Virus record (IMG/VR): IMGVR_UViG_3300036860_000538
Span: 1 to 43,842 of that record
Origin: a virus
Length of the DNA stretch: 43,842 nucleotides
Reading direction: 5' to 3' (one strand)
Position 1 is the first letter of the stretch; every line of letters begins with the position of its first letter. Position numbers and translations under genes: made by a program. Shown one piece after another: positions 1-43,842 of this stretch. Below the pieces are notes generated by a model. It worked only from the letters and a program-made list of their open reading frames with translations. It was not told the DNA's origin and ran no database searches.

Positions 1-81
1 CGATGAGCCGGTACAGCTGGTCCGGCTCAGCGCAAGACGTTCGGCGGCCTCCTCGGGCGTGAAGAGCAGCTTGTCGGTCAT
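1..81 (-). CDS. Excisionase/MerR-type HTH protein, N-terminal part, cut by window edge
   Basis: The ATG at 81..79 overlaps the stop of the preceding gene (ATGA). The first 20 residues (MTDKLLFTPEEAAERLALSR) match the start of helix-turn-helix excisionase proteins of the HTH_17 type, where an SRTxxYRLI recognition helix would follow. In the frame of the ATG the text becomes TSCTGSS, but one extra base after the AGC codon near position 18 would restore (L)YRLI. This points to a one-base deletion or a read error close to the window end. Excisionases bend att DNA and steer integrase toward excision. The other window end carries a fitting C-terminus. Confidence 0.6.
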   Translation of the reverse strand, partial: MTDKLLFTPEEAAERLALSRTSCTGSS

Positions 82-293
82 CGCGTTCCCTCGGCGACGA
101 GGTCCTCGAGCACCTTCGCGATCGCGGCCGCGAGCTCCTGGAAGCACGGCCCGCAGACATCGAGCTCATGCGGACCGACGGCGATCGAGAACGTCTCGCG
201 GGTCTTGTGGCCCATGTCGCATGACACGTCCCAGGTCGAGGTCTCGCGTTCGATGCGGATCTTGCCGCGGCGCCAGCGACGGCGGGTCGTCAT
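78..293 (-). CDS. Small Cys/His-rich phage protein
   Basis: A 71-residue protein starting at an ATG that overlaps the upstream stop (ATGA). A basic N-terminus (TTRRRWRRGKIRIERET) is followed by SCDMGH and later DVCGPC, a spacing of two Cys, one His and a CxxC that could hold one zinc ion. The C-terminus is an amphipathic helix (FQELAAAIAKVLEDLV). No family is recognised. Its place in the chain of overlapping early genes supports it being real. Confidence 0.7.
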   Translation of the reverse strand: MTTRRRWRRGKIRIERETSTWDVSCDMGHKTRETFSIAVGPHELDVCGPCFQELAAAIAKVLEDLVAEGTR

Positions 294-688
294 CGCACGA
301 CCTCGACGAGCTCGAACTCGACGACGTGCAGGAGGTTCGAGTAGCGCGGATGCACGTCGAGCCACTCGCGCCAGATCTTCAGCGCGCGGTCGCGCTCCTG
401 CGGGGTGCCATTGGCGACGAGCCAGTCGAAGCCCTCACGTCGATAGTCCTCGTCGCGGACCTCGCGGCTGTCCTGCAGGTAGGGATCGCGGGTGATCCGG
501 ATGGTCGCGACCTTCCGCGCGATCGCGATGCCGCGGCGCGCGCTGTTCACGCGGGGCGTCTGATTCCAGGCATCGACGAGATCGCCGGAGTGGAACTTCG
601 CGGCGTGCTCGTCGGTCCAGGTGCGCCTCGTCATCGTCTTCGCGCCGGCAAGGAGCGCGGGCGTTGTCCAGGCGAAGGAGATGATCAC
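290..688 (-). CDS. ASCH-domain (PUA-like) protein
   Basis: 132 residues from a GTG that overlaps the upstream stop (GTGA). The N-terminus ISFAWTTPALLAGAKTMTRRTW followed by a GDLVDAW strand is the pattern of phage ASCH proteins. These PUA-like beta-barrel domains are thought to bind RNA or modified nucleosides, and some relatives act on N4-acetylcytidine. The Thr-Arg-Arg of the signature and the following Gly-Asp-Leu-Val are present. The C-terminal half (RDEDYRREGFDWL...) is usual for phage members. Molecular target unknown. Confidence 0.7.
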   Translation of the reverse strand: MIISFAWTTPALLAGAKTMTRRTWTDEHAAKFHSGDLVDAWNQTPRVNSARRGIAIARKVATIRITRDPYLQDSREVRDEDYRREGFDWLVANGTPQERDRALKIWREWLDVHPRYSNLLHVVEFELVEVVR

Positions 689-1008
689 GGCAGCCGCCCT
701 GCACGGAAGTCGTGCCACGCCTTACCCTCGGCGGCCGCGAGTCTCTTGTGCAATTCCGGGTCATCGCATGGCAGCTCGCCGGTCCGCCAGCGATAGCCGA
801 TGCCCTCGATGTACGTCGTGTGCTTCTCGGTGTGCTTCCAGATCGCGATGACGGCCTCGAGCAGCGGGCGCGCGCGATGCGTCTCTGCCAGCTCGACGTC
901 ATAGGTCTTGCAGACGTTGATCATCGATGCGACCTCGGCCTTGAGGATCGCGATGCGTTGCTTGAGGAGCCGCTTGCCATTGCGGCAGTTGCGCAGCTGA
1001 TCGGTCAT
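685..1008 (-). CDS. Hypothetical early phage protein, helical N-terminus
   Basis: 107 residues; ATG overlaps the upstream stop and its own stop overlaps the next GTG. Residues 1-50 look like an amphipathic, partly coiled-coil helix (RLLKQRIAILKAEVASMINVCKTYDVELAETHR), followed by a Trp- and His-containing segment (IAIWKHTEKHTTYIEGIGYRW). No recognised family. Codon use and tight coupling support translation. Confidence 0.65.
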   Translation of the reverse strand: MTDQLRNCRNGKRLLKQRIAILKAEVASMINVCKTYDVELAETHRARPLLEAVIAIWKHTEKHTTYIEGIGYRWRTGELPCDDPELHKRLAAAEGKAWHDFRAGRLP

Positions 1009-1307
1009 GAGTCACCGCCAAGAGACGCCGCCGCCGGGTCCTCGCGGGGAAGGGTCACTTGCGTGGTGATCCTCGGTGGCCGCAGTTCTTCCACGAGCTG
1101 CGGCTCCGCGCTCGCCGGCGACGACGTCGGGGTCGGTGCGTGCGTATCCGCGTCCCCCCTCAGGGCTGCAGAGGTCGCGCGCACCGCGCTGCCGCCGGTC
1201 TCGATGCGTGGTGCTCCACCAGCAGAGAACGGGGTGGCCATCTCCCCGTGAGGCGAGGCCGACGACAGCGCGCTGAGCGCGAACGAACGTGACAGCGGGA
1301 GGAACAT
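1005..1307 (-). CDS. Hypothetical low-complexity protein
   Basis: 100 residues rich in Ala, Pro, Ser and Thr. Its ATG forms a TGATG junction with the upstream gene and its stop forms ATGA with the downstream gene, which decides this frame over a longer competing frame at 1012-1335. No motif is seen. It could be a disordered linker or adaptor protein. Confidence 0.5.
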   Translation of the reverse strand: MFLPLSRSFALSALSSASPHGEMATPFSAGGAPRIETGGSAVRATSAALRGDADTHAPTPTSSPASAEPQLVEELRPPRITTQVTLPREDPAAASLGGDS

Positions 1308-1582
1308 CAGGTCGGTTCCTCGTATCCCGGCTCACCTGGCTGCAGCGCGATCAGGTCTGAGAGGACTTGCTCGACGACGCTGATGCGCTCGCCCAGCCGC
1401 TTGATGTTCAGAGCGTCGAGATCGACCGCGGCCGCGATCTCCGTGTGGCCGTGCGGTGAGGAGAGCACCGCGGGGTAGAGACGAGGGTGGCAGATGAGGC
1501 AGTTCTCCGAGCCTTCGCCGCGGAGATGCAGTGGCTCGCCCTCGATGCCGGAGCCGTGGACCGTGATGACGATGTCGGTCAT
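1307..1582 (-). CDS. Hypothetical protein with CxxC
   Basis: 91 residues with a CLIC (CxxC) motif near residue 28 and a helical C-terminus (LDALNIKRLGERISVVEQVLSDLIAL). The TGATG stop/start junction with the next gene and the ATGA junction with the one before indicate translational coupling. Function not recognised. Confidence 0.6.
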   Translation of the reverse strand: MTDIVITVHGSGIEGEPLHLRGEGSENCLICHPRLYPAVLSSPHGHTEIAAAVDLDALNIKRLGERISVVEQVLSDLIALQPGEPGYEEPT

Positions 1583-1779
1583 GCGCCCGCCTCATCGCCG
1601 TCGGGATCCAGGGCCTTCGCGCTGAAGCGGCGGATGGCGGGATCCGGCGAGGCGTTCTTGACGTAGACGAGGGCCGCGCGGAGACGATCGCGCTCGGCAT
1701 CGAGATCGGTGAGCTCAGGCTGGAGGAGCCAGGCCACGAAGATCGCGCCGGCGACAAGGCCGGCGAAGAACTCGATCAT
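1579..1779 (-). CDS. Small single-span membrane protein
   Basis: 66 residues. The N-terminus (IEFFAGLVAGAIFVAWLL) is one probable transmembrane helix, followed by a charged helix (TDLDAERDRLRAALVYVKNA), so the C-terminus most likely faces the cytoplasm. It is coupled to both neighbours by overlapping stop/start codons. No family recognised. Confidence 0.6.
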   Translation of the reverse strand: MIEFFAGLVAGAIFVAWLLQPELTDLDAERDRLRAALVYVKNASPDPAIRRFSAKALDPDGDEAGA

Positions 1780-2036
1780 GCGGGCCTCGCGTCGGGATCT
1801 GGACCGCGCATCTTGGCCAGTTGCTCGGCCAGGTCGACGAGCTCAGCCGGTGAGACCATCGCGATTTCGGCCGCGGCGACCCAGACCTTGTCCTTGCCCG
1901 GGACCTGCTCGAGCTCGAGGAAGCGCGGCCCGCCCTGGTCGGTGGCCTGGCGGATGACCTCCTCGGGCAGCTCGGCGACGGCGACGTGGCGGCCGCTGCG
2001 CAGATAGACCAGTGAGATCTGGCGGTCAGCGGGCAC
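1776..2036 (-). CDS. Hypothetical early phage protein
   Basis: 86 residues from GTG 2036, chosen because GGAGA lies about eight bases upstream; a longer ATG frame to 2063 exists. The beta-rich middle (ISLVYLRSGRHVAVAELPEEVIRQA, WVAAAEIAMVSPAELVDLAEQL) looks folded, but no family is recognised. The stop overlaps the next ATG. Confidence 0.6.
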   Translation of the reverse strand: MPADRQISLVYLRSGRHVAVAELPEEVIRQATDQGGPRFLELEQVPGKDKVWVAAAEIAMVSPAELVDLAEQLAKMRGPDPDARPA

Positions 2037-2175
2037 GGCGGGTCTCCAATGCGACGGCGGCACCGTTCCGCGAGGAACGTGGGTGGGTATCCCGCAAATT
2101 CAGAGGCGATGTAGGCGCGTGGGACTCATGCGGCTGTCCAGCGCGGTCCGGCAGGAAAAGAGGGGGGTGGGTCAT
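2026..2175 (-). CDS. Possible 49-residue ORF
   Basis: Starts at an ATG overlapping the upstream stop (ATGA) and runs 10 bases into the next gene. The product (MTHPPLFLPDRAG...) is polar and Pro/Arg-rich with no motif. Support is only positional. A perfect palindrome of the recurring parS-like family lies inside it at 2065-2078, so this stretch may be regulatory rather than coding. Confidence 0.35.
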   Translation of the reverse strand: MTHPPLFLPDRAGQPHESHAPTSPLNLRDTHPRSSRNGAAVALETRRAR

Positions 2176-2348
2176 GCCGCCTGCTCCACGAACGCCGCGC
2201 ACCGTGAGCTCCTCGACCATCCACTGCGCACGTCGACGTCGAGCGCGCACTCCATGGCCGCGCAGTCACCGTCATGCGCGCGTCCTCGATGCACGAGCAG
2301 CTCGTGCCCGCACCTGCACACCGGTCCCCAGCGTGGCTCGATCCGCAT
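2172..2348 (-). CDS. Small putative zinc-binding protein
   Basis: 58 residues with TGATG coupling to the replication gene upstream. The sequence has CRCGH (residues 11-15), H20, C29, C34 and C50, which could form a compact zinc knuckle, then an acidic stretch (LDVDV). Such small Cys-rich proteins are common in early operons of actinophages. Function unknown. Confidence 0.55.
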   Translation of the reverse strand: MRIEPRWGPVCRCGHELLVHRGRAHDGDCAAMECALDVDVRSGWSRSSRCAAFVEQAA

Positions 2349-3205
2349 CACGACGCTGCTCCCTCGATGCGCTCACGCTTGCGCCGCAGCACCTCGCGCA
2401 CGATCGGGTCGGTGACCTCGTGCTCGAGACGCGTGATCCGCTCGAGCTCGCTCTCGTCCTCGCGTGGCCCTGAGCGAAGCTCAGACGTACCTGGCCCGTC
2501 GACCTGTGCCGGGGCGAGACGAGACGAGTCTTCCGTTACTTCCGAGGTGGGGCGAGGCGCGTCTTCCGTCCCCGCCGGGGCACCTGGTGGTTGCGCTGGT
2601 GGCGCGCTCTGGTCGCGCTCTGGTCGCGCTGTGGTTGCGCTGGTGGCCCCGGCTGGTTGCGCTGGCGTCTCCCAAAGCGTCCTCTCTCCTTTATTTACGG
2701 GCCTCTTGGGCACCCGGACGGTCCTGCGGAGGTCCCGCTGGGGCTTCTCGTGGCGGAGGTCGCTCACGCCCGGCTGGCCGGGCTTCCACTTGGCCTTGCG
2801 CTCGTCGTTCTTGGAGTACGGGTGACCCTCCTCGGGACGCCATCCGGGAGGGGCTGGAAGGCGGCTCGGGCCGTACCGATCCTCGCGCAGCGTCTGGTGG
2901 GTGGTGAAGCGGGGGAAGTAGAGGTAGCGCTCACCCGGCGAGTCGATGACCTCGTACCAGACCGCGAGGTCGATGTCGTTCATGAGCGCGAGGATCTCGG
3001 TGACGTCCTCCTCGCTGACCTCGGGATAGCGGCCGAAGATGAGGCCGCGCAGCTGGTCGGCGCTGCCGTCCAGGCGGCTGTCGTCGTCGATGTACGTGAG
3101 CGCCCAGGTGAAGAACGTCGAGGCCGCGAAGCCGCAGCGCGTCACGATCTGACGCACCTGGCCGGAGCGCGTGATTGACTGCGCGATGAGACGGCGATCG
3201 GCCAT
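2348..3205 (-). CDS. Phage replisome organiser-like replication protein
   Basis: 285 residues. The N-terminal about 110 residues (DRRLIAQSITRSGQVRQI..., FFTWALTYIDDDSRLDGSADQLRGLIFGR, YFPRFTTHQTLREDR) match the winged-helix N-terminal domain of phage replisome organiser/DnaD-like proteins, which bind the origin and load helicase. The rest is a Pro/Arg/Thr-rich, probably disordered linker ending in a charged helix (ELERITRLEHEVTDPIVREVLRRKRERI). The linker is encoded by short GC-rich repeats (2590-2668). A DnaA-box-like TTATCCACC sits at 3209-3217 just upstream. It is divergent from the plus-strand gene at 3262. Confidence 0.65.
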   Translation of the reverse strand: MADRRLIAQSITRSGQVRQIVTRCGFAASTFFTWALTYIDDDSRLDGSADQLRGLIFGRYPEVSEEDVTEILALMNDIDLAVWYEVIDSPGERYLYFPRFTTHQTLREDRYGPSRLPAPPGWRPEEGHPYSKNDERKAKWKPGQPGVSDLRHEKPQRDLRRTVRVPKRPVNKGERTLWETPAQPAGATSATTARPERDQSAPPAQPPGAPAGTEDAPRPTSEVTEDSSRLAPAQVDGPGTSELRSGPREDESELERITRLEHEVTDPIVREVLRRKRERIEGAAS

Positions 3206-3208
3206 CAG

Positions 3209-3252
3209 TTATCCACCGGACCCGCTACGCTTGTGTGGCTTCCAGATCGGAG
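3209..3252 (+). promoter_or_regulatory. Divergent intergenic region with -10 box, SD and DnaA-box-like site
   Basis: Between the minus-strand replication gene and the plus-strand gene at 3262. TTATCCACC (3209-3217) differs from the DnaA box TTATCCACA at the last base. TACGCT (3226-3231) fits a TANNNT -10 element for the plus gene, and GGAGA at 3249 is its Shine-Dalgarno sequence. No clear -35 is seen. Confidence 0.35.
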
Positions 3253-3261
3253 ACCACGAAC

Positions 3262-3522
3262 GTGGCTGACAGCATCGAGATCCAGCGCGGCTGGTCGATC
3301 TACCCGAAGCTCGAGAACACCCCGACGCCGGAGCAGCCCACCCTCGGCGACAAGCCGGTCTTCATCGAGGTGACCGAGATGCGAGACGGCGACGGCGTCA
3401 TCCTGCGACTGCAGCAGGGCAGTGACGACGACTTCGCGATGTCCGTACTGCTCACCGAGACCGAGTGGCGCGAGCTCACATCGTTGCCCGTCCGCTTCGC
3501 CGCGCAGAAGATACCCAGCTAG
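3262..3522 (+). CDS. Hypothetical small plus-strand protein
   Basis: 86 residues from GTG 3262, preferred over GTG 3235 because GGAGA precedes it by nine bases. The product is acidic and beta-rich (PVFIEVTEMRDGDGVILRLQQGSDDDFAMSVLLTETEWRELTSLPVRF). It is the only plus-strand gene in the left 16 kb, with its own putative -10 box, and it converges on the next minus gene with a two-base gap. Such placement suggests separately controlled expression. No family recognised. Confidence 0.6.
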   Translation: MADSIEIQRGWSIYPKLENTPTPEQPTLGDKPVFIEVTEMRDGDGVILRLQQGSDDDFAMSVLLTETEWRELTSLPVRFAAQKIPS

Positions 3523-3524
3523 CC

Positions 3525-3758
3525 TCACTCGGCCACCTGCGCATTCGTGAGCGAGCACCGCCTGCAGATCCGCTCGCCCTCGATTGGCAGCCCCGCGTGC
3601 AGCTTCTTCGGGCTCTCCACCACGACGACGTCGCACGCGAACTCGATCCGGTGGCGCCCGTCGACGTCGTCGTCGATCGCCGCGGCCGCGCGCACCAGGT
3701 GCCAGCCGATCTCGTCGGTGAGCAGCGGGTCCTCGATGCGCAGCCAGGGTCCGATCAC
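3525..3758 (-). CDS. Hypothetical protein with C-terminal CRRC
   Basis: 77 residues from GTG 3758, which overlaps the upstream stop (GTGA). A beta-rich body (IEFACDVVVVESPKK) is followed by ERICRRCSL, a CxxC that together with an earlier Cys could bind zinc. No family recognised. Confidence 0.6.
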   Translation of the reverse strand: MIGPWLRIEDPLLTDEIGWHLVRAAAAIDDDVDGRHRIEFACDVVVVESPKKLHAGLPIEGERICRRCSLTNAQVAE

Positions 3759-3946
3759 GAGCACGTGCCTCCGCTGCAGAAGGACGTGTTGCAGAGCGAG
3801 CACTGCAGGTGCGGATGCTCGGTGCCTTCGAGCTTGAAGATGACGAACGTGTCGTTGGCGTCGTTCGGGCATTCGGTGAGCTCGGCCTTCTTCGGCTCAC
3901 CGTCCGAGGCAGTCACGACGACGTCGCGGAAGCGCAGCACGCTCAT
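3755..3946 (-). CDS. Small Cys-rich protein
   Basis: 63 residues with one Cys (ECPND) and a dense C-terminal cluster (LQCSLCNTSFCSGGTCS), the pattern of a zinc ribbon. ATG overlaps the stop of the nucleotidyltransferase gene. Function unknown; likely a DNA- or RNA-binding accessory of the early operon. Confidence 0.65.
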   Translation of the reverse strand: MSVLRFRDVVVTASDGEPKKAELTECPNDANDTFVIFKLEGTEHPHLQCSLCNTSFCSGGTCS

Positions 3947-4491
3947 TCGCCGCCCACTAGGTGCTGGAACTCAGGCGCCTCGCGGTCCTCGGGCTCGACG
4001 TACTTCAGGCCGAGCTTCGCGAAGACATCCAGCTCACTCGCGGAGGCGACGACCCGATCGGCCGTGTCGACGATGCCGCGCGAGACCATGAGCCGGCGCG
4101 CGGGCGTCAGGCGGTTGCCGTGCTGGGCGAGCTTGATGTTGTGCGCCGCGGATCCCGTGCGGACCAGGAGCGTGATGCCCCAGGTCTCGGGCGTGGCGTA
4201 GTAGAGGTCGAGGCTCGCCGCACCGGCGCGCGTGAACGACGCGATCTTGTCGCCGTCCTTCGTCGGCATGTAGCCGAGCTCGCCGAGAGCCTGCGCGATC
4301 GCCGAGTGCTGCCAGGGATTGTGCTCCGTCGAATCGAGCAGCACGAGGTCGATGTCGCCGATGTCGTCACACCGGCGACGGATGGATCCGGCGATCTCGA
4401 TGCGCGGCGAGTACTGCTCGATCCGCTGCACGGCCTGGTGCGCCCAGGCTTTCGCCGCGGACAGCGGGAAGCGCGTCTCGACCTTGCTCAT
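3943..4491 (-). CDS. DNA polymerase X-like nucleotidyltransferase
   Basis: 182 residues matching the palm and thumb of family X polymerases (Pol beta superfamily). The catalytic signature GS(35-36)IRRR...GDID (45-48) supplies two metal-binding Asp (46, 48); LDLYY (94-98) supplies the third. The C-terminal YVEPEDRE (164-171) resembles the PPELRE-type end of bacterial PolX. The N-terminal helix-hairpin-helix lyase region and the PHP domain of cellular PolX are absent, so this is a minimal enzyme that may fill gaps or add nucleotides. It lies among early replication and repair genes. Confidence 0.75.
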   Translation of the reverse strand: MSKVETRFPLSAAKAWAHQAVQRIEQYSPRIEIAGSIRRRCDDIGDIDLVLLDSTEHNPWQHSAIAQALGELGYMPTKDGDKIASFTRAGAASLDLYYATPETWGITLLVRTGSAAHNIKLAQHGNRLTPARRLMVSRGIVDTADRVVASASELDVFAKLGLKYVEPEDREAPEFQHLVGGE

Positions 4492-4796
4492 GGCGCGTCG
4501 TCCGTGATCTCGCGCGTGAAGGCCTCAGGGACGACCTGTTCCTCAGCGGTCGGGTCGACGATGAGCGACACCGGCGGGATCGGCTCGCCGTAGATCGCGA
4601 GCTCGATCTTCGCGCCCTTGGCGATGGCCTCACGCTCGTTGTCCGTGAGGTCCCAGGTCGAATGGATGACCGGGACCTTGTGACCGGGGTACATCGTCTC
4701 GTCGTGGGTGCGGTAGTAGGGCAGGCCACCGACGTCGAACGAGCCCGGCGGCTTGCCATAGGTCCCGGTCGTGGCCTGCGTGCGGATCGGCCTCAC
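4488..4796 (-). CDS. Hypothetical protein
   Basis: 102 residues, coupled by ATGA to the nucleotidyltransferase gene. It has a conserved-looking core (VPVIHSTWDLTDNEREAIAKGAKIELAIYGEPIPPVSLIV) of the kind seen in many actinophage early proteins of unknown role. No catalytic motif is seen. Confidence 0.65.
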   Translation of the reverse strand: MRPIRTQATTGTYGKPPGSFDVGGLPYYRTHDETMYPGHKVPVIHSTWDLTDNEREAIAKGAKIELAIYGEPIPPVSLIVDPTAEEQVVPEAFTREITDDAP

Positions 4797-5494
4797 TCAG
4801 CGGCCGCCGGCGCGAACGATGAGCAGGACACGACGATCTGCGGCGTCGCCGTGATCTTCGTGCGCTTCAGGCCCTCGAGCGCCTTGTGCGCCGCGGCCTC
4901 GAGCTGCGGCCGCAGCCCACACATCGCCTGGTGCGAGCACGACTCGCAGCTCGCGCCGACAACTACAGCGGCCGCGGGGGGGGGGGTCCGATGAGCCTGG
5001 CCCTTTGAGCGCTTCCTCTTTTGCGACCTCACTTGAGGTCGAGAAACAGGACGTGCGCGCTTGTGTCGCGTGCGTTTCTTCGCCGGCGCGGCCGCGGCCT
5101 CACGTGCCGCGATTCGCCCCGACGTCGCAGGCTTGCCCTTGCAGTGCATCTCGTGCTGCACTCGTCGGCCCTCGCTGGTCAGCGCGCGCCCGCACCCTTG
5201 CTTGCACAGGAACTTCTCGGCCTTCTTCGGCATCTCGCTCATCTCCTTCTCCGCGTCGGCGACGTACGCCGGCGCTACCTCCTCACGCTGCGGGTGGATC
5301 TGCTCCGGCTCGTCGTCGACGTCGGGCTCTTCAATCGCGCGCTCGAGCTCAGCGACGTCGATGTGGTCGAAGCACGTCTTCTCGCCGGTGACCCGCGGCT
5401 TTCTGCACCCACCGATGCCACATGGCCGCAGGACCGGACGCGAGCGCACGGACGGCGCACTGCGCTGAGGTACCTGCGCGAAGTTGACCGCCAT
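4793..5494 (-). CDS. Multi-zinc-finger, basic protein with C11 tract
   Basis: 233 residues from ATG 5494, chosen for its position and the upstream AAGGAG. Three Cys/His modules are visible: an N-terminal CGIGGCRKPRVTGEKTCFDH, a central C2H2-like LCKQGCGRALTSEGRRVQHEMHC, and a C-terminal CESCSHQAMCG. Between the second and third is a strongly basic stretch (KKRTRHKRARPVSRPQ, KRKRSKG) suited to nucleic-acid binding. A homopolymer of 11 C on the coding strand (G on plus, 4976-4986) encodes a PPP run just before the last module; a length change there would shift the frame. Confidence 0.65.
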   Translation of the reverse strand: MAVNFAQVPQRSAPSVRSRPVLRPCGIGGCRKPRVTGEKTCFDHIDVAELERAIEEPDVDDEPEQIHPQREEVAPAYVADAEKEMSEMPKKAEKFLCKQGCGRALTSEGRRVQHEMHCKGKPATSGRIAAREAAAAPAKKRTRHKRARPVSRPQVRSQKRKRSKGQAHRTPPPAAAVVVGASCESCSHQAMCGLRPQLEAAAHKALEGLKRTKITATPQIVVSCSSFAPAAAE

Positions 5495-5620
5495 GTCACG
5501 CGCGCTCCTTCCGTCCCACGTGCGGGGACCAGTTCTTCCTCCGAGCTCACCGACCGCCATCGGCTCGCCCATCTCCCCCACGCGGACTGCATTCGGAAGC
5601 GCGCTGCAGTCCCCGTCTGT

Positions 5621-5688
5621 GCGGCGCCGGAGAGTCGAACTCCGGAGCTCCTCGTGGTGCCGTCCACTCAGAGCGGCCGATGCGCCGC
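5621..5688 (-). other. tRNA-like minihelix without an anticodon arm
   Basis: Lies in the intergenic gap between two minus-strand genes. On the minus strand GCGGCGC (5688-5682) and GCGCCGC (5627-5621) form a perfect seven-pair acceptor stem. CGGAG-TTCGACT-CTCCG forms a canonical five-pair T-arm directly next to it. GCCG/CGGC can make a D-like stem with an AGTGG-containing loop. The remaining bases are too few for an anticodon arm plus variable loop, giving 68 nt in total. It may be a decayed tRNA or a tRNA mimic. Confidence 0.35.
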
Positions 5689-5698
5689 GGTGACGCGC

Positions 5699-5830
5699 TT
5701 ACTCGGGCTTGGTCGCGTCGTCGCCTTCCTTCTTCTCACCACCGTCAGCCGGCTTCTCCGGCGTCGATGTGTCGCCGGCGTTGCCGGATGGCTGCTCGTC
5801 GGTCTCGGGCTGCTTCTCGGTCTCGTCCAT
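5699..5830 (-). CDS. Small acidic protein
   Basis: 43 residues beginning MDETEKQPETDEQPSG, very rich in Glu, Asp and Thr with a short Lys run, probably disordered. GGAGGT precedes the ATG. Too short for any family call. The strong Shine-Dalgarno and free-standing position between genes support translation. Confidence 0.55.
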   Translation of the reverse strand: MDETEKQPETDEQPSGNAGDTSTPEKPADGGEKKEGDDATKPE

Positions 5831-5860
5831 TCGGACCTCCTCTCTGCCTCTCTTGGGATC

Positions 5861-6493
5861 TCAGATGTGCGCGGGCTGGCGCTGGTCGTCGACGAGCTCG
5901 GCTGTCGCGAGTCCATCGAAGAGGCCGAGCTGCTTCGCGCGCGCGAATCCCTTGTTCCACCACGCCGGCAGGCCCTTGAAAACCTCGAGCTCCGCGAGGA
6001 AGCCGATGACGTCAGGGCGCTCGATCGTCCAGCGGCCGTTGCTGTCGGTGCCCATGCGAAGCAGATACGAGTACACGCACTGCAGCTGCAGGTCCTCGGG
6101 GATCCGGTCCCACTGCGGCTTGGAGACGCGCACGACGAACTGCGGGACGCCGCCGTCCGGGAACAGGAACGAGTACGTCGAGCTGAAACGTTGGACCTTG
6201 GCGACGTCGAGGTCGCCCTCTCGTTCAGCGTTCGAGAAGAGGAACGCGATGCGCGCGCCCCGGAGCACGCTCATGTGCGGGTACTTGCCGTTGATGAGGC
6301 GTGCCGCGATCGCCTCGACCTCCGGCGCCGGCCAGGTCTTCGGTGCCTCCGCCGGCGGCCGCACCTCACGGACCTTCGCCTTCTGCCCGGGCTTCAGGTC
6401 GACCGGGGGCAGCTGGTGCAGCTCGCCCTTCTTGCCCTTGCCGTTCTTCTTGTCCGTGGCGACGTTGCTCTGCTGGTCGTTCTCTTCGGCCAT
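5861..6493 (-). CDS. Metallopeptidase-family relative lacking the zinc motif
   Basis: 210 residues. After a Lys-rich disordered N-terminus, the core (PEVEAIAARLINGKYPHM, LRGARIAFLFSNAE, VPQFVVRVSKPQWDRIPEDLQLQ) follows the layout of putative phage metallopeptidases, in which a helix with HExxH comes next. Here that helix reads CVYSYLLRM, so the His and Glu ligands are gone. The C-terminal part (RPDVIGFLAELEVFKGLP) also follows family order. It is most likely a non-catalytic relative with a binding role. Family assignment is from memory of the pattern. Confidence 0.55.
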   Translation of the reverse strand: MAEENDQQSNVATDKKNGKGKKGELHQLPPVDLKPGQKAKVREVRPPAEAPKTWPAPEVEAIAARLINGKYPHMSVLRGARIAFLFSNAEREGDLDVAKVQRFSSTYSFLFPDGGVPQFVVRVSKPQWDRIPEDLQLQCVYSYLLRMGTDSNGRWTIERPDVIGFLAELEVFKGLPAWWNKGFARAKQLGLFDGLATAELVDDQRQPAHI

Positions 6494-6682
6494 CTACTTC
6501 CCCCTCGTGATCTGGATGTCCTTGAGCTTCGTCAGGCGCGTGACCTCGCGTGTGGCGATCCCGGCGATCGCGCTCCACGCGGCCGCGACCTTCGAGATCT
6601 CCTCGCTGAGCTCGTCGACGACGGTCAGCGTGATCGCGACGATCGCCTTCTTCTTGCTCGGACGTGTTCTCTTCGCTGCCAT
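6494..6682 (-). CDS. Small hypothetical protein
   Basis: 62 residues from ATG 6682 with GGAGG seven to eight bases upstream. A basic start (MAAKRTRPSKKK) leads into an amphipathic helix (VDELSEEISKVAAAWSAIAGIATREVTRL). Ends one base before the next gene. No family recognised. Confidence 0.6.
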   Translation of the reverse strand: MAAKRTRPSKKKAIVAITLTVVDELSEEISKVAAAWSAIAGIATREVTRLTKLKDIQITRGK

Positions 6683-6704
6683 GTCTCTTTCCTCCTTCGA
6701 TTCG

Positions 6705-6959
6705 CTACGTGGTGATGAGCCGGCGTTGAACTGCCTGGCGGGGCGCGCGCTCGATCCGGCCGACCTTCTTGAGGGAGTAGTGCAGGTGACGCGCGATCCC
6801 ATGCGTTGCCGGCGTCTTCGTGAACTCCCAGCCGAACTCGAGCTCGAGGGTGCTGATGTCGTTCCGCGCGTTGCGCAGGTGGCCGACAAAGTCCGTGATC
6901 GAGCACACCTCCGGCCTGGCCCACACGAGCTCACGAACGCGCGCCATCCGTCCGGTCAT
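6705..6959 (-). CDS. Possible small helix-turn-helix protein
   Basis: 84 residues, ATG overlapping the upstream stop. The order of helices (RVRELVWARPEVCSITDFVGHLRNARNDISTLE ... HGIARHLHYSLKKVGRIERAPRQ) suggests a winged helix-like fold with a basic end, as in small phage DNA-binding proteins. This is inference from composition; no signature is decisive. Confidence 0.55.
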   Translation of the reverse strand: MTGRMARVRELVWARPEVCSITDFVGHLRNARNDISTLELEFGWEFTKTPATHGIARHLHYSLKKVGRIERAPRQAVQRRLITT

Positions 6960-7132
6960 CGGTTCTTCCGCTCACGCGCGAACGTCGCCTCGATCCCCGA
7001 GAGGGTCAGCTGCTCGAGCGGGACGTAGAAGCCATCGCGGTATGGGCGCAGCGGCGGGGTGTGGCGCTCGCGTTCGAGCTGGTCGACGTCGGGCTCGCGC
7101 TCGCGCACCAGGCGCTCAAGCTGCTCGTTCAT
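6956..7132 (-). CDS. Small hypothetical protein, coupled
   Basis: 58 residues (MNEQLERLVREREPDVDQLERERH...). Both ends overlap neighbouring genes by ATGA. Charged helix first, then PYRDGFYVPLEQLTLSGIEATF. A perfect parS-like palindrome (7143-7156) lies 11 bases upstream of its ATG, inside the end of the ATPase gene. Confidence 0.6.
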   Translation of the reverse strand: MNEQLERLVREREPDVDQLERERHTPPLRPYRDGFYVPLEQLTLSGIEATFARERKNR

Positions 7133-9000
7133 GCCGTTGCACGTTCCTCGAGGAACAGCGCGTCGGCCGCGCGGACGCTCTCCTTCGTGACCGTGGCGAA
7201 GCCCAGCGCACGCAGCTCACGGATGTAGCTACCGAAGGCGCCGCCCGCGGTCGACATGCCAGCGCGCTCGGCGAGATCGTCGAGGCTCAGCTCGCTCGGG
7301 TACGCCTCGAGCAGCGGGTCCAGGAGCTTGTGGAGGTAGGCCTTCGCGACCGCGTGCGCCATCGCGTGCAGGTCCGACGTCGCGAGGTCGTGTGTCTTCG
7401 CCGCTTCACGTCCCGCCGGCGTGAGCCAGACCTGGTCGTGCTTGTTGTTCCCGTCCCGCTCGATCATCCGCGCGGCGGAGAGCTCGCGAAGGTATGAGCC
7501 GTAGGCGCCGCCGCGGACGCTCATCTTCGACCAGGTCGCGACCTGCAGGTTCGTCGCGCGCGCGTAGCCGATCGCCTCGAGGCTGGCGAGAGCGTCGAGG
7601 ATCTTCTGCAGGTAGCGCTTCGGCGCGCCGCCCTCGGCCCTTTCGGGGGTGCGCGCGGGGTGAGTCGCTGGCAAGGTCCCGCGGTTCGCGCTAGTACGCG
7701 CTGCGCCATCCCGCGATGCTTCCCCTCGGCCACTCTGCGCGGCAGGTGAGCTGACGTGGTCCGCGCGCACCGCTCCGCGTCCATTGCTTCCAGCGATCGA
7801 CCTGGCGGCCGCCACTGATGGGCGCGGAGCGCTGAGCGCGAGCGCAAGATCAGCACGAAGGACCGTCGCGATCTCGCCCGTGATTTCCATGAACTTCCCG
7901 AGCGCGATGCCCGAGCCCTCGAGCTTGTCGAGCGCCTTCTCGAATCTCGCGAGCTCACCACCGCGGAGCAGGTACTTCGTCTCGACCTTCGGCGCCGCCG
8001 CGGCCGCGGGCTTCGCAGCATTCGCCGCGGCGACCTCACGGCGAAGCGTCGCGATCGTCTTACGCAGCTCGGCCGGGTCGTCCTGCTTCGCCTTCTCGAC
8101 AGTCGCCTGCATCGCCTTGCTCAGGCGCGTGAGGTCGACCGCGGTGAGCTCCTTCGGTTCGACGCGCTTCTCGCCGACCTTCGGCGTCGCGTGCGAGTTG
8201 AACGTCTCGCAGGCGAGGATCTTCACGCGCTGCAGGCCGAGCGGCTTGTCCTCGGGGAAGTCCGGCGCCCATACGAAGGCCTCGCCGGTCTTCAGTTCCG
8301 GAAGCGCACGGAGGAACGCATCGCGCTCCTCGTCGCTGGCGTGGTGCTCGGCGATCCAGTCGTTGAGCGCCTTGCGGTCCTGCGGCCCCGTCGTGCGGTG
8401 GATGACCAGGACGTCGGCCTGCGTCGTGGCCGTCTTGTTCAGCGCGGCGAGACGCTGCGTGAGCTCGAGGAGGCCTATGCCGCCCGAACGCCCGAGCTTG
8501 ACCATGCGCAGCATCGCGCCGAGCGAGCCCTTCTCATCGCCCATCGCCTGCTGAGGCATGAGGTCGTGGGCTTCCTCGGCGACGACGACGAACGGCTCGC
8601 TGTTGCGCTCGAGGAGCCGGCTCGCGAAGTCCTTCACGAACCGCGCGCGCTCGCCGCCGCTCCATTCGCGCAGCGCCATCACCGCGGAGATCCGATAGTC
8701 GACGAAGAGATCCGCCATGAGTCCGCCGCCCGTCGGTGCGAGCGGGTAGTCCTGGTGCTTGCCCCCGAAGACGTAGATCGGCAGCCCGCCCTCGCGATCG
8801 CCGGCGCGGCCCGCCTTGAGGCCCCACCACACGTCGACGGGATCCAGGACGCCGAACGGGACATGCGCGCCATGCAGCTGCTCGACCAGGCGCTTCGCCG
8901 TGTTCGTCTTCCCGGATCCGCGCTTGCCGGCGATGAGCGTCACCGCGGTGGCGATGTCCGCCGGCAGCGTGAGGTCCGATGCGAGATGCAGCTTCGTCAC
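7129..9000 (-). CDS. HerA-like ATPase with tandem C-terminal winged helices
   Basis: 623 residues from GTG 9000, which overlaps the upstream stop. Walker A is GKRGSGKT (25-32) and Walker B is PFVVVAEEAHDL (about 136-147), the arrangement of HerA/DUF87-type hexameric DNA pumps; GGERARFVKDF and the LTQRLAALNK segment fit the same core. After a coiled region and a Ser/Ala/Arg-rich linker come two related modules (SVRGGAYGSYLRELSAARMI and STAGGAFGSYIRELRALGF), apparently duplicated winged helices. HerA proteins normally work with a nuclease (NurA) in end resection or packaging; a Cas4-like nuclease is encoded 4 kb upstream in the same operon. Confidence 0.75.
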   Translation of the reverse strand: MTKLHLASDLTLPADIATAVTLIAGKRGSGKTNTAKRLVEQLHGAHVPFGVLDPVDVWWGLKAGRAGDREGGLPIYVFGGKHQDYPLAPTGGGLMADLFVDYRISAVMALREWSGGERARFVKDFASRLLERNSEPFVVVAEEAHDLMPQQAMGDEKGSLGAMLRMVKLGRSGGIGLLELTQRLAALNKTATTQADVLVIHRTTGPQDRKALNDWIAEHHASDEERDAFLRALPELKTGEAFVWAPDFPEDKPLGLQRVKILACETFNSHATPKVGEKRVEPKELTAVDLTRLSKAMQATVEKAKQDDPAELRKTIATLRREVAAANAAKPAAAAAPKVETKYLLRGGELARFEKALDKLEGSGIALGKFMEITGEIATVLRADLALALSAPRPSVAAARSIAGSNGRGAVRADHVSSPAAQSGRGEASRDGAARTSANRGTLPATHPARTPERAEGGAPKRYLQKILDALASLEAIGYARATNLQVATWSKMSVRGGAYGSYLRELSAARMIERDGNNKHDQVWLTPAGREAAKTHDLATSDLHAMAHAVAKAYLHKLLDPLLEAYPSELSLDDLAERAGMSTAGGAFGSYIRELRALGFATVTKESVRAADALFLEERATA

Positions 9001-9170
9001 GCCGTCACCCCGGCCTCGAGGTGCTTGCGGTAGGCAGCCCTCGCTGATCGCCGGTACGTCAGGCCGGGTGCGATCAACGACGAGAAGACCTGGCCGCATG
9101 AGCACTGGATGACGAAGAAGCGATCGCCGTCGACGACCTGCTCGAGCTCGTTCGTGATCTCGTGGGTCAT
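8997..9170 (-). CDS. Small CxC protein
   Basis: 57 residues with IQCSCGQVF, a CxCG half zinc-ribbon, and a basic C-terminal helix (YRRSARAAYRKHLEAG). Overlaps both neighbours (ATGA and GTGA). Typical of small phage-encoded treble-clef-like proteins. Function unknown. Confidence 0.6.
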   Translation of the reverse strand: MTHEITNELEQVVDGDRFFVIQCSCGQVFSSLIAPGLTYRRSARAAYRKHLEAGVTA

Positions 9171-9298
9171 CGCTTCGCCTCCGCCGGCCCGAGCCGACAG
9201 AACTTCTGGCTCTCGATGAGCTCGAGCGCGACCAGGCACTCACGCGCCTGCGCGATCGAGTGGTCCTTCGTGAGCTGGCGGCAGATGACGCAGCGCAT
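9167..9298 (-). CDS. 43-residue Cys-containing protein
   Basis: MRCVICRQLTKDHSIAQAR... with a CxxC at the start and further Cys at ECLVALELIE and KFCRLG, so a small zinc site is possible. TGATG coupling upstream, ATGA downstream. Too short for a family call. Confidence 0.55.
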   Translation of the reverse strand: MRCVICRQLTKDHSIAQARECLVALELIESQKFCRLGPAEAKR

Positions 9299-9729
9299 CA
9301 GTCCCTCGGGTCCATGAGCGGCTCATCGCCGAGCGACGAGGGGCCGTCGTCTTCGAGCTCGAGCTCGCGGTCCTCGTGACCTGGTCCCCGCGAGAAGCCA
9401 TCGGCCTCGACGACATGCGGCCGCGGCGCTGGCGCATCGAGCGCCTTCATCTCCCACCGTGACACCGGCTCGGGCTCGTTCGCGTAGGCGACCGCATGGG
9501 CCTCGCGCTCGCCGCAGGGCGTCAGCGAGAAGACGCTCGTCGGGTTGTAGAACTGCGTGACCGCGCCGCCATCGCGCCGCGGGATGTCGCAGCGGAGGAA
9601 CACTCCGGCGCCGACGGACTGCGGTTTCACCTTCGCGCCGAAGCGGCGATGTCCGAAGACCTCGACGACCGCCCAGCCGTCGTAGGTGAATTGCTCGAGC
9701 TGCTCGGTGCCTTGCGTCTCGGTGGTCAT
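9298..9729 (-). CDS. Conserved-type phage protein, beta-rich
   Basis: 143 residues. The core FTYDGWAVVEVFGHRRFGAKVKPQSVGAGVFLRCDIP followed by an aromatic segment is a pattern met in phage and prophage proteins of unknown role. The C-terminus is acidic and probably disordered (HEDRELELEDDGPSSLGDEP). No catalytic motif. Confidence 0.65.
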   Translation of the reverse strand: MTTETQGTEQLEQFTYDGWAVVEVFGHRRFGAKVKPQSVGAGVFLRCDIPRRDGGAVTQFYNPTSVFSLTPCGEREAHAVAYANEPEPVSRWEMKALDAPAPRPHVVEADGFSRGPGHEDRELELEDDGPSSLGDEPLMDPRD

Positions 9730-10106
9730 GTCTCAACCTCCGCGAGCCGCCCGCGCACCCACGTGAGGGAGCCGATCTCGTTGATGCGGTCAGTCCAGCC
9801 CTCGAGGACCCGCTCGGCGATCTTGTATGCGCAGAGCTCGGTGTCGTGCGCCCGGTTCGGGAGGTCCGCGCAGACCTTGACGTGCTCGAGCGTCCCGAGC
9901 AGCTCGACGGATCCCATCGGCCGCGAGAGGTCGAGCGCGTAGACGTCGCCGGTGTTGTGGACGACAGAGACCCGGAACCGCGGGAAGCGCGTGTCCGGGT
10001 TCGTCCAGAAGACGCCGAAGTCGGATTCGCCCGAGTGCGCGCCTCCGCGCTCCTCGTAGAACCGCATGATCGACTCGTAGCGTCGGCCGAGCTGCACGCC
10101 ACTCAT
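9726..10106 (-). CDS. Hypothetical early protein
   Basis: 126 residues, coupled on both sides. The sequence (FRVSVVHNTGDVYALDLSRPMGSVELLGTLEHVKVCADLPNRA ... IAERVLEGWTDRINEIGSLTWVRGRL) looks like a small alpha/beta domain. No family recognised. Confidence 0.65.
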   Translation of the reverse strand: MSGVQLGRRYESIMRFYEERGGAHSGESDFGVFWTNPDTRFPRFRVSVVHNTGDVYALDLSRPMGSVELLGTLEHVKVCADLPNRAHDTELCAYKIAERVLEGWTDRINEIGSLTWVRGRLAEVET

Positions 10107-10423
10107 GGCTTCTCTCCTACGACGACGTAGCCGGCGTGCGGCCGCGGTCGCGATGGCCGGGTCTTGTACCGACGCTCGAGCCGGACGGTCGCCACGAGGC
10201 CCGCGGTCTGCAGACGACGAAGCGCTGCGGCGACCCCCTGGCCGGTGACGCGGATGTCGCGTCGCGATTGCTCGAGCCGAGCGCGGATGCCCCGCGCCGT
10301 CGCGAAGGTGGCAGAGTCATCGAACGCGTGCGAGCCACCAAGGATGGAGCGCTCCGCGCAGATCGCGCGGGCGGCGTCGTACACGGACTCGTCGAACGGT
10401 TCGAGCGCGACGGCGGTCGTCAT
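10103..10423 (-). CDS. Possible winged-helix DNA-binding protein
   Basis: 106 residues from ATG 10423 (ATGA overlap). The segment DIRVTGQGVAAALRRLQTAGLVATVRLERRYKTRPSRPRPHAGYVV reads as a recognition helix followed by a wing with many Arg, as in small winged-helix regulators. The N-terminal half is helical and acidic. Function is inferred from this pattern only. Confidence 0.55.
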   Translation of the reverse strand: MTTAVALEPFDESVYDAARAICAERSILGGSHAFDDSATFATARGIRARLEQSRRDIRVTGQGVAAALRRLQTAGLVATVRLERRYKTRPSRPRPHAGYVVVGEKP

Positions 10424-10662
10424 CCCTTGACCTCGGTCAGCGCGTAGGTCCCGACGCCGGCGTCCTGCTCGCTCTTGTACTGGAACGCCCACTTCTTTCC
10501 GAAACGACGGACCATCTCGTCGCGCGCCTCGGAGAACGTGCCGCGGATCCGCACGAAGCGGTTGCGCAGCGACTCACCCGACTCGGGATGCACGTGGCCA
10601 AAGCCGAACGTGAAGATCCAGTCGCGGACCGCATCGGTCGGGTCGGCTTCGACGGCTTTCAT
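10420..10662 (-). CDS. Hypothetical phage protein
   Basis: 80 residues: DAVRDWIFTFGFGHVHPESGESLRNRFVRIRGTFSEARDEMVRRFGKKWAFQY. The pattern FTFGxGHxHP...GxFxEAR..M...FGxxWAFQY recurs in early proteins of actinophages, role unknown. It follows the SSB-like gene directly, with stop and start sharing one base. Confidence 0.65.
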   Translation of the reverse strand: MKAVEADPTDAVRDWIFTFGFGHVHPESGESLRNRFVRIRGTFSEARDEMVRRFGKKWAFQYKSEQDAGVGTYALTEVKG

Positions 10663-11063
10663 CAGAACGGGACCTCCTCGCCGATCCGCGAGGCCGGTGG
10701 CGTGTGGGCCGCGGCCTCCTCCTCGGTGATGCGGACCTTCTCGACCTTGAGCTCGTGCTCCACGCGGAGCGCCTCGTCGAGCTTCCGAACGCGATCACGC
10801 GCGTCGCTCTCGAACTCGAAGTACTCGAGGACCGCGTCTTGGATTCCCGGGATCCGCCCTGCCACCCGCCAGGTGTCGACGAACGTCGGGGGCGCCGGGA
10901 TGAGGATGTCGAGCTGGCTGTACTCGCCCTTCGCGATCCGGACGACCCGGCCGTCGACGTCGGTGAGCGTCACCGCCTTCGCGGACTTGTCGTGCCACTC
11001 GATCTCGGTCTTGATGCCCTTGAGGGCGACGTCGGTGTCGTTCTTGGCGTCGGTGAACTTCAT
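10662..11063 (-). CDS. Hypothetical protein with SSB-like C-terminal tip
   Basis: 133 residues. The N-terminal part is beta-rich (IKTEIEWHDKSAKAVTLTDVDGRVVRIAKGEYSQLDILIP); a helical segment rich in Glu/Arg follows. The chain ends in IGEEVPF, close to the acidic DDDIPF-type tip with which SSB recruits partner proteins. No clear OB-fold signature is visible, so it may be an SSB analogue or a tip mimic. Confidence 0.55.
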   Translation of the reverse strand: MKFTDAKNDTDVALKGIKTEIEWHDKSAKAVTLTDVDGRVVRIAKGEYSQLDILIPAPPTFVDTWRVAGRIPGIQDAVLEYFEFESDARDRVRKLDEALRVEHELKVEKVRITEEEAAAHTPPASRIGEEVPF

Positions 11064-12442
11064 CGCTTGGCTCCCTTCTTCTTCGCCTTGCGGGGCGCGT
11101 AGTGCTCCTCGACGAGACGGCGGATCGTCGCGCTGACGGGCGGGCCACCGTACGAGCCCGCATACCGGATCTCACCGAACGCACTCGCGACCGCGAGGCG
11201 CGCGACGCGCTCACGGACATCCTTGAGCGGCATCGCCGTGATCTTCTTCCAGAGCTCGACCTTCCAGACCTTGCCCCGGCCACTCACGCGCGCGGCCTTG
11301 CCGAAGAGCGCGAGCCGTGCGGGCTCACCTGCGAGACCTCCGCGCAGATAGCGCTCGTCGATCTTCTTCGGGTCGACCGAGCGCCAGCGATCGGGGCTCT
11401 CGAGCGCACTGGCAGCCGTCTTCTGCGAGGTCTTCAGATCACGCGCGGCGTCCTTGCGCCTTTGCTCGGCGGTCTTCGCCTTCTTGCGCTGGGCTGGCGT
11501 CGCGCGCCCCATGTTCTCGCGCGCGCGGGCCTGCGCCTTCTTCCATCCGGTCGGCGAGACGCATGCCGCGACGAGGTCGCCGTTCGAGTTCAACGCCACC
11601 GCGTCGCAGGTGCAGTCGATGTCGTGGGTCGCGCGCTCGACGACGTTGTAGCCGCGGCCGAGGATCCCGGCGAGCTTCTTCTTCGGCTCGCCGAAGGTGC
11701 GCGCCACGTCGACTTCGATGCCGCCGAGCCAGATCGTCGCCCGGTGATCTCCGTACTGCGAGCGCGTCTGCCAGGTGACGACCTTGCCCGAGGCCTCAGC
11801 CTTCGCGATCGCCGCGCGGATCCGCTCGACCGCCGTGAATGAGCGCTGGGCCTCGCGCGCCTGCTCCTCGAGCTCGTGGACGCTGACGTCCTTCTTCAGG
11901 TCGACCAGGCCGAGCGCCTTCTCGGGCACTGACATCGCGACCTTCGCGTGCGCCGCGGTGATGTCGCCCTTCTCGAGCGCCTTCTGGATGGCAGGTGCGG
12001 CGTCGAGCAGGCGCAGCGCGTTCGCGATCGTCGACGGCGCCTTCCCCACGCGCTTCGCCAGCTCGGCCTGCGTCTTCTTCGTGAGGTCGAGCCAGCCCTT
12101 GTAGCCGCGGGCTTCCTCGAGCGGCGTGAGGTCCTTGCGCTGCAGGTTCGCGGTGAGCGCGATTTCGGCGACCTCCTGTTCAGTGATCTCGAGCTCGCGG
12201 ACGATCGCGGGGATGGTCGTGCGGCCTGCGCGCTTCGCGGCCGCGAGTCGGCGCGATCCGTCGACGACCTCGAAATGCCCGTTCTCGCGCACGGCGATCA
12301 CCGGCTGGATGACTCCCTGCGCGCGCACCGACTCGACGAGGCCATCGAACTCCTCGCCGGAGAACTTCTGCTCGCGGGGGTTGCGACTCGAGACCGTGGT
12401 CTGACTGATCGGGATCTCCTGGACTTCCACCACCTGAGTCAT
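11060..12442 (-). CDS. ParB/Srx-domain DNA-binding protein
   Basis: 460 residues from ATG 12442 (ATGA with the HNH gene). The N-terminal ParB/Srx fold is clear: SSRNPREQKFSGEEFDGLVESVRAQGVIQPVIAV then VVDGSRRLAAAKRAG (arginine-rich box II). A helix-turn-helix follows (TQAELAKRVGKAPSTIANALRLL). The long C-terminal half, with a Lys-rich coiled segment and CTCDAV, is not a standard ParB dimer domain. ParB proteins are CTP switches that load at palindromic parS sites. This genome holds repeated parS-like palindromes (GTTCCTCRNGGAAC), so this protein is the natural candidate to bind them. Role could be partition, silencing or packaging. Confidence 0.75.
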   Translation of the reverse strand: MTQVVEVQEIPISQTTVSSRNPREQKFSGEEFDGLVESVRAQGVIQPVIAVRENGHFEVVDGSRRLAAAKRAGRTTIPAIVRELEITEQEVAEIALTANLQRKDLTPLEEARGYKGWLDLTKKTQAELAKRVGKAPSTIANALRLLDAAPAIQKALEKGDITAAHAKVAMSVPEKALGLVDLKKDVSVHELEEQAREAQRSFTAVERIRAAIAKAEASGKVVTWQTRSQYGDHRATIWLGGIEVDVARTFGEPKKKLAGILGRGYNVVERATHDIDCTCDAVALNSNGDLVAACVSPTGWKKAQARARENMGRATPAQRKKAKTAEQRRKDAARDLKTSQKTAASALESPDRWRSVDPKKIDERYLRGGLAGEPARLALFGKAARVSGRGKVWKVELWKKITAMPLKDVRERVARLAVASAFGEIRYAGSYGGPPVSATIRRLVEEHYAPRKAKKKGAKR

Positions 12443-12861
12443 GCCGCTGCCTCCCCGCGCCTGATGGCGCGCATTCCTTCTCGCCGACACGTCTTGCAGA
12501 AGCGCCGGCCGCGACGGTCCGTGTAGGTGTTCGTGTCCGAGTACTCGTGTCCGCGCGGGCAGTTGATCTTCACTGCGTTGCGCGCCGAGAAGCTCATGCC
12601 GCGCATTAGGTTCTCCTTGTTCGTCACCGGCTCGAGGTGGTCGGGCCGAACGCAGAGCCGCGTCCTGCACAAGTGATCGAGGGTCAGCCCTTCGGCGATC
12701 GCGCCGACGAAGTGCTCGTACGACGTCCGATGCGCATACGTGGTCCGGCCGTCGACGTCGAAGCGGCCGTAGCCATTCGACTGACTCGCACCCTTCCAGA
12801 GCCAGCACGTCAACGTGATCTCGACCTTTGCCATGAACCGCTTGAGCTGCTCGCTATCCAC
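12439..12861 (-). CDS. HNH homing-type endonuclease
   Basis: 140 residues from GTG 12861 with GGAGG upstream. CWLWKGASQSNGYGRF...AHRTSYEHFVG...TLDHLCRTRLCVRPDHLEPVTNKENLMRG is the classic HNH_3 arrangement with the DHLCR metal site. A C-terminal zinc-finger-like CPRGHEYSDTNTYTDRRGRRFCKTC follows. It sits between the Cas4-like and ParB-domain genes and is coupled to the latter, as free-standing homing endonucleases often are. Confidence 0.8.
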   Translation of the reverse strand: MDSEQLKRFMAKVEITLTCWLWKGASQSNGYGRFDVDGRTTYAHRTSYEHFVGAIAEGLTLDHLCRTRLCVRPDHLEPVTNKENLMRGMSFSARNAVKINCPRGHEYSDTNTYTDRRGRRFCKTCRREGMRAIRRGEAAA

Positions 12862-12891
12862 CTGCGCCAGTTCCTCCGCTCGTTCTTTCGT

Positions 12892-14043
12892 TTAGGCCGC
12901 TGAGCTCTCCTCCTCGGGGTCCGTCTTCTTCGTCGCCGAGAACTTCGTGTGCGTCTCCACCCATGTGATCGGCTCGAGCGACTTCCGCTTCTTCATGAGC
13001 TGCTCGAGCTCCCTCGGAGGCACGACCAGGAACTCGTCCGGGTCGATGCCGTTCGCCGGCGCCCACTCGCGGAACTTCTTCGCGAGCACGCGGCGGCTCT
13101 CCGAGACGAAATAGCCGGCGCGCTCGCCGCCGGTCTCGATCGGGCCGTGCTCCTTGGTGAAGGCACGGAGCGCCGCGCGGCGCTGGTCGAGGCCGGCCTT
13201 CAGCACGAGCACCGTCTCGTGGACCTTGTGCGCCTCTTCCTCGTTCGTCGGCACGATGAAGACGCCGCTGGCGCGCGCGGTCTTGAAGACCGGGCAGACC
13301 GAGACGTAGCCGCAGTACGCGCAGCGCTCGCCCGGCGTCGCCGGCCGCGCGCCCGGCTTCTGCATCTGCGCCGAGAGCGCCTCGAGCTTCTGGCGCTCGA
13401 GCTCCGCCTCCGCGCGGGTGAAGCGCACGATGCGCACCTGTCCCCAGCGGATGAACTCGAAGCGGATCTCGACCTCTTCGACGTCGGGGAACGAGTGGAA
13501 GATCAGGACCGGATAGAGGCGCGACTGCATCGACTGGCGGATCTCGTGCTCGGACGGCACCGCCCAGTTCGACTTCTGATCCGTGACGATCGCGAGGCGC
13601 CCGTCGTCATCGAACCCGAGCTGGTCGACCTTGCCGACGACCTCACGACCGGCGAGCAGCAGCGGCTCGATGCCGGCGGGTGGCAGCCACATCTCGACGC
13701 CGGCAAGACGATCGAGGTCGAGGTTGAACGACTCGACGTACTGCTCGCACACGCGGAGGACCTCGTCGAGGACGTCGAGGCCCGCGCCCTGACCGGCCTC
13801 GGCGTAGACCTTGCGCGCGATCGCGAGGATCTCGGTCACGTCGCTCGGCACGCGCTGCTCGAAGCAGTGCAGCTGGTACCGCTCGACGGTCATCGCGAGG
13901 AGCCGACCGACGTGGAGCGGCCGACCCGGGATCTCCTGAGTGCCGAGCTCGTAGCGCTGCGAAAAGGCATACATGCAGTCCGCGGCCATCTCCGCGGCCG
14001 TCGCGCTGAAGCGCCAGGGCTTCTGCGGCACGACGGCGTTCAC
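12892..14043 (-). CDS. Cas4/RecB-like PD-(D/E)XK nuclease with Fe-S cluster Cys
   Basis: 383 residues. Catalytic features: VEMWL (Glu117), GKVDQLGF (Asp140) and IVTDQKSNW (Asp155, Lys157), the D...DxK motif of RecB/Cas4 exonucleases, followed by a QSMQSRLYPVL helix. CAYCGYVSVCP gives Cys241, 244 and 250; with Cys23 these are four ligands of the kind that hold a [4Fe-4S] cluster in Cas4. The C-terminal 130 residues are helical and end in a charged tail. In phages such enzymes resect DNA ends for recombination. Confidence 0.75.
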   Translation of the reverse strand: MNAVVPQKPWRFSATAAEMAADCMYAFSQRYELGTQEIPGRPLHVGRLLAMTVERYQLHCFEQRVPSDVTEILAIARKVYAEAGQGAGLDVLDEVLRVCEQYVESFNLDLDRLAGVEMWLPPAGIEPLLLAGREVVGKVDQLGFDDDGRLAIVTDQKSNWAVPSEHEIRQSMQSRLYPVLIFHSFPDVEEVEIRFEFIRWGQVRIVRFTRAEAELERQKLEALSAQMQKPGARPATPGERCAYCGYVSVCPVFKTARASGVFIVPTNEEEAHKVHETVLVLKAGLDQRRAALRAFTKEHGPIETGGERAGYFVSESRRVLAKKFREWAPANGIDPDEFLVVPPRELEQLMKKRKSLEPITWVETHTKFSATKKTDPEEESSAA

Positions 14044-14273
14044 GTCTTCACCTGCGCGCGGCTCATCAGGTGGCCGACGCGGGCGAGCGCGTGATCGCCG
14101 CCGACGAAGTAGGCCATCGAGAGCAACTGCGCGTCCGTGAGGTCGACCCCACGCGCGGTCAGATAGCGCACGAGCACGTCGGGCGACGACGTGCTGAGGC
14201 CGAGGCGATCGCGGAACTCCATGTCCGCCTGCAGCCCTACGAGGATTGCCATCGTGCGCTCGAGCGACATCAC
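14040..14273 (-). CDS. Small hypothetical helical protein
   Basis: 77 residues; GTG 14273 overlaps the upstream stop, and an ATG follows immediately. All-helical text (SLERTMAILVGLQADMEFRDRLGLSTSSPDVLVRYLTARGVDLTDAQLLSMAYFVG). No family recognised. Confidence 0.6.
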   Translation of the reverse strand: MMSLERTMAILVGLQADMEFRDRLGLSTSSPDVLVRYLTARGVDLTDAQLLSMAYFVGGDHALARVGHLMSRAQVKT

Positions 14274-15427
14274 GGCGTCGTCGCCTTCCGCTTCGCGACG
14301 TTGGCCTCGAGGAACTTCACGAGATCTGCGGGTCGGCCCTTGTGCGCGCCGCGGAAGAGCGCCCGCTCCTTTTGCGCGATGCCGAGCTCGCTGAACAGGA
14401 CCTCGGCGCGGGCCTCGAGCGCCGAGTTCTCATCGTCGGAGCGCGAGGCAGGGCTTGAACCTGCGACCTCGGTCCGGGAGGGACCGCGCTCTTCCCCCGC
14501 ACCGGATGAGGGAGCGGATTCTGAGCTACTCGCGCGCGTCGCCGGCGAGCGATCAGCAGCCGGCGACGAAGGAAGGACTGACGTCGGGAAGATGTCGCGC
14601 TCGGGCTCATCCGGCGTCGGGACCTCGCGGCCATCGGTCAGCTCGGGGAGACCGATCGAGCGCGACTCGCCCTCGTCGGCCATGAGCAGCTCGCGCATGT
14701 TCCGCTCGCCGGACATCAGGACCTTCCCGAGCGTCGCCGGCGAGATGAGCTTGAGGGTGTGGACGATCTTCTTCTTCTGGTCCTCGGGTGAGATGACCTC
14801 CATCGGCTCGAGGCGCAGCTTCAGCGGGATCCCGGCAAGGCGACCGCCCGACAGCTGCATGACGAGCTCGATGCCGCCGCGGACGTCGAGGATCGAGTTG
14901 AGCGAGCCCGAATCCAGTTGGAACACCCCGATGCCCGGGACCTTCGGCAGCAGGAACATGAGGTTGAGGACCGGCTTGCAGAGATTGCGCTTCGCGAACG
15001 TGCAGTCCTTTGCCGGGCAGTCGAGCTCGCGCCACTCGACCTTCTTGGAGTCCGCGGTCGCGATCGCGTTGTCGAAGTCGGCCTGCGTCGGCGATGCCGG
15101 GAGCTTCTCGAGGTCGACCAGGCGCACCGCGTGCTCGCCGTCGCTCGTGCAGACCTTGCCGCGGCTGGCGGTGTACGACTTCCAGGCCACGCCGGCGACG
15201 CGGGCGACGTCGTCGGATGGGAAGACGACATCGAGCTCGCGGGGCTTCTCGCCGTAGACGGTCTTCACGGCGTCGGGACAGACGAAGAAATCCGTAGCCG
15301 ACGGGTACTCGGCGCCACGCTGGGACAGCTTCCTGATCCCGAGGTGGATCTTCCCCAGGCGAGGCAGGCGCCGCTGGTCCGTCAGCCCAGGCACGTCTCC
15401 GGAGGGTCGCCAGGTCGTCTCGGTCAC
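14270..15427 (-). CDS. phiC31 gp3-like (recombination directionality factor-like) protein
   Basis: 385 residues from GTG 15427 (GTGA overlap). The N-terminal 240 residues (PRLGKIHLGIRKLSQRGAEYPSATDFFVC, VAWKSYTASRGKVCTSDGEHAVRL, DCPAKDCTFAKRNLCKPVLNLMFLLPKVPGIGVFQLDSGS) match the gp3-like family, whose phiC31 and phiBT1 members act as directionality factors for serine integrases and may bind DNA. The Cys cluster (DCPAKDC...LC) is conserved-type. A Ser/Pro/Glu-rich linker follows and then a C-terminal helical part. The linker DNA contains a tRNA-like sequence (14440-14535). The integrase here is a tyrosine recombinase, so a directionality role is uncertain. Confidence 0.7.
   Translation of the reverse strand: MTETTWRPSGDVPGLTDQRRLPRLGKIHLGIRKLSQRGAEYPSATDFFVCPDAVKTVYGEKPRELDVVFPSDDVARVAGVAWKSYTASRGKVCTSDGEHAVRLVDLEKLPASPTQADFDNAIATADSKKVEWRELDCPAKDCTFAKRNLCKPVLNLMFLLPKVPGIGVFQLDSGSLNSILDVRGGIELVMQLSGGRLAGIPLKLRLEPMEVISPEDQKKKIVHTLKLISPATLGKVLMSGERNMRELLMADEGESRSIGLPELTDGREVPTPDEPERDIFPTSVLPSSPAADRSPATRASSSESAPSSGAGEERGPSRTEVAGSSPASRSDDENSALEARAEVLFSELGIAQKERALFRGAHKGRPADLVKFLEANVAKRKATTP
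14440..14535 (-). tRNA. tRNA-Gly(UCC)-like element with enlarged D-loop, inside a coding gene
   Basis: On the minus strand: a perfect seven-pair acceptor (GCGCGAG / CTCGCGC), T8 A9, D-stem GCTC/GAGC, a perfect five-pair anticodon stem (CGGTC/GACCG), variable loop AGGTC, T-arm GCAGG-TTCAAGC-CCTGC and discriminator T. These are canonical, and the discriminator fits tRNA-Gly. The D-loop is 31 nt instead of about 8, and the anticodon loop CCTCCCG has anticodon TCC but lacks U33 and A37/A38. It overlaps the linker of the gp3-like gene on the same strand. It may be a decayed tRNA caught in the gene, or an unusual tRNA. Confidence 0.45.
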
Positions 15428-15555
15428 GCCGACGCCTCGACCGCGACCGCGACGTTGCAGCCGCACGGCTTCTTCGTGAACGTGTGGACGCCCTTGCACT
15501 CGTAGGCCGGGTGCGGCTCGTGACCGCAGCCCGGGCATTCCTCGCGGAACGTCAT
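15424..15555 (-). CDS. 43-residue zinc-knuckle protein
   Basis: MTFREECPGCGHEPHPAYECKGVHTFTKKPCGCNV...: CxxCGH, C20, H24 and CGC give enough ligands for one zinc. ATG overlaps the upstream stop, and its own stop overlaps the gp3-like GTG. Small zinc proteins of this form are common next to recombination genes in actinophages. Function unknown. Confidence 0.6.
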   Translation of the reverse strand: MTFREECPGCGHEPHPAYECKGVHTFTKKPCGCNVAVAVEASA

Positions 15556-15881
15556 GACGCCACCGCCGCGCGCTCAGTGCGCTCTCGCCAGGGCAAGACC
15601 GTCCGGCAGCTCGCGCAGTAGGTCGCGATCGTCGAGTTCCCCCGCCCGCATTTCGGGCACGTCCGGCAGTCGCCCTCGCAGTAGAAGCGCGAGCCGGCCG
15701 GGATGACCTCGTTCAGGACGCGGCGCGCCTTCGGCCAGACATAGTGACCACCGCGACCCTCAGCGCCGCCGACGAGAACCGGGACGACCGGATCGTTGCG
15801 GTGCCACCACTCGCGCAGCCGCGCAATGAGGTTCAGCTCATGCGTTGGGATGAGGCGCACCGGTCGGACGAGTCCGCTCAT
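15552..15881 (-). CDS. Zinc-ribbon protein
   Basis: 109 residues. Helical N-terminus (THELNLIARLREWWHRND), then CEGDCRTCPKCGRGNSTIATYCASCRTVLPW, with two CxxC pairs forming a zinc ribbon. Overlaps both neighbours by ATGA. Probably a nucleic-acid-binding accessory. Confidence 0.65.
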   Translation of the reverse strand: MSGLVRPVRLIPTHELNLIARLREWWHRNDPVVPVLVGGAEGRGGHYVWPKARRVLNEVIPAGSRFYCEGDCRTCPKCGRGNSTIATYCASCRTVLPWRERTERAAVAS

Positions 15882-16057
15882 CGGCCGACGACCGCCTGGA
15901 AGATCTGGACGACGGCGCCGACGGCAAGAGCGATCCAGACATAGAGCACGACCACCTCGTGCCGCGGAAGCGGCGCGACGACCCAGACATGCGTCCGCCG
16001 TCGGTGCCGGGTGCCGATACGCGGGTCGTAGGCCGGTCTGGTCATCCGGTCGCTCAT
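15878..16057 (-). CDS. Small membrane protein
   Basis: 59 residues: a basic N-terminus (MSDRMTRPAYDPRIGTRHRRRTHVW) then one hydrophobic helix (EVVVLYVWIALAVGAVVQIFQAVVG). Positive-inside rule places the N-terminus in the cytoplasm. ATGA overlaps on both sides. No family recognised. Confidence 0.55.
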   Translation of the reverse strand: MSDRMTRPAYDPRIGTRHRRRTHVWVVAPLPRHEVVVLYVWIALAVGAVVQIFQAVVGR

Positions 16058-16311
16058 GCCGAGGCCTCGCGCTTCACGTTCTCGAGGGCGCGGTCAGCCT
16101 CCTCGGCGAGCCAGCGGTCGAAGGCGGCGCGCGGGATCCGGATGCGGCGGCCGGCGCGGGTGTGCGGGATGCGGCCCTCGGCAATCAGCTGGTAGACGCG
16201 GTTCTCGCTGAGGCCCACCATCCCCGCGACATCGTTGACCGTCAAGAACACCGTCTCCGTCGCCTCCTTTGTTGTCCCGTCAGGCCCAGTGGCCTTGACT
16301 CCTGTCTGCAT
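16054..16311 (-). CDS. HTH_17 excisionase-like DNA-binding protein
   Basis: 85 residues. TVNDVAGMVGLSENRVYQLIAEGRIPHTRAGRRIRIPRAAFDRWL is a textbook MerR/excisionase winged helix-turn-helix. It is the first gene of the leftward early operon and is divergent from the XRE repressor, the usual place of a Cro-like or Xis-like regulator. A second HTH_17 gene straddles the window ends, so which one serves excision is open. A putative promoter with TTGACA inside the 16337-16354 palindrome would start transcription very close to its ATG. Confidence 0.75.
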   Translation of the reverse strand: MQTGVKATGPDGTTKEATETVFLTVNDVAGMVGLSENRVYQLIAEGRIPHTRAGRRIRIPRAAFDRWLAEEADRALENVKREASA

Positions 16312-16354
16312 GGCGGGGTATCTTCACCCGCGCGACTGTGGCTGTCAAGCCACA
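16295..16354. promoter_or_regulatory. Divergent lysis-lysogeny control region with palindromic operator
   Basis: Plus strand: TTGACT (16295-16300), 18-bp spacer, TATCTT (16319-16324), a good promoter toward the repressor. Minus strand: TTGACA (16347..16342) toward the HTH_17 gene, with GAAGAT or AAGATA at 17-18 bp spacing. TGTGGCT-gtca-AGCCACA (16337-16354) is a perfect seven-base inverted repeat overlapping the minus -35 and the plus start site, suitable as a shared operator. Confidence 0.55.
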
Positions 16355-16410
16355 ATATCGACAGCACAGCCGCAGGGGAGCGTGCCGGTGGAGGCAATCG
16401 CGGTCCAGAT

Positions 16411-16433
16411 GCCTCGTAGCCGTGCTACGAGGC
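16411..16433. promoter_or_regulatory. Perfect 10-bp inverted repeat in repressor leader
   Basis: GCCTCGTAGC-CGT-GCTACGAGGC is a perfect hairpin/palindrome between the plus-strand promoter and the likely repressor start. It could be a second operator or an RNA hairpin in the leader. No U-tract follows, so it is not a normal terminator. Confidence 0.5.
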
Positions 16434-16444
16434 CCGTGGAGCCT

Positions 16445-16834
16445 ATGCGGCTCGGTTGGGTACTAAGTGACTCAATGGCGGCTGCTGCTGAGACGGTCGG
16501 CGAGCGCGTGCGGCGATATAGGCGTCTCAGGAAGCTCACCCAGGAGCAGCTCGCCGATACCGCCAGTGTCGACCGCAGCTACCTCGGGAAGATCGAGACG
16601 GGCGTCATCGTCGAGCCTGGCAGCGAGACGCTCAAGCGCCTCGCGCGTTCGCTCGAGATTCCACTCCGGTCGCTCGCCGAGCCGATGGGCTGGTACGACG
16701 GCGACTCCCCGGACGTGCTCGCGGCGGCCGAAGCTGAACTCCTCAACGACCCGAAGATTCCACCGGATCTGCGCGACCTTGCCGTCGGGGCTGTGCGGAT
16801 GGCCCGCCGCGCCAGGGAGGAACAGGCCGGCTAG
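16445..16834 (+). CDS. XRE-family phage repressor
   Basis: 129 residues from ATG 16445 (GGAG three bases upstream); GTG 16388 and ATG 16475 are alternatives. GERVRRYRRLRKLTQEQLADTASVDRSYLGKIETGVIVEPGSETLKRLARSLEIPLRSLAEP is a clear Cro/C1-type helix-turn-helix. The C-terminal part (VLAAAEAELLNDPKIPPDLRDLAVGAVRMARRA) is helical and could dimerise; no peptidase domain for RecA-induced cleavage is seen. It heads the only long plus-strand cluster and most likely represses the leftward early promoter. Confidence 0.75.
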   Translation: MRLGWVLSDSMAAAAETVGERVRRYRRLRKLTQEQLADTASVDRSYLGKIETGVIVEPGSETLKRLARSLEIPLRSLAEPMGWYDGDSPDVLAAAEAELLNDPKIPPDLRDLAVGAVRMARRAREEQAG

Positions 16835-16906
16835 CCATGGGACTGTTCCCTTTGGGCCGGTCGGACGTAATAGTGTTCAGCCTGACTACACATGGGGAGA
16901 CTCCGC

Positions 16907-17110
16907 ATGACTATCCGGCATCTTCCCCGCGGCCTGGCGCTCGTGCGCGTCGAGACCCCGATCGGGCGGATCGTCTGGGTCTCGGATCGCCTCTCGCCAG
17001 CAGAAGAGCGGGCGGCGCGGATCCTCGCCTGTGATCGAGTCCGGCAAGGTGCCCGCGCCGTCGTCCTCAGCGAGCTCGAGCTGTCCGCCGTGCTCGAGGG
17101 CGCAGCGTGA
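16907..17110 (+). CDS. Small protein of the lysogeny cluster
   Basis: 67 residues from ATG 16907 with GGGGAG eight bases upstream. TIRHLPRGLALVRVETPIGRIVWVSDRLSPAEERAARILACDRVRQGARAVVLSELELSAVL looks like a small alpha/beta domain. No family recognised. Same strand as the repressor, 72 bases downstream of it. Confidence 0.55.
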   Translation: MTIRHLPRGLALVRVETPIGRIVWVSDRLSPAEERAARILACDRVRQGARAVVLSELELSAVLEGAA

Positions 17111-17133
17111 ACATGGGTAGAGGAGGCGCGACG

Positions 17134-17205
17134 ATGCTCGTCGCAGATCTCTTCGACGATGGCCGACTGGACGGCTCGATCCTCATGAAGGCGGTCGGAG
17201 GCTGA
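17134..17205 (+). CDS. 23-residue ORF with strong RBS
   Basis: [30 protein letters not shown] lies seven bases before the ATG, and a Shine-Dalgarno for the next gene lies inside its end, so it may act as a leader peptide coupling translation to the next ORF. Too short for a function. Confidence 0.4.
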
Positions 17206-17210
17206 AGCTC

Positions 17211-17402
17211 GTGAAGGAATACAAGATCGAAAAGATCCAGGGCGGCGGAATGTTCAAGGCCGGCCTCATCGACGAGAAGAAGACGCAGGAACTCCTCGAC
17301 CGGATGAGTGGCGAGGGATGGCGGCTCGTCAGCAGCTGGGTCGAGATCCAGAGTGGCTCGAGCATGAACCTCTCGACGATCTGGGAGCGGGACAAGGCAT
17401 GA
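17211..17402 (+). CDS. DUF4177-like small protein
   Basis: 63 residues from GTG 17211 (GGAGG ten bases upstream). [50 protein letters not shown]...STIWERDK follows the pattern of DUF4177 proteins: an opening beta strand, a helix with a GW turn, and a closing strand. Function of the family is unknown. Its stop overlaps the lipoprotein ATG, so the two are coupled. Confidence 0.65.
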
Positions 17403-18052
17403 GGAGGCTCGTCTTCGTCGTGGCGATCGCACTCGCTGGGTGCGGGGAGCTGCAGGGCGCGAGCTCGCAGCGTCTCGGCTTCGTCGATGTCACGGCTACG
17501 CCGCTGCCCACCGACACGCCTGCGCCGACTCCTGTCCCGACGGGTCCACCGACCGCGACGCCGACGGACCTACCTACCCCGATACCGACGCCAGTGCCCA
17601 CCGTCGCTCCGACACCAACGGTCGCACCGACTCCAGCTCCAACGCCGGTCCCGACTCCCGAGCCGACTCCGCCGCCGCCAACACCGACGCCGATCTCATC
17701 GGCCGCGCTTGCGTCGCGCCCGGCGATCGCTGGCATGTATGTGAGCTCGAACGTCGTCAGCCGCGGCGCCTCGTTCATGTTCTCGGCGCATCTCACGTCG
17801 GTGGCGGGAATCGTCCAGGCCGTCGTCGAATTCACCGGCGCCGACGGCAAGAGTCAGGCCGCCTATAGCTACTTGAGGCTCGCATCTGGCACCGCGAACG
17901 ACGGGACTTGGACCGCGACGATCGCCGTGCCGACGCAGGCCGAGCCCGGCATGTGGAAGCTGCGCGGCTTCGGGATGGGCGACGCGGCAGGTCACTGGGA
18001 CGGCACGTATCCCGAGTCGTACGCCACGAGCTGCTCGATTTCGGTGCAGTGA
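17399..18052 (+). CDS. Prophage lipoprotein with PT-repeat stalk
   Basis: 217 residues. The N-terminus [16 protein letters not shown] is a lipoprotein signal with an LAGC lipobox (Cys15). Residues about 35-98 are a Pro/Thr stalk (TPTPxPTP repeats), then a C-terminal domain of about 115 residues with an Ig-like beta pattern ([53 protein letters not shown]). It should be anchored on the outer face of the membrane with the head domain held away from it. Co-transcription with the repressor marks it as a lysogenic-conversion gene; superinfection exclusion is a reasonable guess, as for other prophage lipoproteins. Confidence 0.75.
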
Positions 18053-18079
18053 GGGGCGAACGCGCCTGGTCGCCGATCC

Positions 18080-18100
18080 CCGCCGGCCCGTACCCGGCGG
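18080..18100. terminator. Putative terminator between convergent genes
   Basis: CCGCCGG-7 nt-CCGGCGG forms a perfect seven-pair GC hairpin between the lipoprotein (+) and the small membrane protein gene (-). The following bases (agatgcgttcgttta) are only partly T-rich, so it is a weak intrinsic terminator on the plus strand. Confidence 0.4.
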
Positions 18101-18112
18101 AGATGCGTTCGT

Positions 18113-18466
18113 TTACCCGGTGCCGATGATCGGCTGGACCTTGTCGGCGACGGCCTGCACCGGGCCGCTGCCGTTCTTCTTCGTCGTGGTCGTGTAGACG
18201 ATCTGCGCGATCGCGTACACCGGCGCCCAGATGTGCCACCAGAAGCCGAAGAAGGCGCTGGGGTCGATGAGGTTGAACGCCGGAGCTCCAACCGCGCCGC
18301 CGAAGCCACCGGTTGCCCACGACGCGAGCGTTGCGATGACGAGCGTCGTGCCCATCGTGATGACCGCTGCGAGCCGGCCGCTGACCTTCGCGCCGAAGAG
18401 CACCTCCTGGACGAATGGGACGGCGAGGCCGGCGACGAACGCGGCGATGATCTGCGGACTTTCCAT
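18113..18466 (-). CDS. Holin-like membrane protein
   Basis: 117 residues with about three hydrophobic stretches (IIAAFVAGLAVPFVQEVLFGA, LAAVITMGTTLVIATLASWATGG, FFGFWWHIWAPVYAIAQIVYTT) and a Lys-containing C-terminal tail. AGGAGG overlaps the stop of the preceding gene. Last gene of the leftward late operon, directly after the hydrolase and another small membrane protein, the usual place of a holin. Confidence 0.65.
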   Translation of the reverse strand: MESPQIIAAFVAGLAVPFVQEVLFGAKVSGRLAAVITMGTTLVIATLASWATGGFGGAVGAPAFNLIDPSAFFGFWWHIWAPVYAIAQIVYTTTTKKNGSGPVQAVADKVQPIIGTG

Positions 18467-18468
18467 GC

Positions 18469-18642
18469 TTACCTCCTTTCCTCGGGGAACCTCACGCCCG
18501 ACACGAGCGGCGCGAGGCAGATGAGCATCAGGACAATGAGGACCGTTCGCAGGTCCTGACCAACATAGCCGCCACCTTGGCCGACGACGGCGACCGCGGC
18601 GATGACGAAGCCGACGATGTAGCAGAGTGTGCCGAGATTCAC
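18469..18642 (-). CDS. Small two-span membrane protein (second holin/antiholin candidate)
   Basis: 57 residues from GTG 18642, which overlaps the hydrolase stop (GTGA). Two hydrophobic helices (TLCYIVGFVIAAVAVVG and LRTVLIVLMLICLAPLV) separated by a short polar loop, ending in a charged tail. Co-translation with the hydrolase suggests a lysis role. Confidence 0.6.
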   Translation of the reverse strand: MNLGTLCYIVGFVIAAVAVVGQGGGYVGQDLRTVLIVLMLICLAPLVSGVRFPEERR

Positions 18643-19751
18643 GGCATCACCGGCGTCGGCGCGGTGCCAGGCTGCGGATCTCCGGTCTCGACGCCGTCGA
18701 CGAAGAAGCGGTTCTTGGCGATCGCGGGATCCCACCAGACCGTCGTGCTGAAGTCCGGCGACTCTCCCGAGTACTGCGCGCCGGGGAACGGTGGCGCCGG
18801 CGGCTTCGAGTAGAGCGTCTGGCCGATGAGCTGGATCGCGCGGTTGACCAGCGCGAGGTCGTGCGCCGGCGTGGACCCCGCGGCCACCTGCGTCCGCAGA
18901 TCTGCGAGCTCCTTGGCGTGCTCGCTCAGCACGGCTTTGATCGCCTCGTCGGTCTGGCGGACGTCCTCGCGGAACGCGATCGCATCGGGGTCGTCCTTGA
19001 ATGCCATGTCGTTCTCCTTCGTGAATTCGTCGATGACCGCCCAGTGCTCGTCGGTCATGTGCTGGTAGGACCAGACCGAGACCGCGCCGTCGCCGAACGC
19101 GCGGCGGTGCGCGGCGAGCTCGGCGAAACAGAACGCGATGGCGCTCCATAGGTCCGAGGCATCCTGGTCGGCGGCATAGAGGGCGGGCTCGATGTGACAG
19201 CCAGGGAACGCGCGATCCCATTCGGCCTCGCTCCACTCGAGCGCGCCGATCGCACTGCGGCCGCCGGTGCCGGCGTAGGCCTGCGGCCGCGCAACGTCAA
19301 GGCGGTTGAATTCCTCATACTGCCCGCCGGCGTCGTGGTAGCTCACGATCGGCAGGGGCGCATAGCTAAGGCGTTGGCCGGGCTGCCGACGCGCGAGCAG
19401 ATAGTTGACGAAGACACGCGCCTCGGTCGCGTGCCCATCCCATTCGACTTCCGCGTCCGCGCAATAGCCGACCCCGGCGCGCAGCGCGGTCTCGGCTTGG
19501 CCAGCGAGATCGACCGTCGGATAGACGTAGCCCCAGGCCTCGACTGGCACCCCCGCGGCGACACACCGCGCGATGAGCTCGCGCAATCGGCCCTGGCGGT
19601 CCCAGGCGCCGAAGGTCGAGAGACCATCGTGTGTCTTCACGATGAGGCCGACGTCGTAGGCCTTCGCCTTCGCGACGATCGCATCGAGATCGCCGCCCTC
19701 GCAGGCGTCCAGCGTCCAGACCCAGATCCAGATTCGGGGGTCGTTCACCAC
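18639..19751 (-). CDS. TIM-barrel glycoside hydrolase-like endolysin
   Basis: 370 residues from GTG 19751 (GAGGAG upstream). Residues 1-245 read as a (beta/alpha)8 barrel: IWIWVWTLDACEGGDLDAIVAKAKAYDVGLIVKTHDG, VEAWGYVYP, ADAEVEWDG (possible catalytic acids), LSYAPLPIVSYH, ARPQAYAG, EPALYAADQDASDLW, VSVWSYQHM. This resembles GH25-type and related barrels that cut peptidoglycan sugars. Residues 249-370 form a helix and a Pro-rich tail. An in-frame ATG at residue 249 has its own AAGGAG and could yield a separate C-terminal subunit. Followed by small membrane proteins, as in a lysis cassette. The exact bond cleaved is not known. Confidence 0.6.
   Translation of the reverse strand: MVNDPRIWIWVWTLDACEGGDLDAIVAKAKAYDVGLIVKTHDGLSTFGAWDRQGRLRELIARCVAAGVPVEAWGYVYPTVDLAGQAETALRAGVGYCADAEVEWDGHATEARVFVNYLLARRQPGQRLSYAPLPIVSYHDAGGQYEEFNRLDVARPQAYAGTGGRSAIGALEWSEAEWDRAFPGCHIEPALYAADQDASDLWSAIAFCFAELAAHRRAFGDGAVSVWSYQHMTDEHWAVIDEFTKENDMAFKDDPDAIAFREDVRQTDEAIKAVLSEHAKELADLRTQVAAGSTPAHDLALVNRAIQLIGQTLYSKPPAPPFPGAQYSGESPDFSTTVWWDPAIAKNRFFVDGVETGDPQPGTAPTPVMP
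19005..19020 (-). promoter_or_regulatory. Internal ribosome binding site and start in the endolysin gene
   Basis: GAAGGAG followed by AACGAC and ATG (19007..19005), in frame with the hydrolase. It would produce a 122-residue C-terminal polypeptide (MAFKDDPDAIAF...). Secondary translation of endolysin C-terminal domains is known in other phages. Confidence 0.45.
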
Positions 19752-19758
19752 TTACTCC

Positions 19759-20208
19759 TCATGGCGTCCGTCTGAGCAGCTGCTCGAGGATGAAGACGAG
19801 GAGAGCCCCGCTGCCGGTGAAGAGCACCGCCTGGAGCGGCGTCGTCAGCGTCGCGCGCCCGACCTTCTCTCCGGCGTCCCCGGTCGACTTCTTCTCGAGC
19901 GCCTCGACCCGCCGATCGGCCTCGTCCTGTTGGGCCTTGAGCTCGCGCCTCGAGGTCTCCCTTGCCTCCTCGACCTCCTTTCGCGTCGCGAAGTTGCCGC
20001 GCTCGCGGTCAATCTGCTCGCGGACCTCATTGGCCTTCGCGAACTTGCTGTCGGAGAGCTCGAGCTCGCGCGTGTGCTCGCGACGACCCGACTCCTCGGC
20101 CTTGTCATGCGCATCCCACCGCTGCTTCATCAGCTCGGAGAGCGCCGAGATCCGCTCGAGCGCAACCTCGACTTTTGTCTCGAGGCTCTGTCTGGGTGTC
20201 GTGCTCAT
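19759..20208 (-). CDS. Coiled-coil protein with C-terminal membrane anchor
   Basis: 149 residues from ATG 20208 (ATGA with a tiny upstream ORF). Residues 8-110 are a long charged coiled coil (SLETKVEVALERISALSELMKQRW ... VREQIDRERGNFATRKEVEEARETSRRELKAQQDEADRRVEALEKK), then one transmembrane helix (TPLQAVLFTGSGALLVFILEQLL) at the end. This is the build of XhlA-like lysis-accessory or spanin-like proteins. It precedes the endolysin by seven bases. Confidence 0.6.
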   Translation of the reverse strand: MSTTPRQSLETKVEVALERISALSELMKQRWDAHDKAEESGRREHTRELELSDSKFAKANEVREQIDRERGNFATRKEVEEARETSRRELKAQQDEADRRVEALEKKSTGDAGEKVGRATLTTPLQAVLFTGSGALLVFILEQLLRRTP

Positions 20209-20273
20209 ACGATCACGCAGAGGCCGCCGAGGACTCCGAGCCACTGGGCCGCGTCCTGCAGCGTCATCTGCAT
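20205..20273 (-). CDS. 22-residue hydrophobic ORF
   Basis: MQMTLQDAAQWLGVLGGLCVIV, preceded by AGGAAAGGA and coupled by ATGA to the coiled-coil protein. The end is hydrophobic enough for a short membrane insertion. Could be a leader peptide or micro-holin. Support is positional only. Confidence 0.35.
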   Translation of the reverse strand: MQMTLQDAAQWLGVLGGLCVIV

Positions 20274-20284
20274 CGTGTCCTTTC

Positions 20285-20446
20285 CTAGCCCCGTTGCTTC
20301 TTGCGCTGCTCGTCGAGCCAGTCGTGTGCGCGCTTGTACGCCGCGTCGACGTCGGTCGCGGTCGCGTCATCCCGGATCTGGATGATCTTCGCCTCGGTGT
20401 CGTCGCCGTTGCCGCGGCTCACATTCAGGCTGAGGTTCGTTGCCAT
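20285..20446 (-). CDS. Small hypothetical protein
   Basis: 53 residues (MATNLSLNVSRGNGDDTEAKIIQIRDD...AYKRAHDWLDEQRKKQRG) with AGGAGG before the ATG. Helical, charged C-terminus. It sits between the fibre gene and the lysis genes. No family recognised. Confidence 0.6.
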   Translation of the reverse strand: MATNLSLNVSRGNGDDTEAKIIQIRDDATATDVDAAYKRAHDWLDEQRKKQRG

Positions 20447-20459
20447 CTGGGACCTCCTT

Positions 20460-22763
20460 TCATCCGACGATCGCTCCGCGGGACTGCAGGAACAGAAGCC
20501 CCTTGATCGTCGCCTGGACGCGACCGTTCACGTCGGGGGTGAATGTGATCGTGTGCAGGCCCTTCTGGATGGTGCCGTCGCCGTTACGCGTGAGGTATGG
20601 CGTTATGTCGAAGTCGTCGAGCACCGTCGCCGCCGCGCTCGCAACATTGCCATCGACCTTCACCTGCATCGCTCCCGGCGTCGTCGTTTCGTTGATCCCG
20701 GGGTTCACGGTGATCGTGTGGATGTGATCGGTGAGCGTCACGGAGTGGGTGTGCGCGATCGTGTGGCTGTGGTTGATGGAGTGCGTGTGCGGATGCGTAT
20801 GCGCGCCGTCCGCCGCCTGGCCCGTCATCGAGTGGTTGTGGGAGACCGTGACGCTGTGGTTGTGCGTCGTCGCGAAGGTATGGCTGTGCGTGACCTGATG
20901 AGCGTGATTCGTGCTCTCCGTCCCGGTGCTGGCCGTCGACCCGACGATGTCTGCCGGGACCGTCGCGGAGTGGTCGTGGCTGACCGTCGACGGTGAGTGA
21001 ACGTGCAGCGTGAGCTGGTTGCCCGACGTCGGCGTGGCCGAATCCGTCGAGCCAGGTGCGACGCTGGTCGTCGAGGCCGAGGGTGCTGCGGTGTCTGTCT
21101 GCGTGTGCTGGTGCGCGCCCTCAGTGGTGTTGTACTGCGTCGACGTCGTCGCATCGGTGCCGCTCGTCGACGAGCTCGAAGCCCCCGACGTGACCGTCGT
21201 CCCGCCGCCGGCGGCAGCCGTTGCCGTGCTTTCGTACATGCGGTACGGCTTGACGCGCATTCGCAGCTTGAGCGAGAGGACCGAGAGCGCCTCGAGCGGG
21301 ATCTCGATGTTGCGGGAGTACGGGAAGGTCGCGGTCAGGTTGTCCTCGAAGCTGTCGGGCCCGTAGAGCGTCGTCGCGCCGTCGGGCTGGCCCTCGTACT
21401 TCCGCACCCGATCGGCGACGCTCACCGATCGCGACGTCAGCGCCGCGAGCTCGACGTTCGCGACCGTCACCTCGAAGGACTCGGGGTCCTGCATGTCGCC
21501 GTACTTGAGGGCGACGATGCGGTCCTTCGTCGTGATCCCGAGCTCGGGATCCCAGACGTTCACCTTGTCGTACAGGTGCAGCCGCTCGAACGACTCGGTC
21601 GTGTAGATCCGCGCGAGGTCGTGGACGCGGATCTCGTGGCTCACCCGCGGGAGCTTCGCGGTCTCGAGGTACACGCGCGCCGCACGGACGAGCGCATCCG
21701 AGGTCTCATGACTCTTGTCGACGAGCGTCCCGCCGATCGTGCCGTAGGTGCCGACGGTGTCATCGGCGATGAGGTACTCGGCGTGGACGTAGTCGAGCGT
21801 CGGGGCGCCGGCCGGCGGCGTGTAGTTGTTCACCTTCGATCGCAGCTGCCGCTCATTCACGCCCTGCTCCCAGTTGGCAGTGTCATCGGTCGCGCCGAAG
21901 AGGACATTCAGCGCCCGCGATCGCGTGTCTTTTGCATCGATCCCGTCCGGCAGGGCGTTGCCCGCGGCGGTCCAGCCCTTGTAGCGGCTGTAGAGGTCGG
22001 TGATCGTGAGCGTCGCGCGCTGACCGACCACGCCGGCGTTCGCGAGGGTCGCCGGCTGGGCGGTGAGCTTGTCGGCGGAGGGCCGGATCTGGGGACGCCC
22101 TTCCCCGCGACCGAGCGGATAAAGCTTCGTGACCACCGGCTGCGTCTCGGTCGTCTTGGCCATGCCGCGCAGGTTGAATCCGCGGACGATGCGCTGACCG
22201 ATGTCCTGCCCGGGGTCAGCGCGCAGGTTCAGCTTGCGCTGGGCAGGGTTGCCGCCGACAGGATCGACGGAGATGAAGCCGCCGACGACGTTGCGGACCT
22301 CCCAGCACGCCCGCATGACGTTTACGTTCGCTGCCCGGATCGTGATGACCTTGTCGAGCGAGGCATCGACCGTCCCGAGGCTCACGCGGGCGACCGACTG
22401 GAACGCGAGCAGGGCGGTGAGGATGTTCGTCACCGACTGATTCGTGTAGATCTGCTCGTCATAGATCAGATCGTCCTGGAGCACGCAGCCGTAGCCCTCC
22501 AGCTTCACCATCGCCGTCGTGCCCTCGTCCTCACGACGTTCCTGCACCGGCGCGATCCGGAAGAGGTCGATGAGCTCGTCGAGGTCGTTGAAGATCCAGG
22601 CCTCGCGGAACGGGACGATCGAGCTCCACTTCGAATCGTCGCGCGGGAGCATGAACGAGCCCATCGGGGCCGCGTTCACCTGCTCGTCGTAACTCACCCG
22701 ATATGCCCGCTCGAGGATCTCGATGAGCGTCTGGTCGACCGGGCTGTGGATCTCGACACGCAC
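20460..22763 (-). CDS. Tail tip/fibre protein with His-x-His needle
   Basis: 767 residues from GTG 22763. Residues 1-430 resemble the baseplate-hub type proteins of siphophages of GC-rich Gram-positive hosts (WIFNDLDELIDLFRIAPVQ, VLQDDLIYDEQIYTNQSVTNILTALLAFQ, VHAEYLIADD, RIYTTESFERLHLYDKVNVWDPELG). Residues 430-545 are a linker. Residues 549-686 are Thr/Ser-rich with about 13 HxH motifs (HQH, HVH, HDH, HTHPHTH and so on). Residues 687-767 are a small C-terminal beta domain. HxH repeats in T4 gp37 coordinate iron along a trimeric needle, so a metal-stiffened receptor-contact fibre is likely. It follows the Dit gene, as expected for the distal tail. Confidence 0.7.
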   Translation of the reverse strand: MRVEIHSPVDQTLIEILERAYRVSYDEQVNAAPMGSFMLPRDDSKWSSIVPFREAWIFNDLDELIDLFRIAPVQERREDEGTTAMVKLEGYGCVLQDDLIYDEQIYTNQSVTNILTALLAFQSVARVSLGTVDASLDKVITIRAANVNVMRACWEVRNVVGGFISVDPVGGNPAQRKLNLRADPGQDIGQRIVRGFNLRGMAKTTETQPVVTKLYPLGRGEGRPQIRPSADKLTAQPATLANAGVVGQRATLTITDLYSRYKGWTAAGNALPDGIDAKDTRSRALNVLFGATDDTANWEQGVNERQLRSKVNNYTPPAGAPTLDYVHAEYLIADDTVGTYGTIGGTLVDKSHETSDALVRAARVYLETAKLPRVSHEIRVHDLARIYTTESFERLHLYDKVNVWDPELGITTKDRIVALKYGDMQDPESFEVTVANVELAALTSRSVSVADRVRKYEGQPDGATTLYGPDSFEDNLTATFPYSRNIEIPLEALSVLSLKLRMRVKPYRMYESTATAAAGGGTTVTSGASSSSTSGTDATTSTQYNTTEGAHQHTQTDTAAPSASTTSVAPGSTDSATPTSGNQLTLHVHSPSTVSHDHSATVPADIVGSTASTGTESTNHAHQVTHSHTFATTHNHSVTVSHNHSMTGQAADGAHTHPHTHSINHSHTIAHTHSVTLTDHIHTITVNPGINETTTPGAMQVKVDGNVASAAATVLDDFDITPYLTRNGDGTIQKGLHTITFTPDVNGRVQATIKGLLFLQSRGAIVG

Positions 22764-22765
22764 GC

Positions 22766-22987
22766 CTAGTCCTTGTGCTCGTGCGGCGGCGCGACAGGGA
22801 TCTCCCGGCTATCGATCGAAACGACCCGCGTCCAGGGCACGCTGCGGACGTCGCGCCGACTGTCGCGCGTCTCACCGACGAAGCTCAGGAGGCGGTCCTC
22901 GAGTACGAGATCGATGAAGCGCTCGCCCTGGCCGATCTCGACGATCTCGTCGGGCTCGCGGAGCGTGACCGTCGTGTGGGGCGACAT
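22766..22987 (-). CDS. Small tail-region protein
   Basis: 73 residues (MSPHTTVTLREPDEIVEIGQGERFIDLVLEDRLLSFVGETRDSRRDVRSVPWTRVVSIDSREIP...). Beta-rich, TGATG coupling upstream. Position between Dit and the fibre protein suggests a tail-tip accessory. No family recognised. Confidence 0.6.
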   Translation of the reverse strand: MSPHTTVTLREPDEIVEIGQGERFIDLVLEDRLLSFVGETRDSRRDVRSVPWTRVVSIDSREIPVAPPHEHKD

Positions 22988-23214
22988 CAGGTCACCACCC
23001 GCTGGGGCGTCACGGTGATGTCACCGCCGTCATCGTTGACGCGGATGACGCGACCCTGGATGACGATCGAGCCACCGGCGCCGACGTCGGCGAGGATCGC
23101 GGCGGCGAGGGCCTTCCGCGCCTGATCGCGCGCCGCGGCCGCCGTGCGGTAGGTCACCTCGGTCGTCTGGACGTCCTGGGCGAGGAGCTTGTATTGCGCG
23201 TCGGTCAGCGCCAT
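22987..23214 (-). CDS. Small tail-region protein
   Basis: 75 residues from ATG 23214 (AGGAGG upstream). Helical N-terminus (LTDAQYKLLAQDVQTTEVTYRTAAAARDQARKALAAAILAD) and a beta hairpin end (GSIVIQGRVIRVNDDGGDITVTPQRVV). A perfect parS-like palindrome (23232-23245) lies just upstream of its ribosome binding site. Function unknown. Confidence 0.6.
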   Translation of the reverse strand: MALTDAQYKLLAQDVQTTEVTYRTAAAARDQARKALAAAILADVGAGGSIVIQGRVIRVNDDGGDITVTPQRVVT

Positions 23215-23249
23215 TCCTTGGCCTCCTTTTCGTTCCTTGAGGAACGCAA

Positions 23250-26200
23250 CTAGATCCACCGGTTCCGGAAGGTCGTCTTGAGCGCCTTGATGTTCGCGGC
23301 CGCGATGCCGCCGATGACGATCTCGTTGCGCTGATTGGGGATGAGCACCGGCCACTTCGAGCCATTGAGAACGCCGGACATCGAGATCCCGCCATTGAGG
23401 TACGCGCGAAAGGCCGCGGTGTCGATCTTGAGCACGTCGTTGAGCGCGAGCGTCCCGTTCCAGGTGAAGACGTTGCCGCCCGCATCGGTGACGGTGAGGT
23501 TGCCGGTATAGGCGCCGCCGGCAGTCAGCTCGATCACCGGGTATGTCCAGTAGCTGCCGCCGACGTCGACATGGAGCGTGCCGCTTGCGTAGTCCTCGAC
23601 CACCGCCGCGCCATCGAAGCGATAGACGACCGACTCGTACGCCTCGTCCTGCTGCGCATATGGGTTCTGCACGCTCGTCGTCACCTGCGCGGCGGTTACC
23701 CCCGCCTTGAGATGGCGATCGATGCCGACGGCGCCGTCCGTCTGCTGGGCCCCGCCGTTCGCGTCGTAGCCCAGGGCACTGGTCGGCGTGCCGGCGATCG
23801 GCATCTTTGCCTCGGGCGTCACGTTCGTATACGTCGCCACGGCCCCACCGTTCTTCGCGACCTGCATCTCAAGCCCGACGGCAGCCGAGTGGCGGATGCC
23901 GATGACGAGCGAATCGCCCGCGGCGAACGCGGTAGCGCCGCCGTCGTTGACCGACGATGTGACAGCAGCGCGTGTCTTGTAGAAGTAGATCCGGCCGTCA
24001 GCGCTCCCCAGGTAGAGCTCCAGCACGTTGCTCGCGTCGACTCGGTACTGCCAGAGCGTGCGGAAGGCTGGGCCGCCGTTGTTGGCATGATCGGGGCGGA
24101 GCGCGACGGTCCGCCCAAAGTCGGCCACGTCGAAGCCGCTCTCCAGCGTCTCGGTGTCGGAGGAGGCGGTGCGCGAGCCGGTCGCGACGTAGGCGAGAGC
24201 GGAGGGGTCGGCGTTCAGCGTGTCGTACGCCTTCTGCTCGAAGCCGACGTTGTCGAAGCGGACGGTGATGACCTGAGCGACCGTCGCGAGCATGAGACGG
24301 AGCTCGCAGAACGCCGTCGTCGGCTGCGTCTGCACCGTCGCGGATAGCGTCGTCCAATCTGCGGCGGCCGTTGCGGTGGCCCACTCCGAGTCGAGAACGA
24401 GCGCCCCGCCGGAGGTGAACTCGATCACACGCAGGGCGACCCGTCCTCCGCCTGCGAGGGGGCCGCCCAGAAGCAGGATGCGCGCCGAGAATGTGTATTT
24501 GGTGCTCGCAGAGACGGGCGTGGCATTCACGCCGGAGTTCTGGCCCCAGAATCCATTCTTGTTCCCGGTGCCGCTATGCCGGATGCCGATGCTCTTCGAT
24601 CCGGCGAAGAAAGCCGACTCGCTGACGAAGTAGCTCGATCTCCCCAAGTCGTTGACCGTCGTATACGAGAGCGTCAGGCCGGTCCGGTTCGCCGCGATCG
24701 AGAACGAGACCGGATCCGTGCCGGTTCCACCGAATGCGAGAGCGTTCGAACCGGTCATCTGCACGGCGGCTCGTCCGAAGGTGAGCGCGCCATCGGAGAT
24801 TGTCTGCGCCCCCGATGTTTGAACTTGCGCTGCGATATTGCCAGCGCTCGTCCCGGTCGAGCAGGCATGGCGACGCGCGGTCACGGAGGTGCCGGAGATT
24901 GTCCAGGCGAACCAGACCCACGTGCCGGCGGAGAGCGCGTCGGCGACCGAGTAGACGGTGCTGGTGCTTCCGGCGACCCGCTTCTTGAGGTAGAACGTCG
25001 CGCCGTCATGCTCGATCGCGATCCAGTTGCTTGCGTCGACCCATCTGATGTAGACGGTCGTCGTTCCCCCCGCGGCCCAGACGAAGTGGAACTGCGACGG
25101 ATCGACGAAGTTTCGCCACTCGTTGGATGGCGGACCGACGAGCATCCTGTTCGTCGCCGCATCCGGGTTGGTCGCGACATTGGCTGCGAGAGTGAACGTC
25201 GAGCCGGTCTCGACCGCCCATTCGTTGAGCGTCGCGAGATTCTCCTTCAGACCGTAGACGCCACTAGAGAGCGCCGACTCGAAGTCGCCGTTGTCGACCT
25301 TGTTCGTCGTCGCCTCAAAGATCGCGAGCCCCTTGTTGCCGAGGATCTGCTGATCGGCGGCGGACCACGCGGCGGGAGCGGCGGTCTGCTGCTTCACGCG
25401 GAGGGCTGTCCAAAACCCGATGCCGGCGGCCTGCAACTGCATGTAGACGCGGCACAAACGCGCATTACCGGGAGCGACTTGGTTCGCGAGAGTGTATTCG
25501 GTCCAGGCCGACTGCGTCGCCTGTGCGAGCGGGCCGACCTCGGAGATGAGCTGGTTGCCGGCGTCGTACCACTGCACGGCGACGTACAACTGCGCAACGC
25601 CGTCGCCCTTAGCCTGGATCGCGAACGAGTACGACTTGCCGGCCTCGATCGAGAACTGCTGAAATGATTGCTGGCCCGACGCGGTCGCGATGAGACGAAG
25701 GGAGAACCCGGTCACGCTCGTCGCATCGGTAACGCGCGAGGCGTTCGCGTGCAGCGTCCACTCCGAGCCGACCGCGACGACGAACCCGCCGTTCTTGACG
25801 AGATTCCACCCGAGGCGCTCGGGGATCTGGCGATAGGCGGAGAAGCCGGAGAGCGTCGCGCTGCCACCCTGCACGACGTACTGACCAGTCGAGTACGCGA
25901 ACGGATCGTTGCAACGCAGCGTGAGTCGCAGGCGACCTGCGCTCGGCAGGTACTCCGGGAACGGGCCGTCGATGAGCTTCGCGAGCCAGTACTTGTCGGG
26001 CTCGCTATCGAAGACGAGCTGCTTGAAGCCCTTGTCGCCGGAGACCTCGTTCGTCGGGTCGAAGAGATCCGCGAGCGCGCGCATCTGCACATCAGTCCCC
26101 GCGGTGTTCGTATTGTCGCCGGAGATCAGGTCGAGCTCGATCGCGCGCTCGTCGAGCTCCGTGCCGAAGTCCCACGTGCCCGGACGTGGACCGGCGACGA

Positions 26201-26315
26201 CGCGACGGCGACGATGGATCGGCGTGAGGCCGATGCGCCGGTCTAGCAGGATCACGTTGCCCTTCGCCGAGTCGCCCGGATCGACCGTGTCGTAGGTGAA
26301 TCCGGCCTTGCTCAT
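23250..26315 (-). CDS. Evolved distal tail protein (Dit) with inserted carbohydrate-binding-like modules
   Basis: 1021 residues. The first about 150 (RRIGLTPIHRRRRVVAGPRPGTWDFGTELDERAIELDLISGD..., LADLFDPTNEVSGDKGFKQLVFDSEPDKYWLAKL...LRLTLRCNDPFAYS) and the last about 110 (YPVIELTAGGAYTGNLTVTDAGGNVFTWNGTLALNDVLKIDT ... WPVLIPNQRNEIVIGG) are the two halves of the siphophage Dit/Sipho_tail fold. Between them lie about 750 residues of beta-sandwich text, including NLVKNGGFVVAVGSEW and jelly-roll segments. Such evolved Dits carry sugar-binding modules for host attachment. It sits between tape measure and hub, the standard position. Confidence 0.75.
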   Translation of the reverse strand: MSKAGFTYDTVDPGDSAKGNVILLDRRIGLTPIHRRRRVVAGPRPGTWDFGTELDERAIELDLISGDNTNTAGTDVQMRALADLFDPTNEVSGDKGFKQLVFDSEPDKYWLAKLIDGPFPEYLPSAGRLRLTLRCNDPFAYSTGQYVVQGGSATLSGFSAYRQIPERLGWNLVKNGGFVVAVGSEWTLHANASRVTDATSVTGFSLRLIATASGQQSFQQFSIEAGKSYSFAIQAKGDGVAQLYVAVQWYDAGNQLISEVGPLAQATQSAWTEYTLANQVAPGNARLCRVYMQLQAAGIGFWTALRVKQQTAAPAAWSAADQQILGNKGLAIFEATTNKVDNGDFESALSSGVYGLKENLATLNEWAVETGSTFTLAANVATNPDAATNRMLVGPPSNEWRNFVDPSQFHFVWAAGGTTTVYIRWVDASNWIAIEHDGATFYLKKRVAGSTSTVYSVADALSAGTWVWFAWTISGTSVTARRHACSTGTSAGNIAAQVQTSGAQTISDGALTFGRAAVQMTGSNALAFGGTGTDPVSFSIAANRTGLTLSYTTVNDLGRSSYFVSESAFFAGSKSIGIRHSGTGNKNGFWGQNSGVNATPVSASTKYTFSARILLLGGPLAGGGRVALRVIEFTSGGALVLDSEWATATAAADWTTLSATVQTQPTTAFCELRLMLATVAQVITVRFDNVGFEQKAYDTLNADPSALAYVATGSRTASSDTETLESGFDVADFGRTVALRPDHANNGGPAFRTLWQYRVDASNVLELYLGSADGRIYFYKTRAAVTSSVNDGGATAFAAGDSLVIGIRHSAAVGLEMQVAKNGGAVATYTNVTPEAKMPIAGTPTSALGYDANGGAQQTDGAVGIDRHLKAGVTAAQVTTSVQNPYAQQDEAYESVVYRFDGAAVVEDYASGTLHVDVGGSYWTYPVIELTAGGAYTGNLTVTDAGGNVFTWNGTLALNDVLKIDTAAFRAYLNGGISMSGVLNGSKWPVLIPNQRNEIVIGGIAAANIKALKTTFRNRWI

Positions 26316-27667
26316 GCGAACGCGATCCCGAAGCGTCGCGAGACGTCGTTGTCCGAGCGCGCGTTCGCGCGCGCGAGCTCGCGGCCATCCACCTCAAGGC
26401 GACTGTCGAGCTGGATCACGATCGGACGATCGACGGCGGCGCTGGCGTTATCGCGCGCGCGGATGACCGCCTCGCCCTCGTGAAGTACTGCGAGCCCGGT
26501 GCGAGGCACATAGCGTGTGCCCTCCTGATAGACCGGGACGTAGCCCTCGTATCCGGCCGGGTAGCCATTCGGATTCGCGGCCGACGTCGCCGCGGCGCCG
26601 CCACCGCCCGAGAAGGCGCCGCTCACGAGATCCCAGAGCCGTTTGATGTTCTCGAGGAGGCCGAGGACCGCCTGGGCCTTCCCGAAAAAGAAGCCGAACA
26701 CCGGGATGTCGTTCAGCTTGCCGGTGCGCAGCGCGTAGACGAAGAGATCCCAGTGCTCGGCGACGACGTCCGCCGTCTCCTTCACCTGGATGAGCGCTTC
26801 GACGACGAGCACGAGTGCGCCCAGCACGAGGCCGCCCTTCACCAGCGTCGAGCCGAGCGACTGCCATCCACCGACATTGCTCGCGAGGCTTCCGGTGAGC
26901 TCGCCGAGCTTCGGCGTGACGGCGCCGATTGCCCCGCCGGCGAGCTGCATCCCCGAGCTGACTCCGGGCAGCAGGCCGATGAGACCCTGCGCCGGTCCGA
27001 GCGACGCGCCGATCGACTCCTTCCACTCATCGACGCTGTCCTTGACCTTGAAGATCGAGGCCGCGGTCGTCTTCCCGTAGACCTCGGCCTGGCCGCCGAA
27101 CTTCTGCTGCACCGCGGCGAAGAGCGCGGTCGCGTCGCTGCCTTTCTCGACGTTGATTCCGTACTTCGCGAGGACATTGACGTTCTCGTCGGTGACCTTG
27201 CCGAGCAGCTTCGACGCGACAATGAGGTCCATCCCGGTGCCGCGGGCCAGGTCGTAGGCGAGGGACTGTCGCTTGAGGCCTTCCTCGAGCGAGCCCGTCT
27301 GGGCGACGAGGAGCGCGAGCGAGTCGCGAGTCTGCGTGTCGGTGAAGGCAAGGTCCTGACCCTTACGGATCCGCTCCTCGATGATCGCGATGTTGTCTTC
27401 CCACGAATCGCCGGCATTCTCGACGGCCTGCTTCAGTTTGAGGACGTTCGCCTCGTCTTGGGCCGCGGCATTCGCGGCGTCCGAGAGCTCGCCAACGACC
27501 GAGCTCGCGAGGACGCCGCCGAAGATCCGCGCGGCGGTCGCGCCCTTGTTGAAGGTGCCCTGGAGCCGCCCGACTTTCTTCTCCGACTCATCCATGCCCT
27601 TGTCGAAGCGCGTCGAGTCGGTGAAGAGCTCGAAGACGCCGCGGCCGAGCGAGAGGACCTCGGTCAT
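26312..27667 (-). CDS. Tape measure protein (short)
   Basis: 451 residues. Helical N-terminus (GRGVFELFTDSTRFDKGMDESEKKVGRLQGTFNKGATAARIFGGVLASSVVGELSDAANAAAQDE) typical of tape measures, central hydrophobic spans (LGSTLVKGGLVLGALVLVVEALIQV), and a Gly-rich C-terminus with LHEGEAVIRARD. It follows the frameshifted chaperone gene. At roughly 0.15 nm per residue it predicts a tail near 65-70 nm, short for a siphophage. Confidence 0.75.
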   Translation of the reverse strand: MTEVLSLGRGVFELFTDSTRFDKGMDESEKKVGRLQGTFNKGATAARIFGGVLASSVVGELSDAANAAAQDEANVLKLKQAVENAGDSWEDNIAIIEERIRKGQDLAFTDTQTRDSLALLVAQTGSLEEGLKRQSLAYDLARGTGMDLIVASKLLGKVTDENVNVLAKYGINVEKGSDATALFAAVQQKFGGQAEVYGKTTAASIFKVKDSVDEWKESIGASLGPAQGLIGLLPGVSSGMQLAGGAIGAVTPKLGELTGSLASNVGGWQSLGSTLVKGGLVLGALVLVVEALIQVKETADVVAEHWDLFVYALRTGKLNDIPVFGFFFGKAQAVLGLLENIKRLWDLVSGAFSGGGGAAATSAANPNGYPAGYEGYVPVYQEGTRYVPRTGLAVLHEGEAVIRARDNASAAVDRPIVIQLDSRLEVDGRELARANARSDNDVSRRFGIAFA

Positions 27668-28068
27668 GTCTCACTGCCAGCGGCCGCGGGATCGACGGCC
27701 AGTCGGACGTCGGTCGCGAAAGCCAGCGCCTCGGCGCGCGTCGAGCGTCGCGGTCGTCCGTCCTGTGCCTCGCGCTCCCATCCACGCCAGATCGACCGTC
27801 GGTCGTCCGCTACGAATGCGGCGCTCCCGACGCCCGCCTCGAGCGCGCGGCGCATCGATTCCTCGGCCTGCAGCGGCGTGATGTTCTCGGCGAGGACGTC
27901 GAGCAGCTCGGTGCTCACGTCGAGCCACCGCTCGGGGTCGCCGCCGTAGAAGCGCTGGAGCCGAGCGACTGCGCGCCCAACAGCGTCTCCAGCGCCGCGC
28001 CGATCCCCATGTCCTTCGCGGCGGTCCGCAGCTGCGTCAGGCGCCGGCTGCGCACCGCGGAGCGCACG
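27664..28068 (-). CDS. Tail-assembly chaperone, -1 frame extension (gpT-like part)
   Basis: This frame has no stop from the slippery site at 28068 down to 27664. It reads ...ARLQRFYGGDPERWLDVSTELLDVLAENITPLQAEESMRRALEAG, clearly coding upstream of the only ATG-type start (27918). A -1 slip after codon 110 of the upstream frame would make a 244-residue fusion, as lambda gpGT. The domain should contact the tape measure or tail tube during assembly. Independent initiation at 27918 (84 residues) is also possible. Confidence 0.7.
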   Translation of the reverse strand, partial: RALRGAQPAPDAAADRREGHGDRRGAGDAVGRAVARLQRFYGGDPERWLDVSTELLDVLAENITPLQAEESMRRALEAGVGSAAFVADDRRSIWRGWEREAQDGRPRRSTRAEALAFATDVRLAVDPAAAGSET

Positions 28069-28397
28069 AAAAAAAGGTGCGCGAGGTCACCGAGCCGTTC
28101 CTCGTCGAGCCTCGCGATGAGCGTCTTCGGCGCCTCGGGGATGGCGATCAGCGCGAGCTCGCGCAGGCGCTTCACGAACTCGCGCTCGTCTGCCACGGTC
28201 GGGGCCTTCTTGCCCTCGAGGAAGTTCAGACGTTCCGCGAGGAATGCCACCCGCGACCGCTGTCGGAGCGTCAGGGCGCCGGCGCGGCGGAGCTCGTAGG
28301 TCTCCCCGTCCGGCGCCAGGCGTAGGAGATCCCCCGGTTGTGCGGAAAGCTCGACCGGATCGCTGCTAGCTGGGCTCGTCGCTCGGACCATGACCAT
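27915..28397 (-). CDS. Tail-assembly chaperone (gpG-like)
   Basis: 160 residues in the zero frame from ATG 28397 (ATG 28391 possible). LRRAGALTLRQRSRVAFLAERLNFLEGKKAPTVADEREFVKRLRELALIAIPEAP is typical of siphophage chaperones upstream of the tape measure. Contains the UUUUUUC slip site at codon 110. The C-terminus (QSLGSSASTAATPSGGST) is low complexity, as expected for the part replaced after frameshifting. Confidence 0.75.
   Translation of the reverse strand: MVMVRATSPASSDPVELSAQPGDLLRLAPDGETYELRRAGALTLRQRSRVAFLAERLNFLEGKKAPTVADEREFVKRLRELALIAIPEAPKTLIARLDEERLGDLAHLFFVRSAVRSRRLTQLRTAAKDMGIGAALETLLGAQSLGSSASTAATPSGGST
28068..28074 (-). promoter_or_regulatory. -1 ribosomal frameshift site U UUU UUC
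   Basis: On the minus strand the zero-frame codons are CTT TTT TTC, so the heptamer T TTT TTC fits X XXY YYZ exactly. Slipping by -1 moves from the gpG-like frame into the open frame of the next ORF. The location, between tail tube and tape measure, is the conserved place of this event in tailed phages. Confidence 0.75.
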
Positions 28398-28563
28398 TGG
28401 CCTCCGTCCTCACGTACTCGATCGCGATGCCGACGCGGGCGCAGAAGCGCCGGAGCTCCTCCATGCGCTCGCGCGCGCGCCGGCGGTGATAGGCCTCGAG
28501 GCGCTTGTGCTCGCGCGCGTCCCGATGGATCGCACGCGCCTCCTCCAGCGACGTCACGCTCAT
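28366..28563 (-). CDS. Small charged helical protein
   Basis: 65 residues (SVTSLEEARAIHRDAREHKRLEAYHRRRARERMEELRRFCARVGIAIEYVRTE...). Mostly one basic helix. Overlaps the tail tube stop and the start of the chaperone gene. Role unknown, perhaps a tail assembly accessory. Confidence 0.55.
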   Translation of the reverse strand: MSVTSLEEARAIHRDAREHKRLEAYHRRRARERMEELRRFCARVGIAIEYVRTEANGHGPSDEPS

Positions 28564-29132
28564 GACGTCGGGAGGTGGAGCTTGCCGAAGCCGAGGGTGT
28601 CGTCCTGGAGGGCGACGAACTGCAGCTTCAGACCGACCGGCTCACCCTTCCGGAAGACGAGCTCGATCGGACCGTTCTGGTAGACGATCGGCACGTCGAA
28701 CTGCAGGTTGCTCGCGCTGTCCGCGTAGGGCGAAAGCACGCCGCGGATGAGCAGCGCCCGAAGCGTGACGGCCTGACCCTCGAGGAGCTGGATCGTCTTT
28801 TCGGCCGGCGGGCCCACGACCGTGGTGATCGCGAGCTGGTTGAGAGCCGCCTGGAGCGCCTCGGCTGTCGCGTCCATGAGCGTGAGCTCGATGAGCAGGT
28901 CCTCCGTCGTGCGGAAGGCCTTGCGCGGACCGGTCGTGCCCGCCGAACGGATCCGCTCGACGCCGACCTCGTGTCGAACGACGAGGCCGTCCTCGGTGAA
29001 GTCCTTCGAGCCTCCGGCACCGAGCTTGATCCAGGTGCCCGCGGGGGCCACGTTGATGATCGGGAAGGCGGTTCCTACGGGCGCGAGGTACGCGTCGACG
29101 AGTCCCGCGAGGATCTCGAACGGAGCAGGCAT
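28560..29132 (-). CDS. Major tail tube protein
   Basis: 190 residues. VDAYLAPVGTAFPIINVAPAGTWIKLGAGGSKDFTEDGLVVRHEVGVERIRSAGTTGPRKAFRTTEDLLIELTLMDATAEALQAALNQ is the standard opening of the tail tube family (phage_tail_TTP-like), followed by beta strands and a QDDTLGFGKL close. Gene order (neck genes before, chaperones and tape measure after) agrees. Confidence 0.75.
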   Translation of the reverse strand: MPAPFEILAGLVDAYLAPVGTAFPIINVAPAGTWIKLGAGGSKDFTEDGLVVRHEVGVERIRSAGTTGPRKAFRTTEDLLIELTLMDATAEALQAALNQLAITTVVGPPAEKTIQLLEGQAVTLRALLIRGVLSPYADSASNLQFDVPIVYQNGPIELVFRKGEPVGLKLQFVALQDDTLGFGKLHLPTS

Positions 29133-29135
29133 CGG

Positions 29136-29306
29136 TTAGTCCTCCTCTGCCGGCGTCGCCGGCTCGTCTGCGTCCTCGAGCTCGGCACCGGCGTCGCGCA
29201 GCCGACGGATCTGCAGCTCGTCGAGCTCGACGGTCTCGCTCTTCTTGATCGAGAGGCCGTCGATCGCCATCTCGTCGCCGGGGCCCTTGAACGTCACGTG
29301 CCTCAT
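29136..29306 (-). CDS. Small acidic protein
   Basis: 56 residues from ATG 29306 with GGAGGAC upstream: MRHVTFKGPGDEMAIDGLSIKKSETVELDELQIRRLRDAGAELEDADEPATPAEED. The beta start followed by an LxELQIRRLRDAGA helix resembles small head-tail proteins with a peptide-like C-terminal acid tail. Ends three bases before the tail tube gene. Confidence 0.6.
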   Translation of the reverse strand: MRHVTFKGPGDEMAIDGLSIKKSETVELDELQIRRLRDAGAELEDADEPATPAEED

Positions 29307-29316
29307 GTCGTCCTCC

Positions 29317-29664
29317 TCATCGCGCGTGGATGGCGTCGCGGACCCGGTAGACCAGGTCCCGGAGCTTCGCGTTCACAGCGCGCTCGATCGTCAGGTCGCC
29401 GGTCTCGTGATGGATCCAGCCACGGTCAAGGAACCAGATGGGTCTGACCGCGAACCCGATCGCGGCCGCTGCGCCCGTTCGGATCCGGCGAACGGCAACC
29501 GCTTCGATCGATCGCGCCGCCGCGCCGGTGTGCGAGCGCCACTCGGGATGGATCTCGCGGGCCGAGCTCGCTGCTTCCCTCGTCCGTGTCTCCAGGGCGG
29601 CCGCGGCCGCGGCGTGGATGCGATCGACGACATCGCGGCCCTTCCAATCGATCCGGACGCTCAC
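29317..29664 (-). CDS. HK97 gp10-like tail completion protein
   Basis: 115 residues. WKGRDVVDRIHAAAAAALETRTREAASSAREIHP...THTGAAARSIEAVAV...IGFAVRPIWFLDRGWIHHETGDLTIERAV follows the HK97 gp10/minor tail completion layout: an opening helix, a TGxLxxSI-like strand, and a closing helix. It would close the neck or help join head and tail. Confidence 0.65.
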   Translation of the reverse strand: MSVRIDWKGRDVVDRIHAAAAAALETRTREAASSAREIHPEWRSHTGAAARSIEAVAVRRIRTGAAAAIGFAVRPIWFLDRGWIHHETGDLTIERAVNAKLRDLVYRVRDAIHAR

Positions 29665-30161
29665 GCGTACTCCACGTCGCGCCGCTCGGCGCGCGCTGGG
29701 ATGAAGAGCCCCCGGATGAACTGCCCGACCTGCGGAAGCGAGGGCGTGTAGACGACCTCTTCGTCGTCGAGCCGTAGGTCGAAGCTGGGGTTGCCGCCGT
29801 AGAAGGCATTCGCCTTGCGCCGCTCGTGCAGCGTTTCGAGCACGCAGCGGGCATAGCGATCGAGCAACCGAGAGAGATTCTCCGCCGTCGCCTGGGCGAC
29901 CCAGATCCCGATCTCGATGCGATGAACGTGGTCCTGCCAGCGCAGGTCGTCGTTCTCGATGCGCGTGCGGATCTGACGCACCTGGACCGTCGGGTAGCCC
30001 TTGAGGAACTGGTTCGTGTCGTCGAAGATCCAGTCGACGACGGCGTCCATCGGCAGCGCCGGCGCGAATGTCGGCTGCAGCGCGACGATCTTCGCTGGCA
30101 AGTACGTCTGCAGCTGCCCGAGGATCGCGTCAGCGATCGGTTCGATCATTGTCAGTGGCAT
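29661..30161 (-). CDS. Tail terminator-like neck protein
   Basis: 166 residues. MIEPIADAILGQLQTYLPAKIVAL, then PTVQVRQIRTRIENDDLRWQDHVHRIEIGIWVAQATAENLSRLLDRYARCVLETL. The alternating strands and the long helix fit tail terminator/minor tail U-type proteins. Overlaps the next gene by ATGA. Function from gene order and pattern. Confidence 0.55.
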   Translation of the reverse strand: MPLTMIEPIADAILGQLQTYLPAKIVALQPTFAPALPMDAVVDWIFDDTNQFLKGYPTVQVRQIRTRIENDDLRWQDHVHRIEIGIWVAQATAENLSRLLDRYARCVLETLHERRKANAFYGGNPSFDLRLDDEEVVYTPSLPQVGQFIRGLFIPARAERRDVEYA

Positions 30162-30168
30162 CAGACCC

Positions 30169-30657
30169 TCACCACTGACGGTCCCGTCTGAAGACGGGGT
30201 CGATCTCGTTGCCGGGCGTGCCGGCGAAATCGCTCGAGAACGAATCGGGGTGCGATGTCGCGAACGACCGGGGTAGGACGGTCTTGTTGTTCGCCAACCC
30301 CTCGGGGAGCTCGTCGGTCCTCAGTCGCTGGAGCCCATCCTCGAAGAGTTTCTCGAGGAATGTATGGAGCGTCGTCGAGGCCGGGCCCGCGGCCTGCGGG
30401 AAGAGCACGGCAATCACCTGCGCGGCGACGCCGCGCGCGTTCAGAAGCTTGAGCGCGTCGAGGAACGCACCGGGCGCGGTGACCGGAACGACGACCGCCC
30501 GCCCCGACAGGACTCGGTCGATCTGGCCCGAGACGTCGGGGAGCAGCAGGTTCGTGACGTCGTTCTGACTCGGGACCGACGTCGCGGTGAGGCCGACGCC
30601 GTACACGCCCATGACCACCTTGACCAGGGCCAGATCGGCGTACGACGGGTTCGGCAC
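30169..30657 (-). CDS. Neck/connector-region protein
   Basis: 162 residues (PSYADLALVKVVMGVYGVGLTATSVPSQNDVTNLLLPDVSGQIDRVLSGRAVVVPVTAPGAFLDALKLLNARGVAAQVIAVLFPQAAG...). The helical text with PxxxADVxxxxLxDVSxxID resembles head-tail connector gp6-like proteins. Assignment rests on gene order as much as on sequence. Confidence 0.55.
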   Translation of the reverse strand: MPNPSYADLALVKVVMGVYGVGLTATSVPSQNDVTNLLLPDVSGQIDRVLSGRAVVVPVTAPGAFLDALKLLNARGVAAQVIAVLFPQAAGPASTTLHTFLEKLFEDGLQRLRTDELPEGLANNKTVLPRSFATSHPDSFSSDFAGTPGNEIDPVFRRDRQW

Positions 30658-30660
30658 GGG

Positions 30661-31104
30661 CTAGCCGTTCGCCTTCGCGTCAGCGTCGGCGAGCGCCGCG
30701 CTGATCTTCGCGGCCGTGGCCGCGCCCACACCGGGCACGGCGGTGACGTCGCCGTATGCGCGGAGCTTCGCGTAGGTGTCGATGCCCTCGGCTGCGAGAG
30801 CGGCGCGACCCGGGAAGTCGTCGGGGAGCGTGCCGGTCGCGTGGGCCGGGGCAGCTGGCGCGGGAGTCGCCGCCGGCGCGGCCTTCTTCGCTGCGTCCGC
30901 ATCCGCCTTGGCTTTGGCGGCCTCGGGGGATCCCGGCTTCGCCGCATGACCGAGCTCGAGGAGCTGGTCTGCCGCGTCGGGGTAGATCTTCTCGTCGATC
31001 TCGAATGTCTCCCCGGGCATCGCCATCTTCGGCGGGACTTCGTTGCCCTTGTCGTCCCTGGTCGGTCCGTACTTGATCGTCTCGACGGCTACGAGCTTCG
31101 TCAT
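30661..31104 (-). CDS. Structural-region protein with C-terminal helix-hairpin-helix
   Basis: 147 residues. An N-terminal beta part (LVAVETIKYGPTRDDKGNEV, MPGETFEIDEKIYPDAADQLLELGHA), an Ala/Pro/Lys linker, and a C-terminal HhH domain (LPDDFPGRAALAAEGIDTYAKLRAYGDVTAVPGVGAATAAKI). The HhH could bind DNA near the portal or act as a peptide-binding plug. ATG is coupled to the HNH gene; GGAGG lies upstream, next to a parS-like palindrome (31120-31133). Confidence 0.65.
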   Translation of the reverse strand: MTKLVAVETIKYGPTRDDKGNEVPPKMAMPGETFEIDEKIYPDAADQLLELGHAAKPGSPEAAKAKADADAAKKAAPAATPAPAAPAHATGTLPDDFPGRAALAAEGIDTYAKLRAYGDVTAVPGVGAATAAKISAALADADAKANG

Positions 31105-31598
31105 GCGGATTCCTCCTTCGTTCCTCGAGGAATGCGATGGCCGCGGGCGCGCTCGAGGTATCGCGCCAGGGCGCGGAGGCGAGCAGGATCGTCATTGACC
31201 ATGCCGAGTGCCCCGTTGCAGGTGTTGCAGAGGACGCCGCGGATCTGGCCAGTCAAGTGGTCGTGATCGAAGCCGAGGCCAGCGTTCCCGCCCCATGTGC
31301 CCTTCACACCGCAGACCTCGCAGCGATCGGGCATGGTGGCGATGAGCTGACGCGCCTCGGCCACTGGGATGCGCAGTCGGCGCGCGAGGTTGTACGCGGG
31401 TGTCCGCTCATCGACGACGGGCTTGTTCTTCCGGCGCCAGTCATTCGTGAGCTGGTAGTGGCAGGCCTTGCAGTGCCCGTAGCGACGACGGTTCTCACCG
31501 CGATCGGACTTCATGTAGAACTCCGAGGCGGGCTTGACCTCGCCGCATTTCGTGCATCTGTGGACTGCCACTACTTCACTCACGTTCATTGGCTCCAA
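31101..31598 (-). CDS. Recombination endonuclease VII-like HNH nuclease
   Basis: 165 residues. Two zinc pairs (CTKCGEVKPASEF and CKACHYQL) and a core CEVCGVKGTWGGNAGLGFDHDHLTGQIRGVLCNTCNGALG match the endonuclease VII/HNH family, with DHDH at the metal site. These resolve branched DNA or act as homing nucleases. It is inserted between the major capsid gene and the connector genes, a common landing spot for free-standing HNH genes. Confidence 0.8.
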   Translation of the reverse strand: MEPMNVSEVVAVHRCTKCGEVKPASEFYMKSDRGENRRRYGHCKACHYQLTNDWRRKNKPVVDERTPAYNLARRLRIPVAEARQLIATMPDRCEVCGVKGTWGGNAGLGFDHDHLTGQIRGVLCNTCNGALGMVNDDPARLRALARYLERARGHRIPRGTKEESA

Positions 31599-31599
31599 G

Positions 31600-32526
31600 T
31601 CACGCGATGGCTGCCGAAATCAAATATCCGGCGTCGACGGCGACGAAGTTCTCGTCAGTCCGCTCGCACGGCTCGAAGAAGTCGGAGTGCTTGGGCTCCT
31701 CGCGCCAGCGCCGGACCTCGCGTTGTCCCTGGCGGAAGGTCTTGCCGAAGCTCATGCCCCAGAGGCCCGCGCCGTCCTCGACGTATGCGAGGACCGCGAA
31801 CTTGCCCCAGATGTCGGCGGTCGCGACGGCCGCGTTCTCGTTCGCAGTGTTCTTGATCATCTGGGCGACCACGAGCTCCTGGATCCCGAGGTACTGCTGG
31901 AGCAGCGCGGTGGTCGCGACGCCCAGCGTCGTGTACTGGATCGCGTTGAGCACCTTCGTCACCAGCGCGAGCTTGGTGAAGACGTCGAAGGAGACGACGG
32001 CCCGGTTGATGATCTTGCCGACCGCCTTGCGGACCGCGCTCTTGCCGGTGTCGAAGTCGCCACGTGGGTTGCTCGTCACGTCGGACCACTGCTGCGCGCC
32101 GGCGAGGGTGACCTTGTTCGCGGCCGAGTAGCTGGCCGCGGTGGTCGCCTTCGCGGCGATCCGGTCCTCCCTTGCGGTGATGATCGCGTCGAGGGCGGCC
32201 TGCGTCGCCGCCTGGTCGGGTGCCAGCGGGTTGTCGGCGTTGTTGCGCTCACGGTCGTCCACGCCCGTGTTCACCGCGTACTCGGTGACGACGTACGTGC
32301 CCGTGCCGTTGAACCACTCGATCGTGTTCGAGCGGGACCGCGGTGCGCGCTGGACGTCACGGACGCGCCACTGGTCCTTGTTGGGGTCGAGGATGGCGAA
32401 CTTGTTGCTCTCCTTCTCCACGGGGACGATCGGGAAGAGCCTGTCTCCGACCGCTTCGAGATTGCGGTAGGAGATCGAGAAGTTCGTCATCAGGGTGTCG
32501 ATGTGGAGATCCTGTGGTGTTGGCAT
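31600..32526 (-). CDS. Major capsid protein
   Basis: 308 residues. MTNFSISYRNLEAVGDRLFPIVPVEKESNKFAILD..., TEYAVNTGVDDRERNNADNPLAPDQAAT..., IINRAVVSFDVFTKLALVTKVLNAIQYTTLGVATTALLQQYLGIQ and a C-terminal EDGAGLWGMSFGKTFRQG fit HK97-fold capsid proteins that go with Mu-like protease/scaffold genes. The decoration and protease genes lie directly upstream. Confidence 0.75.
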   Translation of the reverse strand: MPTPQDLHIDTLMTNFSISYRNLEAVGDRLFPIVPVEKESNKFAILDPNKDQWRVRDVQRAPRSRSNTIEWFNGTGTYVVTEYAVNTGVDDRERNNADNPLAPDQAATQAALDAIITAREDRIAAKATTAASYSAANKVTLAGAQQWSDVTSNPRGDFDTGKSAVRKAVGKIINRAVVSFDVFTKLALVTKVLNAIQYTTLGVATTALLQQYLGIQELVVAQMIKNTANENAAVATADIWGKFAVLAYVEDGAGLWGMSFGKTFRQGQREVRRWREEPKHSDFFEPCERTDENFVAVDAGYLISAAIA

Positions 32527-32549
32527 TTAGCCCTCCTTCCTTTCTTCGA

Positions 32550-32963
32550 TCAGGAGACGGCGCGGTTGATGACCGCGCGCGTCAGCAGGACCGAGATCAT
32601 GTCGCCGGCGGCACCGGCCGCCTCGAGGGCGATGCCGAACGCTTCGACGAGGGTGCCGGCGGCCTCGCCGGCGCAGGTGATCGCACGCGCGGTCGCGTCG
32701 GTCTTCACGAAGTCGCCGGCGGCGACGACCGCTCCGGCCTGGCACTTCGCGACGCCGATCACCGCGATCTGCGCGGGCTTGCCGGCCAGCGGCTTGTTCG
32801 TGAGCACGCCGATGACGCGGTCACCGAGGGCCGTGCAGAGCACGACGCCGGTGGCCGTCTGCTTGAGGAGCTTGTTCTTGTTCGCGGCCGCGGAGAGGTC
32901 GTTGTCCGACGTCAGCGCGATGCTGAGGAGGTCGACCTCACCACGTGATGTGACAGCAGCCAT
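32550..32963 (-). CDS. Capsid decoration-like protein
   Basis: 137 residues of Ala/Val/Gly-rich beta text (VIGVLTNKPLAGKPAQIAVIGVAKCQAGAVVAAGDFVKTDATARAITCAGEAAGTLVEAFGIALEAAGAAGDMISVLL). This is the DUF2190-type capsid cement protein pattern, with GxxVxxGDxV as signature. It lies between the protease-scaffold and major capsid genes, the usual order. Confidence 0.7.
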   Translation of the reverse strand: MAAVTSRGEVDLLSIALTSDNDLSAAANKNKLLKQTATGVVLCTALGDRVIGVLTNKPLAGKPAQIAVIGVAKCQAGAVVAAGDFVKTDATARAITCAGEAAGTLVEAFGIALEAAGAAGDMISVLLTRAVINRAVS

Positions 32964-32978
32964 TTCTGTCCTCCCTTC

Positions 32979-34529
32979 CTACGACAGCCGTGCCGAGGAG
33001 CCGCGCTCCTCGACGTAGCGCTTCGCGAGCTCGGGGTTCTCCCGGACGACCCTGTCCATCGCGGACACGAAGGTCAGGGTGCCGGCCGTGTCGGCCTTCA
33101 TCGCCGCGACGATCAGCTCGTTGATCTCCGTCGCCGCAGGCTTGGGCTCGGGCGCCTCGCCCTCATGGCCCTTCGGGTCCGTGAAGATCGCCGGGGTCTT
33201 CTCGAGGTATGCCTTGAACCCCGCGAGGTCCTTCGACGCATAGGTCATCGCCCACTCGCGCTGTGCCGGCGCGAGCTTGCGGGCCCGGATCGCGTCCTTG
33301 ACCGCGTCGCTTGCGTCGCGCTCGCGGTCCCTGGCCTCGAGAGCCAGCACGCGCTGGTCCGCCGCTGCGAACTTCGTCACGTCGCTCTGGATCTTGCCGA
33401 TCGCCGTGAGCACCGTCGGCTCGTCGGCGTTCTCGGGGAGCCCGAGAGCGAGTGCGATCGCCTTCGAGATCGCCATGTCTGCCTCCTTGCCGGTAGTGCC
33501 GGCGTTCTTCTTGCTGCGCGCAGTTGTGAGGGACTCCGACGACGCGGCCGGGACCCAGGCCTGCTCGACGGCGATGGGCGTGCCGAGGGTGACGGCGCCG
33601 TCGTCGGCGATCGTGTACGGGACCGCGAACTTCTCCCCGCCCTTGGAGACGATCGCGCGGTCGTCGTACATCGAGACGATCCAGACGTATTCGTCGGTGT
33701 CGAGTGGGTCCATGTACGCGTCGGTGATCGCGTCCTGCACGGCGTCGCGGCGCTGCTCGTCGGACCAGTCGCTGGCCGAGAGCTGCATCCGCTCGGCACG
33801 CGCCTTGGTCGCCGTGCTCTTGGGCGTGAGGAATTCCTCGAGGCGGCGGATCGTTTCCCCGAGGAACGCGCGGAAGCTCCGCGCGCCCTTCTTGCCCGCG
33901 GTGGCCTTCTCCGCCTTCTCGCGCATGGTCTTCATCTCGTCGAGGAGCTTGGTCCCGTCGATCTCCTCGTCCGCGACGGCCGCTCTGGTCGTGGTCATGG
34001 GCCTGTCCTCCTCCTTCTTCGGGAACACGAACGTCCGGACGTTCGTCGTCTTGTCGATGCCGATGTCGGCGTGACTCGCGTAAAGCGCGAGGATGTCGTC
34101 GAGCGTGGAGACGGCCGGGAGCTCCGCGCCTAGGAACGCCACGCCGACGAGGACCTTGCCGTACCGCTCCGCGCCGATCCGGAAGTTGTTCCAGACCTCG
34201 ACCGACGTCTTGCGGTACCCGCCGGCCTTGATCACGGCGAGCAGCCGGCCAGGTACTCCTTCGAAGTCCGCGACGAGCTTCGTGCCGCGCTTGTAGAGAC
34301 GCGATACCCATCCGCAGGCCGGATAGCCGTCCTCCTGCAGGAGGCCCTGGCCTTCGTCGTGACCGAGCTTCCCAGGCGGGTCGATCGTGCCCTTGAGCGT
34401 GGCGAAGTTCTCGATGAGCTCGTCGAGATCGGCCTCGGTGACCTCGAAGCGCCCGGTGATGCCATCCCAGGTGCCGACGTCGAGGATCTCGACGCCCGTG
34501 AGGGATCCAACCTTGAGCTCGTCTGTCAT
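32979..34529 (-). CDS. Mu gpI-like prohead protease fused to scaffold, with nested starts
   Basis: 516 residues. Residues 1-175 are the protease part (GRFEVTEADLDELIENFATLKGTIDPPGKLGHDEGQGLLQEDGYPACGWVSRLYKRGTKLVADFEGVPG) in the style of Mu gpI. Residues 178-351 are a middle domain (DWSDEQRRDAVQDAITDAYMDPLDTDEYVWIVSMYDDRAIVSKGGEKFAVPYTI). Residues 352-516 are a helical scaffold-like part. Met178 (33998) follows GGAGGAGG and Met352 (33476) follows AAGGAGG, so two shorter products are likely, as for lambda C/Nu3 and Mu I/Z. Confidence 0.75.
   Translation of the reverse strand: MTDELKVGSLTGVEILDVGTWDGITGRFEVTEADLDELIENFATLKGTIDPPGKLGHDEGQGLLQEDGYPACGWVSRLYKRGTKLVADFEGVPGRLLAVIKAGGYRKTSVEVWNNFRIGAERYGKVLVGVAFLGAELPAVSTLDDILALYASHADIGIDKTTNVRTFVFPKKEEDRPMTTTRAAVADEEIDGTKLLDEMKTMREKAEKATAGKKGARSFRAFLGETIRRLEEFLTPKSTATKARAERMQLSASDWSDEQRRDAVQDAITDAYMDPLDTDEYVWIVSMYDDRAIVSKGGEKFAVPYTIADDGAVTLGTPIAVEQAWVPAASSESLTTARSKKNAGTTGKEADMAISKAIALALGLPENADEPTVLTAIGKIQSDVTKFAAADQRVLALEARDRERDASDAVKDAIRARKLAPAQREWAMTYASKDLAGFKAYLEKTPAIFTDPKGHEGEAPEPKPAATEINELIVAAMKADTAGTLTFVSAMDRVVRENPELAKRYVEERGSSARLS
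33474..33487 (-). promoter_or_regulatory. Internal RBS and start for scaffold
   Basis: AAGGAGG, five-base spacer, ATG (33476..33474) in frame at residue 352 of the protease gene. Product would be a 165-residue helical scaffold (MAISKAIALALGLPENADE...). Confidence 0.6.
33996..34014 (-). promoter_or_regulatory. Internal RBS and start for middle domain
   Basis: GGAGGAGG, about eight bases, ATG (33998..33996) in frame at residue 178 of the protease gene, separating the protease domain from the rest (MTTTRAAVADEEIDG...). Confidence 0.5.
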
Positions 34530-35161
34530 CTCAGGGCCTCGAGCGCCTCTCGCGCGGCCGGGAGATCTTCATCGAGCTCCTCGAGCAGCTGCCGGTACCA
34601 CGTCGTCGATGTGATGGGGTCTTGGATCCGCCAGGCCACCGCCTGCGACGCACCGATGGGATTGCGGATCCGCCACGCAGCGCGGAGCGCGTTGCCGATC
34701 ACGGTGATGACCCGCGGCTGTGGCTTCTTCTCCTGCGGGGTGGGCAGTAGGAACGGCATCCGTCGCCTGCGACCGTTGCCCCCGGGAAGCGACATAGGGA
34801 TGAACGCAAGGCGCCAGCTCATCAGCAGGCTCGAGCCGATCGACGCGGCGATGGCCCACGAAAGACCCCGTGATGCGCCGATAGCTTGCGCGATGCGCCA
34901 GCTGATCGCGCGCGCGGCCGCGACAAGGTTGCGGATGAGCCACGAGAGCGTGCGGCTCGCGCCCACCGCGTTCCGGATCCGCCAGGAGAGCGCGCTCGAC
35001 AGGCCGACGTCGACGCGGATCCGCCACGAGACGGCTAGTGGAGTTCCCACCGGAGCTTGATCGGTCTGGCCGACGACAGCCGATGGCCGAACTGCCGAAA
35101 TGGAATCCGGGGCGTTGCCCCTGATGGGCTGCTGGCCGATCGGTTGAATCGGCGCGCTCAT
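34526..35161 (-). CDS. SWRIR-repeat protein
   Basis: 211 residues from ATG 35161, overlapping the upstream stop. After a polar start come degenerate repeats of about 16 residues with the pattern (L/V)SWRIR(N)xVGASRxL: VSWRIRVDVGLSSA, LSWRIRNAVGASRT, LSWLIRNLVAAARA, ISWRIAQAIGASRG, LSWAIAASIGSSLL, and after a basic linker (GGNGRRRRMPFLLP) two more (AAWRIRNPIGASQ, VAWRIQDPITS). Short amphipathic Trp/Arg repeats may form a beta-solenoid or a surface layer. It lies between portal-region and protease genes. No family recognised. Confidence 0.65.
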   Translation of the reverse strand: MSAPIQPIGQQPIRGNAPDSISAVRPSAVVGQTDQAPVGTPLAVSWRIRVDVGLSSALSWRIRNAVGASRTLSWLIRNLVAAARAISWRIAQAIGASRGLSWAIAASIGSSLLMSWRLAFIPMSLPGGNGRRRRMPFLLPTPQEKKPQPRVITVIGNALRAAWRIRNPIGASQAVAWRIQDPITSTTWYRQLLEELDEDLPAAREALEALR

Positions 35162-35595
35162 TCCTCGATCTCCGCATAGCCCTCGAGCACGCCACCCGCG
35201 GCGCCGCCGAAGTTCCACAGCACCAGCCACGACGTCGCCGCGATGACCAGTCCGTTGCGCCACGACCAGATGAAGCCGTTGCCGATGCCGGCGCCGCCGC
35301 GCCAGCGACGCAGGAATACGTTCGTGCCGATCGTCGGCACGGTGGTCCAGGTGCTGTGAGTCGCTGTGAGCGCGGCGACGTCGCCGGGGTCGATCGCCTG
35401 GAAGAGCTCGGGCGTTGTTCCGACCGGCGCGTTCGCTGGGCGGATCAGGCCGCACGCGGACCCTGCGGCGATCGCGGTCTGCGCGGAGAGGCCGAGCTCC
35501 CACAACTTCGCGCGCCGCGTGCCCGTGAGGATCGTGAGGTATGGCGCACCGGCGGCGGGCGCGACGGTCACAAGACCCTTCGAATAGAACGGCAT
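35158..35595 (-). CDS. Hypothetical structural-region protein
   Basis: 145 residues from ATG 35595. A beta-rich globular text (FYSKGLVTVAPAAGAPYLTILTGTRRAKLWELGLSAQTAIAAGSACGLIRPANAPVG... and WLVLWNFGGAAGGVLEGYAEIEE). The strand pattern KLWELGLS...TGLxRPAN is met in phage head proteins that sit beside capsid genes. TGATG coupling with the zinc protein upstream. Confidence 0.6.
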   Translation of the reverse strand: MPFYSKGLVTVAPAAGAPYLTILTGTRRAKLWELGLSAQTAIAAGSACGLIRPANAPVGTTPELFQAIDPGDVAALTATHSTWTTVPTIGTNVFLRRWRGGAGIGNGFIWSWRNGLVIAATSWLVLWNFGGAAGGVLEGYAEIEE

Positions 35596-35798
35596 CAGGC
35601 CATCACTCCCGTGCCGCCGCACTGTGCGCACTTGGGTGCGTCATGGACGTACTCGCCGCTACCGCCGCAGCGCGTGCAGGAATCGCCGGCGCGAAGGAAC
35701 ACGCCCGTGCCGATGGGCTCGCGCACGGGGCCTTCCGTCGTGACCTCCGGACCGGTGACCTGGGTGAGGATCTCGCCGTACTTCGCGTCGCTCGGCAT
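35595..35798 (-). CDS. Small zinc-ribbon protein (DnaJ-type CxxCxG)
   Basis: 67 residues. CTRCGGSGEYVHDAPKCAQCGGTG contains two CxxCGGxG motifs as in DnaJ zinc domains, enough for one zinc. Start overlaps the upstream stop; stop overlaps the next ATG. Probably a small structural or assembly factor. Confidence 0.65.
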   Translation of the reverse strand: MPSDAKYGEILTQVTGPEVTTEGPVREPIGTGVFLRAGDSCTRCGGSGEYVHDAPKCAQCGGTGVMA

Positions 35799-36310
35799 CA
35801 GAACGAGTCCCCTTCGGCGCGGATCGAGGCTTGGTCGTTCGGATCGCTCGCCGCGCCGGCGTTGACGGTTCGGCGGATCCAGATCGCGATGAAGTCGTTC
35901 TGCGCGTATGGCGATCCCGGCAGCGCGAGTCCCGTCGCCTTCGTGAGTGGCGTGGTGAAGGCGACGCCGGCGGGGGCGGTGTTCTCATCCGCGGTCACCA
36001 CGGCGACGCCGTTCTTGCCGACCGGGTCGATGCCGATCGAGATGTCGTCGCCCGGTGCGGTCGTCTGCTGGTCGATCCATGCGAGCGGGCCGATGAGGCC
36101 GTTCGCGTTCGCGTCCTCGTTCCGGAAGTAGATGCAGCGGTACTCGGTATCGCCCGCGGCGGCCTCGTCACCGGTCACGTCGTCGAAGAGGTTGTCGATC
36201 CCCGCGCCGACGAGCGTGTTCGAGCGCGCGCCTCCGAGCGAGGCGTTGGGGTTCGCGTTCCCGGCGCCGCCGCTCAGGTACCACTTGAGGTTCGCTCCGG
36301 CGATCGGCAT
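35798..36310 (-). CDS. Head-region structural protein
   Basis: 170 residues. LKWYLSGGAGNANPNASLGGARSNTLV...NNLFDDVTGDEAAAGDTEYRCIYFRNEDANANGL...IGIDPVGKNG ends in an FIAIWIRRTVNAGA strand, a pattern common in phage head proteins next to Mu-like portals (sometimes annotated as capsid or fibre components). Overlaps the portal stop by one base. Confidence 0.6.
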   Translation of the reverse strand: MPIAGANLKWYLSGGAGNANPNASLGGARSNTLVGAGIDNLFDDVTGDEAAAGDTEYRCIYFRNEDANANGLIGPLAWIDQQTTAPGDDISIGIDPVGKNGVAVVTADENTAPAGVAFTTPLTKATGLALPGSPYAQNDFIAIWIRRTVNAGAASDPNDQASIRAEGDSF

Positions 36311-38097
36311 TACTCGTCTTCCATCCGAGTGACCTCACGCGCGCCGGAGATCACCGTGTGGCCCTGCGGACCCTTCCCGAACTTGAAGAGCTTCTCGGTG
36401 ACAACGCGCTGTGGCCTGCGCTGCGCGAGCTCGCGGACGAGCTCGCTGAGCTCACGAACATCGTGCTGTCGTTCCGACTCGCGCTGATCGAGATCCGCGA
36501 TCCGTTCGGCGAGCCAGCCACGATCCTGGTCGCGTACCTCACGAATAAGACGTGCCTGTTGTTGGGCCAGCTCTTTCAGCTGAGCGGCGCCGAGCGGCTC
36601 TTCGGGTGGCCTGCGCTGCGCGAGCTCGCGGATGGACCCGAGGAGCTCGTCGAGCTGCCCCTCGCGCTTCCCGTCGCGACGTTTGAGGTCCTCGAGATCC
36701 TCCTCGAGGCTCGCCTTCATCTGGGCGCCTTCCCTGCGCAGCAGACGCATCGCAGTCACGCCGGCATCGCCTTCGCCGCCCATCGGGATCGGCTCCGGAG
36801 GCGCATCCGGCTGCGGTCCAGGGCCGATCGGCGCGGGATTCTTCGGCGTGGGCGGCGGGGCGCCCTCGGGTCGCGCGGGCACATCGGCCAGCGCGCGCAA
36901 TGCGTTCTCGAGGCCCTCGTCCCAGGTGATGAGTCCGGCGTTTGCCGCAGGGCCGAGGGCGTTCAGGATCGTCATCGCGTCGCGGGTGTCGATGCCGCCG
37001 ACGGTCAGCCTGGGGTACTTCGTGACGCCCGCGTAATTGAAGTCGACCATCCGAGGGATGACGTGCCGGTTGTGGATGTCGCAGACGTACGCCGCGACCG
37101 CGCGCTCCGCGAGCATGAAGAACGTCGAATGGTCCTTCGAGAGCGCGTTCGAGCCCTCGGGCTTCTCGCCGAGGGTCAGGAACTGCGCGAGGACCGCGAC
37201 GGCGATCGAGCGGTCGTGGTGCTGGATCATCGGGAGCATGTCCATCGGCTGGCCCTTCATGCTCTCGATGCGGAACGTGTAGCCGTTGGGCTCGACGACG
37301 TAACCGCGCTCGTGGGCGCGGATCCCGGAGAGAATGTCCTCGGCCCGGGTCATGTTGGGCTCGTCCTCTTTGCCCTCCGCGAGAGTCATCACCGGGATGC
37401 CCACGCCGTGGCGCTCCGCCGCCATCGCCTGGATGCGGTAGAGCTGGTCCTTGATGAACCAGTGCTTGTATCCCGAACGGAGGACCGACTTGCCGAGCCA
37501 GTTCGCGCCCTCCTTCTCGTTGACGAAGATCACGAGCTTGTCGGCGGGAATGTCGACGGGGATGAAGGATCCGTCGGCGGAGAAGCGGAACTGGGTGACG
37601 GTGTCGAGGCCGCCGTCGTCCTGCATGTTCCAGCGGTAGATCGTCCGCTGAAGACGCGGCGCGATCTTGCGGAGCTTGACCGTGTCCGTCGCGTCGTCGA
37701 TCGCCCAGACCATCTCGCCGACGTAGAAGCCGAAGTCGAGGTACGAGAGGACCTGGCGCAGGTGGTCCTGCCAGGTGAGCGACATGCCATCGAAGAGGTT
37801 CTCCTCGACGCTCTTCGCGATCTCGACGTCGCGCGTGTCCTCGCTCGCCGGCGTCACCGCCCACGCCGCCGACAGGAGCGGGAGCTTGATCCCGCGCAGC
37901 GTCGCCGCGCTCATTCCGTCGGAGCGCCGCATTTTGTCGAACGTGTCGAGGCCCGCGCGGCCGATGAGCTCGGGGACGTACTCGTCGGAGACGATGAAGC
38001 CGTGGAAGAACTGCGTGCCGGGACTGCCGAGCTCGGGCAGGTCCGGCTTCGGCCTCGCGCTCACCTTGAGCTGGACGACCTTGGCGTCCTCGGCCAT
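36310..38097 (-). CDS. Portal protein (Mu gp29-like, DUF935)
   Basis: 595 residues. GFIVSDEYVPELIGRAGLDTFDKMRRSDGMSAATLRGIKLPLLSAAWAVTPAS, LSYLDFGFYVGEMVWAI, ANWLGKSVLRSGYKHWFIKDQLYRIQAMAAERHGVGIPV and AVLAQFLTLGEKPEGSNALSKDHSTFFM are signatures of this portal family, which builds the dodecameric DNA gate at one capsid vertex. The last about 150 residues are coiled coil (QMKASLEEDLEDLKRRDGKREGQLDELL...). Start and stop overlap both neighbours. Confidence 0.85.
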   Translation of the reverse strand: MAEDAKVVQLKVSARPKPDLPELGSPGTQFFHGFIVSDEYVPELIGRAGLDTFDKMRRSDGMSAATLRGIKLPLLSAAWAVTPASEDTRDVEIAKSVEENLFDGMSLTWQDHLRQVLSYLDFGFYVGEMVWAIDDATDTVKLRKIAPRLQRTIYRWNMQDDGGLDTVTQFRFSADGSFIPVDIPADKLVIFVNEKEGANWLGKSVLRSGYKHWFIKDQLYRIQAMAAERHGVGIPVMTLAEGKEDEPNMTRAEDILSGIRAHERGYVVEPNGYTFRIESMKGQPMDMLPMIQHHDRSIAVAVLAQFLTLGEKPEGSNALSKDHSTFFMLAERAVAAYVCDIHNRHVIPRMVDFNYAGVTKYPRLTVGGIDTRDAMTILNALGPAANAGLITWDEGLENALRALADVPARPEGAPPPTPKNPAPIGPGPQPDAPPEPIPMGGEGDAGVTAMRLLRREGAQMKASLEEDLEDLKRRDGKREGQLDELLGSIRELAQRRPPEEPLGAAQLKELAQQQARLIREVRDQDRGWLAERIADLDQRESERQHDVRELSELVRELAQRRPQRVVTEKLFKFGKGPQGHTVISGAREVTRMEDE

Positions 38098-39566
38098 TAG
38101 AACGTCCTCCCGAGGATCCCGGCCGTCACCGGACGCGCCTCATCGCGCTGAGGCCGCGACGTCGGGAGGTCCGCAACCTTCGGACGCTTGAGGCCCATGC
38201 ACAGATAGCGCGTGCCGTCCATGAGGTCGTCGGCGTATTCGACGGGGCGATCGCTGGCGTTGCCGGACGGATCCTTGGCCCACTCGTAGCGCTCGACCTC
38301 GTCCTGCCAGCCGGGGCAGCGGCCGCGGAAGATGCGCAGCCGCGGCAGGCCGTCGCTCGCGTTCGTCGCCAGGCGCGTGTAGACCTCCTGGATCCCGGCC
38401 TTCACCTCGCCCGGGCCCGCGTCACCCTTCTCCGCCGGCAGACCCGCGGCCTTGTAGTCGGCGATCAGCTGCACCGATCGCGGGTCGCACCACATCTTGC
38501 GCAGCGCGATCGGCTCGCGGCTCGCCGTCGCCGCCAGGAGCTTGATGTCGCCGATGTGGTCGGGCGTCGACCGCTCGCTGCGCCGGTACTCGGCGTATAG
38601 GTACAGCACGTCGTCCGGGAATGGCCACGGATCGATCGCGCCGAAGATCGTCGCGTTCGGGTGCTTCAGACCGAAGTCCTGTCCAGCCATGCGCACCCAC
38701 TGCACCGGGACCTCGAACGGGTCGACGACGTGGCGCTGCTCGTCGAAGACGTCGTAGATCAGACCCTCGGGCCGCTCGAAGAGACCGAGGCCGAACATGC
38801 GGAACTTCCAGCGCGGGAGCGAGGCGCGCATGCTCTCGAACTCGTCGCGCGGGTACATCGGGTTGGCGATCGAGGGGAAGCCGATGACCCGGATACCGAC
38901 CGCGACCCCGCGGCGGACCGGGTCGACCACGTGCTGCTTCAGCCAGCCGAGGTTGTACGGCGTCGTCGTCCCGAGGAAGCGGCCGCCGAAGAAGGCGAGA
39001 CGACGTCGCACGGTCTCCCAGACCTCGAGCGAGACGCTGTTCTGGCCGATCTCGTCGCCGTGGGCCGCGCGAACGTGCAAGCCTTCGAGCGACTCGGGGT
39101 TGTCGCAGCTGCCGAAGTAGACCTTGCCGCCGTTGCGCAGCTCGTAGACCAGGTCACCGCGCTTGAAGACGCCCAGCTTGAGGGCGTGAAAGAAGCGGAC
39201 GTACGCCGGCAGCGTCGCGCGCTTGAGCACCTTGTATGACGGCGCGAAGACGAGGTAGTTCTGCGATTCGACCGGCTCGTGCTGGTGGCGCTCGATCTCC
39301 TGGTAGAGCCAGCGCGGCGCGAAGATCGTCTTCCCGCCGCCTGTGCCGGCGATGACGAAGATGTGCTGCTCGCGCGCCAGGAGCGCGACGATCTGCCCGG
39401 CATGCAGCGCGACGTTGATGACCATCTCCGGCGATCGCTCGGCCTCGAGCTCGGCGGCGCGGACGATCTCCTCGTCGCGGTCGGTCCACTCGGGCCCGAT
39501 CTGCTCATCGGCCGCGAGCTTCTCTAGATAGTTGCCCCACGCCGGCGCGAGCTCCTCGATCGTCAT
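38097..39566 (-). CDS. Terminase large subunit
   Basis: 489 residues. ATPase motor: Walker A AGTGGGKT (73-80), Walker B region RAAHGDEIGQ, coupling motif GTTTPYNLG. Nuclease domain: AGQDFGLKHPNATIFGAID (first Asp), CDPRS and a late YADDLMDG (further acids). The enzyme cuts concatemers and pumps DNA into the prohead through the portal, which is encoded next. Confidence 0.85.
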   Translation of the reverse strand: MTIEELAPAWGNYLEKLAADEQIGPEWTDRDEEIVRAAELEAERSPEMVINVALHAGQIVALLAREQHIFVIAGTGGGKTIFAPRWLYQEIERHQHEPVESQNYLVFAPSYKVLKRATLPAYVRFFHALKLGVFKRGDLVYELRNGGKVYFGSCDNPESLEGLHVRAAHGDEIGQNSVSLEVWETVRRRLAFFGGRFLGTTTPYNLGWLKQHVVDPVRRGVAVGIRVIGFPSIANPMYPRDEFESMRASLPRWKFRMFGLGLFERPEGLIYDVFDEQRHVVDPFEVPVQWVRMAGQDFGLKHPNATIFGAIDPWPFPDDVLYLYAEYRRSERSTPDHIGDIKLLAATASREPIALRKMWCDPRSVQLIADYKAAGLPAEKGDAGPGEVKAGIQEVYTRLATNASDGLPRLRIFRGRCPGWQDEVERYEWAKDPSGNASDRPVEYADDLMDGTRYLCMGLKRPKVADLPTSRPQRDEARPVTAGILGRTF

Positions 39567-40087
39567 GCGATCGCCACCTCGGCATCGCGTCGCAGGATCT
39601 CGAGGTCACGCTCGAAGTCCTTGACGTCCTTGCCCTCGAAGAAGCGCACGACCTTCGGCAGGCCGCGGTCCGGCGGCGGCACCTCGCGCAGCGACACGAG
39701 CGCGCGCGCGGTCGTCGCGATCATCGTGCCGAGGCGGGCGTAGGCCTCGACGTTGCCGGCCCGCTGCGCGCGGCGCTGGACGACAGCGCCCTCGGCGAGC
39801 TGCAGGCGCAGCGCGTCCTCGGGCTCGCGGCGCCAGCGGTCGATGAGCCGCACCTCGCTGTCGCTGAATGGCGCGGTGAAAACCTCGACGCCGGCGATGC
39901 CCTTCGCGCCGAGGCCACTCTTCAGGCGCGGGTGATCGGCGCCACGAAGCGAGGCCCCGCCGTGATTGCGACAACGCGTGCGACCGGCGACCGGATCCTC
40001 AGCGCAGAACTGCCCGGCGAGCTGGCCCTTCAGCCGGGCGCGACACTTGCCATCGATCGGCGCGGAGGACGCGAGCTTCTCGCTCAA
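39563..40087 (-). CDS. Terminase small subunit-like protein
   Basis: 174 residues from TTG 40087, which overlaps the upstream stop (TTGA); no other in-frame start lies nearby. CRARLKGQLAGQFCAEDPVAGRTRCRNHGGASLRGADHPRLKSGLGAKGI holds C...C...C..HGG, a zinc-binding head common in small terminase-like proteins of such phages. A helical body follows (RLGTMIATTARALVSLREV). It is coupled by ATGA to the large subunit. Confidence 0.65.
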   Translation of the reverse strand: MSEKLASSAPIDGKCRARLKGQLAGQFCAEDPVAGRTRCRNHGGASLRGADHPRLKSGLGAKGIAGVEVFTAPFSDSEVRLIDRWRREPEDALRLQLAEGAVVQRRAQRAGNVEAYARLGTMIATTARALVSLREVPPPDRGLPKVVRFFEGKDVKDFERDLEILRRDAEVAIA

Positions 40088-40227
40088 GTGCGCGTCACCC
40101 GGATCATGTGGGTGAACCCGCAGCTGCAGGTGGCGCGGTACGTGATGCACGTGGGGTGCGTGTCGACGAGCCTCGTGACCGCGGACAGATCGGTCTGCTC
40201 TCCGCAGCCGCAGCAGACGATGACCAT
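40084..40227 (-). CDS. 47-residue zinc-ribbon protein
   Basis: MVIVCCGCGEQTDLSAV...THPTCITYRATCSCGFTHMIRV: CCGC and CSC pairs plus C27 suit one zinc ribbon. ATG 40227 has AAGGA upstream; a longer Arg-rich extension in frame is unlikely to be coding. Its stop overlaps the terminase TTG. Confidence 0.55.
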   Translation of the reverse strand: MVIVCCGCGEQTDLSAVTRLVDTHPTCITYRATCSCGFTHMIRVTRT

Positions 40228-40250
40228 GCGGTCCTTCGGCGCACCGACCC

Positions 40251-40445
40251 TCAGCTCCTCGTCCAAAGTTCCACGAGGAACGCGCTGGGCCCGAGCTCGC
40301 GAGCGGAGGCGCACGAGCTCGAGCCACAGACGCAGGTGGGGAGGTGGGGAGGCGTGAGAGGACGACGGCAGGGGCAGGCTCGAGCGCGAAGCACCGCAGT
40401 GCCGGCGCGCGAGCGCGCTGCGGTCTCGCCGAGGACCGGCTCCAT
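40251..40445 (-). CDS. Possible small Cys-rich protein
   Basis: 64 residues from ATG 40445 with GGAGG seven bases upstream: MEPVLGETAARSRAGTAVLRARACPCRRPLTPPHLPTCVCGSSSCASARELG... CPC, CVC and a further Cys could bind metal, but composition is close to random for this GC content. Other frames are open too. The rest of 40227-40580 shows no convincing gene. A parS-like palindrome lies at 40268-40281. Confidence 0.35.
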   Translation of the reverse strand: MEPVLGETAARSRAGTAVLRARACPCRRPLTPPHLPTCVCGSSSCASARELGPSAFLVELWTRS

Positions 40446-40579
40446 CGCACCGCCTCCGTTCCTTCGCCATCGGGTAATCCGCACGGGTATGGGCCGCGCG
40501 AACTACCGCATGCGGCGGAGGATGCGCGGCCGCGAGCTCGCTGTGGGGTTGAGAAGGCCTCCGCGACGTATGCGTTCGT

Positions 40580-40773
40580 TTACGCAGCGGGGTCGGGTTT
40601 GAGGACGATCGAGAGGCGCGACTTTCCCATCTTGCGGAGAGCTCGCGACCCCAGAACACGCGCAGTTCCTTCGGCAATCCGCATTTCGTAGCCGATCACC
40701 TTGTACGTCTTCCCTGCCCGAAGACGCTCGACGACCTGGCGCTCGCGGAGGGTGAGCTTTCGTCGGGTCAGGT
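40580..40773 (-). pseudogene. Frameshifted sigma-region-4/LuxR-like HTH gene
   Basis: Two frames together read LTRRKLTLRER + QVVERLRAGKTYKVIGYEMRIAEGTARVLGSRALRKMGKSRL, a good helix-turn-helix of the sigma-70 region 4/LuxR type, ending at TAA 40580. The join needs removal of two bases in a GCGCGC run near 40739, and no ATG/GTG start is present in the first frame. It is either a decayed gene or a sequence error in a dinucleotide repeat. Confidence 0.45.
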
Positions 40774-41316
40774 CATGATTCCCCTGCTCCCCTGGATGAC
40801 CTGCTCCTCGAGGCCGAGGCGCTTCTTACAGTTCCGGCACATCGGCATGCCGATCGGCGTGAGCACCGCGTGTCGGTACTCCTCGATGACCGGCCCGTAG
40901 ACGATGAGGTCGCATGCCGTGAGCCACGGCTCGGCCACTTGATGGTCGTTGCTCAGCAGATGCCACTTCGACTCGCGCGCGCCCGGCGCGCCGGCGTCGA
41001 GCGCGGTCTGATTGCGCCGTGGGCCGAAGCGCGCCCAGACACGTGTGCGCGATGGCGGCGCGTGGGGGCAGCGATCGCGGAAGGCCTCGTGCTCGATGCA
41101 CCACTCCGCGGCGTAGAGATCCGCGCGGTCACGATCGTCGGCGAGCGCGCGCGAGAAGACGCGGTACATCGCGGGCGGTCCAGGCGGCGGTCGGCGGCGG
41201 ATGCGATCGACGAGGACCTCAAGCGGCGTGCGATCTCGGCGGATCGAGAGGAACGCCGTCCCGTCGTGCTCGAGCACGAGCCCCTTGTGCGGTCCGCGCA
41301 GGATCGCGACGCGCAT
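40768..41316 (-). CDS. Hypothetical Cys/His-containing protein
   Basis: 182 residues; ATG shares one base with the resolvase stop (TGATG). A beta N-terminus (RVAILRGPHKGLVLEHDGTAFLSIRRDRTPLEVLVDRIRRR), a middle with CIEHEAFRDRCPHAPP, a WHLLSNDHQVAEPWLTACDLIVYGPVIEEYRHAVLTPIGMPMCRNCKKRLG end with CxxC. Zinc binding is likely. No family recognised. Confidence 0.6.
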   Translation of the reverse strand: MRVAILRGPHKGLVLEHDGTAFLSIRRDRTPLEVLVDRIRRRPPPGPPAMYRVFSRALADDRDRADLYAAEWCIEHEAFRDRCPHAPPSRTRVWARFGPRRNQTALDAGAPGARESKWHLLSNDHQVAEPWLTACDLIVYGPVIEEYRHAVLTPIGMPMCRNCKKRLGLEEQVIQGSRGIMT

Positions 41317-41771
41317 CAGCGCTTCCCCCCGAGCACAGCGAGGCCCACCGCGGCCGCGTCTGCCTCGTGCTGTGAGAGCAGACCGGGGAAACGGTCGCGC
41401 GCGGCCGCGCGCTTCAGGTCGCCCTTCGCGTTTCCGTTCAGCCCGAGGATCTGACAGATCTGCGGCCGCGAGATGTAGAGCCAGATCGCGCGCGGGTGGA
41501 GCGGGTAGAGCACGTGCTCGAGGTAGCCGATCGTCTTGGCCATGCTCAGCGCGGTCCCGGCGTTCCGCCCGATGTAGACGTTCTCGAACGCGATCGTCTC
41601 GGGCGCCCAGCGCCGGGTGTTGGCCGCGGCCACGAGCTGCTCGCCGATGTAGAAGAGGCGCTCGAGTCGCGTACCGCGGCCGCGGATGAGCTCGGTCCGT
41701 ACCAGCTCGCCGTCGACGAAGTAAGCGAAGCCGATGTCTTCCGAGCCCGGGTCGATCGCGAGGAGCTTCAC
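41316..41771 (-). CDS. RuvC-like Holliday-junction resolvase
   Basis: 151 residues from GTG 41771 with GGAG upstream. The RNase H-fold acids are in place: AIDPG (Asp7), AFENVYIG (Glu63) and SQHEADAAAVGLAVLG (Asp138 with a near His). Length is close to cellular RuvC. In phages it resolves branched replication products before packaging. It is the first gene of the leftward late operon, next to attP and upstream of the terminase genes. Confidence 0.75.
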   Translation of the reverse strand: MKLLAIDPGSEDIGFAYFVDGELVRTELIRGRGTRLERLFYIGEQLVAAANTRRWAPETIAFENVYIGRNAGTALSMAKTIGYLEHVLYPLHPRAIWLYISRPQICQILGLNGNAKGDLKRAAARDRFPGLLSQHEADAAAVGLAVLGGKR

Positions 41772-41788
41772 GACGCGCTCCGCGCCGC

Positions 41789-42016
41789 GTTGTCGTCAGA
41801 TGCTGTCGTCAGCGCGCTGCGCGCGCGGTCATTCCGCGAGGAACGACCAATGAATCCGCTGAGGCGACGGCGGGAATCGGACCCGCGATCGGGGTTTTGC
41901 AGACTTCGGCAAGGCATCCCACTGCGTGCCGAGGCATACCACACGGACCGATTCATGCGGTTACGTCCCGGTCCGTATGGGTGCGTTCTGTCCCGTTGTC
42001 GTCACGGTTGTCGTCA
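41789..42016. other. attP-like region with four arm-type repeats
   Basis: Gap between integrase and resolvase genes. GTTGTCGTCA occurs at 41789-41798, 41995-42004 and 42007-42016, and GCTGTCGTCA at 41802-41811: two tandem pairs (12-13 bp period), all in one orientation, flanking about 180 bp. Between them lie a parS-like palindrome (41831-41844), a tRNA-Cys-like segment (41863-41940) and an inverted repeat ACGGACCG/CGGTCCGT (41943-41950, 41969-41976). This is the architecture of a tyrosine-integrase attP: arm sites around a core taken from a tRNA 3' end. Confidence 0.6.
41863..41940 (-). other. tRNA-Cys-like sequence with intact 3' half (candidate att core)
   Basis: On the minus strand: a perfect anticodon loop CTGCAAA (anticodon GCA), ACCCC, GATC, T-arm GCGGG-TCCGATT-CCCGC, and 3' acceptor strand CGTCGCC. 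The 5' side has GGCA/TGCC around an AGTGGGA loop like a D-arm, but its anticodon stem strand (GAAGT) pairs poorly and its acceptor strand does not pair. An intact 3' half with an unmatched 5' half is what a phage att core derived from a tRNA gene looks like. Confidence 0.45.
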
Positions 42017-42020
42017 AACC

Positions 42021-43139
42021 TCACCGCGCCGCCCCGATGGCCTCGAGGGCGGATACCGCCTCGCGCTGCATCGTCGGCGTCACGTGCGAGTACAGGTCCA
42101 TCGTGATCGATGTCCGCGAGTGGCCGAGCATCTCGCTCACGATCTTCTGGTGGACGTCGGCACCGAGCAGCAGCGTCGCCACGGTGTGGCGCAGGTCGTG
42201 GATGCGAATCTCGCTCGCGCCCGCGCGGCGGAGCATCGCGATGAAAGCGCGACGCAGGGTGGACTCCGCGAGCGGCTGGCCGTCTTCGCGGGTGAAGACC
42301 AGGTCGAGGTCGCGCCAGGCCGCGCCGGCGGCGAGACGGAGCTCGCGCTGCCGTGCGCGCTGGCGGCGCAGCGCGAGGACCGCATCGGTCGTCAGCTGGA
42401 TACGGCGCTTCCCGGCCTTCGACTTTGGCTTCGCGAAGTTGAGCACGCCCTCGACGCGCTCGAGCACCGTGCTGAGGTGGATCGCGCCGGCGTCGAGGTC
42501 GACGTCGCGCCAGCGCAGCCCGAGGAGCTCGGACTTCCGCATGCCCGTGCGCCCCGAGACGATGAAGAACGGGCCGTACGTCGCATCGCCCGAGGCCTCG
42601 CGCAACAGCGCGCGGTACTCGTCGCCGGTAAGCGTCGCCATGTCGCGGGCCTCGACCGCCGGTGGCGTGACCAGGTCGGCGACGTTGCGCATGACGCGCC
42701 CGCGGCGCATCGCGAGCTCGAGGCACTTGTGGATCGTCGCGTGGATGTGGTGGACCGTCTGCGCGGAGAGACCGCTCGCGATCTTGTCCGCATAGAGCCG
42801 GTCGAGCCGCTCCGGCGTCACCTTCGCGAGCGGCGTCCTGCCGATCGCCGGCACCACGTGATTCCGCATGCGCTCTTCGTGCTTGCGCCAGCCGCTGTAG
42901 CGCAGCGGGCCGCGCGCAGCCGCGAGCCACTCCCCCGCCCAGGCCTCGAACGATTGCGGGCTCGCGACGATGAGTTCGCCGCGCTGCTGCGCTGACAGCG
43001 CCGTCTTCAGCTTCTCCGCGACCTCGGTCCGCGTGGTGCCGTAGAAGCACCTACGTCCGTCGTCGAGCGAGACCCGCGCCTCCCAGCGCCCGTCCTTCCG
43101 CTGGCTGATCGTCCCTTCGCCATTTCCGCGCCTACTCAC
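42021..43139 (-). CDS. int: Tyrosine-recombinase integrase
   Basis: 372 residues from GTG 43139 with GGGAGG seven bases upstream; a longer frame to 43190 lacks a good site. N-terminal arm-binding domain (GEGTISQRKDGRWEARVSLDDGRRCFYGTTRTEVAEKL), SAM-like core-binding domain (FEAWAGEWLAAARG...), and catalytic domain with Arg in GMRKSE, Lys in the KSKAGKRR hairpin, HDLRH, LGHSR and the nucleophile in LYSH. It integrates phage DNA at a host att site, most likely a tRNA-Cys gene given the adjacent attP. Expression probably starts at the symmetric promoter 43175-43218. Confidence 0.9.
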   Translation of the reverse strand: MSRRGNGEGTISQRKDGRWEARVSLDDGRRCFYGTTRTEVAEKLKTALSAQQRGELIVASPQSFEAWAGEWLAAARGPLRYSGWRKHEERMRNHVVPAIGRTPLAKVTPERLDRLYADKIASGLSAQTVHHIHATIHKCLELAMRRGRVMRNVADLVTPPAVEARDMATLTGDEYRALLREASGDATYGPFFIVSGRTGMRKSELLGLRWRDVDLDAGAIHLSTVLERVEGVLNFAKPKSKAGKRRIQLTTDAVLALRRQRARQRELRLAAGAAWRDLDLVFTREDGQPLAESTLRRAFIAMLRRAGASEIRIHDLRHTVATLLLGADVHQKIVSEMLGHSRTSITMDLYSHVTPTMQREAVSALEAIGAAR

Positions 43140-43174
43140 ACTGCACCTCCCGCGAAATCGTGGATAGCTCTCCG

Positions 43175-43218
43175 GGTGGCATCTTGACACCCAACGCGCA
43201 GTATGTCAATCTGCCACC
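43175..43218. promoter_or_regulatory. Near-symmetric divergent promoter/palindrome
   Basis: GGTGGCA-TC-TTGACA (43175-43189), 14 bp, TGTCAA-TC-TGCCACC (43204-43218): 15-base inverted arms with two mismatches. Each strand carries TTGACA followed after 17 bp by CAATCT (plus) or CAAGAT (minus), so two overlapping promoters point toward the tRNA-like RNA (+) and integrase (-). Confidence 0.5.
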
Positions 43219-43221
43219 TGT

Positions 43222-43308
43222 GGAGAGAGAAGCGTCGAGGAGACGCCGCGGTGTTAGAGCCGGTCGGGCGGACGTGAGTCCGCTGGGGTTCGAGTCCCCC
43301 TCTCTCCT
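43222..43308 (+). tRNA. Class II tRNA-like RNA with aberrant anticodon arm
   Basis: GGAGAGAG/CTCTCTCC gives an eight-pair acceptor, followed by a GGGG-TTCGAGT-CCCC T-arm (8+4 pairs instead of 7+5). GCGTC-GAGGA-GACGC gives a five-pair D-stem with a five-base loop, and GCGGAC-GTGA-GTCCGC gives a long variable arm. The region for the anticodon arm (43247-43266) pairs only three bases cleanly around an eight-base loop TGTTAGAG. Serine/leucine/selenocysteine tRNAs have long variable arms, and 8+4 acceptor branches are known from allo-tRNAs. A promoter ends just upstream and a terminator follows, so it is likely transcribed. Confidence 0.4.
43242..43260 (+). repeat. 19-bp direct repeat, copy 1
   Basis: GACGCCGCGGTGTTAGAGC, inside the tRNA-like element (D-stem 3' side to anticodon loop). 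Identical copy at 43366-43384. Confidence 0.8.
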
Positions 43309-43329
43309 TCTCCTTGCAGACATGGAACG

Positions 43330-43350
43330 ACCGCCCCGTTGGGGGCGGCC
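43330..43350 (+). terminator. Intrinsic terminator after tRNA-like RNA
   Basis: CCGCCCC-GTTG-GGGGCGG hairpin (seven GC pairs) followed by CCGTTTCGT, the usual form of a terminator behind tRNA genes in GC-rich bacteria. T-tract is short. Confidence 0.55.
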
Positions 43351-43365
43351 GTTTCGTCGCGCGAG

Positions 43366-43384
43366 GACGCCGCGGTGTTAGAGC
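43366..43384 (+). repeat. 19-bp direct repeat, copy 2
   Basis: Same 19 bases as 43242-43260. Here they run on into A-CTTCCAA, which is the anticodon loop of tRNA-Gly(UCC), so this copy resembles a tRNA 5' half (D-arm end TAGAGC plus loop) without a 3' half. It lies just before the ribosome binding site of the next gene. Confidence 0.7.
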
Positions 43385-43412
43385 ACTTCCAAGTCTACCG
43401 GAGGTGGCGAGC

Positions 43413-43784
43413 ATGGCTGAGCCCGTAAAGACGACCGTCCGCCTGACCGACAAGGACCAGGCCAACATCGAGAAGATCATCAAGACCGGCATCGCCACGA
43501 ACATCAGCGAGGCGATCCGCGTCGGGCTCGCGGTCGCGCCGCAGTTCCTCGGGCTCTGGCAGGCGCTCATGTCGGCGAAGATCGACAACATCGGCGACAC
43601 GCTCACGCAGCTCCAGGAGGATCTGCGCCGCGAGCGCAACGAGCAACCCGACGACTGGTCGAAGACGCACATCAGCATCGAGGAGCTCCGACGCGAGGCG
43701 CCGAAGTACGCCGGCGCCGAGTGGCTCGAGGAGATGCTCGAGGCCCACTCGAAGCGGATGCAGCGCGCTCAGCGAGCTCGCTGA
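43413..43784 (+). CDS. Ribbon-helix-helix regulator-like protein
   Basis: 123 residues from ATG 43413 with GGAGG eight bases upstream. TTVRLTDKDQANIEKIIKTGIATNISEAIRVGLAVA is an RHH (CopG/Arc-like) fold: one strand and two helices. The rest is a charged helix (NIGDTLTQLQEDLRRERNEQPDDW...) and a helical end. Such proteins act as repressors or antitoxins; no toxin gene is beside it. It lies between the integrase promoter and the excisionase-like gene, so control of integration is plausible. Confidence 0.65.
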   Translation: MAEPVKTTVRLTDKDQANIEKIIKTGIATNISEAIRVGLAVAPQFLGLWQALMSAKIDNIGDTLTQLQEDLRRERNEQPDDWSKTHISIEELRREAPKYAGAEWLEEMLEAHSKRMQRAQRAR

Positions 43785-43787
43785 CTC

Positions 43788-43842
43788 TCACCCGACGACC
43801 TCCTCGCTCTCGGCCTGCTCGACGAACTCCTCGAGCGCGCGC
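43788..43842 (-). CDS. C-terminal end of excisionase-like protein, cut by window edge
   Basis: Open from the window edge to TGA 43788: (R)ALEEFVEQAESEEVVG. The RALEEFVEQ helix is the usual end of HTH_17 excisionases (RIPRxALEEFV). If the window is circular, this is the other end of the gene at 81..1, with about 15-20 residues missing between them. Converges on the RHH gene. Confidence 0.5.
   Translation of the reverse strand, partial: RALEEFVEQAESEEVVG

Follow-up and report, generated by a model that had tools for sequence, protein, structure and literature searches.

What kind of RNA is encoded by the short structured element near the end of IMG/VR virus record IMGVR_UViG_3300036860_000538, from a soil phage? 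All 43,842 nucleotides of this record were analyzed, and this whole stretch of DNA is referred to below as the window. A preliminary description, made from the letters of the sequence and without database searches, had placed an expressed class II tRNA-like RNA at 43222-43352, its acceptor branch split 8+4 and its anticodon arm unpaired, and had offered three readings of it: a tRNA mimic, an att-derived chimera, or an allo-tRNA variant.

Fold of the element and its flanking signals

ARAGORN, whose use had been proposed as a check, called a single gene in the window, at 43222-43308 on the plus strand, and labeled it 'tRNA-???'. The full cloverleaf is the minimum-free-energy fold of the element (z = -2.84 relative to shuffled sequences), and together the fold and the ARAGORN call confirm a class II tRNA-like RNA with an 8+4 branch, which occupies 43222-43307 of the longer interval first claimed. 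Its acceptor is formed by 8 bp (GGAGAGAG/CTCTCTCC) and its T-stem by 4 bp (GGGG/CCCC), and this division of the branch is the correct one because the fifth T-stem pair of a 7/5 arrangement, T49-C65, is mismatched. The five-pair D-stem, short D-loop (5 nt), and long variable arm (GCGGAC/GTCCGC) that had been described are all present in the fold. The anticodon arm is indeed abnormal: Either three of its five pairs are canonical or, as the fold prefers, the region forms an alternative hairpin of four pairs with a 6-nt loop. Across the whole window, no Rfam family scored above its own cut-off. The tRNA-like gene, its arms, and the features that flank it are as follows (L010 is a related provirus, described in the next section):

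43222-43307, plus strand: class II 8/4 tRNA-like gene; anticodon UAG at 43255-43257, U73, CCA not encoded
43232-43246, plus strand: D-arm with a 5-bp stem, GCGTC/GACGC, and a 5-nt loop, GAGGA (fold, family comparison)
43247-43267, plus strand: anticodon region, three of five pairs canonical, loop GTTAGAG (fold, comparison with L010)
43184-43212, plus strand: promoter-like site; -35 TTGACA (43184-43189), 17-nt spacer, weak -10 CAATCT (43207-43212) (sequence, spacing in L010)
43175-43218, no strand assigned: long inverted repeat, GGTGGCATCTTGACA / TGTCAATCTGCCACC, over the promoter-like site, between the tRNA and the divergent integrase (sequence read directly)
43331-43348, plus strand: G+C-rich hairpin, CCGCCCC/GGGGCGG, between the tRNA and the leader of the following gene (sequence; a hairpin in L010 too)
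42021-43190, minus strand: tyrosine integrase, divergent from the tRNA gene (Pfam Phage_integrase, PHROG integrase)

Expression of the tRNA-like RNA is plausible, judging from the sequence on either side of it. The promoter that was said to end just before the element has a perfect -35 hexamer but a poor -10, and a consensus promoter scan of the window found none at this site. In L010, the equivalent promoter (TTGACT-17-TAGATT) is sigma-70-like (9/12) and lies 9 nt before GGAGAG, i.e., upstream of the tRNA; the promoter spacing is identical in the two phages. The inverted repeat that covers the site is a possible operator. As for the terminator that had been placed after the element, a strong hairpin does lie at 43331-43348, but it has no U-tract, a terminator scan of the window found none, and a role in termination is doubtful.

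A serine-type scaffold with a UAG anticodon

A terminase search returned three related viral contigs, and L010 alone spans the tRNA region. It is a provirus of a Chloroflexota host, in which it adjoins recG and rsmD, and its tRNA, which ARAGORN calls 'tRNA-Leu(TAG)' and which lies on the same strand as that of the window relative to the terminase, is intact, with an 8/4 branch, a 5-bp D-stem, all five pairs of the anticodon stem, the anticodon UAG, G73, and an encoded CCA. The two tRNAs are homologous, with ~30% sequence divergence, and their stems are kept, the anticodon stem of the window excepted. The order of the cassette is also common to both phages, namely promoter position, tRNA, hairpin, copy of a tRNA segment, Shine-Dalgarno sequence, and a gene for a small ribbon-helix-helix-like protein. 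L010 is the only related phage in which the same cassette was found; it is absent from G148, a related provirus with a terminase 77% identical. Relatives reached through the integrase were seven distant phages, none of them with such a tRNA, and a search of cultured phages for DNA relatives of the window gave short tRNA-like and chance matches only. A 'tRNA-Cys' called by ARAGORN in L020 was discarded, as it lies inside coding sequence.

The wider family was searched for with a DNA pattern that prescribed the GGAG acceptor and part of the T-arm sequence and placed no constraint on the D-arm, anticodon, and variable arm, so that the sample is limited to the GGAG acceptor class. This pattern matched ~90 viral loci, nearly all of them serine tRNAs of tRNA-rich phages, and when the criterion used for the window was applied to them, 60 distinct loci proved strictly 8/4. 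From 39 of these phage 8/4 serine tRNAs, with the window and L010 left out, we derived a covariance model, R2, and in this family two-sided changes numbered 157 compared with 44 expected, the 5-bp D-stem included. The covariation check that had been proposed for the stems thus came out in their favor, both through compensatory changes between the window and L010 (in the variable arm, acceptor, and anticodon pairs) and through the strong covariation of the D-stem among the 39 phage tRNAs.

The window scored 57.3 bits with R2 (E 1.2e-9) and the L010 tRNA 64.5 bits, whereas the best score in 177 Chloroflexota host-class genomes was 44.6 bits, and the top matches examined there were ordinary tRNA-Ser. 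Therefore, the window element is a member of the phage 8/4 serine-tRNA scaffold, a membership established computationally. Like the window element, the phage 8/4 tRNA-Ser have a GGAG-type 8-bp acceptor, a 4-bp T-stem, and a long variable arm; they usually have A9, together with a 5-bp D-stem and a short AGG loop, and their R2 scores are in the range of the window. They mostly lie within tRNA arrays, whereas that of the window stands alone beside the ribbon-helix-helix-like gene and the copied segment. Although the tRNA type is already known, the UAG anticodon and the arrangement with a copied segment are unusual on phages. The surprise lies in the anticodon and the linked repeat rather than in the 8/4 fold, which serine tRNAs of tRNA-rich phages regularly adopt.

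Several observations were made on these phage tRNAs in passing. They are widespread in tRNA-rich phages (L110-L199; e.g., L148:3879-3960 and L127:2332-2413), and some are missed by ARAGORN. In Streptomyces phage Sham (ON645339), the tRNA-Ser given in the annotation matches the 8/4 model, and in Streptomyces phage TunaTartare (L235:338-425) there is an unannotated tRNA-Ser gene, over the 3' part of which a hypothetical protein is annotated. In the literature searched, we found no description of phage 8/4 serine tRNAs with a 5-bp D-stem.

All 128 distinct phage matches to R2 have serine anticodons (GCU 42, CGA 33, UGA 29, GGA 24), so the UAG of the window and L010, which corresponds to the leucine codon CUA, is a real departure, and with UAG on a serine scaffold the window element is not a tRNA-Ser. 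CUA makes up ~2% of the leucine codons in the phage, as counted from an approximate gene set with one gene read out of frame. An anticodon stem with as few pairs as the window's 3/5 occurs in eight of the 128 phage relatives. U73 and the missing CCA are not decisive, because, in a set of 60 phage relatives, G73 is present in 48 and absent from 12, and 34 lack CCA. Efficient decoding by the window tRNA is nevertheless doubtful, given U73 and the weak anticodon stem.

Allo-tRNAs have a serine-type body of 8/4 or 9/3 form with another anticodon; their serine identity is independent of the anticodon, and suspected links to transposons or toxin-antitoxin systems have been described for some members (PMC7609411; Mukai et al. 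2017 reviewed there). The allo-tRNA variant is the reading that best fits a class II 8/4 RNA on a phage serine scaffold with a non-serine anticodon, and we consider it probable that the window element is a phage-borne, serine-type 8/4 tRNA with UAG, i.e., an allo-tRNA-like gene. With allo-tRNAs of the 8/4 type, compared here by description only, it shares the 12-bp 8/4 branch, long variable arm, long D-stem, and non-serine anticodon; it differs, as does L010, in its setting in Chloroflexota phages, its UAG, and its linked leader repeat, and the window copy alone differs further in U73 and the weak anticodon stem. We infer that such a tRNA is expressed and, in the case of L010, would be charged with serine by the host SerRS, as expected of an enzyme that recognizes its tRNAs through the acceptor, variable arm, and G73, without regard to the anticodon; the charged tRNA would then decode rare CUA codons as serine. 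The window tRNA is probably cotranscribed with the downstream ribbon-helix-helix-like gene. Because its anticodon stem has 3/5 pairs and its discriminator is U, the window copy has probably undergone some decay or been repurposed, perhaps for regulation.

Decay could also have gone further. That the allo-tRNA gene was inherited in the phage lineage and is a non-functional relict in the window is conceivable, though we think it unlikely. Two anticodon-stem mismatches, U73, the weak -10, and the lack of CCA would all suit such a relict, and allo-tRNA pseudogenes with destabilized stems are a described precedent (PMC7609411). However, pairing is complete in the acceptor, D, variable, and T stems even though the sequence has diverged by ~30% from L010, and the copy of the segment in the leader is still exact.

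What is known of allo-tRNAs stems largely from short metagenomic reads. The allo-tRNA-like gene described here is tied to Chloroflexota phages, to an intact homolog in a provirus, and to a protein gene linked to it by a copied anticodon segment, which makes two questions testable: whether phage-infected cells use such tRNAs to recode rare CUA codons as serine, or whether the tRNA has a role as a regulatory RNA.

The copied D/anticodon segment and the gene downstream

A 19-nt repeat is absent from the preliminary description. Found computationally, it links the tRNA to the leader of the gene that follows:

43242-43260, plus strand: repeat copy 1, GACGCCGCGGTGTTAGAGC, 19 nt, from the 3' strand of the D-stem to the anticodon loop (repeat comparison)
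43366-43384, plus strand: repeat copy 2, exact over 19 nt, in the leader of the following gene (repeat comparison)
43384-43406, plus strand: predicted leader hairpin, CACTTCC/GGAGGTG, pairing the Shine-Dalgarno sequence GGAGG at 43400-43404 (fold)
43413-43784, plus strand: gene for a small ribbon-helix-helix-like protein, 123 aa (weak matches only)

In both the window and L010, the leader copy matches the tRNA of its own phage, although the segment differs between the two phages; in L010, the agreement is exact at 16/16 positions and reaches 23/24 along a longer stretch. In both phages, the copied segment stops at its 3' side just past the anticodon loop. If the duplication predates the split of the two phages, the identity of the copies within each must have been maintained by selection or repair or restored by renewed duplication. 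Only one of 128 other phage 8/4 tRNAs is followed within 300 nt by a copy of 14 nt or more, and there the copy is common to an adjacent serine tRNA. The exact 19-nt repeat was absent from the viral contigs searched, and a pattern for the leader and Shine-Dalgarno sequence matched 34 further loci, with a tRNA or the repeat in none. The leader repeat was also considered as a second, degraded tRNA, and a covariance-model search of the leader found none.

The small protein encoded at 43413-43784 has weak ribbon-helix-helix/ParD-antitoxin matches only, and its predicted structure is poor (mean pLDDT 50). Its homolog in L010 is 33% identical overall and 46% identical across the first 46 residues; at L010:3566-3700, by the host junction near the 3' end of rsmD, this ribbon-helix-helix-like ORF is apparently fused or truncated at its C-terminus. 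Besides L010, no relatives of the protein were found in viral contigs or cultured phages, and a relaxed search of the 177 host-class genomes returned background only.

The leader copy can be read in three ways: as a mimic that shares a binding partner with the tRNA, as a DNA operator at which the ribbon-helix-helix-like protein binds and which extends into the tRNA gene, or as a remnant of recombination. Under the first, one factor, either protein or RNA, would recognize both the tRNA segment and its copy in the leader, and the tRNA-like RNA would titrate this factor and so control the gene, in parallel with mRNA leaders that mimic tRNA anticodon arms. The exactness of the copies within each phage, their shared 3' boundary, and the scarcity of comparable copies in other phages all favor such a regulatory mimic, as does the retention of every stem in the window tRNA save the anticodon stem. 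In the window, moreover, the leader copy ends 15 nt upstream of the Shine-Dalgarno sequence, which itself lies inside the predicted hairpin. However, folding did not find this hairpin in L010, where the Shine-Dalgarno sequence lies outside it and the leader has no good anticodon-like stem; the L010 tRNA appears fit for translation; and the model draws on two examples and a hypothetical binding partner. The mimic first proposed is thus hinted at by the copied segment and the weak anticodon stem, but the allo-tRNA variant is the better reading, and we hold a regulatory mimic to be rather unlikely, and less likely than a relict. A combination of the two, in which an allo-tRNA would act as a regulatory RNA and compete with the mRNA leader of the ribbon-helix-helix-like gene for one binding partner, seems to us a similarly tentative proposal.

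An att-derived chimera would have arisen if the adjacent integrase recombined at the anticodon loop, leaving the leader copy as a remnant similar to attL, with the 5' part of a tRNA joined to phage DNA. A tyrosine integrase does adjoin the window tRNA, the anticodon loop, where the repeat ends, is a known place of crossover, and a Xanthomonas phage has the 3' end of a tRNA-Ser next to its integrase. We nevertheless consider this origin improbable, and the recombination-remnant reading of the leader copy is weakened, because L010 has the same cassette with no neighboring integrase, its junction with the host lies near the rsmD 3' end, ~400 bp from the repeat, and no host tRNA bearing the L010 core emerged from 177 related genomes, the true hosts not among them, in which matches to this core (up to one mismatch) were at the level of a reversed-pattern control. 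The tRNA-Ser 3' end of the Xanthomonas phage, PBR31 (L236:358-427), includes CCA, is missing from the annotation, and is likely an attP.

Other tRNA identities and chromosomal counterparts

It is very improbable that the window element is an ordinary phage tRNA-Leu(UAG) or a tRNA-Sec. The anticodon is UAG, and model R1 finds host tRNA-Leu(UAG) as well; R2, however, gave two host tRNA-Leu(UAG) 21-22 bits only, and the 7/5 branch of a canonical tRNA-Leu(UAG) is blocked in the element by the T49-C65 mismatch, while U73 stands where tRNA-Leu has A73. The resemblance to tRNA-Sec that had been noticed is only partial: This is the best Rfam family for the element, but at 26 bits its score falls short of the cut-off of 47 (RF01852), the branch is 8/4 rather than 8/5 (13 bp), and the anticodon is UAG rather than UCA. 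One tRNA-Sec scored 42 bits with R2.

In type III toxin-antitoxin systems of the ToxIN kind, a promoter, a structured repeat RNA, a hairpin, and a gene for the ToxN endoribonuclease form one transcription unit. The window shares the order of promoter, structured RNA, hairpin, and protein gene, but its RNA is a tRNA rather than repeats and its protein is ribbon-helix-helix-like, and such a system was rejected because there is no ToxN-like endoribonuclease downstream, where the weak ribbon-helix-helix/ParD-antitoxin matches are the only ones.

Counterparts of the allo-tRNA-like gene are found on Chloroflexota chromosomes, where two 8/4 tRNAs located with model R1 scored 63.2 (UGG, L200) and 52.2 bits (UAG, L201) with R2. 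They have the scaffold of the window, non-serine anticodons, and G73; unlike the window, they have no nearby copy of the D/anticodon segment and, in the stretches read, no adjoining ribbon-helix-helix-like gene. The tRNA with UGG, a proline anticodon (L200:1318-1409, minus strand, and L232), lies directly downstream of an HNH nuclease-like ORF in a Chloroflexota genome, with same-strand ORFs of methyltransferase and restriction types, as judged by eye, and a transposase-like ORF close by. The UAG tRNA (L201:1501-1594, minus strand, and L233:8314-8409) lies on a Chloroflexota chromosome ~1.6 kb from HTH/ImmA-type and PIN-like ORFs which, again by eye, are a possible toxin-antitoxin pair.
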